A stretch of DNA of 35,783 nucleotides from Candidatus Fermentithermobacillaceae bacterium (GTDB lineage: Bacteria > Bacillota > Sulfobacillia > Fermentithermobacillales > Fermentithermobacillaceae): contig JAAZEL010000024.1 of NCBI GenBank assembly GCA_012512325.1, forward strand, positions 1 through 35,783. The letters run 5' to 3'. The position numbers were made by a program, and so were the translations under genes. Of this stretch, positions 1-35,783 are shown piece after piece. The notes below the pieces were generated by a model. It did not search any database, was not told the origin of the DNA, and worked only from the letters and a program-made list of their open reading frames with translations. Numbering within the stretch: position 1 is the first letter of the stretch; every line of letters starts with the position of its first letter.

Positions 1-52
1 GACCAAGGATCATTGCAGCTGCTAGCGCAGTAGCAATAAGTCTCTTCATCAT
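1..52 (-). CDS. N-terminus of a secreted protein, cut by the window edge
   Basis: Only the first 17 codons are present, starting at the ATG at 52 and running off the left edge. They read MMKRLIATALAAAMILG, which is a positively charged start followed by a hydrophobic Ala/Leu run, typical of a Sec signal peptide or lipoprotein signal. An AAAGGAGG ribosome binding site lies 12 nt upstream. A second ATG follows directly and could also be used. The mature protein is not visible, so no function can be given. Its likely promoter is at 401-429, which implies a long leader. Confidence 0.6.
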   Translation of the reverse strand, partial: MMKRLIATALAAAMILG

Positions 53-791
53 GCTTACAAGTTTCCTCCTTTACTTCTCGGTATTCGGTACCTTCCAGTA
101 CTCAACCGGTTCATATTCTCACGTTACTCGAGGTTAACACACTTGGGTTTTCCGCCGCTTCCGACTTAAGCCCAGGATCCCTCCTCTCAAGGTTTTGTTT
201 CACAGCCTTCCACCTTGCCCGGATTGGTCCCTCCGGTCTCGGAGGGGACTCCCTGTGTTTATAAATTAGGAGTCCTGTATAAACTGGTTCGTCTAGGGAG
301 CTCTTCTCCGGGTAGGTCATTCCTGTTTTCCGGTTGACTGTACTTGTACCGGTCGTCTTTCTGTGAAAATGCGCCTTGTCATGTTCCCAGGCTATGGCTG
401 ATTATAGCACCTGCACCAAGCCAGGTCAATCGTTCACGCCCAGGGAACTTTAGGTTATGCACCGATCTTCTGTTGTCAAAAACACAATACTCCAACTAAG
501 GGCTCAGCGTCCTATCTATTCGTCTCTATTCGTCGTCAATTGCTAAAATCCTTCTTCCGGATATCGATCTTGGCAAGAAATTAACCAAAGTTCCAATTCC
601 TTGAAGCAGGCTTCTACCAGGACATTCATTCCTGCCCTGTATAACGCTTCCTCTAGTTGTTTCGTCCGCCTCTCGAGGTTAATTAGACGCCTAGGAGCAA
701 TATTTGTTCCTCAGAGGATTATCTTTCTACACAAAGGGCGATTTCCCTTCTTCAGGCGCCCGGAACCCGCATGGTACAAGGGATGTCCGCC
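53..791 (-). other. Gene-free stretch holding the long leader of the left-edge gene
   Basis: No convincing gene lies between the partial secreted protein and the end of the PhzF-family gene. From the promoter at 401-429 to the start codon at 52 is about 340 nt of presumed leader. It contains a hairpin at about 225-250 (GTCCC-TCCG type arms) and a short GGTA/TACC hairpin near 85-95, just before the ribosome binding site. I compared it by eye with T-box, SAM, lysine, cobalamin, FMN, glycine and c-di-GMP riboswitch signatures and recognised none. A 69-codon open frame inside the leader (111-320) has no good ribosome binding site and looks accidental. In 430-791 I see nothing beyond a weak 5-bp hairpin at 734-749. 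Confidence 0.5.
401..429 (-). promoter_or_regulatory. Strong sigma-A promoter for the left-edge secreted protein
   Basis: On the minus strand a -35 TTGACC (424-429) is followed by a 17-nt spacer and a perfect -10 TATAAT (401-406). Both hexamers and the spacing match the vegetative consensus. The predicted transcription start is near 394, about 340 nt upstream of the start codon at 52. Confidence 0.7.
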
Positions 792-1832
792 TCACGGGAG
801 CTCCATCCGGCCCTTCATCACCGTGACGGCGCTTCCCCCGACCCGCACAGACCTTATCTCCCGTCCTTCCACGCCTATCTCCACGTGGATCGCAGACGGC
901 CTTCCCATCACATGGCCCTGCTCACATATAATACGCGTCACAGGTTGTTTTATGTCCACCAGCCGGTTGAGCACAAGATAGGCCCCGGTCGCCCCTGAAG
1001 CCGTGCCTGTGGCGGCTTCTTCGGGTATCCCCACGGCAGGGGCGAAATCCCTGCAGTGGACGGTGGACCCAGTCTCTACCGTATCCATGGAGAAGCAGTG
1101 GACGCTCACCAGCTTCCGTTCATTGCAGAACTGGGCCAGGGCTCCCATGTCCGGCCTCATTGAAAGCAACGCCTCCATGGAAGTTACGGGCACGATCAGA
1201 TCCCAGAGCCCCGTGGAGACCGCCTGGGGCTTAGGCCCCTGGAACCCGGTCAGGCTCCCTTGGGGCGCCTTGAGAATCCGTTCAAGTTCCGCCAAATCCG
1301 CTTGCTCCAGGGTGAATCCCACTTGGGGAAGGGCCTGGGTCATCATCACCCGGGCCGGCCCCCCTTCACAGCCGAACAACAGGTCCACAGGCAGCACCCC
1401 GGCACCTGTTTGCTGGAACACACGGGTTTCCCCCTCAGGGTCTCCCGACCCGTCTCCCGGGGATACAACCCCCAGCTCCATAAGGAGCCAGAAGGTAGCT
1501 ATGGTCGCGTGTCCGCACAGGTCCACCTCGGCCGCGGGAGTGAAGAACCGCACATGGAAATCAGGTCCGTCAGCGTTCTCCTTGGTTTGCCTGAGATCCG
1601 TCACAAAGGCCGTTTCCGACAGCTGCATCTCCCTGGCGATTTTCTGCATCAGTTCAGGTGACAGCCCTTCTGCCCGGGGCACCACACCTGCAGGGTTGCC
1701 TCCGAAAGGCACGTCGGTAAACGCATCCACCTGGTAGATTTCGATTTGCCGCCTGCCACGCATGGCGTGCCACTCCGGCCCAAGTCGGCCTCCCGCTGCA
1801 CACCGCCTGCCTGTCTTATCCCGGTGATCCAT
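792..1832 (-). CDS. PhzF-family isomerase/epimerase-like protein
   Basis: Member of the PhzF family, which shares the diaminopimelate-epimerase fold and catalyses proton shifts or isomerisations; the substrate here is unknown. The family opening IEIYQVDAFTDVPFGGNPAGVV-like block is present, as are the SETAFV segment carrying the usual catalytic glutamate, the GHATIAT motif and the late EEAATGTASG block. I chose the ATG at 1832 because GGAGGG lies 9 nt upstream, giving 346 residues. The ATG at 1763 gives 323 residues, nearer the usual family length of about 300, but has a weaker ribosome binding site. It is the last gene in the run downstream of pyrG. A role in lysine or amino-acid metabolism would be only inference from position. 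Confidence 0.85.
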   Translation of the reverse strand: MDHRDKTGRRCAAGGRLGPEWHAMRGRRQIEIYQVDAFTDVPFGGNPAGVVPRAEGLSPELMQKIAREMQLSETAFVTDLRQTKENADGPDFHVRFFTPAAEVDLCGHATIATFWLLMELGVVSPGDGSGDPEGETRVFQQTGAGVLPVDLLFGCEGGPARVMMTQALPQVGFTLEQADLAELERILKAPQGSLTGFQGPKPQAVSTGLWDLIVPVTSMEALLSMRPDMGALAQFCNERKLVSVHCFSMDTVETGSTVHCRDFAPAVGIPEEAATGTASGATGAYLVLNRLVDIKQPVTRIICEQGHVMGRPSAIHVEIGVEGREIRSVRVGGSAVTVMKGRMELP

Positions 1833-2019
1833 ATTTATCTTCCCTCCGCCAAATTTATGACCCCTAGAGCCAGGATCCCGGCCCACCCCGGGGCTGCCCA
1901 AGCCATGCCGGCACATACAGTATTATCCGGCCTCTCCTCGATATTACGGCACCTAAGCCCGGTTTGCCTGCAGATCGAAAAGGGCCCGGAAACCCGGGCC
2001 CTATGGCAATGGCTTCCCG

Positions 2020-3648
2020 TTACTTCCCTAATTCAGCCCGCTTCAAACCCGCAGCCACAAACTCCCTGAACAGCGGGTGGGGCCTGTTTGGCCTCGACAG
2101 CAGCTCGGGATGGAACTGGGTGCCGAGGAACCACGGGTGGCCCTGGAGTTCCAGTATCTCAATAAGCCCCCTGGCGGGCCAAATCCCCACGGGGACCAGC
2201 CCCGCCTGGGCCAGCCTCTGCACATACATGGGGTTTATCTCAAACCTGTGCCTGTGACGCTCTGAGATGTACTCCTTGCCGTAGGCTTTCCACGGGATGG
2301 AGCCTTCCTTGAGGCGGCACTCGTAGAGCCCCTTGCGCATCCAGGTGCGCATATCCCCCGCGTGCTCAAGCTCTTTCTGCTCGGGCATGAGGTCTACCAC
2401 AGGGTGGGTGGTATCGGGGCCAAACTCGGTTGAATGGGCGTCCGCAAGCCCCATCACGTTCCTGGCGATTTCAATCACCGCGCACTGGAGCCCCAGACAT
2501 ATCCCGAAGAAGGGCACCTTGTTCTCCCTTGCCCACCTTATGGCCTTGAGGATGCCTTCGATGCTCGCGCCGTCGGAACCGCCGGGCACCAGGATCCCGT
2601 GGGCGTCGCCCAGGAGCTCGGCCACTTCGTCATCCCCTGCGCCGGACAGTTTGTCCGAGTCTACCCAGATGATCTCCGCACGGGCGTCGTTTGCCAGGCC
2701 CCCGTGGTGGAGGGCTTCAGCCACGCTCTTGTATGCATCGTGGAGGGCAACGTACTTGCCTACAACGGCGATATTGCACCTGCCTTTGGGATGGGCTGTC
2801 TTGTAGGCGATCTCCTCCCACTCCCTGAGGTCAGGCTCCCTTGGCGGCAGCCTGAGCTGCTTCTCCACGATCTTGCCCAAGCCTTCCCTTTCCAGCATTA
2901 CGGGCACTTCGTAGATGCTCCTGGCATCCAGGTTGGATATCACCGCTTCCACTTCCACGTTGCAGAAAAGGGCGATTTTCTCTTTCATCTCAGTGGAGAG
3001 GGGATGACCGGACCTGCACACTATGATGTCAGGCTGGATACCGATTGACCTCAGTTCCGCCACGCTGTGCTGGGTGGGCTTGGTCTTGAGCTCCCCTGTC
3101 ATGGGCAGGTGGGGAATGAGGGTTACATGGATGTAAACGGTGTTCTCGGCGCCTACGTCAGTCCTGAACTGGCGTATGGCTTCCAAAAAAGGAAGGCCTT
3201 CTATGTCTCCCACGGTGCCTCCCACTTCAACCAGGACCAGTTCCGCCTGGGATTCGGCGGCGACCCTCCTGATCCTGTCCTTGATCTCGTTTGTAACATG
3301 GGGAATAACCTGGACCGTGCTCCCGTCGTAACCGCCCCTTCTTTCCCTGGCGATCACCGCACCGTACACTTGCCCTGTGGTGATGTTGTTTGCCCCGGTG
3401 AGGGACCGGTCGATGAACCGCTCGTAGTGTCCAAGGTCAAGGTCGGTTTCAGCACCGTCATCGGTGACGAACACTTCGCCGTGCTGAAGGGGGCTCATGG
3501 TGCCGGCATCCACGTTTACGTAAGGATCCATTTTCATGATGGTTACCGAATAGCCTCTGGCTTGGAGCAAGGTGCCGATGGACGCCGCGGTTATCCCCTT
3601 TCCCAAGCCTGAAACCACGCCTCCGGTGATGAATACATATTTGGCCAT
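2020..3648 (-). CDS. pyrG: CTP synthase (glutamine hydrolysing)
   Basis: Makes CTP from UTP, ATP and glutamine in the cytoplasm, the last step of de novo pyrimidine nucleotide synthesis. The 542-residue product has the synthetase opening [19 protein letters not shown] and, in the C-terminal class I amidotransferase domain, the nucleophile motif GICLGLQ and the GTQFHPE motif with catalytic His and Glu. Length fits the family (about 535-550). I chose the ATG at 3648 because MAKY is the canonical start; a TTG six codons upstream (3666) would add MRGFSS and is less likely. It lies downstream of rpoE, the common Bacillota arrangement, with a 316-nt gap and a terminator between them, so it probably has its own promoter. 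Confidence 0.97.
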
Positions 3649-3952
3649 AGAAGAAAACCCCCGCAACTATGAACGATACCTTCCGTAACAGTTGCTGTTT
3701 TCAAGGCAACACGCCTATACCTGTCACAAGTGTAGCACACCTAAACAGAATAACCTATGGCACCTTTTGAGTCCAGCGGATCTATAATCCGGTCAACCCG
3801 GTTTCGGCAAATCCGGGTAGTCTTCCGTGGAGATATTCCAGCATTCCGAGCATGGCAAATGCGTTGAAAGAACGTTCCAAGATAACGCCCCAAAAGCATA
3901 TGCCAAAGGGACGGGCCGAAAAAACGTGACAAAGGAACGCGCGATACAAGAA
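3649..3952 (-). other. pyrG upstream region
   Basis: No gene is seen between the rpoE terminator and pyrG. On the minus strand an extended -10 (TGC followed by TACACT, 3729-3734) is the best promoter candidate and would give a leader of about 75 nt. I see no good -35 for it. In Bacillus subtilis pyrG is controlled by CTP-sensitive reiterative transcription and an attenuator. I do not see a clear attenuator hairpin with a U-run here, so such control is not supported. Confidence 0.35.
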
Positions 3953-3980
3953 GGAGGAGTCCGGTCAGGCCGGCTCCTCC
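3953..3980 (-). terminator. Intrinsic terminator overlapping the rpoE stop codon
   Basis: The minus strand folds into a strong stem: GGAGGAG then CCGG pair with CCGG then CTCCTCC, with one bulged base and a 5-nt loop. A TTCTTGT tail follows. The rpoE stop codon (3965-3967) lies in the loop, so the hairpin uses the end of the coding sequence. The tail is only partly U-rich. Confidence 0.6.
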
Positions 3981-4420
3981 TCATCGGGATCTTCGATATC
4001 GTCGTCATCTAGAGGGAAATCTACGTCTTCCGGTTCTTCCTCGTAATCGTCATCCTCTGGTTCAGTTACGGCAACAAGCTCTTTCCTTAGTCTTTCCCCT
4101 GGGTTAGGCCTGCCGCCTGTAGGAACCTCCAACACCTTGTAAGACTGGCCTTTCACGGTCCATTCCCTTAGCCCGCACAAACCTGAACCCTGGTTTACGA
4201 ACCTGCTGTCGATGTTGATTTCCGTGTGTATTCTGGCTTTGGTCTTGGCCGGGTCCTGTCCGGGCCTAAGGCCTTTTTGCTCAAGGACCTGTTCCACCAA
4301 CTCTTTGTATTTCATAGGCTCACGGCGTTCTTTCAGGATACGGTATGCGATGTCGGCTACTGAAAGATCCGGCCGGAGGTCATGCTGTTGGACTGTTCCT
4401 TGCACATGCCCCACCCCCAA
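3965..4420 (-). CDS. rpoE: DNA-directed RNA polymerase delta subunit
   Basis: Delta factor of Bacillota RNA polymerase, which helps recycle the enzyme and sharpens sensitivity to initiating nucleotides. The N-terminal part (about residues 15-90) looks like the HARE-HTH domain, with the SVADIAYRILKERREPMKYKE-like helix set and the GLCGLREW block. The C-terminus is the expected disordered acidic tail, with runs such as EPEDDDYEEE and LDDDDIEDPDEEE. The neighbour pyrG supports the call. The start is uncertain. A TTG at 4420 has AGGA 8 nt upstream, while an in-frame GTG at 4405 has a G-rich stretch before it. The family is about 150-190 residues; this product is 151 or slightly less. Confidence 0.92.
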   Translation of the reverse strand: MGVGHVQGTVQQHDLRPDLSVADIAYRILKERREPMKYKELVEQVLEQKGLRPGQDPAKTKARIHTEINIDSRFVNQGSGLCGLREWTVKGQSYKVLEVPTGGRPNPGERLRKELVAVTEPEDDDYEEEPEDVDFPLDDDDIEDPDEEEPA

Positions 4421-4457
4421 CCATGAATTCCTAAGTAATTCTACTCATGTAGGGGGC

Positions 4458-5261
4458 TTAGTTCAACATGCGCCTGGACACCTCCTGGGCCAAATACGAT
4501 GCCACATCCTGGGGCCTCGTGCTGGGCCCGAAGCCGGCGTCGTAGCCCAGCTCAATAGCCAGGGCATGGGTGATCCTCGGCCCGCCTACAACCAGCACCA
4601 CTTGGTCCCTTAACCCCTCCGCTTCCAGGAGCTCAACCAGGTTGGTAAGATTGGCGAGATGCACGTTGCGCTCGGTGACCACCTGGGACACCAGGATTGC
4701 GTCGGCGCCTAGTTCTCTGGCTTTGGCTACCAATTCTTCATTCGGTACCTGGCTGCCCATGTTTACTACCTTGAAGGCGGAATATGCTTCCAATCCGCGG
4801 TTGCCTGCAAATCCCTTGTAGTTCAGTATGGCATCCAGCCCTACCGTATGAGCATCCGACCCGGTTGCCGCCCCCACCACGACCATGGGGCGCCCCAGGG
4901 TGTCCTGGACCAACTGATTTACGGCAGCCTGGTCAAGCTCTTCCCACATGGGCGCGGCTACCCTGAGTTTCGACAATTCCACCGCCCGGGTTAGCTTGCC
5001 GTACCCCACAAAGAAGGTGAACTCCTCCCCGATGGCAGTAGCTTCCGCTACCTGGGGATCTTCAAGGCCCATGAGTTTCATGGTTTGCCGGGCTGCCTCT
5101 TCTGCCAGAGGGCCGGCGGCAACAGGCAGGGTAAAGCTTACCTGCACAACTCCGTCATTGCGTTGATCCCCATATGGAAGCACAAGATCGCTGTGTGGGG
5201 CGTTGGCAGCCCTTCCGCCTGAAGTGGCCTGGCCGTTACCATTTCCCATTACGGTTTCCAT
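4458..5261 (-). CDS. kamE: D-lysine / beta-lysine 5,6-aminomutase, B12-binding beta subunit
   Basis: Small subunit of the adenosylcobalamin- and PLP-dependent aminomutase that moves the terminal amino group of L-beta-lysine (or D-lysine) to C5, giving 3,5-diaminohexanoate (2,5-diaminohexanoate from D-lysine). The 267-residue product carries the cobalamin DxHxxG motif as DAHTVG (136-141) and, just after it, NYKG with Lys149, which I align with the PLP lysine known in the clostridial enzyme. A late VVGGPRIT block fits the B12-domain GG motif. The start is the ATG at 5261, with GGGGAGG 10 nt upstream. The open frame extends 58 codons further but that part is repeat-derived. It lies 293 nt after kamD, an unusually large gap for two subunits of one enzyme. 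Confidence 0.95.
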   Translation of the reverse strand: METVMGNGNGQATSGGRAANAPHSDLVLPYGDQRNDGVVQVSFTLPVAAGPLAEEAARQTMKLMGLEDPQVAEATAIGEEFTFFVGYGKLTRAVELSKLRVAAPMWEELDQAAVNQLVQDTLGRPMVVVGAATGSDAHTVGLDAILNYKGFAGNRGLEAYSAFKVVNMGSQVPNEELVAKARELGADAILVSQVVTERNVHLANLTNLVELLEAEGLRDQVVLVVGGPRITHALAIELGYDAGFGPSTRPQDVASYLAQEVSRRMLN

Positions 5262-5335
5262 TGAATATATACCTCCCCTGCGACGTGAGAGATTATAAGG
5301 CCATAACATTCCAATTGGTGTAAATCCAAACCCGG

Positions 5336-5441
5336 TCCTGGAGACCTGAACCTCCTGGCCGGGCCCGGTGATGTAAACCCAGGCCCCATCCTGGACGCCC
5401 CAACCTCCCGGCGGGTCCCGGTGGCCTAGCCACATGGCCTG
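5336..5441 (-). repeat. 53-bp tandem duplication between kamD and kamE
   Basis: Within the 293-nt gap between kamD and kamE two consecutive 53-bp units (5336-5388 and 5389-5441) share TCCTGGA, AACCTCC and CCCGGTG at identical offsets, with divergence between these blocks. The rest of the gap (5262-5554) is very GC-rich and has no gene apart from an artificial upstream extension of the kamE frame. Confidence 0.6.
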
Positions 5442-5539
5442 GGCCTGGCCTGCCAGCCCGGTCTTCCTGGAAGAAGCCCGGCTACCGTGCCCGGGTCACA
5501 CTCCGCTCCCAGCGGCCCGGTTCCGGACGGGGCCCGGCG

Positions 5540-5553
5540 GGATTGATCAATCC
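5540..5553. repeat. 14-bp perfect palindrome just after kamD
   Basis: GGATTGATCAATCC reads the same on both strands and begins one base past the kamD stop codon. It could be a protein-binding site or fold as a short mRNA hairpin. There is no U-run after it on the minus strand, so it is not a convincing terminator. Confidence 0.5.
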
Positions 5554-5554
5554 A

Positions 5555-7111
5555 TCAGCTGAACAGCTCGGCCCGCAATGCTTCTTCTACCGGGTTCAAA
5601 TACCACTCGCCCTTCTTGAACACACCTTCCCTGCCCTTGCCTCCGGTTCTAAGCCGCTTCACACCTGCAAACACGCCTTCTGTAATCGCGGCAAACAGGC
5701 CTTTTTCGCTTACTTCTTCCAAGAGCTTTAGGGTGTCGTTCAAGATGGAGGCGGCGCGCCTGTCGATAAGCCCGTCCTGCTTGAACTCCAGGTTCTGCCC
5801 GAGCCCCTTTGCGGCACGCCGCATGTAAGCCGCCGCCCTGACTGACAGGTACCTGTCCTGGATCAGGGGTGTGTGTATGGCTTCAGTGAGCATGCCTACA
5901 AGATGGATGGATTGGCCCGTGAGCACCGAAACCAGGTTGAAATTCGAGTCAAGCACGTGAGATGTGAAGATGTCGCCTTTCTTGTGCACCGTAGGCGGCA
6001 TGTACTTGATCGGGCAATCGGGGAACAGCTGGCGTACCAGGAGTGCCATGGCCAGCTCGTAGCTTAGGCTGTCCTCGATGGACGGGTCAATTTCAAAGGC
6101 GTGGCCCAAACCTATCTGTTGGTCCTTAAGCCCTGCTTTCTTAGCAAAGTGGTAGTTCATGAACTGAGACGCCAGCACCGACGGGCCTGCGCCAAAAGCG
6201 TCAACCGTGGTGAGGTAGTTGTCCTCGCCCGTGTTTATGATGATTCCCGCATAGGCGTTGATCATCCGGGAGAAGTTCTGGTCCACGAAGGTGCGCTCCA
6301 TGTTGATGTCCCTGAAGAGGATGCCGTACATGGCGTCGTTGAGCATCATGTCAAGCCGCTCCACCGCGCCCATGTATGCTATCTCGGGCATGCAAAGCCC
6401 TGAGCAGTAGTTCACCAGCCTCACGTAGCGACCCAGCTTGCGGGATTCTTCGTCCAAGGCTTCCCGCATGAGCTTGAAGTTGGCTTGGGTGGCGTATGTG
6501 CCTCCAAATCCTTCAGTGGTAATCCCGTGGGGCACGAAATCCAGGAGGCTCTGTCCCGTTGAGCGTATCACCGCTATCACATCGGCTCCCTGGGACGCAG
6601 CCAACCTTCCCTGGACCGCATCTTCGTAGGTATTGCCTGTAGCGCATATCACATAAAGCCACGGCGTCTCGGTAACGGGAAGCTCCTCCAGCAGCGCTTC
6701 GCGCTCAGCCCGCCTGGCCCTTATCTTGTCTACCGAACCCTGGCAGATCTCCCGGGCCTTCTCCGTCACTGCTTCGGTGCCTTGCCATTCGATAGCCGAA
6801 AGGTCTGTCTCGCCCCGGGCTATCATCTCAGCCACCTGTTGGGGCGTCTTGTCCAGGGCAAGGCACGCATTTGCCAGGTGCATGGCTACCCCGTCGTGGA
6901 TCTTGCCTTTCTCGACCAGGTGGTTTACCACCACGTTGGGAAGGGGCACCCCGTCGGGTGTTACACCGTCCACGCCTGCAAACCTTGCCACAGTCCTTTC
7001 AATTGCCACTGTGCTCAGAGACGAAAGCTCTCTTGCAACCCGCGACGTGATGTCCTCTGAAAGCTCGTGGCACTTGTCTACTATCTTGGGATCTATACTG
7101 AGTTTAAGCAT
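5555..7111 (-). CDS. kamD: D-lysine / beta-lysine 5,6-aminomutase, alpha subunit
   Basis: Large catalytic (TIM-barrel) subunit partnering KamE in the B12/PLP-dependent 1,2-amino shift of lysine fermentation. The 518-residue product matches the expected length of about 515-520. It has recognisable family segments such as ICATGNTYEDAVQGRLAA, IAVIRSTGQSLLDFVPHG, NYCSGLCMPEIA and the INTGEDNYLTTVDAF region. The start is the ATG at 7111 with GAGGTGA about 9-12 nt upstream. It follows kamC after 225 nt of repeat-bearing DNA and precedes kamE after 293 nt. All lysine genes share one strand, so one long transcript from the sigma-54 promoter is likely, though internal promoters cannot be excluded. Confidence 0.96.
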   Translation of the reverse strand: MLKLSIDPKIVDKCHELSEDITSRVARELSSLSTVAIERTVARFAGVDGVTPDGVPLPNVVVNHLVEKGKIHDGVAMHLANACLALDKTPQQVAEMIARGETDLSAIEWQGTEAVTEKAREICQGSVDKIRARRAEREALLEELPVTETPWLYVICATGNTYEDAVQGRLAASQGADVIAVIRSTGQSLLDFVPHGITTEGFGGTYATQANFKLMREALDEESRKLGRYVRLVNYCSGLCMPEIAYMGAVERLDMMLNDAMYGILFRDINMERTFVDQNFSRMINAYAGIIINTGEDNYLTTVDAFGAGPSVLASQFMNYHFAKKAGLKDQQIGLGHAFEIDPSIEDSLSYELAMALLVRQLFPDCPIKYMPPTVHKKGDIFTSHVLDSNFNLVSVLTGQSIHLVGMLTEAIHTPLIQDRYLSVRAAAYMRRAAKGLGQNLEFKQDGLIDRRAASILNDTLKLLEEVSEKGLFAAITEGVFAGVKRLRTGGKGREGVFKKGEWYLNPVEEALRAELFS

Positions 7112-7134
7112 AATCCGGTATCACCTCACCCCTA

Positions 7135-7270
7135 TATATCTGCCGGCATCCACCACTATATCTGCCGACATCCACCACGCATCTGTGTATCTATATACAT
7201 GCCCGATAGGCATCTTTCTATATCTCAGCCGTCTTTCTATGTACTAGCCGTCATCGTACTAGCCGTCATC
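7135..7270. repeat. Tandem repeats between kamC and kamD
   Basis: Two 22-bp copies (7135-7156 and 7157-7178, one mismatch) contain TATATCTGCCG and CATCCACCAC. Further on, a 15-bp unit, GTACTAGCCGTCATC, occurs twice exactly (7241-7255, 7256-7270). Related AGCCGTCATCCAC pieces recur up to about 7345. No gene is seen in this 225-nt gap. Confidence 0.75.
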
Positions 7271-7336
7271 CACTTACATTGTCGGCCTCAAGCGCAACAA
7301 ACAGGAGACCGTCCTTCTACGTACCAAGATCAGCCG

Positions 7337-9193
7337 TCATCCACCTCTGGGATGGAACTTGAGGGCCTTGTCTATAATCTCTGCGTCAAGCCCTAAAGCT
7401 TTTGCCACGACCAACGCATCCTGGGGCGTCGGGGTGTCAGGGCCAACCTTCTGTAGGGTGTAATCCATGTGACGGTACAACCAGCCGATGTCGTCACGGG
7501 TGCCGGCGGTGGCCTGTGCCCGTGCTTCAGGCTCTGTGTGCCGTCCTGGCTTGGCACCTGTTCCGGCTTGGGCTCCGTCCTTTGTCCCTGCCCTGGCCGG
7601 TGTGTCGCTTTCTGCCCATGTCTCCCTCTTCGTCTCTGCACCTGGGCCGGCCTCTTCACCTGAGCTGCCCGCCAAATCCAAAGATGCGGTTGCCAGGCCC
7701 TTTACCTGCCAGTGGGGCACGCCAAGAGCTGCCGCCAACCCGTGGTAATGGGTGGTGGCCAGCACAGTGGAACCCGCTTTGTCGTTTTCCATGTAGTACT
7801 GGAGCAGCGCAGCGTAAAGCGCGCGCCCTTGAGAAGGGTTCGCGCCCCTGCCCACTTCGTCAAGGAGTATGAGCCCTCTTTCGCCCATTCTGGAAAGGGG
7901 CTGCTTTAGGCTTACGATTTCCGCGGCAAAACTGGACAGCCCCGGGGTTTGTTCTTGCCCGGGCTGGAAATAGATGAAGTCGTACAGGCTGAACTCCATC
8001 TTGCTGCACGGCACCATAAGCCCCCACTGGGCCATGGCCACGCACAGCCCCACAGTGGACAAGGCCACCGTCTTGCCTCCCATGTTGGGCCCGGTAATCA
8101 CCGAAACCGTGGAATCCAGTTCTATGCTTATGCGCTGGTACTTCCCGCCCCTGGATTCAACTTCGTCCTTAACTAATGGATGGAATGCGTCCCGTAACAT
8201 CAAATCCGAAGGCGGCGTATGTCCCGGCTCTTCCCTTATCACGGGCCGCGTGGCATCCATAGCTCGAGCCAGTTCAGCCTTGGACAGCAGGAAATCCAGT
8301 TCGCCCAAGGCGCATGAAGCCGCTTCCATGGCCTGAAGATGTGTCCTGAGCTCCAGGGACAGTTCCCGCAGCACTTGGGCTTCCTGCTCACTTTGTCTTT
8401 GCTTCAGCATGGTAAGCTCTTGTTCCCGCTTTGCCGCTGCCCTGGCAGGTATGAGCCTGAAATACACATGGGTAAGGGTTTGCCTGGTCTCCCCGAGTTC
8501 AGGCATGGACCTGGCCTTCTCAATCAGGTCGTGGTCTGACTTGCGCATGGCGGTTTCGCCCGTTTCTGAAATCCTGATGCCAAGGGATTGCTCCACTGCC
8601 CTTGCCTGCTCTGCCATTTGCTCTTGCCACATTTCCTGCGCTTGTTTGCGCATCTTCCTGGTTTCGGCAAGGGCAGGAGAATATGCATCGCTTATGTAAA
8701 ACCTGGGTTGGCCCTGGGAACCCGGCGCAAGCAAATCTTCCACCGGTTCCAGCCCCGGGGGAACGGCTGTCCCGGGCCACCCTGCTATACCTGTCTGAGC
8801 TTGCAGGCCGCGTATTCTCCTTACACAAGCGCACAAGTTGGCGAGGATGAAGAGCTCCGCCAGAGAGAGCACCTGGCCGTCCCGCAAAAGATCCATGGCG
8901 TGGAAGGGGTCCTTCAGGGACTCTAAGATCCCCAGGATCTCCGAGAAAACAGCCGGGTTGCCGTCCCATAGTTTCACCACCGCTTCCAGCCGGTCAAACT
9001 CGCCCTCAAGGGCTCCCTCTGTTCCCGGCAGGAAGGGCCTTGCCCCGGCTTTCGCCCTGCGCCCTGGCGCTGACCTGGGCTTAACCGATGCCCAAATTTG
9101 GGCAAACCCCAGATGGTCTGAAGTGCTTGGGGGAAGGAAGTACCCTGTGGCGCTATGCCGGCTTCGTGTGTACCGGGGGTTTCCCGGGGTCAC
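7337..9193 (-). CDS. kamC: MutS-like ATPase KamC, probable lysine 5,6-aminomutase reactivase component
   Basis: MutS-type P-loop ATPase, here not expected to repair DNA but, with KamB, to restore the B12 aminomutase by exchanging damaged cofactor. That role is inferred for the family from gene neighbourhood. The 618-residue product has Walker A GPNMGGKT and Walker B LILLDEVGRG, followed by the MutS-like NPSQG and ATTHYHGL segments. The MutS mismatch-recognition domain is absent. A low-complexity Ala/Gly/Thr/Glu-rich insertion of about 60 residues, near residues 510-570, interrupts the C-terminal part between LATASLDLAGSS and IGWLYRHMDYT. The GTG start at 9193 overlaps the kamB stop by 4 nt (GTGA), so the two are translationally coupled. 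Confidence 0.85.
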   Translation of the reverse strand: MTPGNPRYTRSRHSATGYFLPPSTSDHLGFAQIWASVKPRSAPGRRAKAGARPFLPGTEGALEGEFDRLEAVVKLWDGNPAVFSEILGILESLKDPFHAMDLLRDGQVLSLAELFILANLCACVRRIRGLQAQTGIAGWPGTAVPPGLEPVEDLLAPGSQGQPRFYISDAYSPALAETRKMRKQAQEMWQEQMAEQARAVEQSLGIRISETGETAMRKSDHDLIEKARSMPELGETRQTLTHVYFRLIPARAAAKREQELTMLKQRQSEQEAQVLRELSLELRTHLQAMEAASCALGELDFLLSKAELARAMDATRPVIREEPGHTPPSDLMLRDAFHPLVKDEVESRGGKYQRISIELDSTVSVITGPNMGGKTVALSTVGLCVAMAQWGLMVPCSKMEFSLYDFIYFQPGQEQTPGLSSFAAEIVSLKQPLSRMGERGLILLDEVGRGANPSQGRALYAALLQYYMENDKAGSTVLATTHYHGLAAALGVPHWQVKGLATASLDLAGSSGEEAGPGAETKRETWAESDTPARAGTKDGAQAGTGAKPGRHTEPEARAQATAGTRDDIGWLYRHMDYTLQKVGPDTPTPQDALVVAKALGLDAEIIDKALKFHPRGG

Positions 9194-10299
9194 CCCATGG
9201 CCATGCCGCCTACCCCCTCTGTGCTCTTCTCCCCTGAAACAACGTCAAACACGGGCAGCGGATGTCCCACATCCATGAGGGAGGCGCCGATGGCGCCCAC
9301 CATTTCCCTGGGATCGTGGGACATCCCAAGCCAATTCACAGGGTTAACCGTTACCGCCAGGAGCTTGAGGGGCTGGGTCACGTAGAGGTCCACGCCTGGG
9401 CGTTTGGTTGCAAATATGCTCACCGCGTCGCCGGCTATGACTGCAAACTCCCGCCTTTTCGCCCAGGCACGGGCCTTGTCCAGAAACGCCTGGCTGACCG
9501 CCCCCGGCACCACAACTGCCGCCGCATCTCCTGCCTGCTCCAGAATTAGATCTTCTATGCCCAGCACCGTCGGATGATCTGTGATTCTCAGAACATATGT
9601 CGTGTGTTGCTGCGTGTCCCTTTGTTCTGTATCCTTGCAGGCATCGATGAAACATACCTTGTCGCTTTCAACGGCTTCCCTGGCAAGGGCAGCGACGGCG
9701 TCCACAGGGTGCTCGGGCCTGGACAGCAGCCACACCAGGAACCCCATTTCCTGGGCAGCGGCTTCCAAGTCCATGTCCAGCGATGCCCCTGTTGCCAGGA
9801 TCACGGCATCGGTGACCTTGGGGCTGGCGGCCGCCATCCGGTCCAGGGCGCCGTCAACCAGCACCATATCGGCACCCAGCTCAAGCAGCTTGCTCACGAT
9901 TGCAGACAGTTCCCTCGCGCTCCGCGGGCCTACCAGCTCAAGGGCTACTTCCTCCGCTGCCCGGCCAAGCACGAGACGGCCGAACACCCCCTGGGTTCCC
10001 AGAACGTCTGCGATTTCCAAGCCCGACCCCGACCCGCGAAGCACGCCCTCGGCGGTGACTACCCACGCGCCTTGGGGCGCGGTCACGCTGGGCTTAGGCT
10101 GGCCTGTGAAGGCGTCGATGGCTTCCCCGTCGCGCCCTGACGACACCAGGCCTAAGGTCAAGCCCTGTGCAGACAGTTCCGACACCAGGTAGTTCATGGC
10201 GACTGTCTTGCCTACGTTCTTTGCTGTTCCGACTATTGCTACGGATCTGACGCCGCTACCTGTTACCACGTCTACAAGCTGCTTTCCCGTCTCCCTCAC
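9190..10299 (-). CDS. kamB: KamB, probable lysine 5,6-aminomutase reactivase subunit
   Basis: P-loop protein of 369 residues found with KamC in lysine-fermentation clusters and thought to act with it in reactivating KamDE. The Walker A motif GTAKNVGKT is near residue 25, followed by a Rossmann-like core. The rest has no motif I can assign to a reaction. The GTG start at 10299 has AAGGAG 7 nt upstream. The end overlaps kamC by 4 nt. It lies 129 nt after kamA. An alternative reading as a general MobB-like or dethiobiotin-synthase-like NTPase is possible from the P-loop alone. The tight coupling to kamC and position between kamA and kamD make KamB the better name. Confidence 0.8.
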   Translation of the reverse strand: MRETGKQLVDVVTGSGVRSVAIVGTAKNVGKTVAMNYLVSELSAQGLTLGLVSSGRDGEAIDAFTGQPKPSVTAPQGAWVVTAEGVLRGSGSGLEIADVLGTQGVFGRLVLGRAAEEVALELVGPRSARELSAIVSKLLELGADMVLVDGALDRMAAASPKVTDAVILATGASLDMDLEAAAQEMGFLVWLLSRPEHPVDAVAALAREAVESDKVCFIDACKDTEQRDTQQHTTYVLRITDHPTVLGIEDLILEQAGDAAAVVVPGAVSQAFLDKARAWAKRREFAVIAGDAVSIFATKRPGVDLYVTQPLKLLAVTVNPVNWLGMSHDPREMVGAIGASLMDVGHPLPVFDVVSGEKSTEGVGGMAMG

Positions 10300-10428
10300 C
10301 CCCTGGCTCCTTCCCCTACGCTTCCTGGTTTCTTGGCCTCAGCCCCTGTGATTGTTATCTGTTTGGCTTGTGCCCTGTTTCTCATCTATTCGGCGCCTGA
10401 CGTGTGCTTCCGCCTGCACCCTTGGTTA

Positions 10429-11736
10429 TCATTCTTCGCTGCAGCAAGGTCCGTTGTCTTGACCTTCCTCGCTGTGGGCACGGCGCCGCTTGAACCGCTC
10501 GGTGTCCCTGGGTACCAAGCTCACCTGCTTACCGCCAATAAGCCCTGCTACGCCCACGGCATCCTTGTGGTCGCCGCCGCACAGCTTGCATTTTCCATCT
10601 TCAGTGCGGTTTTCGCTGAGATCGTATTCGGGCTCACGGTAAGCTGAGATTACCCCTTCGTAGTTCCTGACCACCACAGTGTTTGCGCCGAAAGACACCA
10701 GATAGTTCGGGGCTATGGGCACCTTGCCGCCGCCGCCGGGCGCATCTATCACGTAAGTGGGAACTGCGAGCCCGGTGGTATGGCCTCTCAGATACTCCAT
10801 GATCTCAAGCCCTTCGGCCACAGTGGTCCTGAAGTGCTCGAGCCCCCAGGTAAGGTCGCACTGGTAGATGTAGTACGGTCTCACCCGGATCTTCAGGAGT
10901 CCGTGAACCAGCTCTTTCATGACCTTGGGGCAGTTGTTTATGCCCCTTAAGAGCACCGTCTGGTTGCCCAAAGGAATCCCTGCGTCAGCCAGGGTTGCGC
11001 AAGCCTTGGCGGCTTCCGGAGTTATCTCCTTGGGATGGTTGAAGTGGGTGTTAAGGTAAATCGGATGATACTTGGCCAGCATCTTGGCCAGTTCGAGTGT
11101 GATCCTCTGGGGCATCACCACAGGGGTCCTGGACCCGATCCTTATGATCTCAACGTGGGGAATCTCCCGCAGGCGGCTTACCACGTACTCAATCCTGTCG
11201 TCTGACAGGGTGAGGGGGTCGCCTCCGGAAATGAGCACGTCGCGCACTTGCTTGTTGCTCTTGACGTACTCGATTCCCATGTCAATCTTCTCGGTAGAGG
11301 CAACGCGGTCGGTAACCCCTACCACCCTGCGCCTGGTGCAGTGGCGGCAGTACATGGAACACTGTTCGGTAACCAGGAACAGGATCCTGTCGGGGTACCT
11401 GTGGGTTATCCCCGGCACCGGCGAATCCTCGTCTTCCGCCAGAGGATCGTACGCCTCCCAGGGAAGCACCCTGGCTTCGTATGCCCTTGGAACGGCTTGC
11501 AGCCTGATGGGGCCCGATTCGTTGCCGTATTCTATAAGGCTGGCGTAGTAGGGAGTTATGGCCATCCTCACCCTGGACAGGGCTACCTTGACCCCTTCTC
11601 TTGCCTCGTCGCTCAATCCGGCTACCTCAGCCAGTACATCTGCGTCTTCGATGCGGTTCCTCCACTGCCAACGCCAGTCATTCCATTCCGCTTCCGTAAC
11701 GTCTTTGAACAAGGGGATCTCTTTCCAATGACGCAT
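10429..11736 (-). CDS. kamA: Lysine 2,3-aminomutase (radical SAM)
   Basis: Interconverts L-lysine and L-beta-lysine using a [4Fe-4S] cluster, SAM and PLP; first step of the beta-lysine fermentation route. The 435-residue product has the cluster motif CSMYCRHC (Cys126, Cys130, Cys133), the GGDPL motif near 171-175, and the PLP-lysine segment PGGGGK (Lys338). A C-terminal CKLCGG pair fits the structural zinc site. The clostridial enzyme is about 416 residues, so this one is slightly longer. The ATG start at 11736 has AAGGAGG 9 nt upstream. EpmB and YjeK-type enzymes lack this C-terminal extension, and the neighbours are all lysine-fermentation genes, so the catabolic enzyme is the clear call. 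It lies 202 nt downstream of kdd. Confidence 0.97.
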   Translation of the reverse strand: MRHWKEIPLFKDVTEAEWNDWRWQWRNRIEDADVLAEVAGLSDEAREGVKVALSRVRMAITPYYASLIEYGNESGPIRLQAVPRAYEARVLPWEAYDPLAEDEDSPVPGITHRYPDRILFLVTEQCSMYCRHCTRRRVVGVTDRVASTEKIDMGIEYVKSNKQVRDVLISGGDPLTLSDDRIEYVVSRLREIPHVEIIRIGSRTPVVMPQRITLELAKMLAKYHPIYLNTHFNHPKEITPEAAKACATLADAGIPLGNQTVLLRGINNCPKVMKELVHGLLKIRVRPYYIYQCDLTWGLEHFRTTVAEGLEIMEYLRGHTTGLAVPTYVIDAPGGGGKVPIAPNYLVSFGANTVVVRNYEGVISAYREPEYDLSENRTEDGKCKLCGGDHKDAVGVAGLIGGKQVSLVPRDTERFKRRRAHSEEGQDNGPCCSEE

Positions 11737-11938
11737 GTGTCATTACCTCCTTGGCGGGCCGGCAGTTGCCCTGCTTGCTGCTGCCTAAGTTCTGATTGAA
11801 CCCGGCGTTTCTGATTTTATCCGTCGCTGTTGCCTTGTTGTCTTGAGCCAAGTTGCTCTGGCTGCACTTGCCCTAATTCCGGTTGCGCTGCTTAGGACAC
11901 CTGCCGGCCTTTTCTAAAGAAGCACCGGCCAGCGCCGG

Positions 11939-13009
11939 CTACTTGAGGAACATTTCCTCAAGGATGCTTCTGAGCTTGTCATCGTTTCTTACGAGGTCCA
12001 GCGAGTAGTCTGCGTGGCCCTTTGCATAGCCGTTTCCGATTATCAATTGCACATCGGCGCCTACACCTTCCGCGCCCAGGGCCGCTGCGGTAAAGCTGGT
12101 GGCCATGGAGAAGAAGTACACTATGCCGCCTTCCCTGGCGCTCAAAATCGAAGCCATCTCGGTGCCCGGGATGCTCACGCAGTTGATGGTCACGTCCGCC
12201 TTCTTGCCGTCGTTGGCTTCCAGGAGTCTGTTCATTACGGACATGGCATTCCTGGCGTCACCCTGGAGCACTATGTCGCACACTCCAAGCTCTCTGAGCC
12301 TGGCAGCCGACCTGTCGCTGTGGGCAAGCCCTATCACTTTGCCCTCGGGCCCCACTTTCTTGGCTGCTACCGCGGCGCACATGAGCCCTGACTTGCCACC
12401 GGCGCCCAGGATAAACACTGTATCTCCCGGCTGTACCAGCCTGTCGGTTTGAATGGGAGCGCCTGCCACGTCGAGTACGGCAAGGGCAAGCTTATCTCCC
12501 ATGTCGTCGGGCAGCACCGCAAACACGCCTGATTCGAAAAGCACTGCAGTGCCTTCTACGTCCACCTGGTCCTTGTCAAGGTGCACTTTCTTGATTTTCG
12601 AAATCTGGAGAGGGGTAAGGGACAAGGAAACCAGCGTGCAAATCCTGTCGCCTACTGTTGCCCCGTTCTTGCCTTCCACCTTGGGCCCGAATTCCTTGAT
12701 CCTACCCAACAGCATCCCGCCTGAGCCGGTAACCGGGTTATGCATCTTGCCCCGCTTGCCAACTATATCCAGCACCGTGGCCGCTACATGAGCTTCTTTC
12801 TGTGCATCGTCCGCGCCTTCGGGAGCCGAGCTTACGATCTGTTTGAAGCTGGCTGCGTCTACGTTGAGGGTTTCCACCTCAATCAGTATTTCGTTGTCGC
12901 GGATTTCCGGCGTATTGTCGATCTTCCACGCTGCTTGAGGCAGCACGCCTTCGGGCTCAATCACCCTATGGCAACCGTAAGAACATCCTGGCTTGTACTG
13001 TTTCGTCAT
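11939..13009 (-). CDS. kdd: L-erythro-3,5-diaminohexanoate dehydrogenase
   Basis: Oxidises and deaminates 3,5-diaminohexanoate, the KamDE product, to 5-amino-3-oxohexanoate with NAD(P). The 356-residue product starts MTKQYKPGCSYGCHRVIEPEG-like, as in the family, and has an alcohol-dehydrogenase-like Rossmann glycine motif, LGAGGKSG (about 201-208). Length fits. The ATG start at 13009 has GGAGG 7 nt upstream. It is the first gene of the cluster, behind a sigma-54 promoter at 13167-13183 and a leader of about 148 nt. In known clusters kdd is next to kce and kal; here neither gene is in the window. Confidence 0.93.
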   Translation of the reverse strand: MTKQYKPGCSYGCHRVIEPEGVLPQAAWKIDNTPEIRDNEILIEVETLNVDAASFKQIVSSAPEGADDAQKEAHVAATVLDIVGKRGKMHNPVTGSGGMLLGRIKEFGPKVEGKNGATVGDRICTLVSLSLTPLQISKIKKVHLDKDQVDVEGTAVLFESGVFAVLPDDMGDKLALAVLDVAGAPIQTDRLVQPGDTVFILGAGGKSGLMCAAVAAKKVGPEGKVIGLAHSDRSAARLRELGVCDIVLQGDARNAMSVMNRLLEANDGKKADVTINCVSIPGTEMASILSAREGGIVYFFSMATSFTAAALGAEGVGADVQLIIGNGYAKGHADYSLDLVRNDDKLRSILEEMFLK

Positions 13010-13095
13010 TTCAGCACCTCCGGATTCTCAGTAAGTTGCTTTCGGTTGTTGGATTGCTCACGGCAAATCCCTGCAAATCCTTGATACTGAATCCT

Positions 13096-13151
13096 TAGCT
13101 GTAAGTCCATAGCTGTAAACCGCTAGCCGTAAACCGATAGCTGCAAACCCA
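13096..13151 (-). repeat. 14-bp x4 tandem repeat in the kdd leader
   Basis: Four consecutive 14-bp units (13096-13109, 13110-13123, 13124-13137, 13138-13151) share the plus-strand pattern TAGCYGYAARYCNN. They lie between the predicted sigma-54 transcription start (about 13157) and the kdd start codon, so they would be transcribed as leader RNA. Confidence 0.8.
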
Positions 13152-13166
13152 TCATTATTGTTATTC

Positions 13167-13183
13167 ATGCAACTTCCGTGCCA
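13167..13183 (-). promoter_or_regulatory. Sigma-54 promoter of the lysine-fermentation operon
   Basis: The minus strand reads TGGCACG, four bases, then TTGCAT. This matches the -24/-12 sigma-54 consensus, with the GG and GC pairs at the required spacing. It faces kdd and predicts a start near 13157. A sigma-54 activator gene lies divergently just upstream. Confidence 0.85.
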
Positions 13184-13221
13184 CGGAGTCCGGCGGGCCT
13201 GTCAATCACAGAGAAACCGGA

Positions 13222-13384
13222 TTTGTTCTGCTTGTCTTGTTCCGCTTGTCCTTGTTTCGTTTGTTTGTTCGGTTTGTCTTGCTTCCGTTCGTTCTGTTTC
13301 CCTTCCTTCACTCGTTTTTGTGCTGTTTCATTTGCTTGTTTCGTTCGTCGCGTTTGGCTCGTTCGCTTCGTTGCTTCCGTTGTC
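13222..13384. promoter_or_regulatory. A-depleted T/C/G tract upstream of the sigma-54 promoter
   Basis: Across 163 nt of the plus strand only two adenines occur (13310 and 13330). The stretch is made of degenerate TTGTTC/CGTTTG-like repeats of roughly 13-15 bp. It occupies about -40 to -200 relative to the sigma-54 promoter, where activator-binding sites normally sit. The reverse frame (13165-13398) encodes only a Lys/Gln/Asn-rich low-complexity string, which I do not take as a gene. Confidence 0.5.
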
Positions 13385-13400
13385 ACGTGACTCTTCAACC

Positions 13401-13426
13401 GGGTCTTATCCTAGGGTCTTATCCTA
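13401..13426. repeat. 13-bp exact tandem duplication upstream of the activator gene
   Basis: GGGTCTTATCCTA occurs twice back to back (13401-13413 and 13414-13426). It lies in the 734-nt region between kdd and the divergent activator, about 320 nt before the activator start. A nearby 10-bp pair containing CCTGACC (around 13549-13568) resembles half of the dyad in the 15500-16026 array. Confidence 0.6.
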
Positions 13427-13579
13427 CTGTTTTCATACATTGAGGCAGGAATCGGCGGCACGGATGCCGAATATTGGTCATGTGTCTCAAGTCCAAACGC
13501 CAAATTCCCGGCAGCGTTTCGGCATCGGGGGCTTTCCGCCGGGAGGGCCTGACCAAACCTGACCGAAGGAGATAAGGAA

Positions 13580-13642
13580 GTGTTGCAGCGGCGAGAGAGC
13601 CGGGCTCTGATGCGAATGCTTGCCTCGGGCTTGTGGCCGTAG
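13580..13642 (+). CDS. Possible 20-residue leader peptide upstream of the activator
   Basis: A GTG start at 13580 sits behind GAAGGAG with 8 nt spacing and opens a 20-codon frame, MLQRRESRALMRMLASGLWP, then TAG. The peptide is rich in Arg and hydrophobic residues. It lies 100 nt before the sigma-54 activator on the same strand. Only the good ribosome binding site supports it; it could be chance. Confidence 0.2.
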   Translation: MLQRRESRALMRMLASGLWP

Positions 13643-13752
13643 GGATTGCCGCGAAAATTGCCGCCCGGAGCGGTTATCGACCGGCCGGAGCAATCGCCGG
13701 GCCCAATGGGATGCATGGCGTTGACTGATAAGGAGGATGTACTCTGGACCTG

Positions 13753-15150
13753 TTGACTGCCCTTCTCAAAGTGCTGGAGGTGGCCACCGAAGGCATCCAT
13801 GTGGTAGACGAACACGGGGTAACCGTTGTATACAACAAGGCCGCCTCTGAGTTTGACGGGCTCTTGCCCGAGGAGGTACTGGGCAAGCATATCCTGGAGG
13901 TCTTCCCTTCCCTCAGCCATGACTCAAGTACACTCCTGAGGGTGCTCAAGACCGGGGTTCCGGAGATAGCCAAGCAGCAGACTTTCACCAATTACAAGGG
14001 GAAGACGATCACTACCATTAACTCAACGTACCCGATCACCGACGGGGACACGATCATCGGGGCATGTGAGATTTCCACCGATATTACCCGTATCAAGGAA
14101 ATGGCCGAAAGGATTGCCGACCTGAGTCAGGAACTCCGCAGCAAAGAACACGCCGAAAAGCCAGGCGTGACCAGGGCCAAATCTAAGATTTCCCGGAAAT
14201 TCTTCACGGTGGACGACATAGTAGGGCAATCTGCGGTCATGAGGGATGTAAAGCGGCAGGTGGTTCAGGTTGCCCGCACCCAGTCCAACGTGCTTGTGTG
14301 GGGGGAAACCGGCACAGGCAAGGAATTGGTTGTCCAAGCCATCCATTCGGCATCTGACAGAGCTGATGCTCCCTTTGTCGCCCAAAACTGCGCCGCCTTG
14401 CCTGAAGGATTGCTGGAAGGCCTGGTTTTCGGCACATCCAAAGGCGGGTTCACAGGCGCCCAGGACCGCCCGGGACTCTTGGAACTGGCATCAGGCGGCA
14501 CTTTGTACCTGGATGAAATCGATTCCATGCCCCTGGGGCTCCAGGCAAAGCTGCTGAGAGTGATCCAGGACAAGAGGGTGCGGCGGATCGGGGATGTGAG
14601 GGAAAGGCCGGTAGACGTAAGGATAATCGGCTCTACCAGCATGCCTCCCCGGCAAGCGGTGGAACAGGGCTTACTGCGGCCTGACTTGTACTTCCGCCTG
14701 GCGGTTGTTGAGATTGGCCTGCCGCCTTTGCGCAAGAGGCAGGAAGACATCCCGCTTTTGGTGTCGCATTTCTTGCGCAAGCATGGCAGGGGTAAAACCA
14801 TCAGTGTATCTCCCGAGGTTATGTCGGCGTTCCTTACCTATGATTGGCCGGGCAACGTGCGAGAGCTCGAGCACGCCATAGAAGGCAGCCTCGCGTTCCT
14901 GAAAGGCGACACCATCGAGCCGGCTCACATCCCCCCGACGGTAAGGGGTATCACAGCCACAACCGGCTTGAACAAGGGATCTATACGCAGTCTCCTCAAG
15001 AACCACGAGAAGACTGCCATAGAAGAAGCCTTGAGACAGGGCGGTTCAGTGTCCCAGGCTGCAAGAATTCTGGGGATCCCGAGGCAGACACTCCAGTACA
15101 GGATGAAAATCCATGGGATTAAGTCGCCCCGCTCCAGAGACAAAGGTTGA
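13753..15150 (+). CDS. PAS-AAA+ sigma-54-dependent transcriptional activator
   Basis: Enhancer-binding protein that hydrolyses ATP to open sigma-54 promoters. Domains in order: a PAS sensor (about 1-115); an AAA+ domain with Walker A GETGTGKE (184-191), a sigma-54 contact loop GGFTGA (231-236, a variant of GAFTGA) and Walker B LYLDEID (251-257); and a C-terminal Fis-type helix-turn-helix (about 430-455, GSVSQAARILGIPRQTLQ). It resembles the RocR-type amino-acid-catabolism activators. It is divergent from kdd, whose promoter is sigma-54 type, so it probably regulates lysine fermentation; the signal is unknown. The frame opens with TTG at 13753, but a CTG at 13744 in the same frame sits 7 nt after GGAGG and may be the true start. 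Confidence 0.93.
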   Translation: MTALLKVLEVATEGIHVVDEHGVTVVYNKAASEFDGLLPEEVLGKHILEVFPSLSHDSSTLLRVLKTGVPEIAKQQTFTNYKGKTITTINSTYPITDGDTIIGACEISTDITRIKEMAERIADLSQELRSKEHAEKPGVTRAKSKISRKFFTVDDIVGQSAVMRDVKRQVVQVARTQSNVLVWGETGTGKELVVQAIHSASDRADAPFVAQNCAALPEGLLEGLVFGTSKGGFTGAQDRPGLLELASGGTLYLDEIDSMPLGLQAKLLRVIQDKRVRRIGDVRERPVDVRIIGSTSMPPRQAVEQGLLRPDLYFRLAVVEIGLPPLRKRQEDIPLLVSHFLRKHGRGKTISVSPEVMSAFLTYDWPGNVRELEHAIEGSLAFLKGDTIEPAHIPPTVRGITATTGLNKGSIRSLLKNHEKTAIEEALRQGGSVSQAARILGIPRQTLQYRMKIHGIKSPRSRDKG

Positions 15151-15159
15151 GATGGAGGC

Positions 15160-15191
15160 CTGTTGACATTCAGTCCTGTTGACATTCAGTC
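15160..15191. repeat. 16-bp exact tandem duplication after the activator gene
   Basis: CTGTTGACATTCAGTC occurs twice without a gap (15160-15175, 15176-15191), ten bases after the activator stop codon. No role is evident. The contained TTGACA resembles a -35 box, but no -10 follows at the right distance. Confidence 0.7.
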
Positions 15192-15366
15192 CGGGTTCAG
15201 GAAAGGCATCGGAGGGGTCAAGGATTGGCAGGTGTCGTGCTGGTAGACCTTTGCAGCCTGCCGCTCCGGCCGTGCGGCGCGTCGGCAAGACCGGTCTGTG
15301 TAGCGCAGCAAATGCCTTGGAAGCGCACCTGTTACGATGCGGTTTTCGGCTTTGACGTAGAAGAAC

Positions 15367-15417
15367 AGTGGGTGTGTCTCAGATTGCATACCCGTTCGAT
15401 TTTGAAACACACCCACT
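15367..15417. repeat. 11-bp perfect inverted repeat with 29-nt loop
   Basis: AGTGGGTGTGT (15367-15377) is the exact reverse complement of ACACACCCACT (15407-15417). It lies between the convergent activator and argS genes. The right arm is followed by TATATTGTC, so it could be a transcript-end hairpin for the activator about 220 nt after its stop, a small RNA element or a protein site. There is no clean U-run. Confidence 0.5.
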
Positions 15418-15499
15418 TATATTGTCTCCCACAAACCTGTGCCTATTCTGCAGGACGATGGTATTCCGGCGGTATTTGACCCTGCGAGCAGACCCGAAC

Positions 15500-16026
15500 C
15501 TGGCCTGAGACTGACCACTTCTCATTGCCAAAAGCCTTAGCCGGTTTGGAATTGGCCGGTTCGGGGCCTAACCTGGTCTGAAATTGGCCACCTCTGCCCG
15601 AGATCCGGTTCAGAATTGACCACTCCGCCGACTGCCAGACCGGAGACCGGTTCCAAATTGTCCAGTCTGGTGCCGCGTCCGGTCTGAGATTGTCCACCTC
15701 CGCCTCGGATCTGGTTCACGATTGACCAATCCGCCTTTCCGGAAGCCTGCACTGGTCTGAAACTGTCCACTTCCGAGGTGAAGCTGGCCTGAGGCTGGCC
15801 ACTTCAGGCTCAGATCTGGCCAAATCCTGACCACTTCGGCCTCCTTCCATCTCCCACCTGGTCACGAATTGTCCACTTCCGCGTTCAACCTGGCCCGCGA
15901 TTGACCACTCCAGGTCCGGACCTGGTTTCGGATTGGCCAGACGCCTAGAAGCCGGCTTGAATCTGGTCTGCGATTGACCGGTTCTCTTACGGATCTGGCC
16001 AAGAACTGACCATCTCAACTCGCAAC
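15500..16026. repeat. Helically phased array of 15 degenerate dyad units
   Basis: Fifteen adjacent units with lengths 41,32,32,42,32,32,41,32,32,42,32,32,41,32,32 fill 527 bp. Every unit starts with a core of consensus CYGGYYnnrrnyTGDCCR, so a GG and a CC lie about 13 bp apart in dyad-like arrangement, often as TGG...CCA. The tails between cores are diverged although their lengths are kept. The three-unit period is 105 or 106 bp, close to ten turns of B-DNA. Three overlapping minus-strand frames read Trp/Gln/Gly-rich repeat peptides, but the unit lengths change frame, so coding is unlikely. The array sits between two convergent genes. Possible natures are an enhancer or protein-coating array, a decayed IS21-type terminal repeat cluster, or a chromosome-organisation site. 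Confidence 0.9.
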
Positions 16027-16074
16027 CTGACACGGGGGTGGACCGGAAACCCGGAACGGACCCGAAAACAACGT

Positions 16075-16095
16075 GTGGCGGCTTTCCGCCGCCAC
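16075..16095 (-). terminator. Possible argS-operon terminator hairpin
   Basis: An 8-bp perfect stem, GTGGCGGC with GCCGCCAC, encloses a 5-nt loop. On the minus strand it is followed by ACGTTGTTTTC, a weak T-rich tail. It lies about 160 nt past the argS stop, between that gene and the phased array. Confidence 0.4.
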
Positions 16096-16110
16096 GGATC
16101 ATTGTCGAAC

Positions 16111-16210
16111 CATGTTCTTAATGAACCAACGCTGTTTTTCGTGAGGCAAGGCTGTCTTCCATAAGCCAATGCTGTTTTTCCTAAGCCACGGCTCTCTTCC
16201 TGCTCTTTTT
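16111..16210. repeat. 20-bp x5 degenerate tandem repeat downstream of argS
   Basis: Five 20-bp units (16111, 16131, 16151, 16171, 16191) share a GCTGTTTTTC then AAGCCAA-like pattern. The first and last units are the most diverged. The stretch ends 43 nt before the argS stop codon and encodes nothing recognisable. Confidence 0.75.
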
Positions 16211-16253
16211 CCTGGCCATATCGCACATGTTCAATCGCACACCGCTAATCTGA

Positions 16254-17951
16254 CTACATGGACTCCGGGGCCGACACTCCCGCCATCCTGAGTGCATTTG
16301 CCAAGACTATCTGGCACACCCTGGCAAGATACAGCCTGGCTGCACTGAGTTCTTTGTCTTCGCCCAGCACACGGCACTGAGTATAGAAAGAATGGAAGGC
16401 CGAAGCCACGTTCATCATGTAATTTATGAGTCTGTTGGGCTCCCTGGCCTGGCCGAATTCGTACACTTCCTCAGGGAAGGCGGCCAAGAGCTTCATCATC
16501 TGGATTTCGGATGGTTCCCTGAGCAGGGAGAAGTTGATCTCATTCGGACCTAATGCCGGGACGACCCCTTCCTGCCTTGCCTGCCTGAAGATGCTGGCTA
16601 TCCTGGCATGGGCATACTGCACATAGTAGACGGGGTTTTCATTTGACTGGAGCCGCGCCAGGTCAAGGTCAAAATCCAGGTGGCTGGACGGCGCCCGCAT
16701 CAGGAAGAAAAAGCGGCATGCGTCCTTCCCGGCTTCTTCCAGAAGTTCGTCCATTGAGATAAACTCGCCGCCACGCTTAGACATCTTGACAACCTGCTTG
16801 CCCCGGACGAGCCTCACCGTCTGGGCAATGATCACCTCAAGGCTCTCGGGGGGATAACCCAAGGCTGCGATTCCTGCTTTGAGCCGGGTTACATAGCCGT
16901 GATGGTCCGGACCCAGGATATTGATGAGGTGGTCGTAACCGCGGTCGAACTTGTTCTTGTGGTATGCGATGTCGGGCACAATATAGGTGAAGTTACCGTC
17001 TGACTTGACTACCACCCGGTCCTTGTCATCCCCGAACATGGTGGAGTTGAGCCACTCGGCTCCGTCCTTCTCGTACGTCAGCCCTTTCTGGCGCATGAGC
17101 TCGAGGGCTGCTTCAGGAGCGCCCTGATCGCGCAAGCTTTTTTCGGAGAACCAGGTGTCGTACTCAAGGCCGTAATTAAGCAGGGTTTGCTTTTGCTGTT
17201 CTACAATCCGGGACACGACGTATTGCTTCAGCCACTCGTGCCTCTCTGAATCAGGGAGTTCAAGGATGGTATCGCCTTTTTCCGCAACAAGCTCCTTGGC
17301 GATGTCTATGAGGTATTCGCCCCGGTACCCGTTTTCCGGGAAAGGCACCTCTTGGCCAAGCACCTGGCGATAACGGGCTTCCAGGGAATCGGCCAGCACA
17401 TCCACTTGATTGCCGGCATCGTTTACGTAATACTCTCTGGATACCCGGTAGCCTGATGCCTCAAGTAGCGAAGCCAGGCAGTCCCCGATTGCAGCCGCCC
17501 TGGCGTTCACCGCGTTGAGCGGGCCTGTAGGGTTGGCACTCACGAACTCAATCAGGATTTTCTTGCCTCCGCCGTAATTGGTCGAGCCGTAAGCAGGCCC
17601 CTTCTTCCAGATGTCGGCCATGGCTTCCTCAAGCCAGCCTGTGCTCAGGAAGAAGTTCAGAAACCCCGGGCCGGCGATGTCGACCCGCTGTATCCAGGAA
17701 TCTTCCAATGAAAGATAGCGGACGATGGCGCCTGCGACTGACCGGTCGTCGCACTTCACCTCGCTTGCCAATGCCATGGCAACGCTTGTGGCAAAATCGC
17801 CCTGCTCGGGCCTGGCAGGCATGGTTATCTTGATGTCAGCCTCTACATAATCAGGCAAATCACCTTTTGCTTTCGCCTTATCGATAGCTTTCGCTATTCG
17901 ATCCTTAATGTCATTCTTCACTTTGCTTATGACGCTTGTGCTCTCATCCAT
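16254..17951 (-). CDS. argS: Arginyl-tRNA synthetase with a divergent HIGH motif
   Basis: Class I synthetase that charges tRNA-Arg. The 565-residue product has the N-terminal additional domain, the SANPTGPL and REYYVNDAGNQ blocks, a KMSKR signature (in VVKMSKRGGEF) and the C-terminal helical anticodon-binding domain, and is of normal length. The HIGH position reads N146-A-V-N149 instead of the usual HxGH or HxGN, which is seen directly in the codons AAC GCG GTG AAC. Related variants may occur in some ArgRS lineages, but I cannot check. The ATG start at 17951 has AAGGAG 10 nt upstream. It lies 37 nt after speB and is probably co-transcribed with speE and speB. Confidence 0.95.
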   Translation of the reverse strand: MDESTSVISKVKNDIKDRIAKAIDKAKAKGDLPDYVEADIKITMPARPEQGDFATSVAMALASEVKCDDRSVAGAIVRYLSLEDSWIQRVDIAGPGFLNFFLSTGWLEEAMADIWKKGPAYGSTNYGGGKKILIEFVSANPTGPLNAVNARAAAIGDCLASLLEASGYRVSREYYVNDAGNQVDVLADSLEARYRQVLGQEVPFPENGYRGEYLIDIAKELVAEKGDTILELPDSERHEWLKQYVVSRIVEQQKQTLLNYGLEYDTWFSEKSLRDQGAPEAALELMRQKGLTYEKDGAEWLNSTMFGDDKDRVVVKSDGNFTYIVPDIAYHKNKFDRGYDHLINILGPDHHGYVTRLKAGIAALGYPPESLEVIIAQTVRLVRGKQVVKMSKRGGEFISMDELLEEAGKDACRFFFLMRAPSSHLDFDLDLARLQSNENPVYYVQYAHARIASIFRQARQEGVVPALGPNEINFSLLREPSEIQMMKLLAAFPEEVYEFGQAREPNRLINYMMNVASAFHSFYTQCRVLGEDKELSAARLYLARVCQIVLANALRMAGVSAPESM

Positions 17952-17988
17952 CGGGGTACATCTCCTTTCGCAGCCGGTATAGCTGCTT

Positions 17989-18879
17989 TCACTTCCCGTC
18001 AGGAGCCAGCAGTAAGAGACATTCTCTCACAAGGGCTGCGGCAAGCAGCCCTGTCTGGCCTGTGTTATCGTATGCAGGCGCAACCTCTACCAAGTCTGCG
18101 CCTACGATGTTGCTACCGGCGAGGTAGGCAACTGCCTCCAGCAGTTCGTGGGATGTAATCCCGCCCGGCTCGGGAACGCCTGTTCCCGGTGCAAAAGCGG
18201 GATCAGCCACGTCAATGTCGATGGTCAGGTATACCGGACGCCCTTTTATCATGGGCATTATGGATTTCAGCGGTTCTAACACGTTGAAAAAGTGGATTTC
18301 CGAAAGGCCCTTGGCCTCTTCCAGTTCCTCTTCTGTTGCAGACCGTATGCCTAGCTGATATACCCGTCCGGGGCCCAGGAGTTCTACGAGCCTACGCATT
18401 ACGGTACCGTGGGAAAGCTTCGTACCGGTGAATCTGGACTTAAGGTCAGCATGGGCGTCAAACTGGATTACCACCAGATCAGGATGCGCCTGGAGCACCG
18501 CCTTCACCAACGGATATGTAATCAGGTGCTCTCCCCCGATTGCCATGAACTTGCGGCCGCTTGCGACGATTTCCCCGGCAGCAACCTCAATCACTCCCAG
18601 GGCGTTTTCCACGTTGCCCATGGGCAAGACCAAGTCGCCTGCATCGTAGTAGTTTTCCGATATCACTGTGCGCTTTTGCCACAAGGAGAAATCTTCCAGG
18701 GCCATGGACGCTTCCCTTGTCGCAGCAGGCCCGAACCTGGTGCCCGGCCTGAAGGACGTGGTTTCATCGAGAGGAATCCCCATGATTACGCAAGGTGCGT
18801 CTTGGTTGAAAGATGACCACAGGAGCTTATGCGGACTGACCCATCGGGTATTGGGAACTTCGTTTGGCCCTCCGAGCAA
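17989..18879 (-). CDS. speB: Agmatinase (ureohydrolase)
   Basis: Hydrolyses agmatine to putrescine and urea using a two-manganese centre; supplies putrescine for SpeE. The 296-residue product has the ureohydrolase metal motifs GGEH (near 115), DAHAD (near 142), SHGT and DIDVADPAFAPGTG (near 220). The DPAFAPGTG context separates agmatinase-type members from arginases reasonably well, but substrate is inferred. The start is a TTG at 18879 with GTGGAGG 9 nt upstream. It is 75 nt downstream of speE and 37 nt upstream of argS on the same strand, which groups arginine-derived polyamine synthesis with arginine charging. Confidence 0.92.
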   Translation of the reverse strand: MLGGPNEVPNTRWVSPHKLLWSSFNQDAPCVIMGIPLDETTSFRPGTRFGPAATREASMALEDFSLWQKRTVISENYYDAGDLVLPMGNVENALGVIEVAAGEIVASGRKFMAIGGEHLITYPLVKAVLQAHPDLVVIQFDAHADLKSRFTGTKLSHGTVMRRLVELLGPGRVYQLGIRSATEEELEEAKGLSEIHFFNVLEPLKSIMPMIKGRPVYLTIDIDVADPAFAPGTGVPEPGGITSHELLEAVAYLAGSNIVGADLVEVAPAYDNTGQTGLLAAALVRECLLLLAPDGK

Positions 18880-18954
18880 TACTATATACCTCCACTACAT
18901 ACCTCACTATGTACGTCCATATCTTCATACCTCCGGACGCTTCCGCCAGCACCG

Positions 18955-19794
18955 TCACTGGTATGGGATACCTATGTCGCGCTTGATCTTAGGGCTGAGC
19001 ACGAACATGCTGCGATGGATCTCCGGAGAGTAGTGCTTCAGCTTCCAGGAATCGTCAGGCTTCCGCAAGGGAACTTCTGGGTCCGGCCCAAAGGACGCGC
19101 ATGTGAAGCTCCACAAGGATCCCGGATAACTGGGAACGGGAGCCGTATAAAGCTTGGCAACCGGGAACACCTTGGCTATCCTACTGAAAATCTCCCTCAC
19201 GATATCAGTCATTGCCAAGGGGCTTTCAGTCTGGGCACACATTATGCCGCCCGGTTTGAGTATGGCTGCTATGGACCGGTAGAACTCAGGCGTGAACAAC
19301 GCTAAACCGGGGCCTTCAGGATCCGTTGAATCCACTATCACCACGTCGAACTTGCGATCTGTCTCAGCAACGAATTTGAGCCCGTCCTCGATCAATACCG
19401 TGGCCCTTGGGTCGCTGAACCCGGTATTCCACAGGGGAAGGTACTTCTTGGATGCTTCGACCACGTCGCCGTCTATGTCCACCATCACTGCTTGCTTTAC
19501 CTCAGGATGCCGCATGACTTCCCTGAGGGTGCCGCCGTCCCCACCCCCGATTATGAGCACATCCTCAGGGTTCTCGTGGCTGAACAGCGGAACGTGGGCG
19601 ATGCTTTCGTGGTACAGGTACTCATACTTCTCAGTTGTCTGGATGACGTTGTCCAGGGTCAGCATCCTGCCGAGTTCAACTGTATCGTAGATGGCCAGAT
19701 GCTGGTACTTGGTACGCTTCGTGAAGACCACGGACTTTATCTGCACGCCTATCATAAGGCCGTCTACCCATTCTTCAGTGAAGTATACTTTCAC
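18955..19794 (-). CDS. speE: Spermidine synthase (polyamine aminopropyltransferase)
   Basis: Transfers an aminopropyl group from decarboxylated SAM to putrescine. The SAM-binding core is clear: LIIGGGDGGTLREV, VDIDGDVVEASKKYLP and the DSTDPEGPG motif with catalytic Asp. I place the start at the GTG at 19794 (279 residues, the usual family length, opening VKVYFTEEWVDG), behind GGGGGTGG. The open frame runs on to a GTG at 19872, but a good sigma-A -10 box lies inside that extension, which argues against the longer protein. The ATG at 19842 is another candidate but would be leaderless or nearly so. No speD or speA is visible in the window. Confidence 0.92.
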   Translation of the reverse strand: MKVYFTEEWVDGLMIGVQIKSVVFTKRTKYQHLAIYDTVELGRMLTLDNVIQTTEKYEYLYHESIAHVPLFSHENPEDVLIIGGGDGGTLREVMRHPEVKQAVMVDIDGDVVEASKKYLPLWNTGFSDPRATVLIEDGLKFVAETDRKFDVVIVDSTDPEGPGLALFTPEFYRSIAAILKPGGIMCAQTESPLAMTDIVREIFSRIAKVFPVAKLYTAPVPSYPGSLWSFTCASFGPDPEVPLRKPDDSWKLKHYSPEIHRSMFVLSPKIKRDIGIPYQ

Positions 19795-19849
19795 CTGAGT
19801 CCCACCCCCGGGTTCAATAGTACAAATATCCTCGCCAAACATCGAGGGC

Positions 19850-19878
19850 ATTATATCAGAAAAGGGCAGCACGGTGAA
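19850..19878 (-). promoter_or_regulatory. Sigma-A promoter of the speE-speB-argS operon
   Basis: On the minus strand TTCACC (19873-19878), a 17-nt spacer and a perfect TATAAT (19850-19855) form a promoter whose start would be near 19843. The -35 matches the consensus at four of six positions. Its placement helps decide the speE start codon. Confidence 0.6.
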
Positions 19879-20061
19879 ATATGGCTGGCCGCCGGGGTTA
19901 AGAGGCTTGGTGTGTTGCCTTTCAAATAGAAGGTTGATAAGCTTGGGTGTTCGGGGATGGGTTCACAGAAGCATGGATTGTTGGAAGAATGGGTTCTTTG
20001 GAAGGGTCACTTCTTAGAATGATGAGTCTTTGAGAAGACGAGTTGGAAGGGAAGGGTGGGT

Positions 20062-22455
20062 ATGGCAGACTCACGGGACACAACCCGGGACAACGCACAA
20101 CCGGAAGGCAAGTCGAAACAGGAGGACAAATCAAGGCCTGTGGATACAGTGAAACCCGAAGGCGGGGCAAAACCGACAGGCGCATCCAAGTCCGGCGCCC
20201 CTTGCCTTAAACCCGCATTGCTTAGCGTGCTCAAGGCAAGTGTAGCGGCAGGCCTGCTGTTCGTTCTGTTCATGGGCGCCCTGTTTGTGCTCTTGCCCTT
20301 GCCTGAACCGTCCATACCTGAAGCCACCCGCATATACGACGTTGACGGCAAACTCGTGTCTTCCCTCTTCGTGGAGAACCGGGTGGTAGTGCCTTACGAT
20401 GAGATCCCAGAATCCCTCAAGAACGCCGTGGTGGCGGTGGAAGACAAGCGGTTTTTCTCCCACAAAGGGATCGATCTGAACTCCATCGCCAGGGCATTAC
20501 TCAGGAATTTCAGGGCAGGAGAGGTGGTTGAAGGCGGCAGCACCATCACCCAGCAGCTGGCCAAGAACCTGTTCCTCACCCATGAAAGGACGTTGAAGCG
20601 CAAGATACTCGAAGCGGTCTATACCATCAAGCTTGAGCAGCGTTACACCAAAGAAGAAATCCTGGAGATGTACCTCAACATCATCTACCTCGGCCATGGG
20701 AGATACGGTTGCGAAACCGCGTCCAGGCTGTATTTCGGCAAGTCCGTGAAGGACCTGACGCTGGCAGAATCAGCCATGCTGGCAGGGATTATCAAAGGGC
20801 CGGAGATATACTCACCCTACCACGATATGGAGCTTGCTCAGCTGAGGAAGGCCATAGTGCTCGACCTCATGGTGGAGCAGGGGATGATCGACGAAGCCAC
20901 GGCAGACCAAGCCAAACAGGAAGAGATCGAACTTGCGGGGATTCCCAAGGGCAGCGCAGCCTACTTCGTGGATTTCGTTGTGGCGCAGATCCGTGACTGG
21001 AACCCTCATGTGGCTTCGGATATTTACAGGGGCGGGTATGAGGTATACACAACCCTGGACCTGGATATGCAAGCTGCCGCCGAGGAAGCGTTTTCCCGCT
21101 ACATGCCTGAAGGTAGCCAGGACTCGGAAGGCATAACGCAACCCCAAGGCGCCTTGGTTGCGGTTGAGCCGCATACAGGCCATATCAAGGCGCTGATAGG
21201 AGGGCGCAGCTACAGCGAGACCCAGCTCAACCGGGCTTATCAGGTAAGGCGGCAGCCGGGATCCGCGTTCAAGATCTTCCTTTATGCGGCGGTGCTGGAT
21301 TCAGGTTATCCGATAAACCAGGCTCAGGTATGTGCGCCCGTTGAGTTTCCCGGAAAGTCTTCGGGAGACGTGTACAAGCCGCGGGACTTCGGCTGGCAGG
21401 CGTACCACTATGCGCCTTTGGACATCCGCCAGGCAGTGGCCATATCCGACAACGTGGTGGCTGCCAAGTGGGCTTCGGAAATAGGCCCGGGCACCATTGT
21501 CCAGTACGCAAGGAAACTGGGAGTGGAGAGCCCCCTTGAACCTAATATACCCCTAGCCCTTGGAGCATCCGAGGTTACGCCCCTTGAGATGGCGGCGGCG
21601 TGCGCCGCTCTGGCCGCTCAAGGCACATACGCCAAACCCATAGCCATCCTCAAACTGGTCGACTCCAGCGGGAAGGTGTTGCTGGAAAACCAGGTTGAGA
21701 CCAGGCAGGCCCTTAACCCCGACACGGCGTACATGCTAACCAGCGTGTTACGTTCAGTGTTCAGCCCGGGTGGCACAGGCTCTGGGCTTGAAGGTTTCCT
21801 CGGCAACAGGCCGGTTGCAGGCAAGAGCGGCACTACGGACGACCATTTGGAAACGTGGTTCGTGGGCTACACCAGGGAGCTTGCCTGTGCAGTGTACGTG
21901 GGCTGGGACAACCGGGAGGAGTCTCTGTCAGGCACAGGTTCTTCCGTGGCGGGGCCCATTTGGGCAAGTTTCATGGGCAAGGCTCTTGCAGGCCGGCCGG
22001 CCAGGGGCTGGGATATGCCTGACAACCTGTACTGGGGAAGGGTTTGCGACAAGACAGGCCAAAGGGCTAACATCACCTGCTTCGACTGGCACTACGAGTT
22101 GTTCAGGCAAGGCTCAACTGCACCTACCTGCCCCACAAATCACGTGTTCGAGTACTTGTTCGGCCGGAACGGCCGGAATCTCGACGGCCAGGCCGAAGAC
22201 TCCGAGGACCATGCAGCCAACAGGGTGCCATATTTCATCCCAAAGGATGCCCCTGCTAAACCATCTGCAACCTTCAGTGGGGCCGAAGCAGATGATGTCC
22301 TGCCCTACCTGCAACCGGACACAGAACCTGACGGTGAGTCGGGCGAGGAGGCCCATGATGAAGCCGATAACGGGGATTTGGAACCCGGTCACGGGCCTGA
22401 CTTAGAAGGGGATGAGGGCACAGGGGCTGACGATGAGGGTGAAGAGTCCGGGTAA
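20062..22455 (+). CDS. Class A penicillin-binding protein (PBP1A-type)
   Basis: Bifunctional peptidoglycan synthase: glycosyltransferase plus DD-transpeptidase. After a charged cytoplasmic tail of about 50 residues comes one membrane helix (about 55-77). The glycosyltransferase domain has VAVEDKRFFSHKGID and EGGSTITQQLAKN, and the transpeptidase has SxxK as SAFK, SxN as SDN and KSGTT. The C-terminal 70 residues are very acidic (Asp/Glu/Gly) and extracytoplasmic. Start chosen is the ATG at 20062; a GTG two codons earlier (20056) is also open, and both share the same purine-rich ribosome binding site. The gene is divergent from speE and convergent with the HtrA gene. Confidence 0.95.
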   Translation: MADSRDTTRDNAQPEGKSKQEDKSRPVDTVKPEGGAKPTGASKSGAPCLKPALLSVLKASVAAGLLFVLFMGALFVLLPLPEPSIPEATRIYDVDGKLVSSLFVENRVVVPYDEIPESLKNAVVAVEDKRFFSHKGIDLNSIARALLRNFRAGEVVEGGSTITQQLAKNLFLTHERTLKRKILEAVYTIKLEQRYTKEEILEMYLNIIYLGHGRYGCETASRLYFGKSVKDLTLAESAMLAGIIKGPEIYSPYHDMELAQLRKAIVLDLMVEQGMIDEATADQAKQEEIELAGIPKGSAAYFVDFVVAQIRDWNPHVASDIYRGGYEVYTTLDLDMQAAAEEAFSRYMPEGSQDSEGITQPQGALVAVEPHTGHIKALIGGRSYSETQLNRAYQVRRQPGSAFKIFLYAAVLDSGYPINQAQVCAPVEFPGKSSGDVYKPRDFGWQAYHYAPLDIRQAVAISDNVVAAKWASEIGPGTIVQYARKLGVESPLEPNIPLALGASEVTPLEMAAACAALAAQGTYAKPIAILKLVDSSGKVLLENQVETRQALNPDTAYMLTSVLRSVFSPGGTGSGLEGFLGNRPVAGKSGTTDDHLETWFVGYTRELACAVYVGWDNREESLSGTGSSVAGPIWASFMGKALAGRPARGWDMPDNLYWGRVCDKTGQRANITCFDWHYELFRQGSTAPTCPTNHVFEYLFGRNGRNLDGQAEDSEDHAANRVPYFIPKDAPAKPSATFSGAEADDVLPYLQPDTEPDGESGEEAHDEADNGDLEPGHGPDLEGDEGTGADDEGEESG

Positions 22456-22470
22456 CCGTCTAACCTAATG

Positions 22471-22530
22471 TCATTCTAGATGTCATCCTAGATGCTATCC
22501 TAGATGTTATCCTAGGTATCACCCTACGCA
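22471..22530. repeat. 12-bp x5 tandem repeat after the PBP gene
   Basis: Five 12-bp units (22471, 22483, 22495, 22507, 22519) follow a TYATCCTAGATG pattern, decaying towards the right. The array starts 15 nt after the PBP stop codon. Confidence 0.8.
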
Positions 22531-22569
22531 CGGTCGAACGGACGGTAAGGGCGAAAAGCCCGGTAAATA

Positions 22570-22601
22570 CGGGGATCGCCCGCAATCGCAGGCAATCCCC
22601 G
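22570..22601 (-). terminator. Stem-loop between convergent PBP and HtrA genes
   Basis: CGGGGATCGCC and GGCAATCCCCG pair with one mismatch around a 10-nt loop. It lies 24 nt past the HtrA stop on the minus strand and is followed there by TATTT. A second small hairpin, GGGC-GAAAA-GCCC, lies at 22549-22561. Tails are poor in T, so termination is only a guess. Confidence 0.45.
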
Positions 22602-22624
22602 GAAGCGCAGGCCAAGTGCGTTTA

Positions 22625-23863
22625 TCAACGTGCCTCTGACGGTGCCTCGATCAAGGTTATTGTGAACTCGAGTTCTTGATCGCCCCTGAGCACTTTCATC
22701 TTCACGTTGTCCCCCGGCGACAGTTCTGATATGAGGGCTACGAAGGTACCGACATCGTTGATGGTGTGCCCTGCGAACTCGACTACTATGTCCCCTTGGC
22801 GCACGCCCGCCTTGGCTGCCGGACCGCCGGACACCACGTCGTAAACGTAAATCCCCCGGTCTATTTTGACCGTAGGCTTGTATATCCTGACTTCGCTGCG
22901 ATCCATAAGGCTCAGCCCTGCAAACGCCCGGCGAACCCTGCCCGTTTCCATGATTTCAGTGACTATGCGCCTAACCTGATTGGAGGGGATGGCAAATCCC
23001 ATACCTTCCACTGCTTCCACGTTGAGTTTGGCCGAGTTGAGCCCGATAACTTGCGCATCGCCGTCTATGAGGGGACCTCCGCTGTTACCTGGGTTGATCA
23101 CCGCATCCGTCTGAATGAGACGCATGTATGCGTCGCCGACCTTGAGCACCCTGTCCAAACCTGAGATTACTCCCACCGTAACGGACCTGTTGAACTCCAT
23201 GCCCAGGGGATTGCCGATAGCAATGGCAAGCTGCCCCGGCTTCAACTGGTCCGAGTCGCCGAAAACCGCCGTAGGAAGCCCGGTTCCGTCTATCTTGATG
23301 ACTGCGAGATCGGTAGCCGGGTCGGCGCCGATTATCTCCGCCTCCATGGTTCGCCCGTCTGCGAGGAACACGGTGATCTTTCTGGAATCCCCGGCTATCA
23401 CGTGGTTATTGGTGACGATATATCCGTCGCTCGTGATTATCAAACCTGACCCTGATGTGTCCCTGAGATATTCCCGGCCGAAAATGTCGTAAAGAGACCT
23501 GGTGTTGACTATGCCTACAACCGCCGGACTCACCTTTTCGGCCGCATCTACCACCACCTGCCATGGGTCGCTGGAAGGCACGTAGTTGGTAGATCTGATG
23601 TTGGAAGACGGGTTCTCAGTCTGCCAGGAACCGGCTGAAGACGGAACCGATAGCTGCAGCCCTTCAATGTGGCCGATGATGATGCTGGGCACTATGGCAG
23701 TCGTAAGCAGGCCTCCGATAATGGCACCTACCAAGCCCGTCAAGAGATAAGGCCATATCCGGGTGCGCTTACGCTTTGGTGTACTGCTCGGTCCAATGCT
23801 TGGCCCCGTGTTTGGCCCGTTGCCAAGCATATTGTTTGACATGTTCATAGTCTCGTAATCCAT
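22625..23863 (-). CDS. Membrane-anchored HtrA/DegP-like serine protease
   Basis: Envelope quality-control protease of the HtrA family. The 412-residue product has a cytoplasmic N-terminus of about 35 residues, one membrane helix (about 37-64), a trypsin-like domain with catalytic His154 (TNNHVI), Asp185 (DPATDLAVIKID) and Ser261 (GNSGGPL), and one C-terminal PDZ domain (about 305-405, with GGPAAKAGVRQGD). This is the standard Bacillota layout. The ATG at 23863 has GGGGGTGG a few bases upstream. It is convergent with the PBP gene. Confidence 0.95.
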   Translation of the reverse strand: MDYETMNMSNNMLGNGPNTGPSIGPSSTPKRKRTRIWPYLLTGLVGAIIGGLLTTAIVPSIIIGHIEGLQLSVPSSAGSWQTENPSSNIRSTNYVPSSDPWQVVVDAAEKVSPAVVGIVNTRSLYDIFGREYLRDTSGSGLIITSDGYIVTNNHVIAGDSRKITVFLADGRTMEAEIIGADPATDLAVIKIDGTGLPTAVFGDSDQLKPGQLAIAIGNPLGMEFNRSVTVGVISGLDRVLKVGDAYMRLIQTDAVINPGNSGGPLIDGDAQVIGLNSAKLNVEAVEGMGFAIPSNQVRRIVTEIMETGRVRRAFAGLSLMDRSEVRIYKPTVKIDRGIYVYDVVSGGPAAKAGVRQGDIVVEFAGHTINDVGTFVALISELSPGDNVKMKVLRGDQELEFTITLIEAPSEAR

Positions 23864-24541
23864 GACACCACCCCCAAGACTAAATAAGGCTCTTGTGTTG
23901 TCTGAATATGCTTAGCGCCGCATAAGTTGACCATAAATACCACTACGTACGGAGAGCATTCATGTCTGCCACCGACATTGAGGCCAGCACCGGTATCCAT
24001 GTCCGCACCGGCACTCATTCCACACCGGCAGTCATTTCGTCATGGGTACTGATGACTGCGCCGATATTCGCCCCATGTCGGCAATAGCTTCCTTTAGCCA
24101 GAATGTTTGGCTCCTCTTCATTGAGTGTTTGCACCTGATAGTATTATACATCCCAGAAAGAGACAATTGGGATACAAGCTGGGGGAGTTCATCATACAGG
24201 GCGCCGGCTGTACCTGCCTCGTTGTGGGCCTCAGGGCTCTGACCTTAAGGCTTCACGAGACTTCACAGTAAGCCGTAGCCGACGCCCGTTTGTTTTCTCA
24301 CGCTGTGGATCGTTCCGTCCAAAGCATTATGGCCGATATCGAGGAATCATCCGCCGACCGGAGACAACAACGTTCCCGGCACATCCGCATTATTCCCGTT
24401 GTCCGCAATGTCCGCCCGTAATGTCCGAATCGACCTCAGTGTGTGTCATCCGCCCCGGTAACCGCACTAACCGCATTGACCCAGGTGACGGCATTAACCC
24501 CATTGATCCCTGTGCGCGCGGGTCAGCGGCCTTTGCACTTG
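23864..24541. other. 678-nt gene-free stretch with degenerate repeats
   Basis: No gene is recognisable between the HtrA gene and dppF. It contains about three 17-18-bp units with CACCGGNA...CATNCC (about 23976-24033) and an inverted repeat ATCCCA...TGGGAT (24150-24173) next to a minus-strand TATAAT at 24142-24147. It also contains rough 27-bp repeats with CAATGCGGTTA-like cores (about 24455-24515) just past the dppF stop. The TATAAT lacks a good -35. I see no clear terminator for the transporter operon. Confidence 0.5.
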
Positions 24542-25495
24542 TCACTGAGAATCCATCAGATGGCAAGCCACAAGGTGGCCCGGACTCACTTCTCTGAGCT
24601 CCGGATGCTCCTTGCACGCGTCAAAGGCATGGTCGCAGCGTCTTGCAAACCGGCACTCAGGAGGAGGATCGATAGGCGATGCGACCTCTCCCCTGATCAG
24701 AATGCGTTCTCTCTTGTGCCTAATGTCCGGGATGGGGATGGCAGACAGCAACGCTTTCGTGTACGGGTGCAGCGGATTCTCGAACAGCTCTTCAGTCGGC
24801 GCCTTCTCCACGATCTTGCCCAAGTACATAACGGCTACTTCATCTGAAATGTGATGGACCACCGACAAGTCATGGGTGATGAAGATATAAGAAAGCCCGA
24901 ATAGCATTTGAAGCTCTTTGAGCAAGTTGAGGATTTGGGCCTGAATTGAAACGTCAAGGGCAGACACCGGCTCGTCGCAAACGATGAATTTGGGTTCCAC
25001 TGCTAACGCCCGGGCTATTCCCACGCGCTGGCGGCGGCCGCCGTCAAGCTCATGGGGGTATGAGTTAAACAGCCGGCCGGCAAGCCCCACAGTGGCCATC
25101 AATTCGGCAACCCGGTCATCCACTTCTCTCTTGGACCTGAAAAGCTTGTTTGCGATGATGGGCTCGCTGATTATCTGGCTTACTGTCTTACGTGGGTCAA
25201 GGGATGAATAGGGGTCCTGGAAAATGAGCTGCATCTCCCTGCGATAGCTCCTGAGCCCGCTCTTGTGCAGCTTGGTGATATCCCTGCCTTCGAACAAAAT
25301 CCTGCCTGAAGTGGGCTCAATCAACCTCAAGATGGTTCTGCCGACGGTAGTCTTTCCGCAGCCTGATTCTCCAACCAACCCAAGGGTCTTGCCCCGCTCC
25401 ACCGAGAAGTCAATGCCGTCCACTGCGCGCACCGTGCCCCGTCTGGTCTTGAAGTGCTTTACCAGATCATCAACTTCCAGAATTATGTCACTCAT
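24542..25495 (-). CDS. Oligopeptide/dipeptide ABC transporter ATPase (DppF/OppF type)
   Basis: Second ATP-binding subunit of the peptide importer. The 317-residue product has Walker A GESGCGKT, a signature loop reading LDGGRRQR rather than the usual LSGGQ, Walker B FIVCDEP, and the H-loop in ITHDLSVV. The C-terminal oligopeptide extension has the Cys set [14 protein letters not shown]. It overlaps the upstream ATPase gene by 4 nt (ATGA), so the two are translationally coupled. It is the last gene of the five-gene operon. Transported substrate cannot be told from sequence. Confidence 0.95.
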
Positions 25496-26499
25496 GGGTT
25501 GTCTGCCCCCCTCTTTATGTGGAATCCCGGACGGCTGTAATATGCGCTGCAGCGAACGTAATGGGTGTCGGAAATCCTATGCGCGGTCTGGGGCTGGGTA
25601 CAATCGTCGCCCGCATACGGGCAACGTGGACGGAAAGCACACCCTTCCGGCAGCCGCGTGGGATCAGGCGGAAGACCGTAGATTGGCGTAAGCATGGCTC
25701 GCCTGTCTTTGATATAGGGTATGGAGTTAAACAACCCTTCCGTATACGGGTGCTTGGTCCTGAGGAAAACATCCTCCAAAGTGCCTTTCTCAACTATGTT
25801 GCCCGCGTACATCACCGCCACTTCGTCGCAGATTTCAGCCACGATGCCTAGATCATGGGTGATCATTATGAGGGAAGTCTGGTACTGGCGGCGCAGATTC
25901 TGCATTAGGTCGAGCACCTGTGCCTGGATGGTAACGTCCAAGGCTGTAGTGGGTTCATCGGCAATCAGCAGTTTCGGACGGCATGCCAGGGCAATCGCAA
26001 TTACAACCCGCTGTTTCATTCCGCCTGAAAACTGAAACGGATATTCGGCTGCACGCTCACCGGGAATGCCGACCATTTCCAGCATTTCAGCGGCACGCTT
26101 CTGAGCCTCGGCATAGGAGACGTCTTCATGCAAATAGATGCTTTCGGCTATCTGCTCCCCGACGGTGAAGACGGGGTTAAGCGCTGTCATAGGATCTTGG
26201 AAAATCATAGAAATATCCTTGCCGCGGATCTTTTCCAGTTCACTCTCAGACATGCTCAGCAGGTCATGGCCGTCGAGTTCCATACGTTCGCATTCCACAA
26301 CGCCGGGCGGGTCGGGTACCAGACGGAGTAGGGCCAGAGCGGTGGTGGTCTTGCCTGCACCGGTTTCACCCACCAGACCTACGGACGTCCCGCGGCGGAT
26401 CTGGAGGTCCAAACCGTTAACCGCGCGTACGATGCCGCCTTCGGTCTCATAACGGACCACAAGGTTTTTCAGGTCGAGAACCAAGTCTTTTTCGTTCAT
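25492..26499 (-). CDS. Oligopeptide/dipeptide ABC transporter ATPase (DppD/OppD type)
   Basis: First ATP-binding subunit of the importer. The 335-residue product has Walker A GETGAGKT, signature FSGGMKQR, Walker B LLIADEP and H-loop ITHDLGIV, and the C-terminal extension with Cys residues in [15 protein letters not shown]. It forms a heterodimer with the downstream ATPase on the cytoplasmic side of the two permeases. The ATG at 26499 has AGGTGATG upstream, and the gene lies 11 nt after the permease gene. Confidence 0.95.
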
Positions 26500-26510
26500 G
26501 ATTGCATCAC

Positions 26511-27410
26511 CTATTGTTTCAGTCTAGGATCCAGAGCATCTCTTAGGCCATCGCCGACAAGGTTGAAAGCGAGCACGGTGATCATAATCGCTAAGCCCGG
26601 GAAAAAGGTTAGGTAAGGGTAGTCGCGGATGAACTCCCGGCCGCTTGAGAGCATGGCTCCCCATTCAGGCGCAGGTACAGGAACACCAAGGCCCAAGAAG
26701 CTCAAATGGGATGCGGTCAAAATACCGTTTGCCACACCCATCGTAACCTGAACGATTATGGGCGCCATGGAGTTCGGCAACACGTGGCCGAAGATGATCT
26801 GGAAGTCGTTCAAACCGCACACGTGAGCGGCTTCGATGTATTCCTGATCTCGCACGGGCAACACCGCCGCCCGGGCAGTGCGTGCAAACATGGGCACATA
26901 GACCAGACCTGTTGCAAGCATCAGAACCCAGAGGCTTTGTCCGAAGGCAGCCATGATGGCGATACCCAGCAACACAGATGGTATCCCCATGAAGATCTCG
27001 CAGAACCTCAAGATGAGGTTTTCAACCGCACCCCCGAAATAGCCGGCAATAAGGCCGAGAGTGCTCCCTACGGCACAAGATATCGCTACCGATACGATAC
27101 CCACGGACAAGGAGTATTTGGCGCCGTAGAGCACACGGATGAATATGTCCCGGCCATATTGGTCAGTACCGAAGGGGTGATTAGCCGAGGGAGGCTGCAA
27201 ACGGTTTCTCACGTTTTGCTGAACGATGTCTTTGCTGTAATCGAAGGTGAACTGCGCGATGATTGCAACTATTATCAACAAAAGCACAACGAAAAGCCCA
27301 ACCATTGCGCTGGGGCTCTTTTTGTAGTTTCGCCAGACTTCAGCGGCAAGGCTGCGCTTCTTGTAGGCCCTGATTTCGTCTAAGGAGTACTTTCTTTGTT
27401 CGGTTGCCAT
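26511..27410 (-). CDS. Peptide ABC transporter permease (DppC/OppC type)
   Basis: Inner-membrane permease with the N-terminal OppC-type domain and about six helices. The cytoplasmic coupling loop reads EAAHVCGLNDFQIIFGHVLP, a good EAA motif for docking the ATPases. I prefer the ATG at 27410, which has AAGGGAGG 8 nt upstream and gives 299 residues, over the GTG at 27419. It starts 14 nt after the other permease gene, as expected in an operon. Confidence 0.94.
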   Translation of the reverse strand: MATEQRKYSLDEIRAYKKRSLAAEVWRNYKKSPSAMVGLFVVLLLIIVAIIAQFTFDYSKDIVQQNVRNRLQPPSANHPFGTDQYGRDIFIRVLYGAKYSLSVGIVSVAISCAVGSTLGLIAGYFGGAVENLILRFCEIFMGIPSVLLGIAIMAAFGQSLWVLMLATGLVYVPMFARTARAAVLPVRDQEYIEAAHVCGLNDFQIIFGHVLPNSMAPIIVQVTMGVANGILTASHLSFLGLGVPVPAPEWGAMLSSGREFIRDYPYLTFFPGLAIMITVLAFNLVGDGLRDALDPRLKQ

Positions 27411-27424
27411 ACACGTCACCTCCC

Positions 27425-28354
27425 TTACTGCGAATAGCGCGCTTTGATGCGTGGATCGGCGTAAGCATAAGCTATGTCAACCAACAACATGGTTACCGTC
27501 ATGATCATGGTAAATAGCATGATGCATCCCGTTGCTAGCGGGATGTCCCGATGGTTTATTGCAAACACAGTCAAGCGTCCCACACCGGGCCAAGCAAACA
27601 CGGTTTCAATGGCAACTGCGCCCCCGAAAGCATTGCCCAGGGTGGAACCGAAGATGGTTATGATGGGAATCAAGGCATTCTTGAGGGCATGCTTGTAGAT
27701 GACCACTCTTTCGCTGACGCCCTTGGCCCGGGCTGTACGCACGTAGTCCTGTCTGATTACCTCGAGCATTGAGGAACGGGTAATACGCGTCAGGTGGCCC
27801 GCCTGGCCGGCCCCCAGGGTAATGGCAGGAAGTATTACAGAAGAAAAACCATGGATTCCACCCGACGGCAACCATCCCAGTCTCAAGGCAAACAAGATAA
27901 TGAGCAGCAAACCTAGCCAGAAGCTGGGCATAGACACCCCCAGCATGGCAGTAACCATGCTGAAACCATCCAGCCACGACCTGTGATGGGTGGCTGCGGC
28001 AATCCCCAGAGGGACGGAAATCAGCATGGCAACGATGATGCTTCCAAACGCCAATTTCGCTGTAGCCGGAAACCGCGCCTTGAAAACGTCAATCACAGGT
28101 TGTTTCATAGACAGGGACATGCCGAAGTCGCCTCTCAGGAGATTGCCCATATACCGGAAATAGCGTTGGATCAAGGGGCCGTCCAGACCCAACTCCTTGC
28201 GTAGTTGTTCGATTTCTTCTTCTGTCGCTTCCTGGGGCGCCATAAAGGCAACTATGTCGCCCGGCGCCAGGTCCATCAAGAAAAACACGACAAGGGACAC
28301 TCCCAGGAACACCGGTATCATCAGCAGTATTCGCCGTACAATGTATCGACCCAT
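27425..28354 (-). CDS. Peptide ABC transporter permease (DppB/OppB type)
   Basis: First permease of the importer, 309 residues with about six membrane helices, opening MGRYIVRRILLMIPVFLGVS as is typical for DppB. The coupling loop contains DYVRTARAKGVSERVV, the EAA-like segment. The ATG at 28354 has GGGAGGA 8-9 nt upstream. It follows the binding-protein gene after 116 nt that contain a strong stem-loop. Confidence 0.95.
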   Translation of the reverse strand: MGRYIVRRILLMIPVFLGVSLVVFFLMDLAPGDIVAFMAPQEATEEEIEQLRKELGLDGPLIQRYFRYMGNLLRGDFGMSLSMKQPVIDVFKARFPATAKLAFGSIIVAMLISVPLGIAAATHHRSWLDGFSMVTAMLGVSMPSFWLGLLLIILFALRLGWLPSGGIHGFSSVILPAITLGAGQAGHLTRITRSSMLEVIRQDYVRTARAKGVSERVVIYKHALKNALIPIITIFGSTLGNAFGGAVAIETVFAWPGVGRLTVFAINHRDIPLATGCIMLFTMIMTVTMLLVDIAYAYADPRIKARYSQ

Positions 28355-28390
28355 AATTACGTCCTCCCGAAAGCCAGTCTAGTAGAATCC

Positions 28391-28425
28391 AATCCCCCAA
28401 TCCCCGTACCGAGCATTGGGGGATT
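28391..28425 (-). repeat. 11-bp perfect stem-loop between the binding protein and permease genes
   Basis: AATCCCCCAAT (28391-28401) is the exact reverse complement of ATTGGGGGATT (28415-28425), with a 13-nt loop. On the minus strand no U-run follows. Such intercistronic stems in transporter operons usually protect the abundant binding-protein mRNA or partly terminate transcription; that role is inferred here. Confidence 0.7.
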
Positions 28426-28470
28426 CGTCACCTTATTCCATGCCTCGGCTACATGTGAGGGAGGCAACAA

Positions 28471-30030
28471 TCACTCGATGATTCTCTCTATCATCTTGAA
28501 CTGGTGAACCAGAGCCGGGTGGAGTAATGCGCCTCTTACACCCTTAGCCGCACCTGCTGCCAAAGTGGCCTGCGCTATAGGTACCCAGTTGACGATCTCG
28601 GTCGTAAGGAGTATCTGTAGTTCTTCGTACATCTGGGCACGTTTTGCAGGGTCTGTTTCAGACGCTGCAGCGTCGATCTTGGCATCAAGCTCCGGATCGT
28701 TGTGATTTGTGTAGAAGGAACGGCCTCCTTTAGAGTGGATCGGGTTCCTGAACATGTAGTCCGCGTTCATACCCGGAGTCCATGAGGTGACAAATACTTC
28801 AACGGTCGGATCAGTTGCCAGTCTATCCATAAAGGCTGCTTGCTGCAGGAATTCTACAGATACCTCTATGCCGTACCTGGCCATCTGCGCCTGGAAGTTC
28901 TCCGCCATCTTCACGCGGTGTGCTGCGTCAGAGGTAACCAGGTGGAGCTTGAGCCCCTGAACCCCAAGCTCATCGAACATCTGTTGCGCCTTATCCGGGT
29001 CGTACGGAATACCTTCAATATCTGCATAGTACTCCATATCCCGGCACATGATGCTTGTAGAAGCCTGTGCATAGCCGTCCCACGCGGCTAGTATCATTTC
29101 TTCTTTGTCAATTGCATAGGCAACGGCTTTGCGGAACTTGGGATTTGAGACAATGGAATCAAAGTTGGATAAGTTGAACCCAATGAAGTGCTGTCCGCGG
29201 CCGGTTACGGTGATAAGCTGCAGGTTCGGGTCCTGCTCCAGACGCGGCCAATCGCTCGGATTGGGCGACAGGATGAGGTCTACTTCGCCGTTTTCAAGGG
29301 CTATCATACGGGCTGACGCTTCAGGAATCATGCGGAAGACAAGGCGCTTGGTGTTGGGCACGGGATAGAGAGTACACTCCTCAAACCTCACGAGAGACAC
29401 GTAATCGCCCGGGACGAACTCTTCGTACATCCAAGGACCGGTACCGATCTTCACGGCTTCTTCTTCGGGCATGCTTTCAAAGGCTTCCTTGGACAGGATT
29501 GCCAAAGAGTTTGCAGCAAAGGCGTAGTTGAAGTCCACGTCTCCGGCGTGCAGCTTGACTTCAAAGGTGAGCTCATCAATGGGTATGAACTCCTTAATCT
29601 TTCCTACATACGGAGCGGTAATGGGCTTTTGGGCAGCTCTCTCGAAGGTAAACTGCACATCGTCCACATCGAGGATGGTGCCGTCGTGGAACTTAACCCC
29701 TTCCTTCAGTTTGAACCTCCAATGGTCAGGGGCTATCATTTCCCAAGTGTCAACTAGCTCGCCTTCGTTCCTCATACGCTCGAGGTTGGTGTCGGTCAAC
29801 AGGTCGTGGGTACAATCCTGTACTATCTGGTCGGTTTCCGCCGTGGTCATCATCGGGTCAATGGTTGTGAATTCGTCTGCTACGGCGATGATTATTTCCT
29901 CTTTGTACCGCGGCCCGCCGCTGGGTTCGCCGCCGGGCTCCTGCTGCGGTTCCTTGGGAGTACAACCGCTAATCACGCCGACAGCCATAATCATGCAAAG
30001 CAACAGTGCAATACTCTTTCTCAGACTCAA
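28471..30030 (-). CDS. Peptide ABC transporter substrate-binding lipoprotein (family 5)
   Basis: Extracytoplasmic receptor of the importer. The 519-residue product has a lipoprotein signal ending GVISGC (lipobox Cys about residue 23), a Pro/Gly/Glu-rich linker, then the family 5 solute-binding fold with HWRFKLKEGVKFHDGT and the KFRKAVAYAIDKEE segment near the hinge. The start is a TTG at 30030, supported by GGAGG 7 nt upstream. It is the first gene of the operon (binding protein, DppB, DppC, DppD, DppF). The 850-nt region upstream must contain the promoter, which I could not locate. Peptides are the likely ligand, nickel or others cannot be excluded. Confidence 0.95.
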   Translation of the reverse strand: MSLRKSIALLLCMIMAVGVISGCTPKEPQQEPGGEPSGGPRYKEEIIIAVADEFTTIDPMMTTAETDQIVQDCTHDLLTDTNLERMRNEGELVDTWEMIAPDHWRFKLKEGVKFHDGTILDVDDVQFTFERAAQKPITAPYVGKIKEFIPIDELTFEVKLHAGDVDFNYAFAANSLAILSKEAFESMPEEEAVKIGTGPWMYEEFVPGDYVSLVRFEECTLYPVPNTKRLVFRMIPEASARMIALENGEVDLILSPNPSDWPRLEQDPNLQLITVTGRGQHFIGFNLSNFDSIVSNPKFRKAVAYAIDKEEMILAAWDGYAQASTSIMCRDMEYYADIEGIPYDPDKAQQMFDELGVQGLKLHLVTSDAAHRVKMAENFQAQMARYGIEVSVEFLQQAAFMDRLATDPTVEVFVTSWTPGMNADYMFRNPIHSKGGRSFYTNHNDPELDAKIDAAASETDPAKRAQMYEELQILLTTEIVNWVPIAQATLAAGAAKGVRGALLHPALVHQFKMIERIIE

Positions 30031-30880
30031 TGCCTTCCCTCCTAGGATAGAAGTAACGCCTTGATTCTGTAGAACAGGTACATAACGAGGCTGCTGAAGT
30101 CACGTCTGCCGGCACCACCTCCTGAGAATCCGGCTGGATTGTCAGAACCTGACGCCAGCCGGTCCTTTGTCTTGCCTCTAGTGTCCGGCGGCTCCCCGGG
30201 ATCCGTATGGGCCTGCCCTGAAAGATCGGTTTCTCGTGGGGGTGGGTCACTCTAGGCACATCACTACGATACTTCGACCATCTCATGGGATTTGGCACTG
30301 TATTTATCTGAGGAAATACTGGCACAAACCATCTGGAAGAAAACATGGTGTTAGTGCCCGAGCGCTTGCTGCGGTTTTCCGCAGGACCATGCAGGTGCCT
30401 GGGACTGGTACATGTAGTGCTTCAATCAGTGCCTGGTCTGTGTGATGTTTGTCTCAGCCCTTGATATCCACCCTCGGAATCAATGTTTTGCCATCCCGGA
30501 ACTCAGCCGCTAATGCCCCCTTGCTTTCTGCTTTGATTCTCCAGTTTGGCGTCATGTGGTTCAAAGACACTTACTCACTTCTGATTAAGAAACTTCTGAA
30601 TAGCTTGAACTGCCTCATTGCTAATGCGCATATTTCTACATTGAGTTGAAAAAATCCTCCCTCCACAACATGGGTTTTTCCTATCAGCTAACTGCCGCTG
30701 GTATTCTCGGCTTCGGCAAGATACAGGTTTCGGTAAATCACCGGCCATACCAGTGCCGGGGAGTGTTAACAAGAAAGGGGGATAGACATATCAAGTGAAT
30801 CCTCATGCATCATCCAAGCCAAGTTTATCGGGGATGAAAGGCGAAAAGGGTTATTCTCCCACCCGTCTTCTACCCGTCTC
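30031..30880. other. 850-nt gene-free stretch between the transporter operon and murA
   Basis: No convincing gene is present. A 6-bp hairpin CTGCGG-TTTT-CCGCAG lies at 30369-30384. On the minus strand two short frames look protein-like but are broken by stops and lack ribosome binding sites. One ends ...NEAVQAIQKFLNQK (30575-30772). The other begins MTPNWRIKAESKG and ends near 30463. They could be remains of a decayed gene, but I cannot assign a family. No T-box or riboswitch signature was recognised for the transporter operon. Confidence 0.4.
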
Positions 30881-30893
30881 CTACCCGTCTTCT
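30861..30893. repeat. 11-bp x3 tandem repeat across the end of murA
   Basis: Three 11-bp units, ACCCGTCTTCT or ACCCGTCTCCT (30861, 30872, 30883), followed by a partial fourth, straddle the murA stop codon (30881-30883). On the minus strand each unit carries GGGTAG, so the repeat reiterates the region around the stop. Confidence 0.8.
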
Positions 30894-32137
30894 ACCCGCT
30901 GGACATCAGCGCCCAATGCCGTAAGCTTGTCTACCACAGACTCATAGCCCCGTTCGATAATCTCAAGCCCGTACACTTCGGTGGTGCCTTCAGCGGACAG
31001 CCCGGCCACCATCAGGCTGGCGCCTGCCCTTAAGTCAGTGGCCCTCACCGGGGAGCCCACAAGCCGGGAGGTTCCTTCTACCACAGCGGTCTTGCCTTGG
31101 ACCTTGATGTTGGCTCCCATCTTCACCAGTTCACTTATGTACCCGAATCTGTTTTCGAACACCGATTCTTGGATGACGCTGACCCCGCGGGCCCGGCTGA
31201 GCATGGCCGTCAGAGGCTGCTGGGCATCGGTGGGGAAGCCGGGGTATGGCAGGGTTTTTACGTTCACCGGATCAGGGCGTTCAGGCCCGATAACTCTCAC
31301 ATAATCTCCGTTTTCTTCTGTCTCCGCACCTGCTTCCCTGAGTTTAGCGATTACAGGCTCAAGGTGCTTGGTTATTACGCCGTGGACCTCAACATCCCCG
31401 CCTGTGGCCACTGCTGCCATCATGTAAGTGGCGGCTTCTATGTTGTCCGGGATGACCGAATGGCAGGTGCTTTTCAGGGCCTTGACACCCTTGACCCTGA
31501 TGATGTCCGTGCCCGCCCCGTGGATCCTGGCCCCCATGGAGTTGAGACAGTTGGCCAAATCCACCACATGGGGTTCTTTGGCTGCGTTTTCGATAAGGGT
31601 GGTGCCTTCGGCCATGCATGCGGCCAGCATGATGTTGATAGTCGCTCCCACGCTGGGGATATCCAAGTATATGGGGGCGCCTTCCAGTTTCCTTGCGCCG
31701 AGCCGCACAACACCGCCTTCCACGGATACTTCGGCGCCCAGGGCCCTAAAGCCTTTCAGGTGCTGGTCTATGGGTCTTGGGCCGATGTCGCACCCTCCCG
31801 GGAGACCTACCTCTGCCCTTCCGAACTTAGCCAGGAGCACACCCATGAGGTAGTAGGAGGCCCTGAGTTTCCGTACCAGGTCATAAGGGGCAACATGGGA
31901 CGAAAAACCGTTGGGGGAAATGGTCATGGTGTTCTCGTTGAGGGAAACAAGCGCGCCCAGATCCTGAAGGATCTGGGCGAACACCTGCACATCACGTATA
32001 GCAGGGACGTTTTCGAGAGTAGACTGCCCGTCTCCAAGAAGTACCGCCGGTATTATGGCTACCGAGGAATTCTTGGAACCTCCGATTCTCACGCTCCCTT
32101 TGAGCCTATTGCGTCCTTGGATTACAAGCTTTGCCAT
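30881..32137 (-). CDS. murA: UDP-N-acetylglucosamine 1-carboxyvinyltransferase
   Basis: Transfers enolpyruvate from PEP to UDP-GlcNAc, the first committed step of peptidoglycan synthesis; target of fosfomycin. The 418-residue product has the N-terminal GSKNSSVAIIPA (catalytic Lys in the KN motif) and the active-site loop GGCDIGPRPID with Cys116, so it is expected to be fosfomycin-sensitive. It also has PGFPTDAQQP and FENRFGY near the C-terminus. Length is typical. The ATG at 32137 follows GGGAGACGGAAACC. It is 72 nt downstream of the LysM/M23 gene on the same strand. Confidence 0.97.
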   Translation of the reverse strand: MAKLVIQGRNRLKGSVRIGGSKNSSVAIIPAVLLGDGQSTLENVPAIRDVQVFAQILQDLGALVSLNENTMTISPNGFSSHVAPYDLVRKLRASYYLMGVLLAKFGRAEVGLPGGCDIGPRPIDQHLKGFRALGAEVSVEGGVVRLGARKLEGAPIYLDIPSVGATINIMLAACMAEGTTLIENAAKEPHVVDLANCLNSMGARIHGAGTDIIRVKGVKALKSTCHSVIPDNIEAATYMMAAVATGGDVEVHGVITKHLEPVIAKLREAGAETEENGDYVRVIGPERPDPVNVKTLPYPGFPTDAQQPLTAMLSRARGVSVIQESVFENRFGYISELVKMGANIKVQGKTAVVEGTSRLVGSPVRATDLRAGASLMVAGLSAEGTTEVYGLEIIERGYESVVDKLTALGADVQRVEDG

Positions 32138-32209
32138 GGTTTCCGTCTCCCGAATATCTGCTATACCGTGATTCCCTTTACATAGTTGTCTGTTTGTGAA
32201 AAAGGTTAG

Positions 32210-33703
32210 CTACTTATAGAAACTCAACGGGTCTTTGGCGACACCTTCCACATGGACCTCGAAGTGGAGGTGCGGCCCTGTAGACCGACCTGTACTGCCC
32301 ACATATCCTATGACATCGCCCTTCTTCACTTCCTGTCCCGTGGATACCTTGATCTCAGACAAGTGGGCGTACCATGTCTGCATATCGCTCCCGTGAGCTA
32401 CCTTGACGAGATTTCCGTAACCCCCGTTCCATCCGGCGAAAACAACCATCCCCGAATCCGCCGCTCTCACGGGCGTGCCTGCCGGAGCGCCAATGTCCAC
32501 TCCCCTGTGATACGTGCCCCACCTCGGGCCGAAGTTGGAAGTTATCGTGCCTTGTACAGGCCATGCCAGTTCTCCTGAACCCATCTCAGGCACTTGCTTG
32601 TTGCCTTTCACGACCTTCCGGGTTTCCGGATAGGACAGGATCTTTTCGGAGAGCCTGCGCCTGCCGACTTCCTGGCCGTTCTCCCTCTGAATCTCCTCTA
32701 CGATCTCCTTCTGGCCGCTCTTGCCTGCTTGGATCACCGTTTCCTGCCACGGCCACATGGAAGAATCGTAGGTCACTTCAGTGGAAAAAGGAATTGACAC
32801 AGTGTAGGTTACAAGCTCACGGCTGTACAGGGTAACATAGGGATCGGGGACAATCAGGTTGAGGTTATCTCCAGGCTTGATTAGGTCGCCTTGGATATTG
32901 GGGTTTGCCCTTCTCAGTTCTTCAACGGTCATGTTGTTGGCCTGGGCAATAGCCCACAAGCTGTCTCCACGCTGGACCACATAGCTGAGCATCTTGTCCG
33001 TGCCCCGGGTAAGGATAGCCACTGCTTCGTCCTTGCTGCGGAACAAGTCTGTGGGCACCTCTTGCTCGACTATGTCGATCCTTTCTTTTATAAGCACTTC
33101 TTCAACGGTGGCATGCCCCGCGTCTACAATGCTGCTTATGTAGTTTTTCCTGAGATCATCGAGCGCCCCGCGGGCCGCATCTTCAGAACACAGGGCTACC
33201 ACATCTTCTCCGTTTACACAAACCACATAGCCCTTGGCGACGAATCCGATCCTTTCTTTGAGGGTCTCACCGAGCCGGTCGGGATCGGTAACTTCCAAAC
33301 CTTTTTCCCATTTGACCTTCTGGCAATCCACCTGACATGAAGGGATGGCTTCCGCACCAACCCTAAACGATTCCTCTTCTGAAAGCCTCCACACAATCTG
33401 GTCTATAATGCTTGGGTCGTCGGTATATCCGATGAGCTCGCCGTCAGCGGTGACGGCGTACAGGCTGGGGCGGTTGGCGTTGGCCATTGTGACTGCCAAG
33501 ATGGCTATGGCCGCGACCGCCACCCCTATAGTTATGTACAGGGCATTTCTGTTAAGTCTGCGCGTCCTAAGCTTTCTGCCTCCGGCTCCTGACGCATCCG
33601 GCACGTTCGTTCTTCTAGGCTTCCGCCGCCCGGGCGGCAGGCCTGACTCGGCCTTCTCTACGTTCATGCAAGTTTCATCCATTTGTCTTGCCGCACTCAA
33701 CAC
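32210..33703 (-). CDS. Membrane-anchored cell-wall endopeptidase with LysM, G5 and M23 domains
   Basis: Likely D,L- or D,D-endopeptidase acting on peptidoglycan. The 497-residue product has a basic cytoplasmic N-terminus (about 1-52), one membrane helix (about 53-73), a long extracytoplasmic region, LysM (about 252-296, YVVQRGDSLWAIAQANNM), a G5-like domain (about 305-380, with PFSTEVTYDSSM and KGNKQVPE) and a C-terminal M23 domain. Zinc ligands are visible in HRGVDIGAP and HLHFEVHV. The start is a GTG at 33703 with a weak ribosome binding site; ATGs at 33682 and 33667 are alternatives. The murA neighbour and BofA further on suggest growth- or sporulation-related wall remodelling, but this is inference. 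Confidence 0.92.
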   Translation of the reverse strand: MLSAARQMDETCMNVEKAESGLPPGRRKPRRTNVPDASGAGGRKLRTRRLNRNALYITIGVAVAAIAILAVTMANANRPSLYAVTADGELIGYTDDPSIIDQIVWRLSEEESFRVGAEAIPSCQVDCQKVKWEKGLEVTDPDRLGETLKERIGFVAKGYVVCVNGEDVVALCSEDAARGALDDLRKNYISSIVDAGHATVEEVLIKERIDIVEQEVPTDLFRSKDEAVAILTRGTDKMLSYVVQRGDSLWAIAQANNMTVEELRRANPNIQGDLIKPGDNLNLIVPDPYVTLYSRELVTYTVSIPFSTEVTYDSSMWPWQETVIQAGKSGQKEIVEEIQRENGQEVGRRRLSEKILSYPETRKVVKGNKQVPEMGSGELAWPVQGTITSNFGPRWGTYHRGVDIGAPAGTPVRAADSGMVVFAGWNGGYGNLVKVAHGSDMQTWYAHLSEIKVSTGQEVKKGDVIGYVGSTGRSTGPHLHFEVHVEGVAKDPLSFYK

Positions 33704-33795
33704 AAACCCGCCAATTCCTAACTCCGCTGGATATCGTGGCCCTTCCTCCTACTTAAAGTGCAGCCCTTCCCTCCTTCCGAGAAATTCCGCGTTTA

Positions 33796-33829
33796 CGGGG
33801 ACATGCGCCTTGCGCACCTTTCGTCCCGG
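33796..33829 (-). promoter_or_regulatory. Strong hairpin in the leader of the LysM/M23 gene
   Basis: On the minus strand CGGGAC and GTCCCCG arms enclose an inner TGCGC-AAG-GCGCA stem, giving a two-part hairpin about 95 nt before the start codon. Further upstream are ATTGCC...GGCAAT arms (about 33844-33869) and TTCTCCT...AGGAGA arms (about 33871-33888). The leader has about 360 nt and appears highly structured, but it does not match the ydaO, GEMM or other riboswitch signatures I know. Confidence 0.4.
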
Positions 33830-34069
33830 GGTTGCTCTTCAGGATTGCCCTTGTATTGCAAGAGGCAATATTCTCTCCTGAGGAGAAAATTCCTGCCGGG
33901 TAACAATCGGGTAACGTAAGGCATATTATGCAAACCCGTTCACAACGGACACAGCCCATCGGAAACAACAGAGGCCCGCGATGGACATCCCTCCAGCCCA
34001 AAATGGGGGACCTGGCAACGGGCATGGGAATGTCGGCCCGTCGTGATAAGCTCCTAGTATACATAATCG

Positions 34070-34097
34070 ATTATAAAGGATGGACTTGGGTTATCAA
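34070..34097 (-). promoter_or_regulatory. Sigma-A promoter of the LysM/M23 gene with overlapping palindrome
   Basis: On the minus strand TTGATA (34092-34097), a 16-nt spacer and TATAAT (34070-34075) form a promoter with a start near 34063. A perfect 12-bp palindrome, ATAATCGATTAT (34063-34074), covers the -10 and the start point and could be an operator. The resulting leader to 33703 is about 360 nt. Confidence 0.55.
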
Positions 34098-34212
34098 TCC
34101 TTTTCCGCCATTTCATTTCCTCTGTTGGTTTGGATATCCTGCAAGCTCCCTGACGGTAATTAATGCCATGGGAAGCTCGTTATTATAATTCCCCCGGACA
34201 GGTAAATATTAT

Positions 34213-35037
34213 ATGTCCAGGAGAGTGTTGCCACTCATGAGGCATAGGCAAAGCTACGAGGCGGTCTACATGTTTAGGGTGAGAAGGCCTGGGCGGCCGC
34301 TCTTGTTGCTTTTGGCGCTCTTCTGCATGGCTGCAGGCATGAGCGCCGGAGCGTATTCTCAATTGGGCAGGGCTTCTTCCGGTTACGGAACCGAATGGCG
34401 CCGCGGGCCCCGTCCCACCGGAGCGGCTTGGACCGGGCATGAGGGTTCCGGTGAACTGACTGCCGAACCGGCTGCCCTGGAAGTGACCTTCATGCTCCCC
34501 GATCCTGGGCCCGGTCCCGATTCCGATCCCGGGCAGGGTCTCAGTGTCGATTCCGATGTCAGGTCTCTTTCACCCGACCCAGGTTCAGCCGATGACCTTC
34601 CGGCATATCAGGCTGCCAGCCGTACCAGGATGGATGAATCCGAGTCGAGAGGGGTTTCATTTGTTTGGCCTGTGGAAGGCAAAGTCACTGATGCCTTTGG
34701 ATGGAGGACGCATCCCATCACAGGAAAGAGCCAGTTCCACAAAGGAATTGACATCGCAGCCCCTACAGGTACCCCCGTTAGGGCTGTTGCCGCCGGGACT
34801 GTGGAATTCACCGGGTGGTCAGAGGGTTACGGAAGGATTGTCATCATAAGCCACGGGGAAGAATGCCGTACCAAGTACGGGCACCTTTCCGGCTATGCGG
34901 TGTCCTCCGGGCAGAAAGTTGCCAGAGGTGAAATCATTGGCTACGTTGGAGAATCGGGAAATGCCATCGGCCCTCATTGCCATTTCGAAGTGGAGATAGG
35001 GGGCAGCGCCGTAGACCCCAAGGATTACTTGCCTTAA
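34213..35037 (+). CDS. Exported M23-family peptidoglycan endopeptidase
   Basis: A 274-residue product with an N-terminal hydrophobic segment (about 29-47), a Pro/Asp/Gly-rich linker with PGPGPDSDPG-type repeats, and a C-terminal M23 domain (about 150-274). Zinc ligands are in HKGIDIAAP and HCHFEVEI. The start is uncertain. The ATG at 34213 has no clear ribosome binding site. The ATG at 34237 has AGGAGAG about 11 nt upstream. The ATG at 34270 has GAGG 8 nt upstream and begins directly with a signal-like MFRVRRPGRPLLLLLALF. It is divergent from the LysM/M23 gene, sharing a 509-nt intergenic region, with a TATAAT at 34184-34189 but no good -35. Confidence 0.9.
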   Translation: MSRRVLPLMRHRQSYEAVYMFRVRRPGRPLLLLLALFCMAAGMSAGAYSQLGRASSGYGTEWRRGPRPTGAAWTGHEGSGELTAEPAALEVTFMLPDPGPGPDSDPGQGLSVDSDVRSLSPDPGSADDLPAYQAASRTRMDESESRGVSFVWPVEGKVTDAFGWRTHPITGKSQFHKGIDIAAPTGTPVRAVAAGTVEFTGWSEGYGRIVIISHGEECRTKYGHLSGYAVSSGQKVARGEIIGYVGESGNAIGPHCHFEVEIGGSAVDPKDYLP

Positions 35038-35091
35038 GGCCCTTCGGGATCAGATCTTCCGGGTCCGATAAGGTACGTCAGATAAGATACA

Positions 35092-35352
35092 TCAGATTAG
35101 ATACTTGACTGCAAGGATCAGGACCGCTCCCGGGATGCCCAGGATACCTACGGTAAGGGCGGTCACCGGGTTGAGGCCGATGTGAAATCCGAAAGAACCT
35201 CCGATTATGTTTGCCGCCCATATCCCGAAAAACGCCACAAGGGATCTGAGGGCCACTGTGCCCAGATGCTTGAGCCTGCCGGCCAGAAGTCTGAGGATGA
35301 CAAACAGTGTCAATACGGCCAAGCCTACACCCAAGGCTAAGTTGAGATCCAC
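35092..35352 (-). CDS. bofA: BofA-like pro-sigma-K processing inhibitor
   Basis: Small integral membrane protein of the family that holds the SpoIVFB protease inactive in the mother cell during sporulation. The 86-residue product has two or three hydrophobic segments and the family pattern in the C-terminal half (GFHIGLNPVTALTVGILGIPGA). I chose the GTG at 35352 because GGGAGG lies 8 nt upstream and the length then equals the usual 85-90 residues; the open frame extends to 35430 without such support. It follows a YaaL-like gene, the arrangement known downstream of recR in Bacillota. It implies an endospore former. Confidence 0.88.
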   Translation of the reverse strand: MDLNLALGVGLAVLTLFVILRLLAGRLKHLGTVALRSLVAFFGIWAANIIGGSFGFHIGLNPVTALTVGILGIPGAVLILAVKYLI

Positions 35353-35433
35353 GGCAAATCCCTCCCGGAAATGCTTATGAACCTCAGGAGGATTATATGA
35401 TGGATTTCCGGGAAATCGGCTTGCCGGCAAGGC

Positions 35434-35682
35434 TCACCGTGACATGCTCTGGTCGGTCTCCTCGGTGTGCTCCCGGAGTTTTCTGAGGTAATAGGAGTAT
35501 TTCTTCCTTGCGGCTTCCATGAGGAAGATGGCCTCGTCAACCCTGTCCGCTTCCGTGGCTTCCCTGAAACACGACACGGCCACATCGTAATCCTTCTGGG
35601 CCTGCCTAAGGGCTCTCAGCAATTGGGCCGTTTCGGTGTCCTGAGCCCCTTGCTTCCTCGAGAACAAGTCAAACAGTTGCAT
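35434..35682 (-). CDS. YaaL-like protein (DUF2508)
   Basis: Small, highly charged, probably helical protein of unknown function that typically lies between recR and bofA in Bacillota. The product (82 residues from the ATG at 35682, opening MQLFDLFSRKQG) has a DYDVAVSCFREATEADRVDEAI-like helical region and a KYSYYLRKLRE segment. A TTG at 35706 would add eight residues, but its ribosome binding site is poor; the ATG at 35682 has a G-rich stretch upstream. The upstream 77 nt to the window edge hold a purine-rich GGAGGAGGAAGG stretch and a 6-bp hairpin, but no end of recR is recognisable. Confidence 0.8.
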   Translation of the reverse strand: MQLFDLFSRKQGAQDTETAQLLRALRQAQKDYDVAVSCFREATEADRVDEAIFLMEAARKKYSYYLRKLREHTEETDQSMSR

Positions 35683-35783
35683 CCGCCTGGTCGCCCCCAC
35701 ATTCAAATGTTATATATGGTTTTATCCTTCCTCCTCCTCCCTTAATGGGGGAGGGACAAAAAGTGGAAAGATGAGGTGATGAA

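Follow-up and report, generated by a model that had tools for sequence, protein, structure and literature searches.

Several described systems bear on the repeat array reported here. REP and BIME elements are dispersed intergenic palindromes, species-specific and sometimes arrayed, for which a rare cognate nuclease gene lies beside one copy, with the types of gene and repeat matched (PMC2817692). The REPs number more than 100 short repeats, alternate in orientation and keep their stems through complementary changes; the nuclease, RAYT, is an IS200/IS605-like Y1 tyrosine (HUH) transposase. The sopC/parS site of the F plasmid is a single plasmid site of about twelve tandem direct repeats with a uniform length of 43 bp, and each of these contains one dimeric site, an inverted repeat of 16 bp. 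Operators wrapped by Lrp/AsnC proteins contain three to five semi-palindromic sites at regulated promoters; for Lrp these sites share one face of the helix at intervals of 2-3 turns, and the DNA is wrapped round the protein oligomer. At GntR/FadR operators the half-sites are about 3 bp apart (TGGT-N3-ACCA); the DNA-contacting arginines of FadR are R45 and R49, and the published probes carry CTGGTC and CTGGTACGACCAG (PMC4259882). The ends of IS21 elements bear multiple direct repeats (PMC10122671), which are bound by a helix-turn-helix protein, are few in number with 23-bp spacing, have an inverted partner end and are accompanied by istAB.

The window, by which we mean the whole stretch of 35,783 nucleotides analysed, belongs to the genome designated G000 (a MAG of 1.66 Mb in 92 contigs); G001-G004 are other members of the genus. 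It contains one copy of a dispersed dyad-array element that is undescribed, is present in about 10 copies per genome, and is confined to a small group of uncultured heat-loving bacteria. Like REP/BIME elements, these are dispersed intergenic palindromic repeats with a candidate nuclease gene beside an array copy and matched to it in type (two independent cases), but the units are direct, their arms do not co-vary, and there are about 10 long arrays rather than a multitude of short repeats. The neighbouring gene also differs, in that it encodes a winged-helix (wHTH) protein with a homing-endonuclease-like region, and the array-bearing genomes have no Y1 transposase; RAYT was rejected because PF01797 is absent from G000-G004. 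With sopC/parS the arrays share tandem inverted-repeat sites that are apparently dimeric, one in each direct repeat, but they are built of 32/32/41 triplets at about 10 chromosomal loci. They are not confined to the vicinity of the origin, the genes that anchor them being found all the way round the chromosome of G006, a relative with a complete genome, and no parAB lies beside the arrays examined. The one-face spacing of Lrp/AsnC sites fits one of the two array types described below (type 1, 10.53 bp per turn) and not the other (type 2, 10.89); the arrays further differ from Lrp/AsnC operators in extending over 400-800 bp, in not being linked to promoters, and in a half-site sequence that is unrelated.

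The array in the window is listed unit by unit in Table 1. The weight matrix for the units was trained on 428 units of other arrays and on none from the window; at a threshold of >15 bits its 15 matches on the + strand of the whole 35.8 kb are exactly the 15 array units, and on the − strand there are just two, both near-palindromic units (10 and 15) of the same array. Between the unit starts at 15500 and 15995 the steps are 41, 32, 32, 42, 32, 32, 41, 32, 32, 42, 32, 32, 41 and 32 bp. A preliminary description, made from the letters of the window alone, had reported a 15-unit array with this 41/32/32/42/32/32 pattern, and a matrix that had seen none of its units confirms it; autocorrelation of the gap between the activator gene and argS likewise peaks at 105, 32, 73 and 106 bp. 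The unit consensus given at that time finds 108 exact matches in the window's own genome, as against 16 for a reversed-pattern control. The type 1 unit consensus is RAnCTGGTYnRRAATTGACCASTTY, that is, an imperfect dyad RAnCTGGTY-N7-GACCASTTY. Because this consensus differs among units of class A (after the long step), B (middle) and C (before the long step), the true repeat is the triplet of 105-106 bp. The remark that spacing is conserved more than sequence stands as a description of the window array; a comparison of indels with substitutions in arrays and flanks gave alignment artefacts, since diverged arrays cannot be aligned reliably with gaps.

Table 1. Features of the window array and its surroundings, in window coordinates.
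Feature	Position	Strand	Remarks
Sigma-54-dependent activator gene	13753..15150	+	flanking, outside the element
Terminator-like inverted repeat 3' of the activator gene	15367..15417	+	retained in G002-G004; lost in G001
Whole type 1 array	15497..16026	+	15 dyad units, triplets of 105-106 bp
Unit 1, CTGGCCTGAGACTGACCA	15500..15517	+	
Unit 2, CCGGTTTGGAATTGGCCG	15541..15558	+	class A, after long step
Unit 3, CTGGTCTGAAATTGGCCA	15573..15590	+	class B
Unit 4, CCGGTTCAGAATTGACCA	15605..15622	+	class C
Unit 5, CCGGTTCCAAATTGTCCA	15647..15664	+	class A
Unit 6, CCGGTCTGAGATTGTCCA	15679..15696	+	class B
Unit 7, CTGGTTCACGATTGACCA	15711..15728	+	class C
Unit 8, CTGGTCTGAAACTGTCCA	15752..15769	+	class A
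Unit 9, CTGGCCTGAGGCTGGCCA	15784..15801	+	class B
Unit 10, CTGGCCAAATCCTGACCA	15816..15833	+	class C; scores on − strand too
Unit 11, CTGGTCACGAATTGTCCA	15858..15875	+	class A
Unit 12, CTGGCCCGCGATTGACCA	15890..15907	+	class B
Unit 13, CTGGTTTCGGATTGGCCA	15922..15939	+	class C
Unit 14, CTGGTCTGCGATTGACCG	15963..15980	+	class A
Unit 15, CTGGCCAAGAACTGACCA	15995..16012	+	class B; scores on − strand too
Terminator-like hairpin downstream of argS, GTGGCGGC-TTTCC-GCCGCCAC	16075..16095	-	read directly in the sequence
argS	16254..17951	-	flanking, outside the element

The array sits between the two terminator-like hairpins. At 16101-16200, between the array and argS, a 20-bp sequence like CCAAYGCTGTTTTTCRTAAG, unrelated to the dyads, is repeated four to five times in tandem, and genes for lysine fermentation (lysine 2,3-aminomutase and a kdd-like dehydrogenase) adjoin the sigma-54 activator at 9190-15150. 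A coding sequence was rejected as an account of the arrays: triplets of 105, 106 and 98 bp break frame, and the ORFs that cross arrays are non-coding in composition.

The same anatomy recurs beside quite different genes. The window's own genome has at least eight further clear arrays (contigs C6, C18, C34, C51, C60, C62, C78 and C84), three sister species of Candidatus Fermentithermobacillaceae have 7-10 each, and triplet matches number 62, 70, 52 and 22 across the four array-bearing species. A triplet search found no arrays in the fifth congener, G002, which an ArgS tree places as the outgroup, sister to those four; nor were there triplet matches in other genera of the order, apart from two weak ones in G010. 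When 84,980 named genomes were scanned, repeated matches were confined to Candidatus Fermentithermobacillaceae (DTU015, AS08sgBPME_389) and to two MAGs of Bacillota in which the same arrays occur; all others were isolated chance pairs. The array patterns have no match in viral contigs (two patterns), plasmids or phages, and a phage or plasmid origin was rejected on that account. Full arrays hold 12-23 units, in one orientation throughout. Their neighbours (argS, ldh, tig/clpP, NUDIX, flgG/mreB, pmbA/thiD, leuS, M14 peptidase) are unrelated and without a common theme. The window array has no tie to either flanking gene, in keeping with the earlier remark that it is upstream of neither. A polar replication signal was rejected, array orientation relative to replication being mixed as judged from the G006 anchors.

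With no restriction placed on step length, about 30 arrays gave steps of 32 bp (229 times), 41 bp (76) and 42 bp (27). The remainder are mostly skipped units (63-64 and 73-74 bp) and steps of 52 bp (five cases), near whole turns of 10.53 bp; the fit of the non-canonical 52 bp steps to whole turns is to be read with only 10 such steps independent of skipped units (p ~0.02). Span divided by whole turns is 10.4-10.6 bp per turn in every type 1 array and 10.53 overall, and the strict spacing seen in the window extends to the relatives, whose scored unit lengths are 32/32/41-42 throughout type 1 arrays. A second type of array occupies the argS gap of G003. It has 16 units of AACCTGGTAYCRAAATCGACCA in strict 32/33/33 steps, its inner half-site spacing is 1 bp longer than in type 1, and its 98-bp triplet corresponds to 10.89 bp per turn (period 10.85-10.89 bp). 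G003, which has further type 2 arrays, is the sole member of the genus with this type; one more was found in another genus, in G010, and a class-wide pattern search for other array types returned only G003 and isolated chance matches. The G010 example (L155, 6240-6760) is an orphan type-2-like array that consists in part of a duplicated block of about 172 bp. WW/SS dinucleotides are periodic in both types, at 10.5 bp in type 1 (well above shuffles) and at 10.85 bp in type 2, and the type 1 period fits bent or wrapped DNA. The proposal that all cores face one side of B-DNA holds for type 1 and fails as a general rule: because type 2 has 98-bp triplets at 10.89 bp per turn, only type 1 keeps a constant phase on relaxed B-DNA.

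An alignment of eight arrays from several loci is colinear for about 500 bp and has sequence specific to each unit; beyond the array borders the similarity ends. Because whole arrays are colinear at unrelated loci, arrays spread as units. One array, L007, resembles its paralogue L008 (78%) more than its positional orthologues (71%), and the members of the orthologous pairs L008/L061 and L099/L060 have 88-89% identity, about as much as their flanks or more. In the argS gap G002 has an empty site of 186 bp with the terminator kept; G000 and G004 have a type 1 array there, G001 an inverted type 1 array with the terminator lost, and G003 the type 2 array. From this variation and from the array identities it follows that whole arrays move or are replaced, and that some are kept. 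No target-site duplication was identified at arrays. A degenerate 12-bp tandem repeat (TATGTAGGATGC) is found after argS in G001, just ahead of the inverted array (L103, 8265-8460). Between diverged orthologous arrays the half-sites differ at 15.6% and the linkers at 40.4% (p ~1e-30), with no differences at G in position 2 or C in position 16; in the two closest orthologous pairs the values are 9.2% and 12.0%, which is not significant (p 0.27). Constraint on the dyads is, by these comparisons, supported over long times and weakly over short ones.

A candidate for the cognate protein was found by looking beside arrays, and the adjacency counts given here rest on array neighbourhoods. At one locus common to G000, G001 and G003 the neighbouring gene encodes a protein of 267-271 aa with an N-terminal winged helix, recognized by Pfam and by fold match. 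Its C-terminal stretch matches PHROG homing endonucleases (E 6e-8 and 1e-7), and a motif D-x11-E-x-x-G-x-Q-H (D151, E163-x-x-G-x-Q-H) is invariant in four such proteins; profile matches and our reading of the motif point to a homing-endonuclease-like C-terminus with a PD-(D/E)XK-type motif. The structure model has a mean pLDDT of 43.6 and a shallow alignment, and the wHTH part alone is credible. A sequence search of the DNA gathered for the analysis revealed a paralogue, 63% identical, that adjoins a type 2 array on contig C40 of G003. Gene and array are 30 bp apart at the type 1 locus of G003, overlap by 14 bp in G001 and are 32 bp apart for the type 2 paralogue; the array is always at the 3' end of the gene, on the opposite strand, and the two G003 gene-array loci share no sequence outside the gene. 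In G000 some 300 bp separate the gene (L009, 3979-4784) from the array, and a single-base frameshift interrupts it near codon 203; the copies in G001 and G003 are intact. The G000 gene may be dead, or the frameshift may be an error in the MAG. Because three of the four cases are one orthologous locus, there are two independent gene-array cases. The gene was not found near the G004 arrays examined, and it is absent from the whole G010 contig that bears the type-2-like array. It has no homologues in viral contigs, and its plasmid and phage matches, at 27-41% identity, cover less than half of the protein.

The recognition helix of this protein aligns weakly to that of FadR (E 0.5-0.8). The equivalents of R45 and R49 are invariant in the wHTH-nucleases of both types, the type 1 proteins have ST and the type 2 protein GA at contact positions 46 and 47, and the half-sites in the FadR probes match those of type 1 and type 2 arrays (CTGGTC, CTGGTA). 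The array half-sites differ in being separated by N9 or N10, and the wHTH-nuclease has no acyl-CoA domain. We regard this likeness of helix and half-sites as a lead, not as proof.

The explanation that we prefer, and hold tentatively, is a system like that of RAYT and REP with an unrelated nuclease, in which dimers of the wHTH-nuclease bind the arrays and spread them between intergenic gaps. On this view the segment in the window would be a single copy of an intergenic element, dispersed and restricted to the genus, made up of imperfect dyads that follow one another in triplets. Each dyad would receive one dimer of a winged-helix protein, the placing of type 1 sites on one helical face would favour cooperative loading of dimers, and some 500 bp of DNA, bent or wrapped by the loaded dimers, would form a single nucleoprotein body. 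The 267-271 aa protein with the homing-endonuclease-like C-terminus is the likeliest candidate for the cognate protein, and cleavage by its predicted nuclease could lead to the copying of arrays into other intergenic gaps, giving about 10 arrays per genome around a rare gene. Such a scheme would follow the logic of the RAYT transposase and REP/BIME, the nuclease being unrelated. Of its elements, the arrays with their geometry, turnover and dispersal as whole units, the empty site and the adjacency of gene and array in both types are observed; binding, bending or wrapping, cleavage and movement are inferred.

The main rival is that the arrays are a host chromosome-organising or segregation site for another protein, with a nucleoid protein wrapping or bridging the DNA as at a sopC-like centromere or an Lrp-like operator, and with the nuclease neighbour either coincidental or a former mover. 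That each of four species has about 7-10 arrays in its genome, many of them at shared positions, would suit such a role, but arrays lie all round the chromosome of the complete relative and not only near its origin, and their orientation, by inference from the anchors, is not polar. Array presence at a locus varies between species, and G002 and the other genera live without arrays, although the argS gap holds some array in four of four species despite changes of type and orientation, and two orthologous arrays are as similar as their flanks or more so. The 10.5-bp WW/SS periodicity is consistent with an organising site, as are the precedents of Lrp, which wraps DNA at sites 2-3 turns apart, and of F parS, with its twelve repeats; taking both sides together, we consider an organising site rather unlikely.

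Less probable again is a neutral satellite, in which slippage or recombination multiplied the triplets, these now and then changed place, and the spacing is due to recent common descent and not to function. Common descent is indeed evident in the A, B and C classes and in the colinear arrays, some arrays have a close paralogue within their own genome, and type 2 keeps triplets at a different spacing. Neutrality sits poorly, however, with G2 and C16, which never differ between diverged orthologous arrays whose linkers differ at about 40%, with the 52 bp steps, which are also whole turns (10 independent steps), and with a WW/SS signal whose maximum falls on the helical period in type 1 and type 2 alike.

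The preliminary description had also raised a fossil, or multiplied, IS21-type transposon end. This reading, very improbable in our estimate, is largely refuted: neither PF00665 nor NF033546, used to look for istA and istB, occurs in G000, G001, G003 or G004, and these four array-bearing genomes have no IS21 or rve protein. The resemblance lies in the multiple direct repeats and in a TGGTC-like core seen in one relative, an IS21 element of the same order with 3-6 tandem 23-bp TGGTCGG repeats per end, but those repeats are few and 23 bp apart, and the arrays keep a single orientation over 12-23 units with no inverted partner. The ends of that element, in G016 (L217, 2601-2743 and 4650-4726), have about six and at least three such repeats, and IS5376 is described with two. 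IS21 is absent from four of four array-bearing species and present in 8 of 10 other family genomes, a pattern that is suggestive and confounded by phylogeny.

A repeat RNA with many hairpins, to which we give almost no credence, is also largely refuted. Each dyad is foldable and single array sequences fold better than shuffles, but they do so equally on both strands; no compensatory changes occur in 340 units from 24 arrays, where Watson-Crick pairs are as frequent as in shuffled units, the covariation term is near zero in an alignment of eight arrays, and Rfam yields no match above threshold. The earlier statement that the arms do not co-vary is thereby upheld, and it favours a DNA-binding platform over an RNA structure. 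As for a distant enhancer cluster serving the neighbouring sigma-54 activator (some 350 bp separate the array from the end of the activator gene, and 2.5 kb from the start of the kdd target), we think it scarcely credible because the neighbours of arrays are unrelated housekeeping genes: the further arrays in the same genome and those of the same anatomy elsewhere adjoin tig, mreB/flg, leuS, thiD and others, and G002 has the same activator gene without an array.

The genome-wide family, the second array type, the empty site and the adjacent wHTH-nuclease gene all lay beyond the reach of the preliminary description. Returning to the nuclease-based reading, it is possible, though we would say so with more reserve, that these elements represent a new class of bacterial repeat system, in which a winged-helix homing-type nuclease is paired with long phased dyad arrays, type-specific paralogues and consensus sequences co-evolve, and the arrays are spread and may help to organise the chromosome. 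If the link between gene and array holds, it would be a second and unrelated solution to the RAYT-REP problem, that of a host-encoded nuclease maintaining non-coding arrays. Even if they are bound by a nucleoid protein only, no long protein-binding arrays of greater regularity are, as far as we are aware, known from a bacterial chromosome. The arrays amount to a natural in vivo ruler, in which two types, each with a paralogue, differ in the spacing of half-sites and of units (triplets of about 105.4 bp at 10.53 bp per turn, and of 98 bp at 10.89), and the two types could allow direct tests of the reading of helical phase, dimer geometry and DNA wrapping.
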